Source: Linderina pennispora (lineage: Eukaryota; Kickxellomycota; Kickxellomycetes; Kickxellales; Kickxellaceae). From it: 64,000 nt of DNA. The stretch spans positions 1,550,001 through 1,614,000 of the forward strand of contig NW_024468249.1 in NCBI RefSeq assembly GCF_002104995.1, given 5' to 3'. Under the pieces are notes generated by a model, which had not been told where the DNA came from, did no database searches, and was given only the letters and a program-made list of their open reading frames with translations. Position 1 is the first letter of the stretch. Every line of letters begins with the position of its first letter. Shown piece by piece: positions 1 through 64,000 of the stretch. The position numbers were made by a program, and so were the translations under genes.

Positions 1-2142
1 ATTTGATAATAGCCGAACGGCACTATTTGTACACTGCTAGTCGATTCTCGAATATGCACGCAGATGATCTTTGTCAGCAACTATATTCATCTCAAAGTTA
101 CCATATCGCTCGTATCCGATCAATTGTAAACGTAAATGTCCAGGCGAGATGGATCTTTCGGCAGAAATATGGCTAAATCATCTTTAAATTCCCTGAACCT
201 TTTGTCATCTCGGATGCCGTACACTATCTTCCTATTAGCCTTTTCGCACATAAACAAGTACAATCCAATGATACAGGGCTGCTATTTTTATAGAGAGAGA
301 CAGGAAACACATGAATTTGTAAACCATGGAAAGAGGCATTTGAAACGACCTGCCATCGAAAACACATGGTACCAACATACATGCTATGCCACAATTCATA
401 TGTCACCTCGAGGGGGAGAGGAAAAAAAGCACACTATATATCGGGGTATTTTGAAGACATGTATAGCTTAAGGCAAGGCATAATACTTCCAATGCAGGCG
501 CAACATTCGGGAGGTCAGGATAAAGCACAATATTCCGAGCAACCACTATTCGTATTATATAATCCACAAAATCCTGCTGCGATCTTGTAACTTGGTGGTT
601 TAATACCATTCGGAGCCAGACTATCTGTTCGAGTTGCTTAATGGTGCATATATGGTCAGTTGGAAACTGTCGCTGCTATGGAGTGAGCATTTTATGGTAT
701 GCAAAAGCAACTGACAACCTCTCCCCTGGCTGGAGAATATCTGAGACATGTTTATTACTTTTTCAGCTTGTCTCTGTCATGCTCAACCAACGGCTCTGCA
801 TCGTCACAGCAACTAAACAGCTTGGCAAGCTGGCTTTGGAAATCATCAGCACGCCTACTAGGAAGATGCCGATGAGACCCAAGAATCATCTAGTGGAATG
901 GGGCTTCCAGACTTCCGATACAGTATGTGCATGCGGGCAAATGCCAGGGCGGGTCTGCAAATGCAGACTAGCATGCATTGCTTTCTGGTCAATCGTGTCG
1001 ATGTTTGCCACGTCGGCCATGTTTGCGTTTTGAGCGCAATAGATGGTTCCATTGCTTTTCAGGCGCACTTTCAAAAATCACTCCACCACCAGCAATCCCA
1101 GAAAGCCATGTACTATACCATCCCCTCGCTTGCTGGAGTCGTCTTTAGCATTCTCAGGCGAATGCAGCTGACGTATTTCTGCATGGCCCCGCATTCGGCT
1201 AGAGCAACAAACAGAAATGCTCCGAAGGTCAAATGGGCATCAGCCAAGACCATGTTTAGAATCGCAGGCATGCGTTGGGAGAGTTTTCTGTTGGGTCCTG
1301 TTTGGGGTCGCAGATCGACTTTTCAGTTGTAGACAGCATTGCTACTCGTGTAGGCGATCAAGGTTGCACAGATGCAAACAGGCAGGCGAGGGCGGACCAG
1401 GAAAAATTGTCCGAGCGGCGCCAGATACGGCCAGCTTGACCGATCGGTGTATCTGATTCGCCAGCCCTAGCTCAGCACACCTTCTAAAACCCAACATACG
1501 TGTATGTTGCCTTTGCCCCTTGCCTCGGTCCATGCACGCCGCCTATATCTGGTCCCATGTCGGTGGTGCTGTCGCCACACGTCATTGTGTGATCTTTTTG
1601 TAGGCAGCAGCCACCGAGATAGAGCCACGGGGTTGGACGAGGCGTCCATCAGACGCTGTTGGCTGGTAGCAGCACCAGCACCATGTGGATCAAATGGTGC
1701 CTCACGCTATTCCTTAAATTGAGCATGCACCATGACGTATACACAGCCAGGAACTGGCGGAAAAGCATCCTGCTGACAAGATCTCTTTCCACGGGAGCAC
1801 GTCGATCAGATTCTCTCCTTGCAAAGCTTGCTGGCCAGAGCCGCTTTTTTGCGACAGTCGGTCATGGTCAGGAACTCTCCAATACACCGAACATACTCGG
1901 GCAGCTCACCCCCACACCTCCTCCTGCAAGGCGGCCTTTGTGCCATGTACTTTAGGGGAGAAGCATGCTTAAAGATCTATAATGTAGAAAATCAGCATGA
2001 GGTGAAGACAGCAGGTGGCCATTCTCTGGCCAGTGGAAGTTCGGTTCCATCCCGGGGTAGATCTTTATTTTCTTCTTGTACCACAGAAAAAGTCCTTGCC
2101 TACCAAGGCGTCCCACTCCACTTTATGCGAGCCAGTATCCAG
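1..2142. other. gene-poor left end
   Basis: I see no convincing gene here. All frames are short and none carries a family signature. On the minus strand between about 750 and 1640 there is a patchwork of short open frames in shifting phases, some with hydrophobic runs, ending in two tandem stop codons near 749. This could be a decayed gene, but I cannot name a family. The last 100 bases are the promoter of the sugar porter downstream. Confidence 0.5.
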
Positions 2143-2150
2143 ATATAAAT
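2143..2150 (+). promoter_or_regulatory. TATA box of sugar porter gene
   Basis: The motif atataaat lies about 120 bases upstream of the chosen ATG at 2267, followed by a C/T-rich leader, as at the other TATA-bearing genes of this window. Confidence 0.45.
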
Positions 2151-2266
2151 TGATCCACGCGCACGCATCCCACCCTCCCCCGACTTTTTCCTTTCTGCTC
2201 AACACGACTCAACTCTTTCTCCGAGTCTTATTTCCAATTCTTCTTCTTTGGTATTCATTAACAAAC

Positions 2267-3875
2267 ATGCCTGTCGACGCTAGCCGGGGGATTGAGGGTT
2301 CGTCGCAGTCCGAGTCTGGGCCGCCATCGACTACACAGGATATCAAGGGCGACAAACCCTACACACAAAAGGGTGATTCCGGCTCACTCACGGAGCTGTC
2401 GGGCGAGGACTCGCGGGGGTCTCACATGAACCGCATGCTGTTTGCTTGCGCATCCGTCGCTGCGCTCTCATCTATCAACTACGGCTGGGTAATTGGGTCT
2501 GTCAACATTCCCAGCTTGGTAATCCAGGAATGCTCGAGCGGGCCTGAGGAATGGAAGGCAGGATTCCCTAGCTGCCTGCCGATGGGAAGCACGCTCTGGG
2601 GTCTTGTGGTGGCATTCACGCCGCTGGGCGCATGGGCAGGATCGCTATTCTCGGGCAAATTCGCCGACAGATTTGGCCGCAAGACCACGCTGCTAGCCAA
2701 CAACGTATTCTTCGTGGTGGGTGCCCTGCTGATGTGTACATCAACATCCATTGCACAGCTGGGCGTAGGACGTTTCGTTTCGGGAATTGCCTGTGGTGTG
2801 GCTTCCAACATTGTCTCTACATACAATAGCGAGGCGTCCACTGTCAAGTCTCGTGGACTCCTCGGCGGATTCCAGCAGCTTATGATCCTGGTCGGCCTGT
2901 TTCTGTCGCAGGTAGTGGCCATTGGCCTGTCGACAGCACCGCTCTGGCGTATCCTGTTCTCGATCAGCGCAGCCCTTGCCATTTTCCAGTCGCTGCTGTT
3001 GCTGCTGGCGCCCGAGTCGCCAAGGTTCCTGGCTTCCAAGGGCCGCCTCGAAGAGTCGCGGACAGCGCTGCAGAAGCTGCGGCCAAATCTGAACATCACA
3101 ATGGAGTTTGACGATCTGGTTGAGGCCATCGAGGCTAGCCAGCTGACTGCCGCCGACTACACGCCGTCGCTGTGGGACGTGCTGTCAGGAAACACGCCGA
3201 CCGATCTGCGCCACCTGGTGTACTGCGTGCTGTTCCTGATGCTCTCGCAGCAATGGAGCGGCGCCAAGGGCGTCATGTTCTACTCGACTGAGATCCTCAG
3301 CAAGACCTTCCACCTTACTGAGGAAGAGATCCAGCATATCCCCAGCATTGCGCAGCTGCTCACCGTGGGCATCGGCGCTATTGGTGCTATTGCCGTAGTC
3401 ATTGGTATGAACCTGTTGGACCGACTGGGCCGTCGCACCAGTGCTGATTGCTAGCTCTCTGATGACATGCGTGTGCGCCGTGCTGATTGTGGTCGGCAGC
3501 AAATTGGACATTGGTCCCATGGTCGCCGCTTTCATGTACATGTTCAATCTCGTGTTCCAGAGCGGCGCTGGCTTTATCCCGTACTTGTCAGCCTCGGAAC
3601 TGCTGCCGTACTACGTTCTTGGCAGTATCAGCGGGCTGGCAGCGTCAATCAACAGTCTCGTGCTGTTTGTTGTCAGCCTTCTGTTCCCGGTCCTGGACAA
3701 GGCGCTGGGTCCGTATCTGTTCGTCCCGTTCGCCGCCACCAACTTCATCACATTCCTGTTTGCCTGCCTGTTTATGCCTGAGGCCAAGGGCAAGACGGTG
3801 GTGCAGGTCATCCACGAGTACAAGGGCCCGCTGCATGTTGTTGGCAACATCAAGTTTTGGAAAAAGCAGGCCTAA
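2267..3875 (+). CDS. MFS sugar porter (GLUT/HXT-like), one frame break
   Basis: Probable plasma-membrane sugar or polyol transporter of the MFS sugar-porter family. Seen: an acidic, Ser-rich N-terminal tail of about 50 residues, then about 12 hydrophobic segments. Family signatures follow in order: DRFGRK in the loop after TM2 (about residues 134-139), PESPRFL after TM6, QQWSGAKGVMFYS in TM7 (QQFSGIN-type), DRLGRRT between TM8 and TM9, and PEAKGKT after TM12. An extra A near 3440 changes the frame: DRLGRRT is in phase 2 and the continuing VLIASSLMT in phase 3. Skipping that base restores the family pattern, so I treat it as one gene of about 535 residues. The ATG at 2267 is chosen because it follows the TATA box and leader; upstream in-frame sequence has no ATG with such context. 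The substrate cannot be told from sequence. Confidence 0.87.
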
Positions 3876-4240
3876 CCGGCAGCACACGATCATGTACAAA
3901 CTTTATTATTGCTCTCTGCACCATACACATTAGCCATCCTTTATGTAGCCGTTCTTATACATCTCTGATAATTTCAACACATATTGTTAAGTATGCTTTC
4001 TTTTAAAAAAAGGTGTCCTGAAGAGAAAATTGGTGTCATAAAAAGGTAAAGAGGTTTATGTTTAAAGAAGTGGATGTGGAAGTTGGAATCGGTGGCAGAA
4101 AAGCGGCTTTCTAAAACCTACACCATACTCGCCAGCAGATCACCTCCTTTGTCAAGAACTAGAGCCATCACAGCACACTCTGCTCGCAAGAAGAGTGGGT
4201 CCATGCGAGAAAGAGCATGGCAGTCCATGCAGTGTTCGAT
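3876..4240. other. 3' flanks of convergent genes
   Basis: AT-rich spacer between the convergent sugar porter and the first small secreted-protein gene. I see no gene; it contains short A runs and probable polyadenylation regions of both neighbours. Confidence 0.5.
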
Positions 4241-4531
4241 TTAGAAGTAGGCCATCATCAGCGAGCCAGCCAGGGCAACGGCGCCCATGCCCAGCGCGTT
4301 GGTTCCAGCACCGTTGGTGATCGTCGAAGTGATAGTGACCTCATCAGTACCAGCGTTCTGCACAACGGTCGACGGGGCAGCAACAACCGGCACGGGCTGC
4401 GCAATCGCTGGGGGACCAGTGACAGTCAGGTACGCATTGTTGTGCGCGTTGGCGACCGGGTAGACGGGGGCCGGGGGGTTGGCAGCGACAATGGCGGCAG
4501 CAGCGGCAATGGCAGAGAGCTTGGCAAGCAT
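4241..4531 (-). CDS. small secreted, probably GPI-anchored protein
   Basis: 96 residues, family not recognised. Seen: a signal peptide (MLAKLSAIAAAAAIVAA), a Pro/Ala/Val-rich middle, a Thr-rich stretch (TITSTIT), then a small-residue site (NGAGTN) followed by a hydrophobic C-terminus that runs to the last residues. This is the layout of a GPI-anchored cell-surface protein. A TATA box sits 145 bases upstream. It is the first of three small secreted-protein genes in a row on this strand; the third (5720-5887) has the same signal peptide, Thr-rich and tail layout. No cysteines are present. Cell-wall or surface location is inferred; molecular function is unknown. Confidence 0.72.
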   Translation of the reverse strand: MLAKLSAIAAAAAIVAANPPAPVYPVANAHNNAYLTVTGPPAIAQPVPVVAAPSTVVQNAGTDEVTITSTITNGAGTNALGMGAVALAGSLMMAYF

Positions 4532-4675
4532 TTTCAGTGAAGTGGATTAAGAGAACTGGGTAAAGGGTTGTTGTCGTGGGACGCTAGGGATGCGCGGGGT
4601 TATCAAGATGGAGATGTAGTCTTGCGAATTGCAATGATGATGTTGGAACTGAGTGATTGAGGTAGTGTCGTAGCG

Positions 4676-4683
4676 CTTTTATA
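4676..4683 (-). promoter_or_regulatory. TATA box of small secreted-protein gene
   Basis: TATAAAAG on the minus strand, 145 bases upstream of the start at 4531. Confidence 0.5.
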
Positions 4684-4917
4684 CAACACGACGGGATGCC
4701 TGCCCTAGCCATACGCGCAAAAGGGCTGGGAATTCGAGACATGCTCCAATATGTGGTCTAGTTACGTTTATTTTTCCAGGGACAAGCTCGCCTATACCCA
4801 GGCCACTCAACAGCAGATGAATCTGGAATCTAGAACTGTGGTCGACATTGAATATTGATCGCCCCTTCCCTCCACCAACCTACATAATCTCAGCTGTTAT
4901 ACAAGAATCATTCGTCA

Positions 4918-5256
4918 TTACGCTCTCGACAGGGCGTAGGCAGCGCTAGCCGCAGCGATTACCAGGGCCAGAGTCACCTCCTGCACTGAGATCTCGGCCA
5001 TGCCCAAGTCATTCACCAAGCGCCTGGCCAACCTCTGCACTACATCGTTAAAAATGTGGAGTGGGCTCAGTCATTGCCGTTCCTTTAAAGTCACAGGATT
5101 ATCAGTGGACCGATACATACGCTTCATTGGTTGCCGTGTGCGGCACAGACCGTCCAGGGCATAGTCACATTGTGCGCTGGCTGCATGCACTGAGACCGCC
5201 ATCAGAATCACTGCCGAAGAAAACAATACGATATACGTCCAAGGTATACGAGGCAT
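4918..5256 (-). CDS. small membrane/secreted protein with one intron
   Basis: Predicted 85-residue protein, family not recognised. Exon 1 is 5256-5121 and exon 2 is 5039-4918; the 81-base intron (5120-5040) starts GTATGT and ends TAG. The two exons join in phase and sum to exactly 86 codons with the stop. Seen: an N-terminal hydrophobic signal or anchor (about residues 7-27), a central segment with two cysteines and several Arg, an amphipathic Arg-rich stretch (QRLARRLVNDLG), and a hydrophobic Ala-rich C-terminus ending ALSRA. Reading through the intron would stop after 24 foreign residues, which is why the spliced form is preferred. It could be a GPI-anchored protein like its neighbours or a small two-pass membrane protein. 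Confidence 0.55.
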
Positions 5257-5719
5257 GACAAAGAAGCGCTTCAGAGACAGGATATGCAGGTCCATGGCAT
5301 ACGAAAAGTAAAGAGGGGTCTGGGATTTTCTGCGAAAGAATGTTGAAGGTACAAGGGAGTAGAGCAACCCTTTGCAATTTACTCGCATCGGCCAAAAAGA
5401 CAAATATATTTTTTCGCAGTACTCCAGCTCAGACAAAAGTGCTACTGCGCTAATCATGCGTGGAGACATGGAGCTGGCTGGTTCACCCTACCCCGCACTC
5501 ATATTCACGGCATGTCAGCCATAAAGCTGCTGTCTATATTGTATAAGGAACAGGGTAATTGAAAACATCGTAATAAAATGTATCCTTGTGGTGAAATTCT
5601 AACCCCACATTGGCATGTCAGAAATTAGGTGACATGCGCAGAAGTGCTCCTTGTGCTTAGATGTACGAGGCGAAAGCAACAGGCGCCAGCAAGGGCAGCA
5701 GGCAGCCAGCGACATCTGG

Positions 5720-5887
5720 TTAGGCAGTGGCGCCGTTCCTGTTGACCGTGGTGGTCACAGTGACCGTGCGAGGGGACGGGCCCTCGTTAGCCTTGCCCTT
5801 GACGGCGTGGGGCTTCTCCCCAGCCTCGGCAGCAATAGCGGCACCAGCGACAGCGAAGACAGCAGCGGCGATCGAGATGAACTTCAT
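5720..5887 (-). CDS. very small secreted protein; tail cut by an in-frame stop
   Basis: 55 codons plus stop. Seen: a clear signal peptide (MKFISIAAAVFAVAGAAIAA), a Lys/Gly/Pro segment, a Thr/Val block (TVTVTTTV) and NGATA at the stop. The same frame continues past this TAA for 20 more codons (5719-5657) that encode a hydrophobic segment (CLLPLLAPVAFA) and then stop again. That tail resembles the GPI-type tail of the neighbour at 4241-4531. So the stop may be a recent nonsense change, a sequence error, or the true end of a freely secreted form. A TATA box lies 109 bases upstream. Function unknown. Confidence 0.6.
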   Translation of the reverse strand: MKFISIAAAVFAVAGAAIAAEAGEKPHAVKGKANEGPSPRTVTVTTTVNRNGATA

Positions 5888-5995
5888 GGTTGCGGTTAGA
5901 GGTGGCGGGTGAAATGAGTAACAAAGGTGTTCGTCTGAAGACTATTACTTGATGGGGATGGTGTTTTGAGGGCAGAGTGCAGGGAAATGCTGGGC

Positions 5996-6003
5996 GTTTT
6001 ATA
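5996..6003 (-). promoter_or_regulatory. TATA box of very small secreted-protein gene
   Basis: TATAAAAC on the minus strand, 109 bases upstream of the start at 5887. The rest of 5888-6283 holds no gene that I can see. Confidence 0.45.
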
Positions 6004-6283
6004 CGTGTATCGAGCAGCATTTGGGCTTTTCTCTGTCGCACGGCATTAGCATCCTGGAGGGTCTAGCCATGTTTCTATCTGCATCCCTGAGACTTGGTCA
6101 GTCAGACACATGTGATCGACATTACAATATGGTGTTCATTCTAGACCCGACTCCTACACATAGTTTCCTGGTCGCAAAGACATAAGGCGAAATTGTGTAA
6201 TCGGCAAGACCATGCGGAACAAGCTAGTCTGATAGACCGCCCGTTTGATATATCCCGACATGTTTCTCCACACTGCGGATTCT

Positions 6284-9200
6284 CTAATCGCGAACAGCCA
6301 GCGTGTTCCACTTGATCGCAATCTGGTCCACACTCCGGTCACTTTCGGCCACGCTGTTCACTTCCTCCACGGCCTCCTGGGACTTGGCCAAATGCCTCTG
6401 CCAGCACGAGTAATGCACAACGCTAGGCTCCAACATGCGCTTGCGCGGCGGAATCACTGCAAATGCAGAGCCCGCGCCGATCCGCTTCAGACAGTGCGGG
6501 CAGGTACGGGTCTCGGTGATTATCACGCGTTTCGCCTGCATTGCGCCCAGACGCCGGCGCGCCTGCAAGTCCTCAGCCTGGCGCAGGTTGTGCACAATGT
6601 CTGTGGCCCGCACTTTCTCATCTAGCGTGCATAGCTGCTTGCGCAGGTAGTCACTGATGGAGCTGGTGAAGGGCATGTCGGAGGGCAGCATCTGCAGAGC
6701 CTTGTTGGCGGGGATATAATGGTGATAGACAGACAGAAGGTGCCCGGCAAAATCACGGTGCAGGTGTTTGCGGACGGTTTCAAGGTCCTGGTCGGGATGC
6801 TGAGCCCGTAGGTCTTCGGCTTCCAGATCAGTGATGTCGGATGGCGGATCGGACACGAGGATATCGACCAACTCAACAAACACACCAGCGCTGGCTGCAT
6901 CCAGGCAGTACTGCTCAGCTAACTGCAGATCGCCGACGCTGTACACTAGGATGTTCAGCGCATGGCGATGCCGGCCAAGCCTTCCCAGCACTAACGCGCG
7001 CTCCTCAAACAGCCCGTCATCCGGCAATCTAGCCAACGCGCGCTCCGGCGAGTAGTGCTGGCTGGATCTCAAAAACAGTTGCAGACTACGGCGGGGCTCA
7101 GCGTCGCGCGAGACGATCAGACGGGGAGACTTGCCTTCGAACTCAGCATCACTACGCTTTTCGCTGACCATGTCGAGGTAGGCAGTGATCATATCGTCAT
7201 GCAGACCAGTGGTCGAGTCATCCCACGTCTCAAACACGTATTTCAGATACTGGACAACCAGGGAGGGCGAGAAATCCCGCAGGAACAAGGCGACACGGGC
7301 GCGTGGGAACGCAGTAGCAGCCGGCCGGTCGTCAGCGAACACTGTCGATACCACAGATTCGGGTGCGGGCCAATCCTCGGCATCCAGGTCTGCTGTGTCG
7401 CGGTTCTGCAGTGGCCATTTGGCGTAGCTGAGCACTAGCTCGAACTGGTCGGCTGGCAGGCGCAGCAGGTAGCGCACGGTTGAGTATGTGCCGTATAGAA
7501 GCCCTGCGCTAGGATCCTGGCCACGAGACTGCAACAATTGCAGAGCATTGCGGTACAGACCTTTGCCGTGGTACAGATCAACCAGCTCCGGGTATTTTTG
7601 GGCATCCAAAAGCAGCTGCTCGCTCTGCTCAACATCGCAAAAGTTTTTGACCCGCAGCAGCGGACCAAGCAGACCAGGGCTGCACTCCAGATACACCTTG
7701 AGCAATGTGGTATCGACGACCTGAGCCATGGCAGCAACCGGGATCTGCATGCGCTGCAGCGAAAAGTTTAGGCGCTTCAGACGCACGTGTGGCGTGGTGT
7801 CGTCTCTGTCAGCATCGCGTGAAGGGAACTTTGAGGACCCATCCTCTGACACCTGGCCGTCGTCGTCATTGCCATTGTCGTTGTCGTCGTTGTCGTCGTC
7901 GTCATCAAACACGCGCACAAGGAACTCCAATTCGCGCTTGCTCTCAGACATAGCCCGCTGCAGCCACCGCCGGTGTTCGGTCAAGTACCGCATCAGGGCA
8001 TAGAGGGCCTCGCGCCACACGACCTGCTTGCGTTTCTTTGTGTCCTTTTGGATGCCAGCCTCGGCAGCTTCTGGTGTAGTGTCAGTGCTGGTACCATCGT
8101 CACTATACTCCTCGGCAAGCTCTCCTGCAATGCGCTCGGGACATAGCGCAATGGCCTCGGTGGGCGTGGCGCCCAGCTCAGCAAACTCGTTGAGCGACTC
8201 CTCGTACTGCGCCTGGTCGCGGAACAGCCAGCGCGCACGCAGCCAGCGGATCTTCAGCGTCAGGTCGTCCTTCTCGTCCTCCAGGATGTTGTCTGCCTGG
8301 GCCACCAGCGACAGGGCTTCGTCGTACTGGCCCGCCTTCAGCACCTCCTCGACCTGCTGCTCGATGGGCGCCGGCATCAGCCGCCATACTGTGCGCTGGC
8401 CAATCGCCCACACCTGCTTGCCGCCAGCGCCGTTCAGCGCACGCAGCGGCTCTTCCTCCGACAGCAGCAGCGTCTGCACCAGCGCCTGCGTGGCAATATT
8501 GCGCACTTCCACGTTGTGTCTTGTGCCCTCCGCGGCTGGGGCCTGCGACACGGCCACGACATATGCCGATGTGTATGTGATGCCCACGGGCGGCTGACTG
8601 AACAGCATTGGCTCAGTGTACTCGCGGCTGCACAGCTTGCCGGCAGCATTAATAAACACACCCACGTCCTCGTGGCACAGCAGCAACTTTTCGCCAGGCA
8701 TTTTCCGGATCAGCGTCTTGAGCCCGCCACCCGAGCCCGCCAGCCCAATGGCCCACGAGCCCCACATACTGCCGGAGTTTGTCGCCGAACCACTGCCTGC
8801 CGCCGGTGCACTGTCCATTGCCGGCCCACCCATGAGCCCGCCTGCCAATGTGCGTAGGCTGGACGTATCCGCTGGAAACAGGTCGTCCCACTGGCCCTCC
8901 GGCAGCTGCAGCGTCAGAAACTCCTTGGCCGACGACAGCGCCAGCAGATTCGATGCGCAGAACTGCATTGCTATTATCCGCTCTGCAGCCGAGTACTCGA
9001 ACGACTTGTAGAACTCTGCGTCCCGCCACTCAAACACCAGCACGCGCCGCTTCGCATGCACCGCCAGCTTCGACACCAGCGTCGGAATCCCGTCGATGTG
9101 GTCCACGCTTGTATGCACGGCCACCAGGCTCGCGCCCTTGGTGTTGTTGAGCGGAGTTGTGTCGCTGAGTGTCTGCAGGTCATATAGCGTGACTAGGCTG

Positions 9201-9451
9201 TCAGAGAGACATACCAGAACGTTGGCCTCTTTGATTACCTCCAGCTGCTCGACCGCGCGCCGCGCGAACGCCTTCTTTGTGTCCAGTAGAGTGACTGATA
9301 GTGCGCGCGTGGGTGTTGGCTCGGTGATGCGGTAGACGAGCAGCGCCCCCGTCGACGTGCCCAGCAGCAGCCGGTCGCCGTATGTGGTTGCGCACTCGAT
9401 GCGCACCGGCAGCTGCTTCAGAACTGGCCTGACGCCGAAAGCAATGTGCAT
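6284..9451 (-). CDS. VPS39: Vam6/VPS39 subunit of the HOPS tethering complex
   Basis: HOPS subunit that tethers membranes for fusion at late endosome and vacuole and binds the Rab7/Ypt7 GTPase. Seen: 1055 residues in one uninterrupted frame. The N-terminus MHIAFGVRPVLKQLP matches the typical Vps39 opening, and an LLLGTSTGALLVYRI strand of the CNH/citron-type propeller follows. The middle is a helical clathrin-repeat region, and the C-terminus has the Vps39 domain 2 zinc-finger-like motif CPHCLKRIG, then VVHYSCWQRHL. The ATG at 9451 is chosen over upstream in-frame codons because it gives the family start. An acidic Asp/Asn run of about 25 residues (near 7855-7910) interrupts the helical region and is probably a disordered loop. 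The gene is divergent from AGM1, with a 323-base shared promoter. Confidence 0.93.
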   Translation of the reverse strand: MHIAFGVRPVLKQLPVRIECATTYGDRLLLGTSTGALLVYRITEPTPTRALSVTLLDTKKAFARRAVEQLEVIKEANVLVCLSDSLVTLYDLQTLSDTTPLNNTKGASLVAVHTSVDHIDGIPTLVSKLAVHAKRRVLVFEWRDAEFYKSFEYSAAERIIAMQFCASNLLALSSAKEFLTLQLPEGQWDDLFPADTSSLRTLAGGLMGGPAMDSAPAAGSGSATNSGSMWGSWAIGLAGSGGGLKTLIRKMPGEKLLLCHEDVGVFINAAGKLCSREYTEPMLFSQPPVGITYTSAYVVAVSQAPAAEGTRHNVEVRNIATQALVQTLLLSEEEPLRALNGAGGKQVWAIGQRTVWRLMPAPIEQQVEEVLKAGQYDEALSLVAQADNILEDEKDDLTLKIRWLRARWLFRDQAQYEESLNEFAELGATPTEAIALCPERIAGELAEEYSDDGTSTDTTPEAAEAGIQKDTKKRKQVVWREALYALMRYLTEHRRWLQRAMSESKRELEFLVRVFDDDDDNDDNDNGNDDDGQVSEDGSSKFPSRDADRDDTTPHVRLKRLNFSLQRMQIPVAAMAQVVDTTLLKVYLECSPGLLGPLLRVKNFCDVEQSEQLLLDAQKYPELVDLYHGKGLYRNALQLLQSRGQDPSAGLLYGTYSTVRYLLRLPADQFELVLSYAKWPLQNRDTADLDAEDWPAPESVVSTVFADDRPAATAFPRARVALFLRDFSPSLVVQYLKYVFETWDDSTTGLHDDMITAYLDMVSEKRSDAEFEGKSPRLIVSRDAEPRRSLQLFLRSSQHYSPERALARLPDDGLFEERALVLGRLGRHRHALNILVYSVGDLQLAEQYCLDAASAGVFVELVDILVSDPPSDITDLEAEDLRAQHPDQDLETVRKHLHRDFAGHLLSVYHHYIPANKALQMLPSDMPFTSSISDYLRKQLCTLDEKVRATDIVHNLRQAEDLQARRRLGAMQAKRVIITETRTCPHCLKRIGAGSAFAVIPPRKRMLEPSVVHYSCWQRHLAKSQEAVEEVNSVAESDRSVDQIAIKWNTLAVRD

Positions 9452-9774
9452 TGTGGTGGTGAAGAGGAATTGTAAACGAAAGGTACAGCGTGAAACATGC
9501 AACTTCCAGCACAGCGCCCCAGCGTGAGGCTGGGTATTTTTAGCTCAGCGCCCTTACGATTTGCCAGAGACACCACCCACGTGAAGCCATTCGGTGGCCA
9601 ATGGCGGTGTAGCGCATATAAGCCCTGATCCCCTGTCCAGTGGGCTTATAAGCGAATAGTGCGCCGGGTGTTCACCCACCAGGAACCTCGCTTTCTTCTC
9701 TTCCTTCGTCCCCACATCAGATTCATTTCTCTCTCCATTATCAATTCTACCACCACAATCAACCTACGTCAAGC
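9452..9774. promoter_or_regulatory. bidirectional promoter, VPS39/AGM1
   Basis: Intergenic region between divergent genes. It contains two TATA-like sites facing AGM1 (catataag near 9616 and cttataag near 9648) and a C/T-rich leader before the AGM1 ATG. Confidence 0.5.
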
Positions 9775-11416
9775 ATGCCGTTCACCAAGGTCCCCGAGTA
9801 CTCTGCCAAGCACCCAAAGCCCGCTGACATCACGTACGAGTACGGCACCGCTGGTTTCCGCACCATCGGCGAGAACCTCGAGAGCACAGTGTTCCGCGTC
9901 GGGCTCTTGGCCGCGCTGCGGTCGCAGAGCAAGCAGGGCCAAGTAATCGGCGTGATGATCACTGCCTCGCACAACCACGAGCGTGACAACGGCGTCAAGC
10001 TCATCGATCCGCTGGGCGAGATGCTGCAGCAGTCGTGGGAGGCGTATTGCAGCAAGCTGGCCAACGCAGCCTCGGACGCCGACGTGCAGTCTGTGCTTGA
10101 GGAGGTGGCCCGTGCCGAGAAAATCGACACGTCGATCAAGGCCAAGGTGGCTTATGCGCGGGACACACGGCCCAGCGGTCCGCTGCTGCAGGGGGCGCTC
10201 GAGGACGGTCTCGAGGCCCTGAACGTCGAGGCGACCAACTACGGCATCATCAGCACGCCGCAGCTCCACTACATTGTGCGCTGCCTCAATACCGCCGGCA
10301 CCAGGGCCGCATACGGCGAGCCGACGGAGACCGGCTACAACGCCAAGTACGGCAGTGCGTACCTGCGCCTGGTCGAGGGCAAGGAGAAGCCGACCACCCT
10401 GCACATTGACGCTGCCAACGGCGTCGGTGCCCCGCAGGTGCGCAAGCTGGCCGAGTCGATCAACTCGCCGTACTTCAACATCGAGGTGCACAACCACGAC
10501 ACCGAGACCCTGGGCAAGCTCAACATCGACTGCGGTGCCGACTACGTCAAGTCCAACCAGCGCCAGCCCGCTGGTGTGACACTGATCCCCGGCGGCCGCT
10601 ACTGCTCGTTTGACGGCGACGCCGACCGCATTGTGTTCTACTACGCCGACGAGGCCGGCCGCTTCCACCTGCTGGATGGCGACAAGATCGCGACGCTGGT
10701 GGCCACGTACTTGCGCGATCTGGTCAGCGCCGCTGGCATCACCGACCTGGAGGTCGGCGTCGGTGCAGACCGCGTACGCCAACGGCAGCTCCACCAGCTT
10801 CATCAAGGACTCGTTGAAGCTGCCCACCGTGTTTGCAAAGACCGGCGTCAAGCACCTGCACCACGAGGCCGAGAAGATGGCCATCGGCGTGTACTTTGAG
10901 GCCAACGGCCACGGCACCGTGCTGTTCAACCCGTCGGCGGTTACCGCCCTCACCAATGCCACGCCAACGTCGCCTGCCCAGGCTGACGCGATCGAGCGTC
11001 TGTGGGCGCTGCGCGATCTCATCAACGAGTCGGTCGGTGACGCCATGTCCGACATGCTGTTGGTCGAGACCATCCTGATCTGCAAGCAGTGGACGCTGGC
11101 GGACTGGGATCAGGCATACACTGATCTGCCCAGCCGCCTGCTCAAGGTCGTCGTCAACGACCGCTCGGTCTTCCAGACCACCAACGCCGAACAGACCCTG
11201 ACGTCGCCCGCGGGCCTGCAGGACGTCGTTGATTCCATCGTCGCAAAGTTCCCCAAGGGCCGCTCCTTTGTGCGCCCGTCGGGCACCGAGGATGCGGTGC
11301 GCGTCTATGCCGAGGCTGCCACTCGCCACGACTGCGACCAGCTTGCCTACACTGTTGCCGGTGCTGTCTTTGACAAGGCTGGTGGTCGCGGCGAGCGCCC
11401 GGCCGAGTTCCTGTAA
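9775..11416 (+). CDS. PCM1: phosphoacetylglucosamine mutase, one frame break
   Basis: Converts GlcNAc-6-phosphate to GlcNAc-1-phosphate, the step before UDP-GlcNAc for chitin, N-glycans and GPI anchors. Seen: the alpha-D-phosphohexomutase active-site motif ITASHN (catalytic Ser), the substrate and metal motifs including DGDADR (Mg-binding Asp), a central GVYFEANGHG motif and the phosphate-binding loop RPSGTED near the C-terminus. An extra base near 10762 breaks the frame between LEVGV and VQTAYANGSS; both sides are strongly conserved, so it is one gene of about 546 residues. Convergent with the LRR gene at 11640. Confidence 0.93.
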
Positions 11417-11639
11417 ACAAAATCCATTGCCGTTATCTCAAGCTATCTTGGTTGCATATTCTTTCTATACATGTAACAAGGAACCACTATTTCATCATGT
11501 TTCTCGCGCACCAGCGGTGTTGCAGCCACTGTGTATCGCGCCATCGGAGAGCGAGATGCTCTCCGCCTGATTGGCAGGAAATTGTGCTAGTTTTACATCA
11601 GACATCCAAAAAAACATAAAATGCGAGGCTTTGCCTTCA

Positions 11640-13390
11640 CTAGACAGGAATGGATCTCGCCGAGCCTGTTGTAGAGCCAACGGTCGAGTCATGTGCAGAT
11701 GGGTTGGAGGTGGCTTTGGGCAGTGGCAGCGTGGACCCGGCCCGGAACGATTCTGGCAGCGCATTCTTGCTGGCAATCCGGCAATGCCTGATGTGCGGCA
11801 TAAACTCGCATAGCTTGCGCAAATGCGGCAGGTCAGCCTCCTGTATGTCGTCTACAATCAAATATCGCAGCATGCTATGTCTGCCCCACGGCTCAAACAT
11901 GCCAGGCGTAATCGTCGTGCCCACGGCTCCACCGCGCACACATACCTTCAGCGAATGCAGGTTCGGCAGCGTGGCCAGGAGCTGCACCAGCGCCGGGAAC
12001 GTCATGTATACTCCGCACAGCGACAGCTCCTGCAGATTAGCACATACCCACGGCGAGCTGGCGAGCTTGGGCGCCCAGTACTCCCAGCGCCGGGATTTGC
12101 GCAGGCTGAGCATCTTCGGTGGCTCGAAGCGCGTCGCCTTCCAGACAAACCCGTCACTGAGCATTTCGCCAATGGGCGAGATCTGCTGGACCACATGCAG
12201 GCGACGCAGATGCCGCAGGCCCTTCAGCACCGCCTCCAGCCCCGAGTTGTGGATCTGCCGCTCGGTCGGCGTCTCCGGCTGCACCATCAGGACCTCCAGG
12301 TTCGGGCACGCCTTGACCACCTGGTCGCATTGCGCATTCGTCATCACCGATGTTATCAGGCCGCGCAGGTCCGGCCACGAGTGGAGCACGAATTCCTCCA
12401 ATACGCTCTCGCATTGCGCCAATGGCGTCGAATTGCACCGGATCATCAGCCGGGTCAGTTTCGGCAGCGACCGCGGGTTCAGGCACCCGAGAACCGGCAG
12501 CGTGTCGTTGGCGTCGATCCCCAGACACAGCGTCTCGATGGACGACGGGTAGCACAGCTGCTTCGATAGCAGCTCGACGTGACCTGCCGGGATCCGGTCG
12601 ATCCGCAGTTCGCGCAGATTCGGCTGGGTGCGTAATACAGACGCGTAAAACACGCCCAGCTCGTCCGGCTGGTACTGCATCCGCAGCCTCGTGAACCCAT
12701 CCCCCTGGATCCCCTGCAACACATTGTAATCGCCCAGCAAGTGCGCAAACCTCCGCCTGTCGCCTTCGCCCAGATCGCCTGTATACGAGACCGACAGATC
12801 GTTAATGCGGCCCGCCGACAGCGCCCACTTGGCCACATCCCGCCATGGCAGATACGAGTTGTCCACGGTCAAGGGTCGTCAGCTGCGGCATGTTGCGCGC
12901 CAAATCGACAATCCGGATATCCACCGGTGTGAACAGAAACCGCACCGCCAGCGTATGCAGCGCCGGCCACTCGACCTCCAGCCAGGCGCCGATAATCGCC
13001 ACTTCGCTTGGCGAGTCCAGCCAGCCCGGCACCTCGCGCCGCCCGTGCCGTGTCTGGAAGTTTATCTGCCTCACGTGCTGCCTGTAGTGCTTGTGCACAT
13101 GCTGGGCCACTGCCTCCACTTTGCTAAAGTCGTATACATTTATTGTCTCCCAGAGCAGCGGCGCTACCAGCGCGCGCCAGCTCTTCGACACCTTGGGAGA
13201 GGCGTCGCCGCGACTGCGTGTCGCTGTAGAAGGCGACGCGCTTGTATACCTGGGACGACAGCTTCATGTAGTTTGCGTAGGATGTGTGCGATTTCAGCGA
13301 GCTGTGGTGCGAGGATTTGCCGGGGCTCGATGCTGTTGCCAAGGACGCTGTGGTGGTGGGTGTGGATGCTGTGGATGAGGAACGGGACAT
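11640..13390 (-). CDS. F-box-like leucine-rich-repeat protein, two frame breaks
   Basis: About 580 residues. The N-terminus is Ser/Thr-rich. It is followed by a segment like the second half of an F-box (VSKSWRALVAPLLWETINV), which in fungi usually links a substrate-binding LRR array to Skp1 of an SCF ubiquitin ligase. The rest carries irregular leucine-rich repeats (for example LRELRIDRIP, LPKLTRLMIR, LRRLHVVQQ, LQELSLCG, LHSLKVCVRGG, LRYLIVDDI). Extra bases near 13196 and 12870 change the frame; skipping them gives SKVSKSWRALV and LTTLTVDNSYLPW, which read as one protein. The classical first half of the F-box is weak, so SCF membership is inference. The ATG at 13390 is preferred; one lies three codons upstream. 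Confidence 0.68.
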
Positions 13391-14654
13391 GCTGTGCAAT
13401 TATAGATAGGAAAAAGTGTAGAGAAATAGCTGAAGGAGGAGGCGTGGTATGTTTAAAAAATGTCGACAAATTTGGCGAGGACTAAGGAATTTGAAAAGAC
13501 AAAACGATCGACAACGCAGTTGGAACTGAGGGATGTGCAGCAAAGAAATTAGGGATCACGCCTGTTGGTACACTTGACTGTTGGTACGCTTGACTGCTGG
13601 TACACTTGAGCACGGTCGCTCCGTAAAGCCAGGCTGGAATGGAGAAATTAGGTAAAGACTGAGGACTTGCTAGACAGAAGGGAGAGGAAGAGAGCGTCGT
13701 GGGACTGCAAGGCAGATTTCTGCTCGCAGCGAGGCGCTGAATAAAAGAGAAATTCCCAGTCGGGAAGAAATAAAAGTAACATTTTGCAAAAGAAAACTTG
13801 CTGCTCCCCATCCCTTTTTTGGGACCAGTTTTCGCTTTTGCACAAGCGACAGACCGCCAGACTCCCATGACGGCCACGCATGATGCATGCAGCCTGGCCC
13901 ATTCGGAGGACCGGTCTGTCGCTTGTGCATCCCCTTGGTCCAACAAACAAAGCCAATGCTGAAGCGCTCATCAGGAAGAAATAAAAGTTTTTTACCTGGT
14001 TGCATCCACATTACGCCAATTCGATTCAGATGAATGTGACAGCGCAGCGCACCTCCCCATGTCTCTGTGGCGAGGGATTGGAAATTGTAAACACTGACTG
14101 GCATTTAGCAGAGCTGTTTACCCTTACAACAACAACAGCATCGCAAGACCTCCCCCCTGGCCTGCCGTTCCAAGATGCCGCTGGGACAATCTGCACACTG
14201 GAGGGTGTATTCCCGACTCTCGCCACCTTTGGGATTGTTTATTTTATTCCTGCCTCCGTTGACTGAATCGCACTCGCATTCACCATGCAATGAATATGAT
14301 GTGCCAGCACATACGCTCGGCTGCCCTACACAGCCTCCTCCTCCCCTCCCCCATCACAGTATCAAGGGAGGGATGTTGTGGTTTTTCGTTTTTCTACTGT
14401 CTTTCAATGCAGTAATTGTCGCATATCCCTCCCCTTCCCCCTCTGCGAACCGCACCGCAGCTCGGTCCCACTCCGCAGAGCTGCAATGCGGGTGACAATT
14501 CACTGTGAAGCCACTTCAAGACATGGCAGCAAAGAGCGCTGGCGCATATTTGACCTGTGGCGAATGTCTCCAGACTGCTTTTCTGCCCGCTTCCGTGTGT
14601 GGAGGCGGTGTCATTTTTATACAGAAATCCAATTGTCAACATGTAGTCCAATGG
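13391..14654. other. 1.26 kb intergenic interval
   Basis: No gene seen. Near 13570-13610 there is a short imprecise tandem repeat (tggtacacttgact-like, three copies). The rest is 5' flank of the LRR gene and 3' flank of the ABC transporter. Confidence 0.5.
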
Positions 14655-17152
14655 CTACAGAGTCACCACATCCAGCTCTTGCTGCACCGCTGCGAGCCGT
14701 GCCTGCAGACTGGCAGCCTGCGCGCGCTTCGCCTCCAGCAGCCTTCGTAGCTGCTCGATTTCGTGGCCCGCGATTGTAGATAGCGCCAGCGCGAGCCTGC
14801 ATCCGCCGCCACAAACTCGCTAGCATTTCCCAGCTGTGGCGACAGATCCGGTGGCGAGCTCGACTGCGAAGAATCCGTGGTCCCAGCGTCAGTCGACAGC
14901 TGCACGACATCCCACAGCACGCCACTCGACGCCATGTCGGTCTCCCACGACTCGGTGGTCTCGGTCTCCGGGTGGCTCTCCTCGGAGATGCTGTGGATGC
15001 TCAGGCTGGTGCTGATGGTCGGCAGTGAGGTGGGTGCCTCGTTGACAGCCGAGGCGCAGAAGGAACGTGTGGTACTTGTAGAGCGCCGGGCGGTGCGAGA
15101 TTGTTATCAGGGTGACGCCCAGCCGCTTGGCGTGCTCGTACATGAGCCCCTCGACGTCGGCGCTGACTGCGCTCGTGCACTCGTCAAGCACAGCGAACCG
15201 TGGCAGGTGGTAGAAAAGCCGGGCCAGGTTGATGCGCTGCTTCTCGCCGCCGCTCAGTACATCCTTCCACTCTTTGCGCGCACCCAATCCGCCTTCACGC
15301 GACGGCAAGTACGCCAAATGCACTGCATGCAGGACCTCCATTAGCTCCTCGTCGGTTCGGCCCAAGAGCCTGCATCTGGGCATGCGTGTGCGGGTAGATT
15401 ACCTGGTCGCGCAGGCTGCCAAGACGATAGGTACGGGCGCTGCGGAATGTAGATGATCTCTGACGGCTCCGGGCGCTCAACCTGTGCCTGCAAATGCCGG
15501 CCACAGCCCGCTCAGCACGCGCAGGACCGAGGTCTTGCCGACGCCATTGGGGCCAGCAATCATCCAGTGCTGGCCGCGACGCACCTCCCACGTCAATGGC
15601 CTCACCAAGCAGCTCGCCCGAGATGTTCGGATCCATGCTAGGCGCAGCAATCGGCACGCTGGCAAACCGCACGCCGTCAATGTCCTCGATATGTCACGCC
15701 TCTAATATCTGCCAGCGAGAACTCGGGCAGCTTGGGCTGTTCATCGTCGTCAGTCTGCTCGGGCTTCTCGTACTCATCGCGACGCATTGCGTGCAGGGTG
15801 CTGATGAGCGAGTACACACGGCTGGTGTACCCGGTCAGCTCCATGACTTCCTTGATCGAATACATCATGCGCCCACCGGCATCGGACAAATTGACCAGAA
15901 TGCGCTTGTTGGTGATAAAGCTCTGGGTGCGGAATCCGCCGTCATCGCCGCCACCACCGATGCCACTGCTGCCACCGCCGCCTATAGCTGGCCGCAAAAA
16001 GAACGGCAGTGCACAGACCAGATACCCGAATGCCGACCACGTATACTTGATCACCATATCCTCAAGCACAACATGCGAGATCTTGCGCTTGGCCACGCTG
16101 CGGGCGTGCTCGAGCAGGTTTGTGAGACTGAACTGCAGCTGCTCTTCCTCGCGCTTCTCGCCACGGTAAAATGCAATCTCCTCAGCGTTCGTAATAACCC
16201 GTGCGTGGTTGGCACGGAACTCGCCCTCAAGCTTGGCATGCGATGCAGCCATTTTGCCAAACGCCGGTGTCCATGCGCGCAAAAGACTGGCGGTGGCCAT
16301 GTACATGGCGAACATGCCGACGGTGCCGTGGAATCCAACTCCCCGGATCAGCTGGATATTGAATATGATTGTGTCCAGAGTCGGCTTTCCGAGGTTGGAA
16401 AGGAAGCTCGCGAGCTTGTTGCAGAACCGCGCAATATCGGTTGTGATGAACTGGTCCGGATTGGAGATGCGCCCGTCAAGCGTGAGCATCTTGTAGTAGC
16501 TCAGATGGTCGTTCAGATACAGGTCATGGACGTACTGCGTGAGCCTTGTGCGGAACGCCAGCGCCAGCTTCGACTCGAGGAACTTGATCATGCTATTGGT
16601 GTATGTCGCCGGAATTGCGATGGCGAACCACGACAGGAGGCCAGCCAGAAACTTGCGTCCATGCCCGCGTACCAGGTGCTTGACAATCTTGCCGTCCAGC
16701 TCCGCAACCACAACGCTCAGCCACGTACGCAGGACAAGGAATACCGTGTGCATGGCAATAATCAGCATTTCGCGGCTTGCCAGTGACGGAACCATGATCC
16801 GGGTCAGTGCGCGCAGCTGCGCAAAGAACGTGCGGTTCAGCTTGCCCGAGTTTTTCGCGCCCTGGCCTCTGTCGATCAGGGACGCAGGGAAGAACGGCGC
16901 GTCCTTGTCAAATCGCCGTTCGCGCTCGTCGCTCTCTGTCCATTGGTTGGAGTCGTAGGTGCCACCTCCACGCATACTGCGCATGCTGACTGTGCTCAAG
17001 GCGGCGGACAATGACATGCTGCGCTTGGCCTTTTCTGCGGTCTGGCGGTGCTGGATGTAGCTGTACAGGACCACCACTAGGGAGACCATTACTGCGCCTC
17101 CAAACTTTGCGGACGCCAGACCGCGAGCAGGCTTTGAATTCACAGCTGGCAT
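14655..17152 (-). CDS. peroxisomal ABC half-transporter (ABCD/PXA family), about seven frame breaks
   Basis: ABCD-family half-transporter that imports long-chain acyl-CoA into peroxisomes for beta-oxidation. Seen: residues 1-491 in one frame with an N-terminal hydrophobic anchor, the six-helix ABC membrane domain and the peroxisomal EAA-like motif NAEEIAFYRGEKREE. The ATPase domain follows, spread over shifted frames: PLTWEVRRGQHW, Walker A GPNGVGKTS, IIYIPQRPYLSLGSLRDQ, signature LSGGEKQR, Walker B with DECTSAVS, and the switch region TISHRPAL. After it comes a low-complexity stretch and a final heptad-like Leu/Glu/Arg/Gln coiled-coil segment. Frame changes fall near 15692, 15605, 15483, 15424, 15367, 15047 and 14790. 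Six fit one extra base; the last fits one missing base. Five cluster within 330 bases. A pseudogene cannot be excluded, but every catalytic motif is intact. Whether it is PXA1- or PXA2-like is not clear. Confidence 0.85.
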
Positions 17153-17791
17153 GACGAAACTAACTAGCTCTAGAGTTGTATTATAGTACAGAATAATAGG
17201 AGGAAGGGCGGTGTGGAGAAAAGTTATGTTTTTTTGCTCAGCTGGAAGCGGAAGCCTGCCCTAATGGCTGGGCGAGAAGAGGTCAATTTTGTGTTTGTTC
17301 CATGTGAAAATGCGCCCTGTCTGCGGGATAGCTGCTGTCCATGTGAGCATCGCACCTCACACTAAGAAAATTAAGCCGTCACAGGACCATCGGTTTCATG
17401 TGAAAATTTCCCTTTTTCCTTCCAAGTAGCTCCACAGCAGGACATTGCTTATGCCAGATGTTCTGACTTGCATCCTCCAGAATGCAGCCGCATGTGCTTT
17501 GGAGGCCGGACCGCAACCTCTGGCGAACAAGGACAAAGCTGTGGATCAATGCTGGAGAGTCTCCTGAAGCTCTGGCAGAGACAGCTTCAGAGTAGGGTTC
17601 GCACACACCCAGCTGCCCTCCCCCAAATATTTCCATACTCTTCTGCAAGTCCACTGTTCTGTGAAATGGAGAGCCGACTATTTGTGCAGCTGAGCCAGTC
17701 CAGCACCAATCCCTCTTTTTCCGATATTGCGATTTAGATAACCACTGCAATCCCACCAGAATGTCATCGGTGGCTGTTTTCAACAATCAGA
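17153..17791. promoter_or_regulatory. divergent promoter region, ABCD/HAD
   Basis: 640 bases between divergent genes. I see no gene and no distinct TATA box. Confidence 0.35.
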
Positions 17792-18934
17792 ATGCGCAGT
17801 CAGGCTGTGGGCACTTGTGCAAGGCGCTTGCTGGCCCAGCAGCACCGGAATCTACAGACCAGCACAGTTGCACGCAAGCAAACCTCCCCGCTGTCCTGGC
17901 ACCTGGACACCGCCGTGGCTTTTGATATCGACGGCGTGCTGATTAAGGGAAAGCGCACGCTGGACGAGGGCCGGCGCGCTCTGGAGATGCTGAACGGCGA
18001 CAACGTGTTTGGCAAGCGGATCCCGTTTGTGCTGCTGACCAACGGCGGCGGAGTCACAGAAGCAGCCAAGGCTGCAGATATCTCCAGGCGGCTGGGCGTA
18101 GAGATCAAGCCCGAGCAGGTGATTCTTTCGCACTCGCCGATGCAGGCGCTCGCAGAAAAGTACTCCGACAAGCACGTTTTGGTGGTGGGCGGTGTGCAGC
18201 ACCGGTGCGCGGAGATTGCACGCGGCTACGGCTTCACCAATGTCAGCACACCCAACGATATTGTTGCCTGGCAGCCAGCGGCCTGGCCGTTCATGAAGGC
18301 GCCGACTGACAAGATGCTGTCGCAGCCCCTGAGGGATTTCTCAAACGATCCGTTCTACGCCGTGCTGCAGTTCCACGACTCGTTCGACTATGGCCGCGAC
18401 CTGCAGATCGTCACCGATGTGCTGCGCTCGCGGGGCGGTGTCATTGGCAGCGAGTATGCCGACCATCAGGTCATGCCGCTGTATATGTCGAACCCTGACC
18501 TGGTGTACAGCAATGAGTACCCGCGGCCGCGCTTCGGCCAGGGTGCATTCCACACGTGCCTGCGAGCCATGTGGGCTGCATTGACGAATGGCAAGCCGCT
18601 CAACTACACCCTGTATGGCAAGCCCAACAAGGTGCAGTACCAGTACGCTGAGCGGGTCCTAGATAGAATGGCGTTGCAGGCAGCTCCCAATACCGACCTT
18701 GGGCAGGTGCAGGCGAAGCGCCGCGTGTTCGCCATTGGCGATAACCCAGCCGCTGATATTGCCGGTGCAAATGGTGCCGGATGGACCTCGGTGCTGGTTC
18801 GTACCGGTGTGTTCAGTGGCCCCGAAGGATCAAACGACCCAGCGAATCCTGCGCACCGTGTCACCGACCATGTCGAGGAGGCGGTCAAGTGGATTATCGA
18901 GTCCGAGGCCCGCCGTGCCCAGCAGTCAGCATAA
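17792..18934 (+). CDS. HAD-superfamily hydrolase, CECR5/HDHD5 type
   Basis: 380 residues, intact. HAD-type phosphatase of the CECR5/HDHD5 family (yeast YKR070W-like), usually mitochondrial; physiological substrate unknown. Seen: an Arg-rich, acid-free N-terminus typical of a mitochondrial presequence (about residues 1-30), motif I FDIDGVL (Asp45, Asp47), motif II around LLTNGGG (Thr), a substrate-cap region, and motif IV GDNPAADIAGANGAGW near residue 320. The C-terminus HVEEAVKWI is typical of the family. The gene is divergent from the peroxisomal ABC transporter. Confidence 0.9.
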   Translation: MRSQAVGTCARRLLAQQHRNLQTSTVARKQTSPLSWHLDTAVAFDIDGVLIKGKRTLDEGRRALEMLNGDNVFGKRIPFVLLTNGGGVTEAAKAADISRRLGVEIKPEQVILSHSPMQALAEKYSDKHVLVVGGVQHRCAEIARGYGFTNVSTPNDIVAWQPAAWPFMKAPTDKMLSQPLRDFSNDPFYAVLQFHDSFDYGRDLQIVTDVLRSRGGVIGSEYADHQVMPLYMSNPDLVYSNEYPRPRFGQGAFHTCLRAMWAALTNGKPLNYTLYGKPNKVQYQYAERVLDRMALQAAPNTDLGQVQAKRRVFAIGDNPAADIAGANGAGWTSVLVRTGVFSGPEGSNDPANPAHRVTDHVEEAVKWIIESEARRAQQSA

Positions 18935-19390
18935 CCTTTTTTTGTGGCGATGCATCTGGGCGGTTATGCAAGCACCCGTATTGGCCCGTAGAGATACAAT
19001 AGACGGTAGTGTCTACCACCATATGTAACTGCATGTGAACAGCAACATGGAGGCGTCTGGTGCAGGCGAAGAGCCGTCACCCACCCTTCCCCAGCCTTCC
19101 ATCCAAAGTTACGGGCATTCACGCCGGGCAAGTGGCACTGGCATTGTCCACGTTTCCCGGCGACAGTGAATGCCAGAGTATCCAGTGCGCGTGCCTCATT
19201 AATGCTTGCAACAGCCTGTCCCTTTGTGGAGAGGGCGATTCAGTGAATCGGCCCCAGTTGCTGGCGATTTACGCCCAAAAAGGCCCCGTCCTCAGCGCTG
19301 GGGTCGTCTTTCCTCTCCCTGGTTTGCACTGTTTTGTTTTTATTTCTGCCCAAACGCTTTATCTTGTTTTTTTTCCTAGTCACAACACAA
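18935..19390. other. intergenic interval before TOK-like gene
   Basis: No gene seen. The last 80 bases are T-rich leader directly before the ATG at 19391. Confidence 0.5.
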
Positions 19391-21115
19391 ATGGCCTCGC
19401 TGGACAACAAACGACCTGGGGACCCAAACAGCCTGTCGTCAGACATCAGCCGGTCAACGCTGGCCCGCGACACCAGTCCCATCCGCAGCGGCAGTTACCC
19501 GCTGAACCCCTACACACGACGGTAGCCTGGACCTGCCAGACCTGGACAGCGACGAGAAGCCCAGTCCCGTACCCTGCTCAAGTTTGGACCAGTGGTGGCG
19601 CATGAGCAGCGCACGCGACTCAAATACCGACAAGACGCGGATATTGCCATGCGCCGCCTGCGTGTCTGATGCCGGTCACTGGTGCTGTTTGTGCTGACCT
19701 CGGTCGAAGCGAACTGGATCCAGTCGGAGCCTGGGATTCACCGGCCGCCGCATCAACAAGGCCACGGGCTACGTGGTTGGGAACGCAATAGCGACGGTCG
19801 CTGGCATTTGGCAGCGCCCTGACGATTGCGTTCCGGCAGCTGGACATGTTCCGCAAGCATGCGTCGCTGACAGTAGCCATGGCGAGCCAGGTGCTGATCA
19901 ACCTGGTACTTGGCTCGGTGTGCATTGTAATCGGCGCCGTGTACCAGCGCAACGAGATCAACAACAACATCGTGTGGATTACACCCGAGTACGTGTGCGT
20001 GTACGTGGGTGCTGCCCTTGCGTACTTGCAGGCGGTCCTGCTGGTCATTGACTATATTAAAACCCCAAACTTCAACCAGCGCGGCCACGGCATGGGCGCA
20101 GCAATGCAAGGGGCGATCGGGCTCTCGAACCTGGTCAATATCTGGACCGGCTTTGGCTCGCTGGTGTTTTCGAAGCGTCGAGGATAAGAGAATCTGGCAC
20201 GCCTACAACAGCTGCTTTGACTCGTGGGTCGCAATGATCACCACTGGCTCGACAGTACTCACGTGGCAGACCAACAACAGCAAGATATTCATCTTGTTCT
20301 GGCTGCCCATCGGCCTGCTCATCATGTTTGTGTATTTTGTGTGCTTCGCCCGTGGCGTCATCGAGCGCTTTCGATGCCATACCGCTGCGCCGGATTCGCG
20401 AGGCCGAGGACCGTCTGAGAGCCGTGTACCGCGAGAAGCGCCGCACTGGTGGCAACCCCGACACGCCAAATGACAGGGTCCGCTGCCCTGGAGGCACAGG
20501 CGGCCAAGATGCATGCCGACCGCCAGCGCCTGTTCTTTTTTGTGTTCCTGGCCTTGCTGTTCGTTAAGATTGCCTCGTGGCTGCTGGGCTCGATCATCTT
20601 CACGCTAACGGAGCCCGGCTGGACGTACTGGGACTCGCTGGTCTTTACGTTCTTCAACATTCTGACGGTTGGCATGCAGGACCGCGTAGCATTCTCAGCC
20701 GCCGGCATGCCGCTCTACCACGCGTTTACCTACATCGACATACTAATCACAGCCGCCATTGACGGCGTCCTGTTCCATCTGCTGTACAACCTTGTGCCCT
20801 GGTCGCGGTACGGCGCCATGGCACAGGCTCTATTGGCGTCGGTCGCTGGCAAGGTGTTGCGTAAGCACCGGCCGGTTGGCGCCGATGATGTGGCCGAAGA
20901 GGAGAGCGCCACAGCCCAAGGAGCAGGACCATGGCTTTGAACTTGGCAGATCCATCGACCAGCTTGACGCGGTGCTGAATGCCGCGTCACAAATGCGCAG
21001 CCTTCTTGTCCAGAACTCGGCCACCTCTGCAGATGTCGCTGAGTATGACCGCTTGATCGAGGCTGCCGAGTCGCATCTCGATGACCTTGCCTTGGCGGAC
21101 AAGAAGTCGCAATAA
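19391..21115 (+). CDS. TOK1-type two-pore potassium channel homologue with altered filters, many frame breaks
   Basis: About 565 residues when the phases are followed through. Layout fits the fungal TOK family: a hydrophilic N-terminus (MASLDNKRPGDP), several TM segments (including VLFVLTSVEANW, VAMASQVLINLVLGSVCIV and VCVYVGAALAYLQAVLLVI), then two TM-pore-TM units. Unit one has FSKVEDKRIWHAYNSCFDSW, a pore loop with TTGSTV and a long TM. Unit two has an RLFFFVFLALLFVKIASWLL helix, GWTYWDSLVFTFFNILTVGMQD and another TM pair. A charged helix lies between the units and an acidic helical tail follows. The filters are not the canonical T(I/V)G(F/Y)GD in either loop, so potassium conduction is doubtful. 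Frame changes lie near 19520, 19568, 19670, 19735, 19805, 20177, 20380, 20466 and 20925; most fit one extra base. A pseudogene is the alternative. Confidence 0.68.
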
Positions 21116-21286
21116 GGCTGCCTGTAGTAGAATTTCTAGTAAAATAATACTATTATCTCATATCCCGCATCCGCCTCCAAGGCGCTCTGAGCTGAGAACC
21201 GAGATCGAGACCGCCAGGGACCCACGCGCCTGATTGGCTGGGGATCCAGAACCGGCGACCTCATCGCTCCTCTCGATCTCCCTATG

Positions 21287-21294
21287 TATAAAAA
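21287..21294 (+). promoter_or_regulatory. TATA box of TMA7
   Basis: tataaaaa about 87 bases upstream of the TMA7 ATG, followed by a T-rich leader. Confidence 0.55.
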
Positions 21295-21377
21295 TTTTTT
21301 AGCGATGGGCACGCTGAATTTCTTTTTCTTTTCAACATTCTTTGCTTTTTCTGTATTAATTCAAGAACTGACATTAG

Positions 21378-21575
<198 letters not shown>

Positions 21576-21618
21576 ATACCGGTTGTCTAAAGGTTTTGGA
21601 ATATATATCGAAAGTTGT

Positions 21619-22177
21619 CTATTCTTTGGTTTCCGAATTCGCCTTTCCCTGCTCGAATCCCTTGCGCCGCTGCTCCTTGCCCTTCAGAATCTTTTCCTTG
21701 GCCGGATCCTTCGTGTCGTAAGGAGAACTTTCTAGAGTCGAGCTCCAGCGTCACCGGTCCGTCGTTGACCAGGCTGACCTGCATCATTGCGCCAAACTCC
21801 CCGGTAGATACCTTGGACGGATCGTACAACTGCCCGACGCGCTTGACAAAGTCGTCAAAAAACTGCTTTGACTCTGCAGACTTCATGGCCTCGTGGAAGT
21901 CGGGCTTGTTGCCCTTTGTTGTCTTGCCGTACAATGTAAACTGGGATACCAGCAGGACACCCAGACCTTCGTCCTGCACACTGCGTTTCCACATGGCACC
22001 CTCTGCGTCATCGAATACCCGCATATTCAGGATCTTCTTGGCCATGTACTCCATGTCTTCCTTGGTGTCGTGCTGGCTGATGCCAACTAGAACCGTGATA
22101 CCGCGGCCGATCTCACCGACCACACGGTCGTCGACGCTGACGCTGGCTCGCAGAACCTTTTGGAGGACAGCGCGCAT
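21619..22177 (-). CDS. DTD1: D-aminoacyl-tRNA deacylase, one frame break
   Basis: Hydrolyses D-amino acids from mischarged tRNA. Seen: MRAVLQKVLRASVSVDD at the N-terminus, the catalytic SQFTLYG motif, the GNKPDFHEAM segment and the cross-subunit Gly-cisPro motif (NDGPVTLELDS). An extra T near 21720 shifts the frame inside SRKFS. Restoring the phase gives a Lys/Glu-rich, family-like tail and a stop at 21619, whereas the unshifted frame runs on in Gly/Gln-rich sequence to 21587. I use the restored end; the protein is about 185 residues, slightly longer than the bacterial enzyme because of the basic tail. Confidence 0.93.
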
Positions 22178-22198
22178 TGTAAATTACTGAATTCGAGA

Positions 22199-23303
22199 AA
22201 TGTAATTGGAAGCCAGCGGGAGAGAGGTAGGGAAAAGCGCGCTGCTGGATGGCTCCAAGATATCGGAGATCGGTGGCTCTGCCAATCTCTGCATCTCATT
22301 GAGCGCTGGTGCCGCATCGCCCTCGCTGGCAAGGCGCTTCAGCTTCTCAATGGACTTTAGCCGCCCGCCTCACATAATCGGTACCTTGTCCATGTACTGC
22401 TGCAGCCATGAAACGATCTGGCTGTGGTGCAGGTCCGTCCGTGGGCTCGCTGTGGTAGATGGTGCCTACCGTTCGATCTCGTCGTACGACGAACTCATCA
22501 GCATAAAGAACTTGCTCCACGCCTCCATCTGCAACTAGAGTTGTATCACACTTGCATGTCTTCTTCACAATCTCATGGTGTTTGTGCCTCCTCACGCATC
22601 TCATCCCCTCCCAGCGCCGTAGCTGACTCGTAGTCTGCTGTAAGCCTGTCCAGGACTGCCACAACGACCTTGGAGCTCAACTTACTCCTGTTGTCCTCCT
22701 ACAAGTTCGCAGCCTGGTAGATCACAAATGGCACCAAGCCCTTGAACAGCGGTGCACCCAGTTCCCACCCTCCCAGGAGTGCTCCTGGGTTCTTAATAAT
22801 CATGAGGCAATCTAACATCGACGGTTACTGGCCGAATGTGCTTTGCCCACCGCTTGTCGTAGTTCACGAGTTCTTGCGCCTGGTTGCACAGTTCCTGCAC
22901 TGCCTGCAGCCTAGCGACTTCATCTCCGTAATAGGCACCAGCTAGACACTCAACCTTCTTCGTTTGCGCTTCCGCCAGGAAGAACAGTCTCTTGACCTTG
23001 AAGTGGTCCACCCAGCCCCTGGAATTGTGTTAGCAACCTCTGCAATCCGTTTTCAATCGTCGCACTATAAAACTCGGCCACCTGGGTGGCAATCCTCGCA
23101 ACATTTGCGTCCTTCATGTGCACCAGGACCGAGCGCTGCCACACGCACTCTTGCGTCTGGCAGAGCATCATATTCTCGAGCGTGGTCAGCTTCCACGAGA
23201 TCAGGTTAATGGTCAGCTGTGTACGGCATTCGCTGATTATGGCAGACAGAGAAAATATCACTAGAGTGACAAAACCAAGAAGAGAAGTGCAGATCCAGAA
23301 CAT
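22199..23303 (-). pseudogene. decayed BRO1-domain gene (Bro1/Rim20/ALIX type), 5'-truncated
   Basis: Minus-strand remnants of a BRO1 domain, the ESCRT-III-binding module, scattered over several phases. In order: MMLCQTQECVWQRSVL, then DANVARIATQVAEFY; FFLAEAQTKKVECLAG with YYGDEVARLQ; GAPLFKGLVPFVIYQAANL; a region with several in-frame stops; and IEKLKRLASEGDAAPALNEM with AEPPISDILEPSS. The pieces are collinear with Bro1 proteins (QECFW-type helix, then Y-G-E-EIARL, then P-LFK-L-P). The first roughly 150 residues of the domain are absent upstream. Unlike the broken housekeeping genes nearby, several in-frame stop codons occur and a domain part is missing, so decay rather than sequencing error is likely. 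Confidence 0.6.
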
Positions 23304-23628
23304 GCTAAAGGTGAGATATGAAGCTGTTGATTGGTGTAGCTGCTTGGTGCTGATGCTGGTTAAATGTTGGGTGATTGATCTTTGGTCGTTGCCTACATAT
23401 CCAAGAGAGCCTTCTCAACTACATATCTACAAAAACATCATGTGGAACTACTGCCACTAAATGCTTAGCCAGAAGCAGGCTATCAACCGGCGTATCTTGT
23501 TTCTATCAAGCCAAGGTATTGATCGATCATTATATGTATCCAAATGTGCACTAGCATATTATTCAGGGATGGGTTGTTCCTGTAGCAAGCACAGCGAATT
23601 TAATATGGGTGGGTTTATTTCAGTGAAG
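23304..23628. other. AT-rich spacer
   Basis: No gene seen. It separates the BRO1 remnant from the 3' end of the multicopper oxidase. Confidence 0.5.
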
Positions 23629-25311
23629 CTACTCTTGTTTTCTAATGGATTTGGAAACAATGTATGGAACAGAGGGCAGCCCTGTCATATCAAGCCCAGT
23701 ATTGCCAGCAGCATTTCCAGATGCCTTGATTCCGCTCATCCCACAGTGCCTAATAAGTTTCTTGGGAAGCGTCTGCGTCTTCTGCAGAACATCAGGGGCT
23801 TCAACGAACGTCATGAGCATCCGCAGACTCTCAGGGCTGCCGTGGACATTGACATGGCAGTGGTACAACCAGACACCCGGGTTGTCGGCGCGGAACCTGA
23901 TTTTTACGTACGAGAATGACGGAATTTCTATAACGTCACGTTGGATCGGAGCAACAAGCGACTGTACAAGCGGAGAGAATGTGTTACCAGATGTGAAGCC
24001 ATCTAGCGACGGGCCATACTCGGTGACCTGGAATGCGTGGCCATGTAAATGCATAGGATGATGAAATCTGTTTGGGTTATGCACTTCAAGTTCGACAACC
24101 TCGTTGTGCTTCAGCACCACTGGATGTGTCCGGTTATTGTAGACCTCAGGGTTCTTTGCCAAGTCGCCAGTGGTCATTGCGGTGAACAGGGAGGGAACCA
24201 GCGGTGCGTAGTATGTGATATTGTTGATGTGGTCCAGGCGCTGACCTGTGGATAAGAGGTTGTTACCAAGCCACAGATACAGCGAGCGGTCGACTGGCAG
24301 TGGCGGTTGCTTATCGAGTGCTGTCATTTTGATATCCTCGACCCACGTCAGCTTGTTATCATCGACGTCAGGGAGCTCCTTGACCGGTGAATCCTGCTTG
24401 TACTCAACTAGACCTGAGTAAAACCGCGGGTTCTCACCTAGTGACGTTGGAATAAAGTCTGCGTACATCTTGACCTTGTAGTAGTAGTTGAGCTCGTCAG
24501 ACTTATGTGCAGTGACCAGAACCGAGTAGCGCATGGCAGGTGCCAGCTGCACGCCATCAACTATATGTTCGTCGCTCAGAATTCCATCGACTTCAATAAC
24601 GCGCAGCTTGTGTCCGGGAATCTGGAAGTAGTACCAGTAGGTGCTAGACATATTTATAAGGCGGATGCGGTAGGTCTTCTTCGGCTCAAACTTGATTGGT
24701 TTCGTGGTGTTGCCGTTGTAGCCGTTAATCAGGCCAAACCCGACAGTATGCGGTGGTGGATATGGCATTGTCGGACTAGAAACCAGCTCAGCGCGCTCGG
24801 TAAATTGTCCTACAAACCAGTCCTCGAAAGTAAACAGATGCTCTGCATCGTACTTGTACGGCGGCTCCTTGTCATAAATAACAAGTGCAGTACGCAGTCC
24901 GTCGGCGCTATGATCGTGGTCGTGGCCGTGGATCCAGAACGTGCCCGCCTGCTCGAGGTGATACTCATACGTGAACAACTCACCAGGCGGGATTCCGCAC
25001 TGATTAGTCATTGCCGGCCCGTCCATGTAAGACATGCCGCGCATGAACAGGCCGTGTGCATGGATCGTTGTGGTTACGTTCAGCAAATTGTGCACGTTAA
25101 GGATGAGAGTGTCCCCGCGAGTTGCATATACAGGCGGGATCGGGGACTGGCCATTGATGCCAATCGACTGCCTGTAGTTGATTCCATCGCGCATCATGTA
25201 AACATAGGTGACATCCCAGTCAACCACAACATGCTTTGCCAGCGCAGTGGCCGAGAGGACTAGCAAAAATAGAGCGTGTAGTATCATGTAAATATTAAAA
25301 TATGAAGGCAT
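23629..25311 (-). CDS. secreted multicopper oxidase (laccase/ferroxidase family)
   Basis: About 560 residues, intact. Extracellular copper oxidase; reduces O2 to water while oxidising phenols, Fe(II) or similar donors. Seen: a signal peptide (ILHALFLLVLSATALA), then the four copper motifs: HAHGLF, WIHGHDHDH, HPMHLHGH and WLYHCHVNVH. Three cupredoxin domains in the usual order and several N-x-S/T sites follow from the spacing. There is no C-terminal membrane anchor, which argues against a Fet3-type permease partner; the second motif (HGHDHDH) and the last (HVNVH) differ from common laccase forms. Start: ATG at 25311, with a second in-frame ATG at 25287 directly before the signal peptide being equally possible. 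The gene has lower third-position GC than its housekeeping neighbours and sits between two decayed genes. Confidence 0.9.
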   Translation of the reverse strand: MPSYFNIYMILHALFLLVLSATALAKHVVVDWDVTYVYMMRDGINYRQSIGINGQSPIPPVYATRGDTLILNVHNLLNVTTTIHAHGLFMRGMSYMDGPAMTNQCGIPPGELFTYEYHLEQAGTFWIHGHDHDHSADGLRTALVIYDKEPPYKYDAEHLFTFEDWFVGQFTERAELVSSPTMPYPPPHTVGFGLINGYNGNTTKPIKFEPKKTYRIRLINMSSTYWYYFQIPGHKLRVIEVDGILSDEHIVDGVQLAPAMRYSVLVTAHKSDELNYYYKVKMYADFIPTSLGENPRFYSGLVEYKQDSPVKELPDVDDNKLTWVEDIKMTALDKQPPLPVDRSLYLWLGNNLLSTGQRLDHINNITYYAPLVPSLFTAMTTGDLAKNPEVYNNRTHPVVLKHNEVVELEVHNPNRFHHPMHLHGHAFQVTEYGPSLDGFTSGNTFSPLVQSLVAPIQRDVIEIPSFSYVKIRFRADNPGVWLYHCHVNVHGSPESLRMLMTFVEAPDVLQKTQTLPKKLIRHCGMSGIKASGNAAGNTGLDMTGLPSVPYIVSKSIRKQE

Positions 25312-25657
25312 GGGCAAAAGGCCGATGGATGTATTGGAGGCTGCATCCCCAGGAAGCTACTGCATTTATATTTCCCAAACATCACAACGAGACCATGCCA
25401 CTAGTAGCAAGGACGGGCCGGGCTTAATTCACTCATTTGAAGGACTGACAGGCTTGGCTCCAAAATATGCAGATGCCTCATTGATTCCAAGCAGGTGGCG
25501 CCGCTGGAGGAGGGTCTGTGTGCATATTCAAAAGCCAAAGCCATATATTTCTACGTAAGGCCCCACTCCACCTAATTTCCAAAGCCACTTTTGGAAATCA
25601 AAGGAGCCAAATATTGTAAACACACCCATGAATCCACTTATTTTTGCTCTCGCAAAT
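25312..25657. other. promoter side of multicopper oxidase
   Basis: No gene seen. Contains the 5' flank of the oxidase and the end of the lipase remnant. Confidence 0.45.
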
Positions 25658-26345
25658 TCACTGTGGCTCAAATGCCGAACCAAGATATTCCGACACTAGA
25701 GTGTTGATATAGTGATTTCTTGAATTAATATTGCCTATAAACCAGGGTACTTGGAATGAGTGTGTACTGTAATCGTCAGCATCGACGTTATTCTGGTACT
25801 GTTTGTTCTCAGTGGCACTACTACACCATGTGGGTTTGCCTGGTAGCGGGTACCACACTTCTTGGGGCATTCTATGCGACATCGGCAGCATTCAACGAAG
25901 CAAGCCCACCACCCAAAGGGATCCCGACAAAAATGATCATATAAGTAGGCAGTGACTTTGTCAGCGTGTTCAGCGACTTGCTTATGAACGGCTGTGACGC
26001 CCTGTATACCTTTAGGAATCCTTGGTGCACCTCAGAGTCCCCCACGCCCGATGGCCAATCATCCCCTAAGCATTTGACGTTGGAGACCCAGCCTTGTGGC
26101 ATTTTGGTGCCGCGGTATGCGGCAATGATTTTCTTGTTTTTGTGGTTGTACGCCATGTGGCCTGTACTGATTATCTTTGGATAGTTCCAGGTTGCATAAA
26201 CAGTGGTGCCAGCAGTTGTATTTGTTTTCCATGCACCACTGCGGCATCAGCGTAGCTGGCTTTGTTAGCCTTCAGGGGAGTAAAAAGTTACTATTGAGGG
26301 TTGCCATAGACTGCACCCAGCGGTATCCACTACTGCCTGGGATTT
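25658..26345 (-). pseudogene. decayed class 3 lipase
   Basis: Minus-strand remnants of a fungal lipase_3 gene: KASYADAAVV (N-terminal part), then HKNKKIIAAYRGT (strand and oxyanion-loop region), then SEVHQGFLKVYRA, LPTYMIIFVGIPLGGGLASL, and in another phase a C-terminal piece WYPLPGKPTWCSSATENKQY. The nucleophile elbow normally reads GHSLGG; here it is GIPLGG, so the catalytic Ser and preceding His are gone. Everything between the elbow and the C-terminal Cys-containing piece is missing, which would include the catalytic Asp, and the phases are interrupted by stops. This is real decay, not a single-base error. Confidence 0.66.
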
Positions 26346-27112
26346 TGGTGAATCCGCTCCTCTGCGAGTAGCGACAGAATCGACACAGGGATTTCTGGTG
26401 AGAGGCCATCTGCACCCGCCATCTACATAGGGACTACGGTGCATTATAGATGAAAATACATTGTTAGAATATCACAGAAAATTTTACAAAGTACTGTGAA
26501 GAAAACGACCCTGTCGCCTGTTGGTCGCCTATTTCCTCCCTTGAAGTTTGAAATAGTGTTGCTAGGCATTTCCAAACAGAATACACCGGCTTGCTTCCCT
26601 CAATATGAAATAATGGTTATCACTTAATCATGCACCTATGGAGTATATCCTTAGAAATATGTTATGGCAGAATGTCGCCACGATACTTTACTGATAGATG
26701 CAGCCTCGTAAAACAGCTTAGAGCCATGTTCTATGAGAATACATAGCATTTTTAGGAACAGCAGATGCGCTAGTTTGCTCACGTCATTGTTATTTGTTGT
26801 TACACTACACCTAGTATTATATGTGGACCCTCTACAATGTTCCTATTTCGAGAACCTAGGGATAATTGTACAAATGGCACAAACACTCGCCTCGTACAAA
26901 GGCTTAGCTGGAATGCAATATATTAAACAATGCGCTATTTGGTAACATTTTTTTTGGATATGTGCTATGGTATAGTGGTTGCTCTTGCCAACAAATATAT
27001 TCCCATGCTATACTTTGCATTGCCTCTACTATAAATGGCTGAGAAACGATTCTGTATAGGAAATGATTCCACATGCTTTTCCTTGCTTTTGAACTACTTT
27101 TACAACTTCACT
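26346..27112. other. AT-rich intergenic interval
   Basis: No gene seen; noticeably AT-rich compared with the rest of the window. The last 100 bases are promoter of the acyltransferase. An upstream in-frame ATG at 27035 exists but the family-like N-terminus begins at 27113. Confidence 0.45.
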
Positions 27113-28561
27113 ATGAGCCAGTTTTTAACAGGCATTGACTCGAAGATCTACGACCTTACGAAATACGATGTTCTTCTATCATCGTACAACGTCTGCATCG
27201 TTTTCTTTTACGCCAACGATAACCTCACTGACAGCTTTATGCCATCCCAGGAGCTGGAAGATGCGTACTATAAGACGGTGTTGCAGTTTCCCCTGCTAGC
27301 TGGACAGATCAAGAAAAAGGGTGGCGGCACGCTACAGGTTGTAGTCGACAAGTCAGACCTGAACCTGCCCGGCTATCGCGAATCCCAGTCAGACACGCAT
27401 TTCAGCGACATCAAGTCAGCGGATTTCAACCCGACAGCCTGGCCCAGCGACCTGGCACCTGTTGGCAATACTGCATATCCTGATAGGAACACGGGTGTGA
27501 TCAAGCTTCTCAATACGCATGTGGTGCGGCTAAAGGACAACAGCGGTATAATTATTTCATTCAACACCAACCATGTGGCTACCGATGCCTTTGGCAGTCT
27601 TGAGTTTTTCAACCAGTGGGCAGCAGAAACACGTGCGTTGGTTACCGGTGTCCATGCAGAGAAGGTCAGCTACTGCTTTGACCGGGAGGCAATTCAGAAA
27701 CATCTTCCCAGCAAGCGCCTGCCACTTGACGACACAACATTCCGTGCTTATACCATAAAGTCCCGTATTGCAGACTGGCTTTTGGGGCTCTCGCCTAACT
27801 CCCGCGCAAAGCTCCTGAACTACCTTGGGAACAGGAATCCAACGCGCGGCCATCTGTTCCGTATTTCACGCGAGAAATTCGACCATCTTCATAGCCGAGT
27901 TCTGGAGTGCATGCCGCCCGGTGTGCGACTTACTTCCAACGACCTTCTATCTGCAATAGCATACAAGGTCCATGGGCAGGCAAAGCTTGACGCAGATGCA
28001 GCCAACATCGGATGGCTTGGACGGCTTACGAATCGCAGTGTGAATGCTAAAGGAGAGCATGGTCTATCAGTCGCCTGTGACCTTCGTGGCCTTCTTGGAA
28101 TGTCAGATACGAATTATATCGGCAATCCACTGTTCACTGCGATTGTTAATAACCAGATGAGCCACGCAGAGCAACCGATCACTCCTCAGACGCTTGCGGA
28201 GATAGGTGCCCAAGTTCGTAGGTCGCTGTCAAATGTATCACCCCCGTTCATCGGCTCGTTCATCGACTTTGTTGACTCCGATAGCTTCAAGGCTGGGTCC
28301 CTCATTGCGAGTGGAATGAAGAGCGCTCTTATTACATTGACGTCCAACATTACGAGGGCCAAGCTGTACCACGCGGATTTCGGCAGCGGTGTTCAAGCGT
28401 TTTCAACGGTGTGCCCAAATTACCGAGCAGTGCAATATATCATATTGCCAGCACCACCGCCAAGCAAGGACATCCTTGTCAACTTTACTGCATCTGCCTC
28501 CGAGATGGAGTTTATCCTTAAGAACGAATTCTGGAGGGACATCACCACTTTGGTTTATTGA
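27113..28561 (+). CDS. BAHD-like acyltransferase (transferase family)
   Basis: 482 residues, intact. CoA-dependent acyl transfer to a hydroxyl or amine of a small molecule is the family reaction; substrate unknown. Seen: MSQFLTGIDSKIYDLTKYDVLL as N-terminus, then FPLLAGQIKK (typical early BAHD segment), the catalytic HxxxD motif as HVATD, and the structural DFGWG-type motif as DFGSG near residue 425. A second pattern LTSNDLLSAIAYKVHG marks the start of the second half-domain. The Trp of DFGWG is replaced by Ser, which is tolerated in some relatives. No signal peptide. It may act in secondary metabolism together with the oxidase at 23629, but they are not co-oriented and this is speculative. 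Confidence 0.82.
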   Translation: MSQFLTGIDSKIYDLTKYDVLLSSYNVCIVFFYANDNLTDSFMPSQELEDAYYKTVLQFPLLAGQIKKKGGGTLQVVVDKSDLNLPGYRESQSDTHFSDIKSADFNPTAWPSDLAPVGNTAYPDRNTGVIKLLNTHVVRLKDNSGIIISFNTNHVATDAFGSLEFFNQWAAETRALVTGVHAEKVSYCFDREAIQKHLPSKRLPLDDTTFRAYTIKSRIADWLLGLSPNSRAKLLNYLGNRNPTRGHLFRISREKFDHLHSRVLECMPPGVRLTSNDLLSAIAYKVHGQAKLDADAANIGWLGRLTNRSVNAKGEHGLSVACDLRGLLGMSDTNYIGNPLFTAIVNNQMSHAEQPITPQTLAEIGAQVRRSLSNVSPPFIGSFIDFVDSDSFKAGSLIASGMKSALITLTSNITRAKLYHADFGSGVQAFSTVCPNYRAVQYIILPAPPPSKDILVNFTASASEMEFILKNEFWRDITTLVY

Positions 28562-29303
28562 TAGATGTCTAACAGCAATCTTGTGTAGTGACAGAAATAT
28601 AGCCAGATAGTGGCAATCGTCCGTGTTTGCATTCTCGGTGCCCTTCGACTGTTCCGAGTCAGCTCTTTATCTGCGGACCTGGCCGCATGAAGGTCCGCAA
28701 TGATTCTCCGCAATACCACCCGGGGCCGATTTCCGCTGGCAGGTTTCGCCCGAATAGGGTTTCAAGGGCACGGAGAAACCCCAGAGTCAAACAAGAGACA
28801 TATGGCCTGGGGGAGAAGATTCACGTCGCAGAAGAGCATCTGTGGGATACAGTGATTTGTCACTGGTGCTGAGGCAGAGTCGGCCGACCCGGCGACATGC
28901 GTGGCAGACAATGGAAGCGAGCCGGACATTAATGGAACGCCTAGAACGTCTTGCATGGAGATGTGGGCGAGCGAAAGTCGTGCATGCGGGGCGTGCATGT
29001 CTCTGTGCCAGCCCACACGTATCCAAAGTGCCAGTAAACTCGTCAGCAGTATAGTGGGCAAGGTCAAAAGGGCGATGCACGGGCCATGTAAATCTCCTAT
29101 TCCTTGACCGCACGCTTGCAGGCGGATTCACAGTGACACTGTCGAACTGCGAATCTCTCCCCCAAGGATTGGCAATTGGGGAAGCCACAACAGACCGGAA
29201 TGCTTCGGCACTTTTTCTATGGAGCAGCGGTTCCTAGTTTATTAATGTAGTCAGCCAGCAAAGGAACGGGTTTTCTGACGCAGGGAAGATAAGGCGGTAC
29301 AGA
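28562..29303. other. intergenic interval
   Basis: No convincing gene. Open frames on both strands overlap each other without family signatures. Confidence 0.5.
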
Positions 29304-31199
29304 TTACTGGGCCGAGGACGACTGGCGGCCAGCAGTGGTGGTGGGGGCAACAGCAGCGGACCTGCCGGTCAGGCGGCGCCTGATTTCAGACAGCACGGCC
29401 GAAGCCTCCTTGCGGATGGACGAGGCAACAGCCGAGTTCTCCTGGGCGCGGCGGATCAGGTACGGCATGACCTCCTCGAGCGGACCATAGGGCACGTACT
29501 TGTAGATGGGCAGACCGGCCTTGGCGATGGCATAGCTGACAGCGTCCTGCATGCCGAGCAGCTGGCCAAACATGACGGGCTCGTTGGTGGTGTCGATGTT
29601 GAGCTGGCGCAGCTGCTGCATGCCCATCTCGATAGACGCGTTGTTGTGGGTGGCAGCAAACAGGACCGGTGGCACAGTGCCGGCAGCCTGGGCGGCGGCA
29701 ACCTCCTGCATCAGGAAGTTGACGCCCTTGTTGTACGACGCATGCGTGGCCTCCAGCGTCGGGTTGATGGGCGACGCGTAGCCGAGCTTGGCAGCGCGCT
29801 CGCGCTCCAGCTCCATGTACGCACCGCGCACCAGCTTGGCTGCGAAGCGCCAGCCCTCGCGCGCGGCGCGCTCATAGTCGTCGACCATGCGCTGGAACGA
29901 GTCTGCGCGGTACATCTGGTACGTGTTGAAGATCAGCGCACGGCCGCCGTGCTGGGTCTGTGCGTTGAACTCGCGCTGCAGCACCAGCGCGACGTGGTCG
30001 ATCAGCGGCTGGAAGTACGAGTGCTCGGCGTCCACCATGATCCGCACATTGCTGTCGCTGGCCTGCTGGGCCACAGCACGCGAGCGCGAGATCATGCGCT
30101 CGTAGTCCTCAAAGTCGGTCTCGACGGCGCCGTACTCGCTGGTGGGCGAGGCGCGCAGGTAAAGCGGCCGTGCCAGCGGGTTGTCCAGGCCCAGCGCCAT
30201 CTGCAGATCAACCCAGTCGACCTGGCCGTCGTTGTTGGTGTCGACCATCGAGAACATGCCGCTGGCCGACGACACGCGGTCACCACCGGGCATCGACGGC
30301 AGCACCGCCTGCTTGAACTGCGTAAAGTCGATGCGTCCGTCGTTGTCGTGGTCGGCTGCGACAAAGGCCTCGCGCATGGGCCGGTACGGCATTGACAGGC
30401 GGTACAGCACCTCGGGGTCGGCCAGGCCAGTCACCTTGATGGCCGCAAACGACCCCGGCACCTGCTCCGACATGTGCAGGCCGTGCAGGTACTCCTTGGC
30501 GAAGGCGTCCGCCTTGACGTTGGCGTGGGCACGCGCAGTGTCGGCAGCGCCTGCGACGGCCGCGGTGGCATCCCGATCCTCAGCCAGATCCGCCTCAGCG
30601 GAAAAGTCCAGAATCGACCCGACTCCCGACTCCTTCAGGCCGCGCATGGCCTGCACAATCTCCTTCTCCTTCTCACCGGCGCAGAACCACGCGAAGAAAG
30701 TGCGCCGCATTACCGCGTTCGAGAGCCACGAGAGACGCAGCTTCTCAAACAGCTTGAGGATCCCCGGTGCCATCTGCACCAGCTGCGGGCTGCCACAAGC
30801 CATGTAGACAAACCACAGCGGGATCAGCTTCGCCACGCTCTGCTTGCTCAGAGCGTGCGCCGGGTCCGGGCGCAGAAGCGGCCCGGCAAGGGGGTCCGTG
30901 GTTGCAGAGGCGGCGTGCGTAGCCGCTGGCGCGCGCGACTCGAGAGTCGACATGCCTCTGCAGGGAGCCACGGACATGGCGGCCTTGAACGTGCTGCGCG
31001 GGCTCAGGGAACCCGACGGATACGTCGCGGGTGCTCCTGCATGTCGAGCGACAAGGGCTGCTGGACCCGAGGCACGACGAGTATGTATGAAAGCGAGGCG
31101 TGTAGGATGGACATAGGCGGCAGCGAGGGGCCGTTTGAGAGATGCAGCAGAAGATGCACGGATAATAGCAGATGCAGTCGATGGAACGCTGATGGGCAT
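29304..31199 (-). CDS. PUT1: mitochondrial proline dehydrogenase with EF-hand insert
   Basis: 631 residues, intact. FAD enzyme of the mitochondrial inner membrane that oxidises proline to pyrroline-5-carboxylate. Seen: a long Ala/Ser/Arg-rich presequence; the N-terminal helical region (AKLIPLWFVYMACG); then two adjacent EF-hand-like loops, DHDNDGRIDFTQ and DTNNDGQVDWVD (about residues 280-340), inserted before the barrel; then PRODH barrel signatures including VRIMVDAEHSYFQP, FNTYQMY, KLVRGAYMELER, FAATHNN, FGQLLGM and YVPYGPLEEVMPYLIRRAQEN. The second loop keeps all usual Ca ligands; the first has Gln at position 12. Calcium control is therefore possible but inferred. The C-terminus is a Ser/Thr-rich tail. 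Confidence 0.93.
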   Translation of the reverse strand: MPISVPSTASAIIRASSAASLKRPLAAAYVHPTRLAFIHTRRASGPAALVARHAGAPATYPSGSLSPRSTFKAAMSVAPCRGMSTLESRAPAATHAASATTDPLAGPLLRPDPAHALSKQSVAKLIPLWFVYMACGSPQLVQMAPGILKLFEKLRLSWLSNAVMRRTFFAWFCAGEKEKEIVQAMRGLKESGVGSILDFSAEADLAEDRDATAAVAGAADTARAHANVKADAFAKEYLHGLHMSEQVPGSFAAIKVTGLADPEVLYRLSMPYRPMREAFVAADHDNDGRIDFTQFKQAVLPSMPGGDRVSSASGMFSMVDTNNDGQVDWVDLQMALGLDNPLARPLYLRASPTSEYGAVETDFEDYERMISRSRAVAQQASDSNVRIMVDAEHSYFQPLIDHVALVLQREFNAQTQHGGRALIFNTYQMYRADSFQRMVDDYERAAREGWRFAAKLVRGAYMELERERAAKLGYASPINPTLEATHASYNKGVNFLMQEVAAAQAAGTVPPVLFAATHNNASIEMGMQQLRQLNIDTTNEPVMFGQLLGMQDAVSYAIAKAGLPIYKYVPYGPLEEVMPYLIRRAQENSAVASSIRKEASAVLSEIRRRLTGRSAAVAPTTTAGRQSSSAQ

Positions 31200-32295
31200 T
31201 GAACTCGAGCAGGGATTGGTTTACAGCGTGGTTGGTTTTATAGAGCTATGTAGTTGAGCGAATGTCCCAGGAATAAAACGTGACAGAGGTGTCTCCTGAG
31301 GATTATACAGACGAGGTCTTGTGTAAAAATACGAAAAAGTGTACTGGATGTTCCAAAAGTGCAGAAAAGTAAAGGCAAGAAGAAAGTATTGTCGGCGGGC
31401 GGGAGAGCGGGAATGGGAGGCAGCTCCCTTAAATATCTCAGCGGCAAGCCCCAGCCTGGCCTCTGCCACCAATCTTAACCATGCGCACTTTCCCAAATGC
31501 CCTTCCCATCCGCGCATTTTTCTTTGGCCCGTATTCCTAACGCCCGTGGGTAATTTTTTGTCCATTTTTTGTCCATTTTTCAGCGGAGGGACAGGCTCTT
31601 TTTGACTAGCTGTTTTGCCCATTTTGCCATCCCAGTCAAATGTCCGTCCATCCTGTCGATCGCCATACCCGGAATTGGTGCTGGGTGTACCATTTCGCTC
31701 TGTTATCAGAATGGCCACTGGAAGCCACCACTGTGTATCCAGTCCTTGGACGGTGGAACATCTGCCCAGTCACAGTCAGAATAACACACGCTTGTGCGCC
31801 CATGTCGCCAGGCATGTCGCGGAAATAGCAGGTGGCATTCCACCACCCGAGCCTACCAAAAAAAAAAAACTTTTCTTCAAACACACGCGATGTGCGTGCC
31901 CAAACTGACTAGCTGCTCACGAGGTCAGTTGCAGCGAAAAAACAAGAGCTATAACCCCGGGCACGCTTTGTTGGGGATGAGGGAAAAGACGTGCATGCCC
32001 CTCGGAGCGCAGCAGACACGCAGGCCGGGAATGCACCACCATGCACAGTGTATTTGTTGGACTACAGCAGATATGCATGCACGATCGGGACGCAGCAAAC
32101 AAACACATCCTGGCGGAGTATCTGGGGGAGGGGCTCTGGTATCCCCGGGCCAAGCGTTATCGATCGGCCGAGGAACCAGCATGTCTCGGAATTCTCCCAG
32201 GAGTCAAGAACAATAACAGCCACCACAGATTGCCTAGTTTGTCGATTTTAGCTCTGTTATTTCTCTCGCCTCTGCTATTTCTGTCTTCCCTGCTA
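31200..32295. other. 1.1 kb intergenic interval
   Basis: No gene supported. Contains poly-A near 31858 and scattered homopolymers. Open frames on both strands overlap without signatures. Confidence 0.5.
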
Positions 32296-32448
32296 ATGCG
32301 CCTCGCTATAATCTCCCTCACTTGTCTGCTCCTCGCTGTTGCCGAGTCTCGCGGCGGATTCCGACGTGGACCAGGAGCACATGGCCAGGAATTCCGCTTT
32401 TCACCTGATAGCTTTGGCTGCAAGCACTGTGTGTTGGTAGACGAATAG
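32296..32448 (+). CDS. possible tiny secreted peptide with CxxC
   Basis: 50 codons plus stop. Seen: a good signal peptide (MRLAIISLTCLLLAVAES), a Gly/Arg/Phe-rich mature part and a CKHC pair eight residues before the end. No family recognised. It lies alone between two intergenic stretches. Chance cannot be excluded for so short a frame; the signal peptide is the only real argument. Confidence 0.33.
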   Translation: MRLAIISLTCLLLAVAESRGGFRRGPGAHGQEFRFSPDSFGCKHCVLVDE

Positions 32449-32907
32449 TGAATAAACATAGCTCCTGCAAACAGATCCTTTCCATGTGGTTCCAGTTCTC
32501 TAGACTGCCTGCGGACTGACGTTATGCAGTCACGGGCAGTACATCACCAGGTGTTTTCTGTCAGCAGGGCATTATGCTATCTAGCCTGCCTTCCCTGGTA
32601 TCACGCAGCCTGGTGGTGACCAAGTGATGTGGCAGCAATGATGCATGGAGATACAGAGTGTGATGCCACAGTGGACAACACGCGGACAGCTGCGAGCAGC
32701 GCTAGGACCCCGCGCACTGCCACATTGGTCGAGCGCATGTCGCCGCTGTCTGACTAGGTTTCTGCAGTTCTTGGGATCTACAGTGTAGTAGAGTCAAGCC
32801 CATATGGATCACCGTTTATGGCCTACGGAGTAGTGCCAGCCCTGGCTCCCACGGGTGCACTGTGAGAGAATTGCAAATATCCACACCTCTTGTTGCGTCC
32901 CGTATTT
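32449..32907. other. intergenic interval
   Basis: No gene seen; promoter side of the DUF5522-like gene. Confidence 0.45.
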
Positions 32908-33231
32908 ATGCGTCAGCTGCTCGCTGCCACTCTCGCCGTCCGCCGCCGCCTTCCGCTCGTCCGTTACTTCACCATGCCTGGCGATATCGAAGACACGCCC
33001 TGGAGGCGCATACACGAAGCTGCGCTTGCAAACGGCGACCGCACCTACACCGACCCAGCAACCGGCTACACAGTGTTCACAGAGCTGTCGCACCTTGACC
33101 GCGAGTACTGCTGCGGCAATGCGTGCAGACACTGCCCGTACAACCAAGAGAACGTCGGAAAGCCCGAGCAGCTAAAGCAGCAGGCACGGGAAGCACGCCA
33201 GCGCAAAGCAGCACGGAAGAAGAATAAATAG
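32908..33231 (+). CDS. small Cys-motif protein, DUF5522-like
   Basis: 107 residues. Seen: an Arg-rich, acid-free N-terminus (MRQLLAATLAVRRRLPLVRYF) that could be a mitochondrial targeting signal, then YTDPATGYTVFTELSHLDR and the conserved cysteine motif YCCGNACRHCPYNQENV, ending in a Lys/Arg/Ala helix. The cysteine motif is that of a small uncharacterised family in animals, bacteria and fungi that I recall as DUF5522; function unknown. An internal Met (MPGDIEDTPW) could give a shorter non-targeted form. Convergent with the LITAF-like gene, 40 bases apart. Confidence 0.78.
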   Translation: MRQLLAATLAVRRRLPLVRYFTMPGDIEDTPWRRIHEAALANGDRTYTDPATGYTVFTELSHLDREYCCGNACRHCPYNQENVGKPEQLKQQAREARQRKAARKKNK

Positions 33232-33271
33232 ATTACTGGAGTATTCGAAAGAAAGAAAAAAAGCTCTACAC

Positions 33272-33946
33272 TCATTGCTGCTGGACGGGCCGAACTGCAG
33301 ATACAGTGACGACCTTGCCCAGGTTCTTTTTGCAGTGCGGGCACACATGGACAGACTTCTTCATGCGCTTCGACACGAACGGGATGAACGCCAGCGGCCA
33401 GAAAACGACCGCAATGGCCACGGCAGCTACCACCGTCTTGGTGCCGGTCTTTGTCTTGATCTGAGTAATAATCGGTAGATGGCAGTACGGACAGTTGAGC
33501 TGTGCTGGCGCCCCCTCAATCTCAATGTACGTGCCTGGGTCGAGCTTCATCTGCTGTCCGGAGATAGCCGGTTCCTGCGGCAGGTTCGCCTTGCTTTGGT
33601 ATTGAGGCGGCTGCTCTGTGTGCCGGCTGCTGCTTGCCTGTGCACCGTACGGGTCGTTTGAGTATTGCCCAGGGGGGACAGGGCCCACGTCGCTGTACTG
33701 CGGGGGATCCTGCCTGGCGGGTCCTGCCTGGCTGACGGGCTGGCTCTGGCTGCCGGGTCCATAGGGGCTCACAGGGCCTGCCTGCGTGTACGGTGGATAC
33801 ACATCCCTGCTTGTCTGGTAACCTTCGTTCTTTGTGTCGCCCGCCGGCGCATGGTGCTGCTGCTGAGCAGGAACTTCTTGGCCGTACTGGTTCAAGTACT
33901 GGCTCTGTTTCGCCTCGAGATCGGCCAGTCTTTGTTTCTCGTCCAT
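33272..33946 (-). CDS. LITAF/SIMPLE-domain protein
   Basis: 224 residues, intact. Likely a zinc-binding membrane-associated protein of late endosome or vacuole, by family. Seen: a long Pro/Gln/Tyr/Ser-rich disordered N-terminal half with PPQY/PPxY-like motifs (possible WW-domain or ubiquitin-ligase contacts), then the LITAF domain: CPYC, a hydrophobic in-plane membrane segment (VVAAVAIAVVFWPLAFIPF) and HVCPHCKKNLG. The two half-zinc sites flank the hydrophobic part as expected. Confidence 0.88.
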   Translation of the reverse strand: MDEKQRLADLEAKQSQYLNQYGQEVPAQQQHHAPAGDTKNEGYQTSRDVYPPYTQAGPVSPYGPGSQSQPVSQAGPARQDPPQYSDVGPVPPGQYSNDPYGAQASSSRHTEQPPQYQSKANLPQEPAISGQQMKLDPGTYIEIEGAPAQLNCPYCHLPIITQIKTKTGTKTVVAAVAIAVVFWPLAFIPFVSKRMKKSVHVCPHCKKNLGKVVTVSAVRPVQQQ

Positions 33947-34911
33947 GGAAAGTTGTTAATATAGTGAAAATGTGGCGGAGATTGTTTGGAAAGCAAAGGA
34001 GAAAAAACAGCTGCCGAATGCGTCACGCTTTATGTGTGGATACACAGCGTGCTTTGGCGCAGCACAGTCTTGGCTGTGGGGCTGGTGGGTATCAGGGAGC
34101 CCTTGGCTTGCATACCAATCTAAAATTAGTCGGCTTGGCAGCCGCAAATCACCCGAAATCGTAATCTGATCAGATGATTGCTCTTCTGCACGTGCCTGAT
34201 GTCCAAAATCGGCAATTGGCCCACTGTGACACAACCACTTCATACATGGGGCAAGGTGCCTTCGCTCTTGTATGAATGTCTCTGCAACCTCGTGTCGTTG
34301 GGCATGGCATATTGCAGTGTCCACGCAAACAGCAGAAAAGCAATTTTACGTGTGCGTTCACCGAGGGGCTTTCCGTGCACATTGGAGGCGCATTGTGGCC
34401 TCGGTGACAGGCAGTGCCGTTTAGCCAAAGTGGCACATCCGAGCGGCCATCATGGGGATTGTTCAATGTCCATGGGTTTATTTTGACCCGCCCTCCACCA
34501 CCCCAAAAATGGAAATACGCAACGCACAATGCGAGTCACACACACGAGGTATAGGGCAGGGTGAATGGCTCGGACAAACAAAAATGCATCCCTTCTGAGA
34601 GGCCTAGAGCAAGAAAAAAAGGAACACGAGCTGGGGACAATGCTGCGAAACAAGGGGCGGGCAAGGCACCATTTCCAGAGAATGGAATTAAGGTTCAGCA
34701 CCCGGCGGACAAGTTGCACTCCAACAGAAGCGGCTGGCTGCTTAAAGAAGGCGTTTTATTTGAAGATAGTAGGGCATAAAATTAGAAGAGGAAGTGAGTG
34801 CTGATGGTGAACAATGTGGAATAAAAAAAGTATACACGGGGCGCTGGAGGTCGTTTCTAAACGAACAGGCTGCAAGGTGCTGCTGGGAAGGAGGGCATGG
34901 TATTTTTTGGT
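33947..34911. other. 0.96 kb intergenic interval
   Basis: No gene seen. Short overlapping open frames only; the right end is the 3' flank of the Zn2Cys6 gene. Confidence 0.5.
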
Positions 34912-36183
34912 TCATTTACCGTCGATTCGAAGCGAGTCCAGGCCAACAATAGGTGGCAGCCGCACGCGATTCTCACTACTGCCATGCATATCACTGCTCT
35001 GTGATGCAAGCATCTTGGACACCTCCTCATGGAACGAGTCCTTGAGTGGCAGCGTCACTCCGCTGCATTTGCTTGCAGCTGGCCGCAAGTAGCTTTCGCC
35101 TAGAGCCTCGGACAATGGGGGCAGCTGCATGCGCAAAACGTCGCTCTTGAAGGCGCTCAGCGATGACATGTTTGGCATCGAGCTGGACGATGTGCCGTAG
35201 ACGTCGTCGCTGGTGCGTGGTGGCAGCGGCGGTGACATAAACGGCACGCCCGATGCATGCGGAATGGGCACGGACATGGGTGTATCGGTGTATGGGTGAG
35301 ACAGAGGCTTAGACAGTGGCTGAGCATTGCACGCGTCCGCGCCGGCGATCTTGTGCTGCGAGTGGTCGAATTCGGATTGGGCGGATGCCGAGAGCGCTGC
35401 AGCACTCGCAGGGATTTGCACGCCCTTGACAGAATTATAGACGCCTGCAGCGTGTATTCCCGAGACATCCTCTTGCGAGCTGATGTATGGCGGCTGCTGG
35501 GCATGCAGAGGCGGCGACGCGAATGTCCTGCCATTTGTGTAGTGGTGTCCAGTCGAATATGGATCAGAGGATCCGCGCAGCGGCCGCGGCTGCCGCGCCA
35601 CGCCTGGCGGTGACAGCGGGCTGCGTGGGTTCTGCCCATAGTACATGGGCGGCTCCACAACCATGGGCCGTGCTGGCCGCACACGCACCGGCGTCGTGCT
35701 CGCCATGTAATCGCTGTACGACGAGAACATGTCGTGGTTGTACCCACCCGGCCGGCCATGCAGCGGGTCGACTCTCAGCGGCCCTGCTGCAGGGCCACCA
35801 TCGGCTGGCATCATATACTGCTGCGGTGGCGGCGGTGGCATGCCCACCATGCCAGGCGGCCCGCCGCCGTACGCGTACGCAGGGTAGCCGTGCGCCATGC
35901 CCCACGGGGACCGGCTCGTGAACGGAGCTGGCACATCCATGCCTGCCATCGCCCGAGGCCGAGGCCCGCGCTTGCGGTTCGATGGCTGGTAGATGCATGG
36001 CCAGTTGAACTTGGCACACGTCTTACATGATGGCCGCGCTCCGTCGCACTTGACCTTGCGCTGACGGCATGTTGTACATGCCAGCGACAGCCGCTTGCGC
36101 ACCGGCGCGGCCGCTGGGGCATCAGCAGTGTCCCCTCCTCGTTGCCGCTCGGAATCACGAGTGCTGCTTTCGGTAGTCTGCAT
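34912..36183 (-). CDS. Zn2Cys6 transcription factor
   Basis: 423 residues, intact. Fungal GAL4-type regulator. Seen: the binuclear zinc cluster with Cys at 36, 39, 46, 53, 56 and 63 (CX2CX6CX6CX2CX6C, starting ACTTCRQRKVKC), followed by a basic linker (NRKRGPRPR). The rest is Pro/Gly/Tyr/Ser-rich and probably disordered, with no fungal-specific middle homology domain seen; the C-terminus is Ser/Leu-rich and may activate. Upstream lies an exceptionally long gene-free interval, so its control region may be large. Target genes unknown. Confidence 0.88.
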   Translation of the reverse strand: MQTTESSTRDSERQRGGDTADAPAAAPVRKRLSLACTTCRQRKVKCDGARPSCKTCAKFNWPCIYQPSNRKRGPRPRAMAGMDVPAPFTSRSPWGMAHGYPAYAYGGGPPGMVGMPPPPPQQYMMPADGGPAAGPLRVDPLHGRPGGYNHDMFSSYSDYMASTTPVRVRPARPMVVEPPMYYGQNPRSPLSPPGVARQPRPLRGSSDPYSTGHHYTNGRTFASPPLHAQQPPYISSQEDVSGIHAAGVYNSVKGVQIPASAAALSASAQSEFDHSQHKIAGADACNAQPLSKPLSHPYTDTPMSVPIPHASGVPFMSPPLPPRTSDDVYGTSSSSMPNMSSLSAFKSDVLRMQLPPLSEALGESYLRPAASKCSGVTLPLKDSFHEEVSKMLASQSSDMHGSSENRVRLPPIVGLDSLRIDGK

Positions 36184-39100
36184 TTATGATGAGGGGGTGC
36201 TGTAGTGAAGAGCCTATGTCAATATAGGAGACACTAAGTATTTGTGACAAGAGCAAGCCAGTTATAAGAGAATGACTAAACAATCTTTTTTCTTTCTTTT
36301 TTTTTTGTTGGTCAGGGGAGCCAAAAAAAAAAAAAAGCAAATCAAAAAGGTGGGAGCAGCTCAACGGGGTGCGCGAAAAAGGGTGCAAACCAAGAAGGTA
36401 GGGAATAGTTCAAGGGGCCGTGGTAATTGGTGCGGGAAGGAGACAGGTTCCTAAAAATTATCGGATACTCGATTGCACCCGAGGCAAATAAAAAGATGTG
36501 CGAGGATAGGCAGGAGGCAGTATTGAAGAGCAGAGGAATATACAATAGAAGGGGGTGCGAGCGACAGGAAAAGAGAGGAGGGGAAATTAAAAAGACGTGA
36601 GCGGGAAGAGAAAAAGAGCGGGCAGATGTGGAGTATTTATGTCGAGAGATGCCGGAGACAGCCGACAGATGAAAAAAACCAATTAATGCAGACAGTGACG
36701 GCGTCTCGGGTCTGCGCAACCCGGGGGTGTGCTGCAAACTCTGAATGACAGGTGCCTTTTCCCGCCCACTTTCGGAAACCAAGCGCGAACCAACATACCC
36801 GAGAACGCTGCGCAAGATGAAAGGACAAAGACAGCACCCGGCAATGAAGGGTATGCGACTGTGAAACCCCGGCAAGGGCCAGGTGAGGAACAACAATCAA
36901 TAGTGCCGAAAAGGAAAGAGAGCGCATATTCGGGCAGGCGGATCCTTTTCCGTTCGCTTTGCTTTCTGCAAAAAAATGGTCGGGGCAGGGTGGATTAGCA
37001 TACTCGCCTGCCTCCATTTTGCCAGTGTCGCTCAGCAGGCGGTAATTTCGGCAGTAAGGTGTGCGTTCTTTTCGGCAAATGTGGGCAATAAAGAGGGAGG
37101 CGAGAATAAGGCTAGAGCCGCAGGTGGAGATGTGTGCGTGGCGCTGGCCACATTTTTTGGCCATTAACACGCCCCGGCCCGCTTGTCATCGGCAGTCAAT
37201 GCCCAATTGACCAGAAAATGGCTGGATATATGCCTGGATAAATAGCTGCCAAGCACCGTGATGTATGTGTGCCCGGCGGGGCTAGTCAAACAGTGGCGTT
37301 CAAATGAACGGGTGGAAAGGGTGGTGCAGAAAAGCAGGTGAGGGGCACAGCGGTGGCACACATGTGAACCACGCCAAATAGCGAGCGAGGCGGACAGGCT
37401 CAGCACCCGGGGAAAACCGCAATGGCACTCGCACAGCACCACAATCGTAGGGATAGAGGGAGGGAGGGAGGAGGGGGAAGGGGTAGTGGGCATACATGCG
37501 CAAAGTGGGCAAGGCGCACAAGCAGCCCATCAGCCGCTCATGCCACCACACATGCAGAGAAACAAAATTCGAGGCAGAAAATGGGGGAGTGGTGCATATT
37601 TGTGGAGTCGATGCAGGTGCTTCACAGAAGGCGGAGAGGGGGGACAGGGGGACGGACATGGTGCTTACCTATGCTAGGGAACTACGGGGGAAGAGAGTTG
37701 TACGCGAAAGGGAGGGAATTGGGTTAAATTAGAAGCAGCAGGGGTGGATGCGGGAATGAGTGATCCACAGGGAAGGGCTGTAAATAATAAAGAAGGATAT
37801 ACAGTGGTGATGTGCAGAATTGGACCAAAGATTATATAAAATAGTGGAGGGCGCTTAGGCAGCTCGAGTGTGCTGTGAGTGAATCGAGGGGGGAGGAGGA
37901 GAGGGAAAAAGTAGTGACCATCTCACGTCAAGAGGTGCTCCAGATGGCGTGAAATATAAAATAAAACAGGCGCCCGGGCTCAAAAAGACAGCTTATATTA
38001 CCGCCCAGAACAGTAGAACCCCGAGTGATTTTTCCACAGCGAATAAAGTGAAACTCATACGGGGAGGGGTGGGTCGGTGGTGCGGGTACGGCCGGGAACG
38101 CAACCCGGTCCCCTGGCTGAGCGGGGAGAATGAGCACACCCACCCACCCCCTCCCTCGTGACCAATTGTACAGGCAACAGCCAAGGCAAAAGGTGGACGC
38201 AGTAAAGCTGAACAAGTGCAATTCCATGCAAGCGGCGCATTGTGTCGGCAAATGTAGGCCTCGAAAAGAACGATGTTGGCCTGTTTAGGTTACGACCCTT
38301 CAGTTGTCTGCGGGTGAAATTGTTGGTGTGCAAAATTGCACCAGCGCAGGCGTCATTGACACCAGCCGTCCCCTCCCCGCCGGCCGTGCACAGCAGGGCA
38401 CAGGCCGATTGCATCTGCAAAAGCGACATATCAGGGAAACGGTGCAGATCACACGCGCGGCTGGGTGTGTCCATATACCGAGCCTCTGCGTGTGACATTC
38501 TTGTTCGCACCACCGAGCACACCCGCATGCTGTGCGCTTCTCTTCCCTTGTTGCATGGCCTGAGCCTGCTCCTCCTCACCCCGCGCCATGCGTCGTAAAT
38601 GAGCGTACGCAGCACGCTGGGCAGTACCCGTGCCCACCGAAAAATTTCTTTCTTGACAATGGCGTCCTGTGGGAATCGAGAATTTCGCAAGCCATCGGCA
38701 ATCAGCCGGGAAAAACGACAGCCTTCAACACTCACGCCCGAAGCCTGCGCTTGTTGTCTCTGGAGCTCGAAGAGACAACATGTACGTGTTCCGATTGTCC
38801 TCCTGTAGAGCGGAGCAACTCGGGTCTTTTCCAGCCCAGGCTCGCACACACAAAAACATGCTCCGAGGACAACCGGGCCATGGTTCAGTGTTGTGTACCT
38901 TATTGTGCCTACTGGTCTTCGGCGTGTATTGCGCGGGTGCGCCTTACATCATTTGGCCGACCCGCACATCCATGACGGCCCCACGGTTCTATGATTGGAG
39001 ACGGCTTTTTAGTGCTGAAATGAACTCTGGTCCATTTCCGCGACATTCAGGTCTTTCACGTGCGATGCATGAAGAGCGCAGGTCGATGCAGCTGGCGGAG

Positions 39101-39257
39101 GCGAGCTCCCCCTATCTGACGAGACAAGCATGCGGGATGCACGCCGCTTTCTCGCCTTTGTCTCTTTCATTTCGCACTCCTCTCCCGCCTATTTCGCACT
39201 CTTGTTGCGGCTCACTCGCACTCTCGGCATCTGCAGAACAAGCAACAGAAGGAAAAC
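36184..39257. other. 3.07 kb gene-free, strand-asymmetric interval
   Basis: The longest gap in the window. From about 36270 to 37950 the plus strand is very purine-rich (A and G runs, ggagggaggg near 37455), so a minus-strand transcript from the Zn2Cys6 gene would have a long pyrimidine-rich leader. From 38000 to 39250 composition is more even. The longest open frame (minus strand, about 260 codons around 38055-38849) lacks family features and a good start. Could hold a long 5' leader, uORFs or a long non-coding RNA. Confidence 0.45.
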
Positions 39258-40130
39258 ATGTTTCGGGTACATGCAGCACGTCGAACGTCAGTGGCTTTTG
39301 CCAGCAGTATGCGAGCAGTGCCTCGGCGCCCAATGGGCACGAAACCGGTTTACGTAACGTTCAGCCAGCTCGCCAACAACCAGGCCCTGGCTACAATCAC
39401 CATGAACAGCCCAAAGGCCAACACGTTCGACTATTCGTCGTTTGTGGCCCTGAGCGACGCCCTGGCTGAGGTCGAAGCGGCCCCGAACGTGCGCGGCCTC
39501 GTTCTGCAGTCCGGCCTGGACAATATCTTTTCGGCTGGGTTCAATTTCCCAATATTCCACAATATCTCTCGTGACGAGTTCCTGCGCCTCTGGGTGCTGG
39601 GCAAGCAAATCTACCGCCGCATCCACGCCATGCCGGTGCCATCGATCGCAGCCGTAAACGGGCACGCCTTGGGCATGGGATGTGTGTTTGCGCTTGCCTT
39701 CCAGAGCCGCTTCATGGTGGCGGGCAGATCGACGATCGGGCTCAACGAGGTGGCAGTCGGGATGTCGGTGCCAGAGTGGCTTGCGGCGCGGTACCGCGAT
39801 CTGACCAGCCCACGCACTGCCGAAAAGATGCTCCCGCTGGGCCGCACCCTAACTGCACAGCAGGCAAAGGAGGCCGGCCTGGTTGACGAGGTGTTCGAGA
39901 CGAAAGAGCAGATGCAGGCCGCCATTGTGAGCCACATCGAGGCTGCTGCCAAGTTCCAGCCGCAGGCCCAGGCCGACACCTACCGCAGCCTGCGCCGCGC
40001 GCACCTGAAGCTGTTCGATGAGAGCTTTGAGGCTGACAACGCCTGGTGCTGGGCCATGGTCAATAACCCGGCCACCCAGCAGGGGCTGGCGGAGGCGCTC
40101 AGTCGCCTAAAGTCCAAGCCAAAGAAGTAA
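39258..40130 (+). CDS. mitochondrial enoyl-CoA delta isomerase (ECI/DCI type)
   Basis: 290 residues, intact, crotonase fold. Shifts cis-3 or trans-3 double bonds to trans-2 during beta-oxidation of unsaturated fatty acids. Seen: an Arg-rich presequence (MFRVHAARRTSVAFASSMRA), the first oxyanion-hole segment FSAGFNFPIF, the central VNGHALGMGCVFALAF helix motif, and IGLNEVAVGMSVPEW, which holds the Glu used by the isomerase class. C-terminal RSLRRAHLKLF and PATQQGLAEALSRL also fit. Mitochondrial location is inferred from the presequence. It works in the same pathway as the peroxisomal acyl-CoA importer at 14655, though in another compartment. Confidence 0.88.
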   Translation: MFRVHAARRTSVAFASSMRAVPRRPMGTKPVYVTFSQLANNQALATITMNSPKANTFDYSSFVALSDALAEVEAAPNVRGLVLQSGLDNIFSAGFNFPIFHNISRDEFLRLWVLGKQIYRRIHAMPVPSIAAVNGHALGMGCVFALAFQSRFMVAGRSTIGLNEVAVGMSVPEWLAARYRDLTSPRTAEKMLPLGRTLTAQQAKEAGLVDEVFETKEQMQAAIVSHIEAAAKFQPQAQADTYRSLRRAHLKLFDESFEADNAWCWAMVNNPATQQGLAEALSRLKSKPKK

Positions 40131-40581
40131 TCGCCACTCTGTCAGGGTTTTTGCTACTGCCGCCCAGGCATCAATTAGCCAGAGTTTCCCGCTGCTGCCA
40201 GCAGCCAGTGAAAATGCCAATAGATAACCGAGCCTCCCTTTACTACTGCCCAGGTGCAGTTTTGCCTCCTCTCCCGCAAAAATATCATTCCATACTCAGA
40301 AACGAACAACGATATGGTCCGACGCCAGCAGTAAGCCGAGATAGCTCTCAATGTAACGATGCGTCAGTCGTAACGGCTTGCCAGTAATAATTGCCCCTCC
40401 AGCCGTAGTCACACGCATGCAGAGAATTCCAACCGCCCGGTCTGCGGGGGCCGTAATAACAACGTGCGTGCGCAAAGCCCAATTCACCGCCATCCAATTT
40501 AACTGCCAGCCTTGAGCAAACACCACAAGCGCTGCCTGTGGAAAGGGGATAAAATCGCATTGATGAAAGAGAATTTAGCTA
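40131..40581. other. 3' flanks of convergent genes
   Basis: Spacer between the isomerase and the cyclophilin. No gene seen. Confidence 0.5.
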
Positions 40582-41223
40582 CTAGAGCTCGACGCGCAGA
40601 GGGGTCTCGGTCTCCCCATCCATATCCAGCACACCCGACTCGGCGATAACGATGTCCTCCTTGGGCTTGTCGCTCGGCCCAGTGGCAGTGCCTTCGATCT
40701 TGCGCACAACCTCCAGGCCCTCAAGCACCTTGCCGAACACGACGTGGCGCCCGTCCAGCCAGCTCGTGGTCACGGTGGTGATAAAGAACTGCGAGCCGTT
40801 GGTGTCCGGTCCAGCATTAGCCATCGACAGAATACCGGGGCCGGTATGGCGCAGCTTGAAGTTCTCGTCCTTGAACTTGGCGCCGTAGATCGACTTGCCG
40901 CCGGTGCCGTCGCCGCGTGTGAAATCGCCGCCCTGGATCATAAAGTCCTTGATGACGCGGTGGAACTTGCTGCCCTTGTAGCCAAAGCCCTTCTCACCGG
41001 TTGCCAGAGCACGGAAGTTCTCGGCTGTCTTGGGCACGGTCTTACCGAACAGACCAATGACAACGCGGCCCAGGCTCTCGTCGCCCTGCTTGATGTCAAA
41101 GTACACCTTATCTGTGACAACCGGGCCACGCGCCGCCTCGACCAGACGCGCACTGAGCGTCATAAAAATAAGTACAACGTAGAAAAGCCCGGAGGCACGC
41201 AAAAGACTGACAGGAACCTTCAT
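40582..41223 (-). CDS. ER/secretory cyclophilin (cyclophilin B type)
   Basis: 213 residues, intact. Peptidyl-prolyl cis-trans isomerase for proteins folding in the ER. Seen: a signal peptide (about residues 1-30), then the cyclophilin core with [20 protein letters not shown] (catalytic Arg, Phe, Met, Gln), [20 protein letters not shown] and [10 protein letters not shown] (cyclosporin-contact Trp). The last residues are LRVEL. That ends in EL like HDEL/KDEL retrieval signals but is not canonical. The ATG at 41223 is chosen because it starts the signal peptide. Confidence 0.93.
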
Positions 41224-41623
41224 GGTAAAAGTAAAAGAGAGGAGAAAACTTAGTAAAGAAAAGGAGAAAGAGCTGGGGTACCGCAAGCGGCCAGCTCCAA
41301 CTAATTTATAAGCAGTCTGGCTGTGCTGCTCTCCACGTCACCACAGGTGATTGGCCCGACAGGTCGGCCACCTGACGGTCCCTGCTGGCTCACCCATTCA
41401 CTAGCATATATTGCGTGTGTGAATCCCTCCACAGGTTCGATTCTGGCGACTTGGTTCTGGGGGAGAACATGGACACAGATATGGACCAAATGGCCATATT
41501 GCTAGAATTACCCCGTTCGCGATGCAAGCTCGGCTGCTAGTCAGCATGGGTTGACACGTCGATAAATGCATCACGGTGAACCAGTCACTTGAACGTGTCG
41601 GATGGTTGTTGGTGTAATGGTGA
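41224..41623. other. 5' flank of cyclophilin
   Basis: Contains the cyclophilin promoter and the 3' side of the Fanzor-like remnant. A tRNA T-arm-like sequence near 41430 has no matching acceptor stem. Confidence 0.45.
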
Positions 41624-42169
41624 TCATGGACATCTCCCATCTTGGTGGCCTGCCCAGCGCGGGAGTTTCTGCATTGGTTCGTCACTGCTGGCAGCATAAT
41701 CGCCTGCAGCTGCTGCACACCTCTTGCGCAGCTTCTTCGTTGCGGTAGTGATGCCAAAAGTATCGATAGCAATGGCCTTAGAACGGCAGAACCGTTCAGG
41801 AATACTGCCTGAATCACAGAGTGACTGGAAAATGAGCCTGAAGTTTAGAACTGCTGTGAGATCGCGGTTCAAGAGCCGAGACGAATAGGCTTGCCTGTAT
41901 TGTGCCATGGCCCGCTTACATAACTCGCTTGTACAGCAGAGAAGGCCATGGCACTTGATAGTCGGGCTCGCCGATCTCTGATAGGGGCGTGAGCTGGGAA
42001 CATGCCGGAATGTCTGCAGCGACTTTTCGCAGCAGAACGGGCACATCGACGATGTCCGGAATTCGTCAATCAGATAGACTTCAAAACCATGGTGCTTGAA
42101 CTTGTCGCGCCATCCCTTGCCACGAATCTGCGCATGGTGTCGGGCCATCAGTGCACCCCGATTGCTCAT
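41624..42169 (-). pseudogene. C-terminal remnant of a Fanzor/TnpB-like RNA-guided nuclease
   Basis: 181 open codons. Seen: GFEVYLIDEFRTSSMCPFC (residues 28-46), then HGLLCCTSELC (74-84), then LLNRDLTAVLNFRLIF (99-114) and PERFCRSK (124-131). This order is the TnpB-type zinc ribbon (two Cys pairs) followed by the last RuvC Asp (Asp103 in NRD) and the NAA-NI-like helix, in the form known for eukaryotic Fanzor proteins. The Thr-Ser before the first Cys pair also fits. The RuvC-I and RuvC-II parts and the wedge/REC region are absent: upstream sequence has stops in the frames I read, and from about 42550 it belongs to another transcript. So this is a truncated mobile-element relic, unless distant exons exist. 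Family assignment is by motif order from memory, not by search. Confidence 0.6.
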
Positions 42170-42549
42170 GATAGTGCTAGTTCTGGGTTCGATTTTTCGA
42201 GTGTTATGAGGATATCCTTACTTAGGCTGATATCGGCCATAGGCTGTGAAGCCCCATGGCAGATTTCTTCACATTATCGACCGTCTAAAGCATAGTGACT
42301 AGCCAAGCTCGCATTGCGAGCGCCATAAGCCTAGTATATCTGGCACCACAAGATCTGAATCCATCGGCTCAATGGGAGAATAGTGGCTTTTAGGTGTTCA
42401 CAGAACGAGTCATGCATACTCGCTGTGAGGACCAAACGGGCCTGAATCTGTCCAATCAATAAAAAAAACGTTCTAGCGGACGGTCAGATGCATTTGGGAT
42501 ATAAACATTAGATAACTTCATTTCTTTAACAAAAGCACTCATAAAAATC
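42170..42549. other. interval between Fanzor-like remnant and snoRNA host
   Basis: No intact gene. It may contain further unrecognisable remnant of the element or the 3' end of the non-coding host transcript. No terminal inverted repeat was seen. Confidence 0.4.
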
Positions 42550-42699
42550 CCCCAGTACTACGTGCCGATATTATGTATCGCACATCGTGAAGAAAGTATA
42601 TTTACACTGGCTTGGCTACTTTACCTATATGCGTAAGAACGAATACAAAAGTCAGTACCGATATCATCACTATCCAAGATGGGCATTGGGCAATGTGTG

Positions 42700-42809
42700 T
42701 GCTCAGACAAGTTTTATAGGTAGCAGGAGGTTGTCGTCATTACCCCGCCCCGCCTCAGAAAGAGGTGTGGAGCCGGGTAAATAAAGTCAAATGCCTGGGT
42801 CATCATTGC
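42700..42809 (-). ncRNA. C/D-box snoRNA candidate, copy 1 (intron 2)
   Basis: Reading the minus strand: C box ATGATGA (42806-42800), D' CTGA (42758-42755), C' ATGACGA (42740-42734) and D CTGA (42706-42703), spaced 41, 14 and 27 bases. The guide upstream of D' is ccacacctcttt; upstream of D it is acctataaaacttgt. The terminal stem is weak in this copy. rRNA targets cannot be assigned by eye. Confidence 0.55.
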
Positions 42810-43009
42810 AATACGCGCCAGATCGGTGGATCAAGCAGACGAACGTACCTTGCACTCGCTCGCTTGTCGCTGGTGGCCCGCCCGACTCTCGCTGATCAGC
42901 AGTCGCTTGCGCACATTGCTACCTAGGTTCACGTGTAACAAATAATGTTAGCAAGATGTCCAAGCTGGTTGCGGTTTTTTTAAAAGAAAAGCACAGCAGC
43001 TTGTGTTTT

Positions 43010-43119
43010 TGCTCAGACAAGTTTTATAGGTAGCAGGAGGTTGTCGTCATTACCCTGCTCCGCCTCAGAAAGAGGTGTGGGGCCGGGTAAATAAAGTCAA
43101 ATGCCTGGGTCATCATTGC
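43010..43119 (-). ncRNA. C/D-box snoRNA candidate, copy 2 (intron 1)
   Basis: Same layout as copy 1: C box at 43116-43110, D' at 43068-43065, C' at 43050-43044, D at 43016-43013. Here the flanks can pair: GCTTGT before the C box with ACAAGC after the D box (43127-43122 with 43004-42999), a normal terminal stem. Only about three bases differ from copy 1, and all boxes and both presumed guides are identical. Confidence 0.58.
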
Positions 43120-43258
43120 GAACAAGCACAAGCACGCTCAGCAGATTCAAAATCAAAACATACCTTGGCAATAGGCCTGGCAGCAAAAAGGAGCAGATGA
43201 ACTTTGAGATGAGAGCAGAGACAAGCGTGGGCAATGAAAAGTTTTTCGCGGCCCGCGT

Positions 43259-43267
43259 CTTTTTATA
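43259..43267 (-). promoter_or_regulatory. TATA box of snoRNA host
   Basis: TATAAAAAG on the minus strand, about 95 bases upstream of the first predicted donor site. The rest of 43233-43422 has no other feature that I see. Confidence 0.5.
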
Positions 43268-43422
43268 TCTACGAAAAAAAGCATTCGCGCTGATCTGTAC
43301 TGATCACAGATCACACAGGTGTTTCCAGCTCAGGACTGAGCCGGACCGGCTCATGGACGGCAGGTGGGTTATTCTGACGGATTCATTGGAAAGCAGGAGG
43401 CCGTGACTTGCTAACAAAATGC

Positions 43423-44016
43423 CTAGAGATCACTCTGCTCAATCTCGCGGGTGCCGTTCTGGTCAATGATCTTGATCGTAAAGTCGGGCAGGTCGATCAT
43501 GAAGCGAGTCTTGATGACTGCGATGCACTTCTTGACAATGTCGAGCGCCTGCTCCAGCGTGATGTCCTCGGTGTATTCGCGGTCCATGACCGAGTACAAA
43601 AAGTACGAGCAATAGCCGTGCGCGCCATATGGCACCTTGGCCATCGCCGCAAGGTAGTCGATCCAATACAGCGCCGCTTCCTTCTTCTCCTTGTCGTACC
43701 CAGCGACCAGCAGGTTGACCTGGAACGGATTGCGTGAGCGCAGTGCCCTGGCCAACTCGCCGCGGATAAAGTTCGCTGTCTCGCCTACTGACAGATCCCG
43801 CGCGTTGCGCACGCTGTACAGTTTGGCATTCCCCTGGATATACTCTGCGTACGAGTCTGTGTCGCCCGGCTCGCCGCACACTGACATCAGCGTCATCGGC
43901 AACAGCTGCCACGTCTTGTCTTGGGTGTGCTTCATTTTAACGATAGAGTGGACCACATTCTTGTCCGTCACCGAAACGACAAAGTCCTTTCCTGCAATCG
44001 CAAACTGTGCCTCCAT
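43423..44016 (-). CDS. PRE1: proteasome subunit beta type-2 (beta 4)
   Basis: 197 residues. Structural, non-catalytic beta subunit of the 20S proteasome core. Seen: MEAQFAIAGKDFVVSVTDKN (family start, no propeptide and no catalytic Thr), then HTQDKTWQLLP, FIRGELARALRSRNPFQVNLLVAGYD, ALYWIDYLAAMAKVPYGAHGY and DITLEQALDIVKKCIAVIKTRF, all in the PSMB2 order and length. The ATG at 44016 is chosen over upstream in-frame codons because it gives the family N-terminus. Confidence 0.95.
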   Translation of the reverse strand: MEAQFAIAGKDFVVSVTDKNVVHSIVKMKHTQDKTWQLLPMTLMSVCGEPGDTDSYAEYIQGNAKLYSVRNARDLSVGETANFIRGELARALRSRNPFQVNLLVAGYDKEKKEAALYWIDYLAAMAKVPYGAHGYCSYFLYSVMDREYTEDITLEQALDIVKKCIAVIKTRFMIDLPDFTIKIIDQNGTREIEQSDL

Positions 44017-44833
44017 GATGCTGCCAGACGATAATGAGCAATGCGAGTGTGTGCTGAATGGGAAGAATAAAGAAAGAGCTCTGATTACTCGAGGACCTGC
44101 GAAGGTAGAGAAGTAGTGGAATAGAAATTGGCGGCTGCTGTGAAGAAAAAAAGAGGGATATGCCACTCGTCAGTCTGCCTTGCAAAGCGTGGTACGTATG
44201 CCGTGGGCCGTGGGTGGCAGAACGCCTACGTAATGCCAAAGTGCAGCTAAGACGCGGGAATCAAAATTAACGCATCAGATCACCACTGCTGCCCACTGCT
44301 GCCAATGAAACACACCGTCGGCCGAGAACAGCAACCGCACGCAGTATTAGCGATGATCGCTGAATTCCAGACGGCCAATATGGATATCAGACATAGGAAC
44401 TCTAGACTGAGCATCGGCAATAATTGGTATGAATTGCAAACGATCCGTAGACCTGTGCGGTCCCTCTAGTCATGCATGTCTAGACCGGGAAGGGAAAATG
44501 AATGGGTATACCTACCATTAGGATTGGAGTGGTTTGACTGCTCAATTCCATCGCAAATGTTTTTGCCGCCAAACACACTCCCACCTTCTGGTGCACTAGG
44601 CTGGGGTGGATGGTATATATAGCCAGGAACCCCTAGGCAATTCATAGGAACCGGTATCGGTGAGATATCACAAACAAGCAGAATACACCCTATTAATACG
44701 TCTCCCCCCTAATTCGCACTCCCTCCCCCACCTCCGCACTCCTCTGTCTCTCCCGTATCACACAATCACAACCTACATTCGTCAGCTATATAACGACCTG
44801 CTATTCAATAATACACATCTAATATAGTTTAAA
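44017..44833. other. divergent promoter region
   Basis: Between PRE1 and the Cys-rich secreted-protein gene. No gene seen. It includes the TATA box listed separately and a C/T-rich leader of about 150 bases. Confidence 0.5.
44614..44621 (+). promoter_or_regulatory. TATA box of repetitive secreted-protein gene
   Basis: tatatata, about 213 bases upstream of the ATG at 44834. Confidence 0.45.
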
Positions 44834-46237
44834 ATGCGTGTCTCTATCACCCTCGCTCTCGTTGCCTGTGTTTCTCCGGCTGTCCTTGCCAGTAAGCATG
44901 CCCCTGCTACAAGCTCGGTAGTCGCAAATGCAGCTTCAGTTGCTGCGCCTGCAACTGCAGCCTCAGCTGTACCTACCACACCAGCTGCTCCTGCAACACC
45001 TGCAACATCTGCAACGCCTGCAACGCCTGCACCGTCTGCCACCCCGGCCACCCCGATCACCCCAATCACCCCTGCCGTCGTTACCCATGGTCATCCTCAT
45101 GGTGTTCCTGGCGCTACTCATGCTGCCGCTACTCATGCTGCTGCCGCTACTCATGCTGCTGCCGCTACTCATGCTGCTGCTACTACTCATGCTGCTACAC
45201 CAGCTACCGTTCCAGCTGCTGCTCCGGCGTCTGCATCGGCTGTATCGGTTACATCGGCTGCATCGGCTGCATCAGTTGCATCGGGTGGATCAGGTGGATC
45301 AGGTGGATCAGGTGGATCGGGCTCTGGACACCACGGTTCTGGTTCTGGACACCATGGCGCAGGTGTCCAGTACGCAGCACCTGCCGCCTCTATTGACTGT
45401 GAGACTTCGTCGCCTCCTGCATATGCACCTCCGTCGACCTCATGTGAACCCACGACTACTGTCGTTGCTGTCCCTGAGCCAACAACTACTGTAGTTGCGG
45501 TTCCTGAGCCGACTACCACTGTTGTTGCGGTACCTGAGCCCACTACTACCGTAGTTGCTGTCCCCGAGCCGACTACCACTGTTGTACAGGTGCCCAATGC
45601 AGGTGCTGACGACTGCAACACGCCGACGACTGAGGATTGTGATACTCCGACCACCGACTGCGAGACCACTCCAGACTGTGACACACCGACCACCGACTGT
45701 GAGACTACTCCGGACTGTGATACCCCGACTACTGACTGCGAGACCACCCCGGACTGTGATACACCCACCACCGACTGCGAGACTCCGACCACCGACTGCG
45801 ACACGCCAACCACCGACTGCGAGACCACCCCGGATTGTGACACTCCTACCACCGACTGCGAGACTCCTACCACCGACTGCGACACGCCAACCACCGACTG
45901 TGACACGCCGACTACCGACTGCGACACCCCTACCACTGATTGTGAGACTCCTACTACCGACTGCGAGACCCCTGCATATGAGCCGGATTGCGAGGATACC
46001 ACAACCGTCGTCATGGTTCCTGATGAGGACTGTGTGACCACTGTTGTCCAGATGGCTGGTGAGGTCGCCCAGACACTCAACAACGGCGCGCCAGTTGCCA
46101 CCATCGGCTCGTGTGTCGATTACACCGTCACCATCGTCAACACGCAGTATGTCTATGCCACCACTAGGGTCACACCTCAGTGGCTCGCTGTTCCCGGCCA
46201 GACCGTCGTGCCTAATGCTGGCGAGGATTGCGATTAA
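44834..46237 (+). CDS. repetitive secreted cell-wall-like protein, Cys/Thr/Pro repeats
   Basis: 467 residues, intact, no known domain. Seen in order: signal peptide (MRVSITLALVACVSPAVLA); Ala/Thr/Pro-rich block; ATHAAA repeats; Gly-Ser linker (GGSGGSGGSG) and a His-Gly-Ser repeat; about five copies of a PEPTTTVVAV unit; about 17 copies of a short unit (T)DC(E/D)T(P)TT that places one Cys every 7-8 residues; and a non-repetitive end with VTIVNTQYVYATTRV. The Thr density suggests O-mannosylation, and the Cys spacing suggests a disulfide-linked rod or cross-linked wall polymer. No GPI tail. The first hydrophobic segment is the only membrane signal. Confidence 0.82.
   Translation: MRVSITLALVACVSPAVLASKHAPATSSVVANAASVAAPATAASAVPTTPAAPATPATSATPATPAPSATPATPITPITPAVVTHGHPHGVPGATHAAATHAAAATHAAAATHAAATTHAATPATVPAAAPASASAVSVTSAASAASVASGGSGGSGGSGGSGSGHHGSGSGHHGAGVQYAAPAASIDCETSSPPAYAPPSTSCEPTTTVVAVPEPTTTVVAVPEPTTTVVAVPEPTTTVVAVPEPTTTVVQVPNAGADDCNTPTTEDCDTPTTDCETTPDCDTPTTDCETTPDCDTPTTDCETTPDCDTPTTDCETPTTDCDTPTTDCETTPDCDTPTTDCETPTTDCDTPTTDCDTPTTDCDTPTTDCETPTTDCETPAYEPDCEDTTTVVMVPDEDCVTTVVQMAGEVAQTLNNGAPVATIGSCVDYTVTIVNTQYVYATTRVTPQWLAVPGQTVVPNAGEDCD
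45451..45972 (+). repeat. two coding tandem-repeat arrays
   Basis: 45451-45590 repeats a 30-base unit (PEPTTTVVAV); about 45613-45972 repeats 21-27-base units (CDTPTTD / CETTPD types). Synonymous sites vary between copies, so the arrays are not from very recent slippage. Confidence 0.8.
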
Positions 46238-47383
46238 GTCGCTTCGTGCAATGTCACCGCACAACGTGTAAAGCGACATTGCACCAACCTACTTGCCTTT
46301 TCCAGTCCCTGGTACTCCCTTCTCGTTCCATACCCACACCCCCTTCACTCTACCCCTCCGTATTCTGCTTGTTACATTTCTCTATTCTCTGCTGATATCT
46401 CCACCTTTCCTCCCTCCCTTTCCATTACCTCCCTCCTCCCTCCTCCCTCCCCGCCACCTCCATCCCTTATATCCACGCTATTCCGATCCGTCCTCTCCTA
46501 ATTTCTTCTTTTTATCAGTCATGTCACGTCAAGAAAGTCACCTAAAATATTTAAAATGCTATGGGTGCGGGCACGTTCCGTATGCACATGATGCAATGGC
46601 GTTTGTGAGTGCAAATGCCTATATCCTCGGAAATTGGGCCGATACCTAATATGTGGGGAAAATGAGAAACGCCGACACATTTGTTCCTGTGAACTACCAT
46701 CATTGATAAGTCCCCCCGCAATGTTCTTATTTTTGATGCAATGTTGATTTACTCGTTCTGGCTTGGTGTGGCTAGTAACCGTCTCACTTGTATACTCAAC
46801 CTAGATGGTTTCCTTGCGGGCATTAGGCTCCTTTTTGAAACAACCAAACCGCCAAGGGGCACTCATGGGCAGAGCTTGGGGGTGTATTCGCTACATCGAA
46901 TGCAATATTAGTCGTGGGACCACACTGAGAATACTAATAGAAACAAGACAGGGGTTACCCACATTTGATGTGGAGGGTGTTTTTGTTGCCGACCAGCCGC
47001 CATTTGCCTCAAATAATGCAGTTGGTGTGAGTATGGTCTAAGACAGCACACTACTATCAAGTATACTTCTAAACACCTCTGACCTTCATGTGCAGAAGGG
47101 CCATCTGCAAATGAACATTTAAATATCCCCGATTCGACCAGCAGTGATCTTAAAACTATCGCACCTGGCTAAAGCGTAGCACTAAAGTACTCCCTTTCCT
47201 TCCCCTCTTTGTCGCGTATACCTCTTTCCTTCCTTTCCCGTACCTTTCCCGTTGAGCGTTATCGATTCTAGCATCTGTAACACTCGCTGCCAACCTTGAG
47301 CAGTTCAATATTTTCGAGCACTCTCCAATTCAACCCTAATACCCTAGCTTCTGCGCTATCAACACCACCTCCCTCAGCACAAA
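46238..47383. other. 1.15 kb interval between the two repetitive-protein genes
   Basis: The 3' flank begins with a strongly pyrimidine-rich tract (46370-46510) on the plus strand. No gene seen afterwards; the last 200 bases are a C/T-rich leader of the next gene. Confidence 0.5.
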
Positions 47384-49518
47384 ATGAAGAGCGTCCTTTC
47401 CATCTCACTACTTATGACTGCCATCGCCAGCGCAGCCCCAAGCGTTGTTGCCTGTGAAGGTCATAACTCTGGGCCTGCAATGGCTGCCTACTCTGGTAGC
47501 CCACCTTCAGGGTATGGTGCCGCTGCCGTCAAGCCTGCTGGCTACGGTTCGCGCAGTATTCTGAGGAACAGGCCTGCTCGTGCTGCCCGTGCGTCGCAAG
47601 GATATGGTTCCAGCTCTTCGGGATCGTATGGTGGTGCCGCCGCTCCTGCTGCTCCTGCTGCTGCTGCTCCTGCAAATTCGTCTTCGTCGGGCTATGGTTC
47701 CAGCTCATCTGGCTATGGTGCTGCTGCTGCTCCAGCTGCCGCTGCCGCCCCTGCAGACTCTTCATCGCCGAGCTACGGATCGAGCTCTTATACCGGCAAT
47801 GAAGCTCCAGCTGCCGCTGCCGCTGCCCCTGCTCCGGCTTCAGGTTCGTCCAGCTACGGATCTAGCTCGGATTCGTACGGTGCTGGGGCCGCTGCCGCTG
47901 CTGCCGCTCCTGCGCCTGCTGCCGCCGCTCCTGCCTCGGGCTACGGATCTCCTAGCTCCGGCTACAGTTCTAGTGGCGCTGCTCCTGCCGCTCCTGCCGC
48001 GCCTGCCGCCGCTGCTCCTGCTGACTCTTCATCAGGCTATGGCTCCAGCTCATCGGGTTACGGATCCAGCTCGCCGAGCTATGGTGGTGCTGCTCCTGCA
48101 GCTGCCGCCCCTGCAGCCCCTGCAGCCCCTGCAGCTGCTTCTGGCTACGGTTCAGACTCCGGATCCTCAGGATATAGCGCTTCGGCTGCACCTTCTCCTG
48201 CTCCTGCCTATGGTAGCTCAGGCTACAGCTCGTCGGGATCGGACTCGGGCTATGGCGCTGCCGCTGCTTCCGCTCCTGCCGCCGCCCCTGCTCCCCAAGG
48301 ATACAGCGCTCCTGCACCTCAGGGCTATAGCTCTAGCGCTGCTCCGTCGGCCAGCGAGTATGAGAGCCAGTCGGCGTCGAATGACTATAGTTCTGAGGCC
48401 CCGACCAGTGCCTCATACGCATCCAAGATTGGATACAAGCATGTGCCCGGCGGGTACCACTCCAAGCCCAGCAGTGGATACAGCGCTTCATCGGCTCCTC
48501 CGGCTCCTGCCCCTGCACCTCAGGGCTACAGCTCCGCGGCCCCTGAACCTCAGGGTTACAGCCCCGCCGCTCCTGCGCCTCAGGGCTATAGCTCCGCAGC
48601 CCCTGCTCCTACATATGGTGATTCTGACGCCAGCTCGGCTGACTGCTCGTCCAGCTCTGCTGCTCCTGCTCCCCAGGGATACGGCTCTGCTGCCCCCGCC
48701 CCCGCCCCTGCCCCCGCACCTCAAGGATACAGCCCAGCTGCTCCTGCCCCCGCACCTCAAGGATACGGCTCTGCTGCCCCCGCCCCCGCACCTCAAGGAT
48801 ACAGCTCTGCTGCTCCTGCCCCTGCACCCCAAGGATACAGCCCTGCTGCCCCCGCCCCCGCCCCGCCCCCGCACCTCAAGGATACAACTCTTCCTCAGCT
48901 GCTGATGATTCTTATGGCGATGGCAACGACACTGACACCCCTGCACCTGCACATCCTGCAGCACCTGCCGCAGCACCAGCTGAGGCACCTGCCGGCTACG
49001 GATCGGCCGCTCCGGCTCTCTCCTCACAGGACATCGTGATCCACCTGACGGCCAGCCTGGATATCAGCGCACCTCAGCAGGCACCCACGGGCGCCCCGGC
49101 CCCTGCTGAGACACCCGCAGGCTATGCGTCGCCAGAAGCTCCCTCATCGTCGGCGGCTGCAGCATCGTACTCTTCTGCTGCTCCATCCTACTCCTCGGCT
49201 GCTCCGTCATACTCTTCAGCTGCTCCAGCATCGTACTCTTCTGCTGCTCCGTCGTACTCATCGTCTGCTTCCCCTGCATACTCAGCACAGGGGGCAGCTT
49301 CGTACGACAATGCCCCAGTACCCGCCCCTGCTGCAGCGCCTGCTCCGAGCAAGGGCTATGGCGGCCGTGCGGCAGTCGAGCACGAGAAGCTTAACGGATT
49401 CTATACGATCAACTATGTCTTCTCTGAGGGCATCCCGCCACAGATCACAGCTGTGCCGGTTGACCAGCGCGAGAACATTGTGTTCCAGGCTGTTAATGCT
49501 AGCCCGTCCATGATCTAA
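47384..49518 (+). CDS. repetitive secreted protein, Gly-Tyr-Ser / Ala-Pro repeats, one frame break
   Basis: About 711 residues. Seen: signal peptide (MKSVLSISLLMTAIASA), then roughly 480 residues built of GYGSSSSGYG and AAPAPAPA blocks changing to PAPQGYS(S/P)AAPAP units, then a mixed part, then an AAPSYSSAAPSYSS array. A non-repetitive end follows (LNGFYTINYVFSEGIPPQ, ITAVPVDQRENIVF). One base is missing or extra in a C-run near 48870; changing phase there keeps APQGY units and leads to SSQDIVIHLTASLDIS and the end at 49518. The Gly-Tyr-Ser part is like silk or glycine-rich wall proteins. Extracellular or wall role is inferred; the C-terminal conserved-looking piece is unknown to me. Confidence 0.76.
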
Positions 49519-50159
49519 GCACTTGTGTGTGACTGCTGGTGTCTGGTGGCACTTGCTGGACTCAGGCTGTCCTTCGACCATCCCAGATTCCCCTCTTCCT
49601 TCCGCCATCTCCCTCCCTCCCTGTTACTTCCCCTACCTTCCGCTACTTAATAATCACTTTCCTCCCTCTTCCCGCCACCCTCGCCCCCTACCTCTCTCCA
49701 TAGCTTGACTCTTAAATGGCCGTAGGCACCAGCAGTATATATTTCGAAACTAATATGTTCATATTAGACATATTTACAAATGCAAATGTGAGGCTATAAT
49801 TCACATATCAGCCTGTTCAGCCATTGCCATTGTGACCAAACCCAGTATTGATCTGGGGTTTGGCTGCTAAGACTCTCATGGCTCTTTCTAGTTTTCTGTT
49901 GTAGGTGCCTTTAAGCTCTCTTTAGACCTGGGCTTGCCAAATCCAGCGCCAGCTGTGTATATATAGCACCACAGGCAAATAGTTGCCTCTGAACCAGCTG
50001 AGTTGGGCTGAACTGGTAGACCCAGCCACTATGCTGTTGGCGAGCTACCATGTAGACATATGCTTGAGATAAGGTACATGTTGGCAAAAACAGGAAAAAC
50101 ACAGGTTCGTGAATCTAATCATGACAAAAAAGAGTGAAGGGATGTGGACGATAAATATT
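49519..50159. other. intergenic interval with pyrimidine tract
   Basis: Starts with a C/T-rich 3' flank (49580-49710) like that after 46237. No gene seen. Confidence 0.5.
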
Positions 50160-51361
50160 TTAAACAACGCCCTGCTGGTAGGCAGCAATAGCGGCAGTAT
50201 CTCCTGGCGACGACGACGCCAAGGTGGATCCAGACGACGGGTGCTGGTTCTGGCTTGCATAGGGATCCGCATGCTTTGCAGTCGACTGGACATTGCAGTA
50301 CTGCGGAGTCTGGTATGCGCACGAGCTATTATAGTAGACGCCAGATGGACCAGGATAGGACATGTGGCGACGCTCCGACCGTTGTGCGTAATTTTGTTGC
50401 TGCGCAAATTCGTACGGCAGGCGCTCGAACTGCACATTGGCAAACTTTGGTAGGGTGCCGCAGAAGAGATCCATTCCGATCGTCTGCAACAGCTCGGGTT
50501 GTATGTTCAGTTCAAAATCGATCATGCTCAGGTACTGCAGCTCCAGCGAGTTCAGCTCGGCCACAGGCAATCCGCCAACCTACTTGGATACAGAGAATTT
50601 AAGTGGACAGCAGCAGCAACAACAACAAAAAACAGGTGTCGCGTGGAACGGATGAGGGGGATCTCTTCGATTGGGGAGGCGGGCAAAGTGGAGTTTGCTG
50701 TGTGTGCGAGGCGGTGGGGGTCAAAGATTGGTGGTGGGGCGAGATTATCATCTGAAGTTTTTTCTGCACTCAGGGAAGAGAAAGAGAGGCAGCGAATCCA
50801 CATCTCAACCGCGCGCCTCGCAGCTGTACAAGGGTGCATATCCTGCAACCCCCAAGGTCAATAAAGCATGCCATCGCACCCCCTCTACAAGCCATGACAC
50901 TGCATCGGCATTGTTCCGATTGTGTGCAAAATTACAACCAAACACCGAGACTTGGACATTACCTTTGCATATCTGGAGTTTGTAAAGAACACGTCCGAGA
51001 ACCATTTTGACGCAACAGTGACGCCGGTAATCAGCAGGCGATGGATGGAATAGGCATCGACGGCAAAGGGCATTCGCCGGCGCGCGCACCGGTCTATCAT
51101 CTGCTGCATGTACACGATTAGGCCCAAGAAGACCTCGTTCTGGCACGGGCAGTATTTGAGGATCCGCGACAGGTACGTTTCCAGGTCTATGGTAGGCACG
51201 GACCGTGCGTGGAACAGCGTCAGCGAGGAATGCCGCTCGTGGGCTTCTGGGTGCTGTGCCTGCAGAACCAGGGCCCGCGAGCACCCTGTGATGTCGTCCA
51301 GGTAGGCGGCCACATACCGTACTGTCTCCTGCGCCGACGTCGTCGCCAAATTGAACGCCAT
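50160..51361 (-). CDS. PHO80/PCL-type cyclin, one intron
   Basis: About 273 residues. Cyclin of the Pho80 family that partners a Pho85-type kinase. Exon 1 is 51361-50963 and exon 2 is 50579-50160. The 383-base intron (50962-50580) begins GTAATG and ends GTAG. Joining gives NSRYAKVGGLPVAELNSLE, which is the unbroken conserved cyclin-box segment. Also seen: DIETYLSRILKYCPC-like region (LETYLSRILKYCPCQNEVF), HRLLITGVTVASKWFSD and LQYLSMIDFELNI. The tail is Ser/Tyr/Gln-rich. The intron is much longer than the others in this window (67-241 bases). Confidence 0.87.
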
Positions 51362-51809
51362 TCTTTTTAGGAAAAGGGGTAACTGTGGAGAGATAAAAAA
51401 TGAACAGTAGATATGAAACGCGCTGCGGTAAAAATTAGAGGCCGGGTCTATGGTACGTGAGAAAAGTCTAAAGGTGAGCGAGAACAAACGGGTTGGAGAT
51501 AAAGGGGAGGGTGCAAAAAAGAAACAGAAAAACGCCAGTAATGAAGATTTTAAGAGAGAGAAGGGGCCAAGCGCGCAATCGTGTTCTTCAAATACCCTCA
51601 GAAAGCAGGCCAGCGCTCCAGCAAAAAATTTTGTGTCTGTTGCGGACTGGGTAAATCGAACCCGTGGCCTGCCAACAAAGGCCATTTTTTGGGGGCCGAA
51701 AAGTCGCTGACTCTCTGAAAAAAGCCCGTGAGCAAAATGCAGGCGGTTGACCGAGAGACCGGTGGTTGGCTGGTTATCTCTGGTTACTTTTTCTTTGGTG
51801 TTCTTGCAA
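51362..51809. other. divergent promoter region, cyclin/TAH18
   Basis: No gene. A T-arm-like sequence near 51650 is not part of a foldable tRNA. Confidence 0.5.
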
Positions 51810-53877
51810 ATGACCGAACAGGCCGCTTTTGTCGATTCCAGTCTGGCGATTCTCTATGCCTCGCAGACGGGCAATGCTGAGTCAATTTCCTACAACATTT
51901 ACGAGGAGGCCGTGAAGCGCGGCTACGCAGCGACGTGGCACGTGCTGGACGACCACGAAAAGCTTGGGTTCAATTCGCTCCGGACGGTGGTCTTTGTGGT
52001 CTCGACGACAGGCGACGGCGATCCGCCCGACAACTCGACCAAGTTCTGGCGAGTCCTGCGCAAGACCACACGCAGCAACAAGACCGCCTACACGCACCTG
52101 CGGTACGCGATTCTGGGGCTGGGCGACACCAACTACTCCAATTTCTGCAACACAGCGCAGCGGCTGGACAAGCAGCTGCAGGCCGCAGGCGCCCATGCAT
52201 TCTACCCCAAGGGGCTGGCTGATGACGGGACTGGGCTTGAGGAGACAGTGGAGCCGTGGATCGACGGCCTATGGGCAGTGCTGCCGGCAGTGGTCCAGCG
52301 GGAGACAGAGGGCGTGGACGAGGCGACCGAGGCGATTGAGCGCATGGCCATCGAGCCAGCGAATGATGTGTCGCAGCAGCTTGTGCTAGACTTTACCATG
52401 CTGGCAGATCTCAAGGCTATCACTGGCGCACCGCGCGCCCCAGCCGCACTGTGCAGGATTGCGCATTCCGAGGATCTGGCACGGGGCAGCCTGCCACCAG
52501 ACCTCGTGTGCCCCCCATGGCTTGCAGCACAGACAGGCGAGGGGGCGCCGTTTGCGGCTCGGATCGCAAGTGCCCAGCTGATCACCAGTCCTGAGGCTCT
52601 GAAGCGCACCTGGCTGATGGATCTGGATCTGGATGGGCATGCTCATGGCCAGTGGCAGGCAGGCGATGCATTCAATGTGTATGCGCCCAACAGCGCCGAG
52701 CTGGTTGCCGCTTTGCTGGCTCGACTCGGCGTCAGTGCCGAGGAGGCTGCGCGGCTGGCACTGGTGGAGCCGGTGGACCCGAAGCTCGCGCTGCCTGCGC
52801 ACCTGCAGCGGTTCACTGCCGAGCCCGTATCGATCTGCGACCTGCTGACGTGGGCTGTGGATCTGTCGGCGGCACCGCGCAAGCAGACCCTGCGGGCTCT
52901 GGCAGACTGCTGCGCGGAGACAGCAGACCGCGACCGGCTGCTGTTCCTGAGCAGCCGCCAGGGCGTGCAGACCTTCAATGAGCTGCGGCGCCAGGCGCCC
53001 ACAGTTCTGGATATCCTGCATGCATTCGCGTCGTGCAGCGTGACTGCGGGTCGCCTGGTTGAAATCCTGCCGGCCCTGCAGCCGCGGTCGTATTCGATCT
53101 GCAGCGCGCCCAAGGACGAGCGCTGGCGCTTTGCCTTCAATGTCGTTGAGTATTCGCTCGAGGTCGTGGATCCGTTCTCCACCGCTGAGGACTCGAGCAC
53201 GTCGCTGGCCCCTGCCAAAATCAACCGCAAGGGCATCTGCACGCCCTGGTTGGAGGAGCTGGCAAAGAAGGACAAGAGAATCTTGGTTGCACTGCGGCCC
53301 AACATCAATGGCTTCAGGCTGCCCGAGGCGGAGACACGGCCGGTGATCATGGTTGGCCCGGGCACAGGGGTCGCACCGTTCATCGGGTTCCTGCAACAGC
53401 GCGAGCAGGAGATCCAGGAGGGGAGGCTGGGGGAGAAGCCGTTTGCTTGGCTGTTCTTTGGCTGCCGGCACTACGCCTACGACTATTTGTTCCAGAGCGA
53501 GCTCGAGGACATGCATGCGAAGCAGGTGCTGACAAGGCTGTCGACCTGCTTTAGTCGGGATGCTGGTGCCCGCGAGCGCTTCGGCGTGCCGCGGTACGTG
53601 CAGGACGAGATGCTGGCACAGTGGGAGGCGGATCGCTGAGCTGCTGGTGGAGAAGGACGCCATGGTATTTGTGTGCGGCGATGCCAAGGGCATGGGCAAG
53701 GATGTCAACGAGGCGCTGGCAGAGATCCTGGTCAGGTACGCAGAGAAGCACCCCGAGGCCGTCGAAAAACTGGTTGAGGCGCCTGCCGAGGAGGGCGGGC
53801 TGTCCAAGGTGCAGGCGCTGCAGGTGCTGATGCTGTGGGCCAAGCAGAAGCGCTACTTGCGCGATCTCTGGGCTTAG
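51810..53877 (+). CDS. TAH18: NADPH-dependent diflavin oxidoreductase, one frame break
   Basis: About 688 residues. Passes electrons from NADPH through FAD and FMN to Dre2/anamorsin for cytosolic iron-sulfur cluster assembly. Seen: flavodoxin domain with ILYASQTGNAESIS (FMN phosphate loop), STTGDGDPPDN and LGLGDTNYSNFCN; FAD-binding domain with RSYSICSAP and GICTPWLEEL; NADPH site GPGTGVAPFIGFLQQR, FFGCRHYAYDYLFQ and FVCGDAKGMGKDV. An extra base near 53630 breaks the frame just after YVQDEMLAQWE; the other phase continues RIAELLVEKDAMVF to the stop at 53877 and contains the essential C-terminal NADPH-site strand. The ATG at 51810 matches the family start. Confidence 0.93.
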
Positions 53878-54191
53878 GAACGTTTTCTCACTTTCTATCC
53901 GCCCTTGCCTGTGAGAATACAACGCTTTTGTTGGGGAAATGATGGAGAAAGCCTGTAGACAACAATAGTAAAATTTGATTTTTTTTTTTTCGCCTCTGCA
54001 AGCTCTTGTAATTTTACTTTCTGCGCATTTACCTAAAGGAAAAATTTTCCTACTCCTTATTTTGCATTCGCCGCCATTAGAGCAGGTGGACTACCAGCGG
54101 AGCAGGACTAGGACATAACGAGCGACAGCACAGAGCACGCAGCCCGACCCTCCACACAAGCAGCAGGAGGGCTCATTTACAACTAAGCAGA
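53878..54191. other. intergenic interval
   Basis: Contains a T10 run near 53980. No gene seen. Confidence 0.5.
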
Positions 54192-57100
54192 ATGCGGCCG
54201 GGCACAGCACAACCCAGCACCACGCCGCCCGCCCCGCCCAGCTCCGTGATCAGCGACACCCACACACAGCAGCCGCCAAACGACATCTCAGCACCCGCCG
54301 ACGATGTGATAAACAGCCTGTTCACAAAGGAGCCCCTAGACATGGACCTGCTCACCGAGCTCTTGGGATCCCTGGACGGTACTGCGGCCAGCACGCCAAC
54401 AATGAACTCTGTGGGGGTGAATGCTGACGATGCCATGGAGCTGGGAGGCATTACCACAGCAGCTGTGCTTGACGGTCTACGATCGCTGGATGAGTTTGAG
54501 CGCCAGGCTGCGATCCATACTGACGGCTATACACACGAGACCGTGAGCCATACGCCAATTGACGAAGGCGAACTAGCAGACTCCATCCTGAGGGCTGCGA
54601 ACTCAGTTGCACACATGGATAACGGTGGCCTGGGATCGTTTTAATCAGGCCGAGCTGTCGGCTGCGCTGGAGCAGCTATACTGGGGGTCGTTGGAGGTGC
54701 CGGCTGTGGATCCAATGGCGACAACGCATGGAGGCATGGTGGATACTGCAATGCTGCCGGCACCTACACCGGCACCAACGCCCATGCCAGTGGCCTGGAT
54801 CGCCACAGATCGATGCCAGCATGGGATCGGCTGCCGTGTGGCCCAGCAACGCGACGGAGTGCAGTCGGGATGAGCCCATGGACGACGAGACAGACGACGA
54901 GAACCCGCTGGAGCTCGAAGAACTGTCGTTGTTCTCGCTGTTCCTCAGCGACATGAAGGCATTTGAGGGATTCCTGGATAAGCTCAGCCTCAACCAGCTG
55001 CGCCAGTGTGCTGCAACCGTCAACAGCGTGCTGGTGAGGCGCGAGAATGCGGTGAACGATCCACCACCTCCAAAGCAGCCACGGATTGTCCAGAAGCGGC
55101 CCAGTCCGATCGGTATCTCAGTCCGATAGCCCACCGGGCATTCGTGCAGGTCGAGGCAAGTCGGCCCTGGCGAAAAACACCCAATGGAGGCAGTTCAGAC
55201 GATGCATTACCAGTTACTACATTGTCGCTGTTGCGCGAATGGCTGCCTCCGTCAACCGCCGACTGCGTGATTACTGCTCTGCAAGCAGCAAACCTGACAA
55301 ACCCCACAGCAGCCCGTCCGCCAGCACGCCAAGCAGCAGCAGCAGTCAGCAGCATCAAAGTCCGAATGCAGATGCAGTGCCAGCACAGACCATGCAGGCA
55401 GAATCAAAGCAACCAGACGGAACCGCCAAAGGCGTCGGCGACCCAGCAGCGCACCCGCGCCGATTCGAGCCAGGCTGCCAGCGATGTGACATTGGAGACC
55501 GATCCCGAGGGCGTTCCATGGATGATATTCTCGTATGTGCAGAAAGGCAAGCCAAAATGGCACCGTATCCGCATTGACGTCGACCGCGCTCCGCTACACG
55601 CTAATTCCGCAGAGTTTTCAAAAGAACAACTGCGTGTACCCGCGCGCCAACTGCCACGAATCGGCCTACACTGGCAACCGGTGGGACTACGAGACCACAT
55701 GCAATGTGTTTGGCTGGCAGCTAGGCATTCCTGAACCAGGAGCTGCTGTCGGGGCGTCGCGGGCTACTGCAGTCTGCGGTGAACAAGTACCGGGACAAGG
55801 TCGAGGGTCACAAGAGCCGACGGATCACGAGGCTGGAGAAGTCGGAGCGCAGTCAGAGGAGCAAGCCAGGCAAGCGGCCGCTGGCAAAACCACCGAGGCA
55901 GCGGGTCGAGAAGCGGCCGAGGGTGGAGGGTGCAGATCCGACTGTTTTGGCTGCGTTCTCGGCTGCCGGGACGTCGGCGGCGGTAGCTGCAGCCGTGGCC
56001 AATGCAGTCAGTGAGCTGCCACGGACGTTGTCGTTGCCGCAGAATGGGGTCGGTGGCAGATGGAGGTGCCGGGGGCTCGGTTCCAAGCGCAGTGGGCGGG
56101 CTGGTGGCATCCCGCGCCCCAGGCGCCGTCGACATCGGCTCCGGTAACACCTGCGCCTGCATCAGTGCAAAGCGCCCAGCATCTGACAGTCAGCCTTTTC
56201 GTCAACAACCAGTTTATGCCCATCGACGTGGACATCAACTTTAGCAAAATCGACGATAATACAGAGGTCGAGGAGCCGCGGCCCGGGGATCAGCAGCAGA
56301 CGACGCCTGAGGCATGGGCGCGAAAGAGGGCAGAGCGCGAACAGTTTAAGCAGGACCATGCTGTGTTCCCGCGTGTGCTGGATCTCGAACACTCCCGGTA
56401 CGGCGGCATGCCGGGTCGGTGGGAATTTGAGCTGACATGCAACGAGATGGCGTGGAAGCTGGCGCTTCTCAATGACCGGCTGAGGTACCGGATGCCGCTG
56501 ATTCAAAAGTGCATCGACACGTATCGGACAAAATTCGCTCAGCCGCCGTGGGGGCAGCTTAAGTGCTCCGACGGGGACTATGGATAGGCATGTGTCGGTG
56601 CGGTTCTACGATCTATGGATCCCGCGGCCAGGCCGCCGCAGACTGGTGGCTGTTTCCAGGGATGCAGAGGTCGTCGATCAAGCGACAGCAGTGTCGCACA
56701 ACACATCGCTGGGCTCGGTCCCGATCCAGCAGGCGAAGGCTGAAGGGAATCCAACGAAGGAGGCCGTGGTGGTAACGCAGTCAGTTGATGATGGTGCAGC
56801 GGAACGACCAGCGTCGGCCAGCAGTACTGGATCAGAGACGGCTGCAAGACTGAGGATCGTGCGACCAAAGTCATCACAACCATCCTCGCATGCGTCATCG
56901 GGTACATCATTGCAGCCTTCCAACATGGTAGCGAAGCCACAGCCACATCCACAGCCACAGCCACCAAAACAAACTCAACCACAGCCGCAGCCACAGAAAC
57001 AGAAGCAAGCTCAGCCCATACCACAGCAGCCTGCAGTTTCGATCCGGCCTAGCAGTGTGCGGCCGCCGATAGTTCAGACCCCGCAGGTGCGCCCATTGCC

Positions 57101-57747
57101 TCGCCCACAGGTGCCTCCAACGCAGCAGCAGCCACAAAAACAGCAAAAGCAACAGCAGCAGCAGCAGTTTGTACGTCCACATCCACCCGCCTCACATGCA
57201 CAGCCAAGACCAGTTGCGAGCCCTGTGTCTCGGCCACAGGTGCGTCCAGCAGCGCGGCCACGTCCACCCCAGCCGCGACCAGCGCCAGCGCCAGCACCTA
57301 CAGCGACCAGCTCCCGCCCGCGACCCCACCCGCCCCAGCACCATCCACGGCCGCTGCCAGCGCACACAACCGCACGCTCCAGTGCGGCTCCTGCCCCACG
57401 GCCACCGGCAGCGACGTCACCAGCACCGCGGACCAGCACAGGCGGTGCCAAGACCCCCAGGGTCACCTGCTCGCGCAACATCCGGTCCGCGATCGATAGC
57501 GCCGGCCCCAGCACCAGGTACTAGAACTCCACAGGCTTCAAGCAAAAGCGCCAAGGCGCAGGTTGCGGCCAGTGTGCTGACGGACGTGCTGCGAAGGTTC
57601 GCCAAGACTGATCCAGCGCTGGCGCAACTGACCAGTGTGCTGAAGGAGCCGCAGGGAGGCCCAGTGCGGAGCGCCAGTGAGGAAGAGGAGCCGCTGGATG
57701 CCAAGGTCGCGGAGCTGGAGAAGCTGCTGACTGAGCTTCAGAAATAG
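54192..57747 (+). CDS. large fungal protein with two related DUF8032-like domains, many frame breaks
   Basis: About 1180 residues when phases are followed. Seen: N-terminal acidic/hydrophobic part (LDMDLLTELLGSLDG, LFSLFLSDMKAFEGFLDKL); a long Gln/Ser/Pro linker; domain copy 1 (about 55500-55800): VPWMIFSYVQKGKPKWHRIR, NNCVYPRANC, YTGNRWDYETTCNVFGWQL, FLNQELLSGRRGLLQSAVNKYRD; a basic segment (HKSRRITRLEKSERSQRSK); domain copy 2 (about 56180-56560): QFMPIDVDINFSKI, HAVFPRVL, RYGGMPGRWEFELTCNEMAWKL, LIQKCIDTYRTKF; then a Pro/Gln array and a final helix AKVAELEKLLTELQK. The two copies align clearly (VYPR/VFPR, GNRWDYETTCN/GRWEFELTCNE, KYRD/TYRT). I recall this fungal domain as DUF8032, unproven here. 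The style (acidic, Gln/Pro-rich, basic) suggests a nuclear regulator. At least nine phase changes, mostly one extra base. Confidence 0.7.
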
Positions 57748-58098
57748 GTCTTGCCAAGAAGCGCTCTAGTCGCTAATGCGTGCTACAGCAACACCGTATT
57801 CGCTGAGACCGCGAGTCGGCTGATAATCCCCTGTCCATTTGCGCTCTTCCAAGGCGCCTGCCAGTGTGCTTTTGCTGTTTTCCTTTTTCCTGTTTGAAAG
57901 AAGGGAGGATCGTCCGGGTTCAGTGTGTGGTTTCATGCAGCAGCACAGGCGAAAACTGGCTCCCTCTGCAGCAAGCTGAGCAGGCTGGAAAACTATTTAT
58001 ACCTCTAGCTTGTGCTGTCCCTGCCAGCAAAGGGTGTTTTTCTTCTTCACACACTTGTTCCTCCTATAGCACACACATACTTTGACTTTTCAGACACC
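57748..58098. promoter_or_regulatory. promoter of small helical protein gene
   Basis: TATTTATA at 57994-58001, about 98 bases upstream of the ATG at 58099. Nothing else seen. Confidence 0.45.
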
Positions 58099-58326
58099 AT
58101 GGTTGGCATTTCGCGTACCATCACCACGTCGTCGACGGCTTCGAACGCAGCACTGAACGTGCAGGAGATCGAGGCACAGATTGCACAGCTCGTCAGCTCG
58201 TACTCCTCCCATGACTCGCAAAAGATGTGTTCAGAGTTCAGCGACAGCTACTGCCTGGCGGCGCAGGAACTGCTGCGCTCGCTTGACGACGCCCTGGCCC
58301 AGGAGGGGGTTGAGGCGGCGCAGTAA
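58099..58326 (+). CDS. small helical protein, unknown
   Basis: 75 residues. Seen: Ser/Thr-rich start (MVGISRTITTSSTASNAAL), then two predicted amphipathic helices (VQEIEAQIAQLVSSY and CLAAQELLRSLDDALAQEG) separated by a short loop with two Cys. No signal peptide. The TATA box, a good ATG context and codon bias like the neighbours argue that it is real. I do not recognise a family; a small subunit or coiled-coil partner is possible. Confidence 0.55.
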   Translation: MVGISRTITTSSTASNAALNVQEIEAQIAQLVSSYSSHDSQKMCSEFSDSYCLAAQELLRSLDDALAQEGVEAAQ

Positions 58327-58732
58327 TCGCAAAGCGCTGTACCCAGGCCTCCGGTTCCGAAATTTGCTGCTCCCTCATCTGAAATCAGGGGCGGTTTTTT
58401 GTGCGGGGAGCGGGAGGCAAGCATAAGCAGTGGAGGGCTTGGCTAGCACGGCTCTCTCGCCCGCGTTGTAGTTGTATTAATTTCCTTCTTTTGTGCTCGC
58501 ATATATATTCGTTCTCGTCCACACCTAAACTGAAGGGGCAAGGGTAACCGAGGGGCCATCTGGTCCTATATGCGTAGATTCCCGGTGCCTCCTACGCTGC
58601 CGGTACATTGAAGGGGTATTTGAGTTCTGCCCTAACCCATCGGCTCGAGATGGACAAGGATAATGTCTGTGCGGAACAGATAAAAAAGGCAGGCAGGCAT
58701 CTCTCCTTCGCCTTCGATTTTTTTTTTCAACC
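58327..58732. other. intergenic interval
   Basis: No gene seen. T9 run just before the next start. Confidence 0.5.
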
Positions 58733-59750
58733 ATGTCAGTATTCCTCAGCAAAATGCCTCTCCCCCACCGCTTCACCTGGACGATCAACAAAGAGCTGCG
58801 CGAGACCTTGTTCTGGCCGTGCAAGAGCGGCAAGCCCAAGGTGGTGCTTCTGCTTATCCCAGGCAACCCGGGGGTGATTGACCTGTATATAGAGTTTGCG
58901 ACGGCCCTGCACGAGCGCAGCGACGACATGGAGATAGCGGCGATATCGCACCTGGGGCATACGCGGTTCAGCGACAACAATGGCAAGGTGGTGCGGAACA
59001 CCAAGGTGTATTCGCTGCAAGAGCAGGTGAAGGGGTGGATTGATGCATTTGATGAGCTCGACGGCATGTACGGCGGAGCGCCCAAGATGTTCCTGTGTGC
59101 GCACAGCGTCGGCTCGTACATAGCTGAGAAGGTAACAAGAAGCAGCACCAGGCAGATGAAATGGCTAGTGTGACATAGGTGCTGATTTTTTTGTGTAGAT
59201 TGTCGAGAGCCGTGCAGACCGCGTTGACCGGGTCTTTGATCTGTTCCCGACAGTCGACCATATTGGCGATACGCCGAATGGACGCAAGCTGCAGGCGCTG
59301 TTCCGGCCAGGCGTGCGGCAGGTAGTGTCGGGACTGGCCGAGCTAGGCTCGTGGATTCTGCCCAACTCTGTGATGCAGATGCTGGCGCTGCGGTCTGGCA
59401 GCCTGGACGCCGAGAACTCGGCGGTGGTCATTGACAAGATGGTCAATGGCAGCTGCATCAACAATGTGCTGCGGATGGCGGCAGACGAGATGGCCACGAT
59501 CAAGGACGTCAATGAGAAGCTGTATGGGGCGATGGGCGACAAGTTCGTCATGTACTACGGGCGCAAGGACGGGTGGGTGCCCAGCGACCGGTTCAAGAAG
59601 ATGTGCCATATTAACTACAAGGGCAACGTGGTTATGTGCGACAAGGGCATCTCGCATGCATTTGTTACGTCCCATCCGCTGGAGACGGCGGATGTGGTGG
59701 GCGAGTTTATTCGGCAGGCGGTCAACCCAAAGGCCTCCGAGTCGCTCTGA
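58733..59750 (+). CDS. lipid droplet-associated hydrolase (LDAH type), one intron
   Basis: 316 residues from exons 58733-59131 and 59199-59750. The 67-base intron (59132-59198) starts GTAACA, has branch-like tgctgat and ends TGTAG; the exons join in phase as EK-IVESRAD. Alpha/beta hydrolase of the LDAH (C2orf43) family, found on lipid droplets; proposed ester hydrolase. Seen: LLLIPGNPGVIDLYIEF (oxyanion strand/loop), ISHLGHTRF, the nucleophile elbow AHSVGSYI with Ser, the long lid-like helices, and a late GISHAFV segment with the likely catalytic His. All are in the family order. Confidence 0.88.
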
Positions 59751-60068
59751 GATTCTGTTACATAGCGTCTTTCGTCTTTTTTATTCGTTTTGGCTGGGCG
59801 AGCAGAGGATTCCCCCGCTGCTGGCTTGAGGTTGTTTTTCACGTTCTAGCAATATTCCGGTGATCACAGCGTATAAGCGAGGTGCGCCTGGCGCCAGTAT
59901 TGTTGCAGTCTAATTTTTGCTTTGGGCCCTCGCGTGGTGCTTGCTGCAGAGCGGCCTTTATAGCTGGGGGCTTGTGCCACCGAAAGTGCGCAACCTTTGA
60001 CAAACACTCCCCCATTCCCAAATTTTCCGTCTCTATTACTACCTCTCATTTCTTTTCATTTTGCAACA
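59751..60068. other. promoter side of ER PDI gene
   Basis: No gene seen; a C/T-rich leader precedes the ATG at 60069. Confidence 0.45.
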
Positions 60069-62390
60069 ATGCGTCTGGGTAAGTTTTTGCTCGGACTGGC
60101 CGGACTGGCGCTGACCACGGCGGTGGCAGCGTCGGGAGCACCGGTGTCGGACAAGAGCCATGTTCTGACCGCGACGAATTTCGAGAGCAAGACGCAGACG
60201 GGCACGTGGATAATCAAGCACTACTCGCCCCAATGCCACCACTGCCTGAACTTTGCGCCCAAGTGGGAGCGCGTAGTCCGCGACACGCACCAGGCGATGT
60301 TTGCCAACAACGTCCACTACGGCGAAGTGAACTGCCTGGAGGAGCAAGACTTGTGTGCGAAGAACGGGGCCGACGCATGGCCGATGGTGGTGGTGTTCAA
60401 GGAGAGCAAGCGCGCGCAGGCAATGTCCGGCGACAAGACCGAGGAGGAGCTGATGGAGTTCGTGCAGCGGTCAGCCAATGTGCATGAGGCGGTGCGGCGG
60501 TTCGAGCAGAACAGCGTGGTTTTGACACCAGCGAATTTCACGGAGACGGTGAATGACGCAGTCTGGCTGATTAAGCACTACTCGCCCAAATGCCCGCACT
60601 GCCGCCATATGGCGCCGGCGTGGACCAAGATGACTGACGAGATGGCCGAGGCTGAGGGCAAGCAGCATGTGTTTTTCGGCGAGATCAATTGCCTCGACTA
60701 CGTGGATCTGTGCGTGAACAACAAGGTCGATGGGTTCCCAACCATCCACGTATTCTACAAGGGCTCGCTGATCGAGGAAATGGGTCTGGACCCGACGTAC
60801 GAGAACATGCAGCCGTTTGCCAAGCGCCTGGCGCAGCGGCGGGACAGCGGCGAATTCGACAAGGCATTGGAGGAGCCGCAGGTCAACAACGACAACCGCG
60901 ACTGGGATGACGATGAGGCTGACCCTAAGAAGAAGGATGAGCCGCCCAAGACCCCCAAGAAGGACGAGCCCAAGAAGGACGAACCCAAGAAGGACGAACC
61001 CAAGAAGGACGAACCCAAGAAGGACGAACCCAAGAAGGACGAACCCAAGAAGGACGAACCCAAGAAGGACGAACCCAAGAAGGACGACAAGGCACTGCCC
61101 AATGCACAGCACGACGAGAATGCCGACACTGAGAAGCGCAACGCGGTTGTCTACAACCCCGACGGCGAGGCAGTGGTGCTGACCAAGGAGAACTTTGCCG
61201 AGCGCACTGCCTCAGGCCCGTGGTTCATCAAGTTCTACGCGCCCTGGTGCCCGCACTGCCAGCACCTGGCGCCCGTATGGGCCGAGCTGGGCGGCAAACT
61301 GCGCGGTAAAATGAACGTGGGCAGCGTCAACTGCGACGAGGCCAGCAGCCTGTGCTCCAAGTACAACGTGCAGGGCTACCCGACCCTCAAGCTGCTGTGG
61401 GACGGCGAGACCGCCGACTACAAGGGCGAGCGCGAGCTGAAGGCGCTGGAGAAGTTTGTCGACAGCGTATTGGCGCAGCCGCATACTGCACAGAGCGTCC
61501 AGGATGTGCAGGCAGGCGCAGCAGGACCGCGACGTCGTCTTTGTCTTTGCCTACGACGCCAGCGACTCCAGCGCCAAGACTGCCGCTGCATTGGCCCGCG
61601 TCAAGGCCAACGCGCAAAAGCTATTCCTGTCCAAGAGCCTTCTGCTCGTCAACAATGCACAGACGGCCGCCGTGGTTTTGCCAGGACACCCAGCTGCCGG
61701 CACTGGCGGCGCTCAAGGATGCACAGACGATCAAGTACGCAGGTGCGCTGGCCAACGACGACCAGCTGCACGAATGGTTCTACGCCGAGCGCTTCCCATT
61801 GCTGCCGCAGTTGGAGCGCGAGAACTCGGACGACCTGTTCTACGACTCGGACTACCTTGTGCTGGCTGTGCTGGACTCGGACCGCGGCGGCGACTACATG
61901 GACCACTACCGCAGTGCCATGCGCGCGGCCGCCATCGAGTACAAGAAGGCATTCGAGGACGCCGGGCGCCGTGATAAGGGATCGGTGCGGTTCACGTGGG
62001 TCGATGGCAACAAGTGGGCGTCGTATGTCGACCGCGTCTTCCGCCTGCGTCGCTCTGACTGGCCCGCCATTGTCATTGCCCAGCCCAGCGAGGACCGGTA
62101 CTTTGACGTGGACGCCAATGGCTCTAAAATTGAGCCTTCCAAGATGGGCATCTTTTTGGCTGTGCGCGCAGCCCTCGAGGGCAAACTGCGCCCGCAGAGC
62201 ACAAACTCCCTGCTGGTGCGCGGTGTCCATGCCCTGGGCTCAGCCATCAAAACCACATGGCTGTTTTTCTTCGGCTCGCTTCTGCGCGCCCTGCTTTCTC
62301 TGGCCATTGCCGCTGGTCTCGTCTACCACCTGGTTCCGTCGCGCGGGCTCTTCTCGCGGCGGCTCCTACGGCGTGGTCAAATCCGACTAA
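60069..62390 (+). CDS. ER membrane protein disulfide isomerase with three thioredoxin domains, three frame breaks
   Basis: About 773 residues. Oxidises or isomerises disulfides in the ER. Seen: signal peptide (MRLGKFLLGLAGLALTTAVAA); thioredoxin domain 1 with active site SPQCHHCLNF; domain 2 with SPKCPHCRHM; an acidic/basic linker with about nine KKDEP repeats; domain 3 with APWCPHCQHL and VQGYPTLKL; a long redox-inactive region; a TM segment (WLFFFGSLLRALLSLAIAAGL) and a short tail. Extra bases near 61505, 61678 and 62360 shift the phase; the third restores the tail GGSYGVVKSD and stop. Domain 1 has an unusual CHHC. There is no KDEL-type tail, which fits a membrane-anchored PDI (TMX/Eps1-like). 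Confidence 0.86.
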   Translation: MRLGKFLLGLAGLALTTAVAASGAPVSDKSHVLTATNFESKTQTGTWIIKHYSPQCHHCLNFAPKWERVVRDTHQAMFANNVHYGEVNCLEEQDLCAKNGADAWPMVVVFKESKRAQAMSGDKTEEELMEFVQRSANVHEAVRRFEQNSVVLTPANFTETVNDAVWLIKHYSPKCPHCRHMAPAWTKMTDEMAEAEGKQHVFFGEINCLDYVDLCVNNKVDGFPTIHVFYKGSLIEEMGLDPTYENMQPFAKRLAQRRDSGEFDKALEEPQVNNDNRDWDDDEADPKKKDEPPKTPKKDEPKKDEPKKDEPKKDEPKKDEPKKDEPKKDEPKKDEPKKDDKALPNAQHDENADTEKRNAVVYNPDGEAVVLTKENFAERTASGPWFIKFYAPWCPHCQHLAPVWAELGGKLRGKMNVGSVNCDEASSLCSKYNVQGYPTLKLLWDGETADYKGERELKALEKFVDSVLAQPHTAQSVQDVQAGAAGPRRRLCLCLRRQRLQRQDCRCIGPRQGQRAKAIPVQEPSARQQCTDGRRGFARTPSCRHWRRSRMHRRSSTQVRWPTTTSCTNGSTPSASHCCRSWSARTRTTCSTTRTTLCWLCWTRTAAATTWTTTAVPCARPPSSTRRHSRTPGAVIRDRCGSRGSMATSGRRMSTASSACVALTGPPLSLPSPARTGTLTWTPMALKLSLPRWASFWLCAQPSRANCARRAQTPCWCAVSMPWAQPSKPHGCFSSARFCAPCFLWPLPLVSSTTWFRRAGSSRGGSYGVVKSD
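60958..61088 (+). repeat. 15-base coding tandem repeat
   Basis: About nine copies of aaggacgaacccaag encoding KKDEP; copies after the first two are almost identical, so the array is young or unstable. Confidence 0.9.
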
Positions 62391-62431
62391 GGATGCCTTC
62401 TCAAAAATGCTTTATTATAAAATCTTCTCCT

Positions 62432-62759
62432 TCACTGCTGTGCAATGCGGATGTGGTGCTTCTGCCGGTACTCGACGAATTCCTTGTCCGTGGCCTTGTA
62501 CTGCTGCGCCAGCTGCTCGATCGTCTTTTTGATGCCCTCCTGGTTGGTCTTGAGTGCTGGCAGCACCTCCTTGACTGTGCGCTCCACCAGCACTCCGTTG
62601 ATCAGCCGGAAGCACTTGCGGTCGCCCGACATCGGCGTCATGGTCTTCACCACCAGACTGTGCTCCTCCAGCTCCAGCTCCAGCTCGCCGATCTTGCTGG
62701 CGATGGCCTTCAGCTCGTTGCTGTACCGGTTGACCGTCAGGCGCAGCTCGTTCTCCGAC

Positions 62760-62800
<41 letters not shown>

Positions 62801-62812
62801 GGACGACGACAT
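62432..62812 (-). CDS. GIM4: prefoldin subunit 2
   Basis: 126 residues, intact. Beta-type subunit of prefoldin, which delivers unfolded actin and tubulin to the CCT chaperonin. Seen: MSSSK followed by a run of 12 Gln (a CTG/CAG repeat in the DNA), then the two prefoldin coiled coils around the conserved hairpin DRKCFRLINGVLVERTVKEV, as in all GIM4/PFDN2. The poly-Gln is an addition at the very N-terminus and should not disturb the core. Convergent with the PDI gene, 41 bases apart. Confidence 0.95.
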
Positions 62813-62968
62813 GGTGCTCTGTTATGAAAATGAGAAAGAAAAAAAAAAAGAACGTCCCTTTTTTCGACCGCAAAAAGCGCTTGGGTTTTGATGGCATACA
62901 TGGCCATCTGCCCGTGCAGTGTTATGGAAATGGTTATTGATTTTTTTAATGGCTTTTAATGCATCATC

Positions 62969-64000
62969 CTACTTCTTCTTCACAATCGACACCACATCCT
63001 CGTCCAGCAGCACATGGTCGCGCCCGACCTTTTGCGGATTGTGCTTGACCGAGGTCCCCCACACATTGGCGTACGAGAAATCCTTGAGAATGCCCTTGTG
63101 GATCGAGTTACAGAAATCCAGCACCGACGACCTGTCGCGCTTCAGCACCACGGGCGCCGAGTAGTCTGGCAGCTGGTCCCTTGGGCTTGGTGTAAATGCG
63201 CACCAGATTCAGGTACGCCCACATCTTATCCAGCAGCTCGTCAAAGTTCCACTCATGGTGGGCCGAGACCGGCACCGCATGCGGGATCTTGTAAATAAGA
63301 TCGAGCTCCTCGATCGAGATCTGGTCAATCTTGTTCAGCACATAGACCGCCGGAATGTACACGCGGTTGCCCTCGATCACATCAATCAGGTCGTCGGCCG
63401 TAGCGTCGCAGCGGAACGCCACATCGGCGCTGGCAATCCGGTACTCGGACAGAATCGACCGCACGATGTCCTGGTCCAGGTGCGTCAGCGGCACCGTGTT
63501 GGTCATGTTAATCCCGCCCTTGTCCTTCTTGCGGAACACAATGTTTGGCGGCTCCTTGTTCAGCCGGATCCCGAATCCCTCCAGCTCACGCTCAATCACC
63601 GCCTTGTGCGTCAGCGGCTTCAGCACATCCAGCACCAGGAAAATCAGCGAGCACGTCCGCGCCACCTGCAATCACCTGCCGGCCACGGCCCTTGCCGTCC
63701 TTGGCGCCCTCGATGATTCCCGGGCAGATCCAGAATCTGGATCTTCGCGCCCTTGTACTGCTAGCACGCCCGGCACTGTCGTCAGCGTCGTGAACTCTAC
63801 CTCGCTCACCTCGGAGAACGTCCCGGTCATCTTGCTCATCAATGTCGACTTGCCCACTGACGGGAACCCGACGAAGCCCACGCGCGCCACTCCCGTGCCC
63901 GCAACATCGAAGCCCTCGCCGCCACCGCCGCCGCCCTTGGGCGTCGTCAGCAGCTCGCGCTTCAGCTTGGCGAGCTTGGCCTTCAGCGTGCCGAGATGGT
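62969..64000 (-). CDS. RBG1: DRG1/RBG1 GTP-binding protein, partial, four frame breaks
   Basis: Ribosome-associated TRAFAC GTPase. The 5' end lies beyond the right edge. Seen: helical lead [14 protein letters not shown] and [10 protein letters not shown]1 GFPSVGKST; switch with [10 protein letters not shown]3-like [52 protein letters not shown]4 [33 protein letters not shown]-type [12 protein letters not shown]; and the TGS-domain end [13 protein letters not shown] with stop. The residues match DRG1 rather than DRG2. Extra bases near 63758, 63719, 63672 and 63182 change the phase. C-terminus is present at 62969. Confidence 0.9.

Follow-up and report, generated by a model that had tools for sequence, protein, structure and literature searches.

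In vertebrates, the UHG and GAS5 genes are built of non-coding exons, carry many functional snoRNAs in their introns and have 5'TOP promoters. In N. crassa, introns of host genes, coding or non-coding, are reported to house 45 of 55 C/D snoRNAs, and the intronic snoRNAs to lie for the most part 41-60 nt from the 5' splice site; the same report describes snoRNA clusters with UHG-like hosts whose spliced RNAs were seen by RT-PCR, and snoRNA genes that are mostly singletons (PMC2780460). A wider study of fungi describes three non-coding snoRNA clusters, which are intronic in Rhizopus oryzae, mostly by prediction, with 83 of 323 introns verified over all of the species that it covers (PMC3596301). 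Moreover, the snoRNA-bearing intron positions of yeast RPL7 and NOG2 are reported to persist in 82% (RPL7) and 72% (NOG2) of fungal species (PMC8476143). One review holds, against this, that fungal snoRNAs mostly come from independent intergenic genes (PMC11028025).

Here we examine a locus of Linderina pennispora that had been predicted, from its letters, to be a spliced non-coding host gene with two intronic C/D-box snoRNA paralogues. It lies within the window (the whole stretch of 64,000 nucleotides analysed, to which all positions refer unless stated otherwise), on a 3.3-Mb contig of an assembly of 26.17 Mb and 222 contigs. The predicted gene structure appears to be the best reading of the locus, with a probability of roughly 0.85, because of the order and spacing of the boxes, the intron signals that are kept between two versions of the locus, the lower divergence of the snoRNA cores relative to exons 2 and 3 and most of the intron flanks, and a U14 locus of similar layout in the same genome. 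The original prediction is supported, apart from its assignment of the terminal stem, which fails, and its D' guide, which is weakened.

On the minus strand between 43267 and 42625 there are two apparent spliceosomal introns, each with one C/D element. The TATA box TATAAAAA, a putative promoter element, was read directly at 43267-43260, upstream of the host as predicted. Exon 1 (43164..43235, its start placed from the position of the TATA box) ends CCAAG and has neither an ATG nor a coding frame. It is followed by intron 1 (42923..43163, 241 nt, GTATGT ... CTAAC ... CCTAG), exon 2 (42849..42922, 74 nt, non-coding), intron 2 (42625..42848, 224 nt, GTACGT ... CTGAC ... TATAG) and exon 3 together with downstream sequence (42500..42624, starting GTAAAG, with a 3' limit set arbitrarily). 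With a slash marking each junction, the donors read AAG/GTATGT and AAG/GTACGT and the acceptors CCTAG/GTA and TATAG/GTA for introns 1 and 2, and the last 60 nt of each intron contain a single YTRAY, 25 or 27 nt from the acceptor. The donor, branch and acceptor signals that had been named are thus present. For comparison, one intron of a beta-tubulin-like gene in the same genome reads, by eye, AAG/GTACCG ... TTTAG/GTC.

No coding frame was found in the presumed exons when 43235 was taken as the start of the spliced RNA: a frame of 6 codons begins at the first ATG, and the longest ATG frame, in the presumed 3' part, spans 28 codons. A protein-coding gene was rejected on these grounds, in agreement with the earlier description of the exons, and the host layout, with its non-coding exons, is in all probability UHG/GAS5-like. 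Separately, a CTTTTC was noted by eye about 30 nt past the TATA box, an observation relevant to a 5'TOP-type start.

A second version of the locus was found on a 32.9-kb contig (C14), where the same region is syntenic and 96% identical; a 10-kb stretch of this contig aligns over its length at 96.5%. The C14 copy is probably the other haplotype, as short contigs of this assembly probably are in general, because a gamma-tubulin-like gene is likewise present both on a large contig and on one of 49 kb. For the Linderina pennispora assembly, a likely diploid state with 24.72% allelic models has been described (PMC6757388). Alternatively, the second version may stem from a recent segmental duplication. 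A DNA search with the 718-nt region returned at least two places in the genome, which are mutually syntenic, and a dispersed transposon is not supported by this count, itself a lower bound. With regard to the duplicated tubulin gene, which was taken for gamma-tubulin and occurs on contigs C180 and C13, the copy on the 49-kb contig appears frame-shifted near its start, which could mean a broken allele or a mistake in the assembly.

The surroundings of the locus hold several further features. The upstream neighbour on the same strand (43423-44166) encodes a proteasome domain, and the nearest named relatives of its product are the proteasome beta-4 proteins of Dipsacomyces (77% identity) and Martensiomyces (78%), followed by those of Coemansia and Kickxella, which places the organism among the kickxellalean fungi. 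On the other side, a 181-aa ORF with cysteine pairs (41624-42169, minus strand) has a weak NCBIfam match (E=0.008, 15.5/100 bits) to the final part of TnpB-type nucleases and none in Pfam; a similar stretch is also found in the second version of the locus, and the ORF is perhaps a decayed Fanzor-like fragment. The products of two neighbouring plus-strand ORFs (44834-46237 and 47384-49039) look secreted and are rich in repeats, with tandem arrays.

Each C/D element lies in one of two direct repeats (42694-42809 and 43004-43119, minus strand) that are 96% identical and 310 bases apart, start to start. The distance agrees with the original prediction; the repeat length does not, being 116 nt and not 110. 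Repeat comparison, a box scan and a letter check together delimit copy 1 at 43013..43116 and copy 2 at 42703..42806, each 104 nt from C box to D box. Checked letter by letter, copy 1 has a C box ATGATGA (43116-43110), a D' box CTGA (43068-43065), a C' box ATGACGA (43050-43044) and a D box CTGA (43016-43013). The same boxes occur in copy 2 at 42806-42800, 42758-42755, 42740-42734 and 42706-42703, confirming the proposed order. Four sequences could be compared, namely copies 1 and 2 in each of the two versions of the locus. The box spacing of 41, 14 and 27 nt is identical in all four, as are the intact C box ATGATGA and D box CTGA.

A scan for this box order over both strands of the 64-kb window returned three places, two of which are these copies; in 40 random windows generated with the dinucleotide frequencies of the window, the count averaged 0.2 and never exceeded 2. 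We consider it very likely that the elements are C/D box snoRNAs. The third place (3751-3628, minus strand) has a C/D-like order with a C box GTGATGA and is possibly due to chance.

Within the introns, the C boxes are preceded by 47 and 42 nt and the D boxes followed by 90 and 78 nt (introns 1 and 2, respectively), and the flanks of intron 1 are no more similar to those of intron 2 than are shuffled sequences (39/300 and 174/300 as good). Four sites between C box and D box vary among the four sequences: two between the D' and C' boxes, one just 5' of the D' guide, and one between the C' box and the D guide. The differences therefore avoid the four boxes and the letters originally proposed as guides, as had been noted. 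Two fixed A/G differences distinguish copy 1 from copy 2.

Folding of the region from C box to D box predicts an internal hairpin, with the main helix spanning 43041..43100 in copy 1 and 42731..42790 in copy 2. The folds reached z scores of -1.9 for copy 1 and -3.0 for its counterpart in the second version (the latter with a sequence shifted by 2 nt), and of -2.8 for copy 2 and -3.1 for its counterpart; among 200 dinucleotide shuffles, 10, 0, 2 and 0, respectively, were as good. A longer fold of 141 nt, copy 2 with its flanks, was ordinary (z -0.8, 38/200 shuffles as good). The predicted hairpin common to the four folds has 26 pairs with 99% of cells paired, a figure obtained from the same four sequences from which the structure was derived. 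Of these pairs, 25 are invariant, and the remaining one is U-G, U-A, or broken in copy 1 of the window; no compensatory change was found among the 26 pairs in the four sequences. Because covariation was no higher than in shuffles, the hairpin rests on folding energy. It is a plausible structure, and one that would conflict with use of the D' guide, as it takes in both the D' box and the D' guide of the original prediction.

The terminal pairing of the two copies turned out to be the reverse of what had been described, namely a stem in copy 2 only. With 25-nt flanks, copy 1 gave a terminal pairing of -16.7 kcal/mol (10/500 shuffles as good) and its counterpart in the second version -22.5 kcal/mol (0/500). 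In the fold with flanks, the external stem of copy 1 consists of a 7-bp helix between the 5' arm GCTTGTG (43127..43133) and the 3' arm CACAAGC (42999..43005), with 4-bp helices on either side. Copy 2 has a terminal stem of 3 bp (TGC with GCA), which is like that of shuffled sequences (92/500 and 287/500 as good in the two versions). Extending the flanks to 35 nt gave 4 and 0 shuffles of 500 as good for copy 1, and 170 and 415 for copy 2. One longer fold of copy 2 does show, in its centroid, a 6-bp helix of GCAATG with CATTGC, which takes up letters of the C box.

The sole clean guide candidate in this model is the D guide ACCTATAAAACTTGT (43017..43031 in copy 1 and 42707..42721 in copy 2), because the D' guide and D' box fall in the predicted hairpin. 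Two guides had been proposed; the D guide stands as a candidate, invariant in all four sequences, and the D' guide is weakened by its position. We scanned the D guide, the D' guide in both versions and the guide of an alternative D' box (TTGA) against the organism's own SSU, 5.8S, ITS1, ITS2, a pre-SSU stretch, the first 647 nt of the LSU, U2 and U6, and against the C-to-T converted LSU of another record. No guide stood out from shuffles in any of the organism's own sequences on this list, and the proposed alignment of guides to rRNA and U6 thus gave no convincing target within the rRNA covered or in U6. The lowest shuffle count came from pairing the D guide with 5.8S (8 nt including one G-U, 2/60 as good), one of 28 comparisons, and it was not taken as significant. 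When at most 1 mismatch is allowed, the assembly contains the complement of the 15-nt D guide at four sites, all of them the snoRNA gene itself.

The rDNA contig ends 647 nt into the LSU, and three sequence patterns for the later LSU, allowing 2 or 3 mismatches, found no match in the assembly. Most likely, the target lies in that part of the LSU for which no match was found in the assembly. Since no guide stands out within the scanned RNAs, we infer the role in guiding methylation from membership of the class. Two observations on the rRNA records are added here: the rDNA contig carries a 5S rRNA gene (1672-1790 of its record, minus strand) on the strand opposite to the SSU gene, and a contig filed under Streptomyces aureoverticillatus contains a eukaryotic LSU rRNA (594-4043, minus strand) with no C in 3450 bases, which looks like bisulfite-converted contamination and is the C-to-T converted LSU scanned above.

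A variant that is compatible with the host-gene reading is a double-guide snoRNA with a working D' guide, CCACACCTCTTT. It can appeal to an exact D' box (CTGA), a near-exact C' box (ATGACGA), a 12-nt D' guide that is invariant in all four sequences, and a match of 9 bp, AAGAGGTGT, whose offset fits, in the C-to-T converted eukaryotic LSU. However, this match was equalled or beaten by 37/60 and 33/60 shuffled guides, and the D' guide and D' box are part of the predicted 26-pair hairpin seen in all four C..D folds (z -1.9 to -3.1). We regard a second working guide as possible but doubtful.

The covariance search that had been suggested for both copies returned no Rfam family at threshold: the window had none at the gathering cut-off, and relaxed thresholds gave only matches with E > 2 at the host locus. 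On these results, a known Rfam family was rejected for the studied snoRNA. A literature search for printed guide sequences listed one paper, which concerns a histone deacetylase complex. As a control, the Rfam U14 model matches one place in the genome (C157:827390-827486) at 54.1 bits, against a cut-off of 64. Within 3.1 kb of it are matches to snR107 (33.9/44 bits), overlapped by SNORD12 (31.8/43), and to SNORD49 (30.5/37), overlapped by Afu_300 (21.5/40). The control snoRNAs had E values of 0.0007 or better. Because the U14, snR107-like and SNORD49-like matches also fall below their cut-offs, failure to reach a cut-off says little here. Unlike them, however, the studied snoRNA does not have even a convincing sub-threshold family and is unclassified.

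The control matches (snR107-like, U14, SNORD49-like) follow one another downstream of a TATA box, all on the reverse strand of contig C157 (about 1050-2000 of the stretch examined there, counted on that strand). Introns assigned by eye have the donors TAG/GTAAGC, GCG/GTAAGG and AAG/GTACAT and the acceptors TTTTTAG/GTAT and CATTTAG/GTAT, preceded by CTAAC or CTGAC, with the last acceptor uncertain. The C boxes lie 48-54 nt from the donors, compared with 47 and 42 nt at the studied locus. The U14 match ends GTCTTA, without a clean CTGA D box. The C157 locus is probably a second non-coding snoRNA host, and its layout suggests that this genome uses such hosts.

A spliced host would operate as follows, with transcription, splicing, trimming, methylation and target all inferred from what is typical of the class. 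RNA polymerase II would transcribe a gene without a protein product from about 30 nt downstream of the TATA box, and the transcript would be spliced at 43163/42923 and 42848/42625. Exonucleases would trim the debranched introns as far as a C/D snoRNP formed on the C and D boxes, so that two near-identical snoRNAs of about 104-120 nt remain. Once the D guide has paired with its target RNA, the 2'-O-methylated site would lie opposite the fifth nucleotide upstream of the D box. This would probably be a single-guide snoRNA, owing to the hairpin between the C box and C' box. By analogy with snoRNAs that act in rRNA processing, the internal hairpin may have a role of its own. We tentatively suggest, as a possibility somewhat weaker than that of a second guide, that this C/D snoRNA, with its large internal hairpin and two co-transcribed copies, is specific to the lineage and directed at a methylation absent from yeast and human or at a target other than rRNA.

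Alternatively, real snoRNAs could be freed without splicing, by endonuclease cleavage of a polycistronic precursor or by transcription from their own promoters. Independent units are said in one review to be the rule in fungi (PMC11028025), and the evidence for splicing at this locus consists of its splice signals. Against this, both versions of the locus share the donor, branch and acceptor letters of the two introns despite changes at neighbouring intron bases, the layout of the U14 locus is similar, and by eye no separate TATA box precedes copy 2. Release without splicing is accordingly an unlikely account, well behind that of the spliced host.

It is also conceivable that one or both copies are degenerating duplicates, that is, functionless snoRNA pseudogenes; copy 2 has no strong terminal stem, and no target was found in the scanned RNAs. 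However, the four boxes are intact in all four sequences, and the two 104-nt cores differ between versions at 2/208 sites, compared with 5/74 in exon 2 (p=0.015), 10/125 in exon 3 and downstream, and 13/165 in the 3' intron flanks. Pooling exon 2 with exon 3 and downstream sequence gives 15/199 differing sites against the cores (p=0.0009, from a comparison of two versions only), and the intron flanks as a whole give 15/242 (Fisher p=0.005). The snoRNA cores are not alone in diverging little, because the stretch from the TATA box to exon 1 (43270-43164) differs at 0/107 sites and the 5' flank of intron 1 at 0/41; the spacer before the TATA box differs at 3/152. We judge decay of the copies to be slightly less probable still than release without splicing. 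Least credible of all is a structured hairpin element, either a small-RNA precursor or a mobile repeat, with boxes arising by coincidence: its C..D folds do beat most dinucleotide shuffles, but the DNA search gave two syntenic places (a lower bound), the box scan exceeded random windows, and a position within introns fits snoRNAs.

The spliced host with two snoRNA paralogues, as the preferred reading, adds a probable non-coding snoRNA host in the Kickxellales, and the control locus a second, which helps to place the layout of one intron per snoRNA in fungal evolution. Near-identical snoRNAs with unlike intron flanks and terminal stems would provide a natural test of what intronic snoRNA processing needs. 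Moreover, the control locus indicates that Rfam cut-offs can miss probable snoRNAs in the kickxellalean lineage.

In comparison with known systems, the locus resembles the clusters described for N. crassa in having intronic C/D snoRNAs, largely one per intron, hosts with short ORFs, and a similar distance to the 5' splice site. It differs in that those clusters, as reported, hold yeast-conserved snoRNAs with splicing seen by RT-PCR, whereas here there are two paralogues of one unclassified snoRNA, with splicing predicted from sequence signals. With clusters I-III of Rhizopus oryzae it shares a non-coding host, intronic snoRNAs, an early-diverging fungus and introns that are largely predicted (PMC3596301); unlike snR72-78, snR57-55-61 and snR41-70-51 of those clusters, the present snoRNA has no Rfam match. 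The U14/snR107/SNORD49-like locus on contig C157 is alike in its TATA box, consecutive apparent introns, AG/GT-type 3' junctions and one C/D match in each intron, and is unlike in carrying three different recognisable families and not two copies of one. UHG and GAS5 share the non-coding exons and intronic snoRNAs, with many more snoRNAs and 5'TOP promoters, and homology is not implied. The original prediction held the gene structure to be noteworthy for an early-diverging fungus; the kind is not new for such a fungus, as a layout of this type is already described, mostly by prediction, in Rhizopus oryzae (PMC3596301). With the layout thus known in early-diverging fungi, what is new is the locus, its unclassified snoRNA, and the duplication of that snoRNA within one host.
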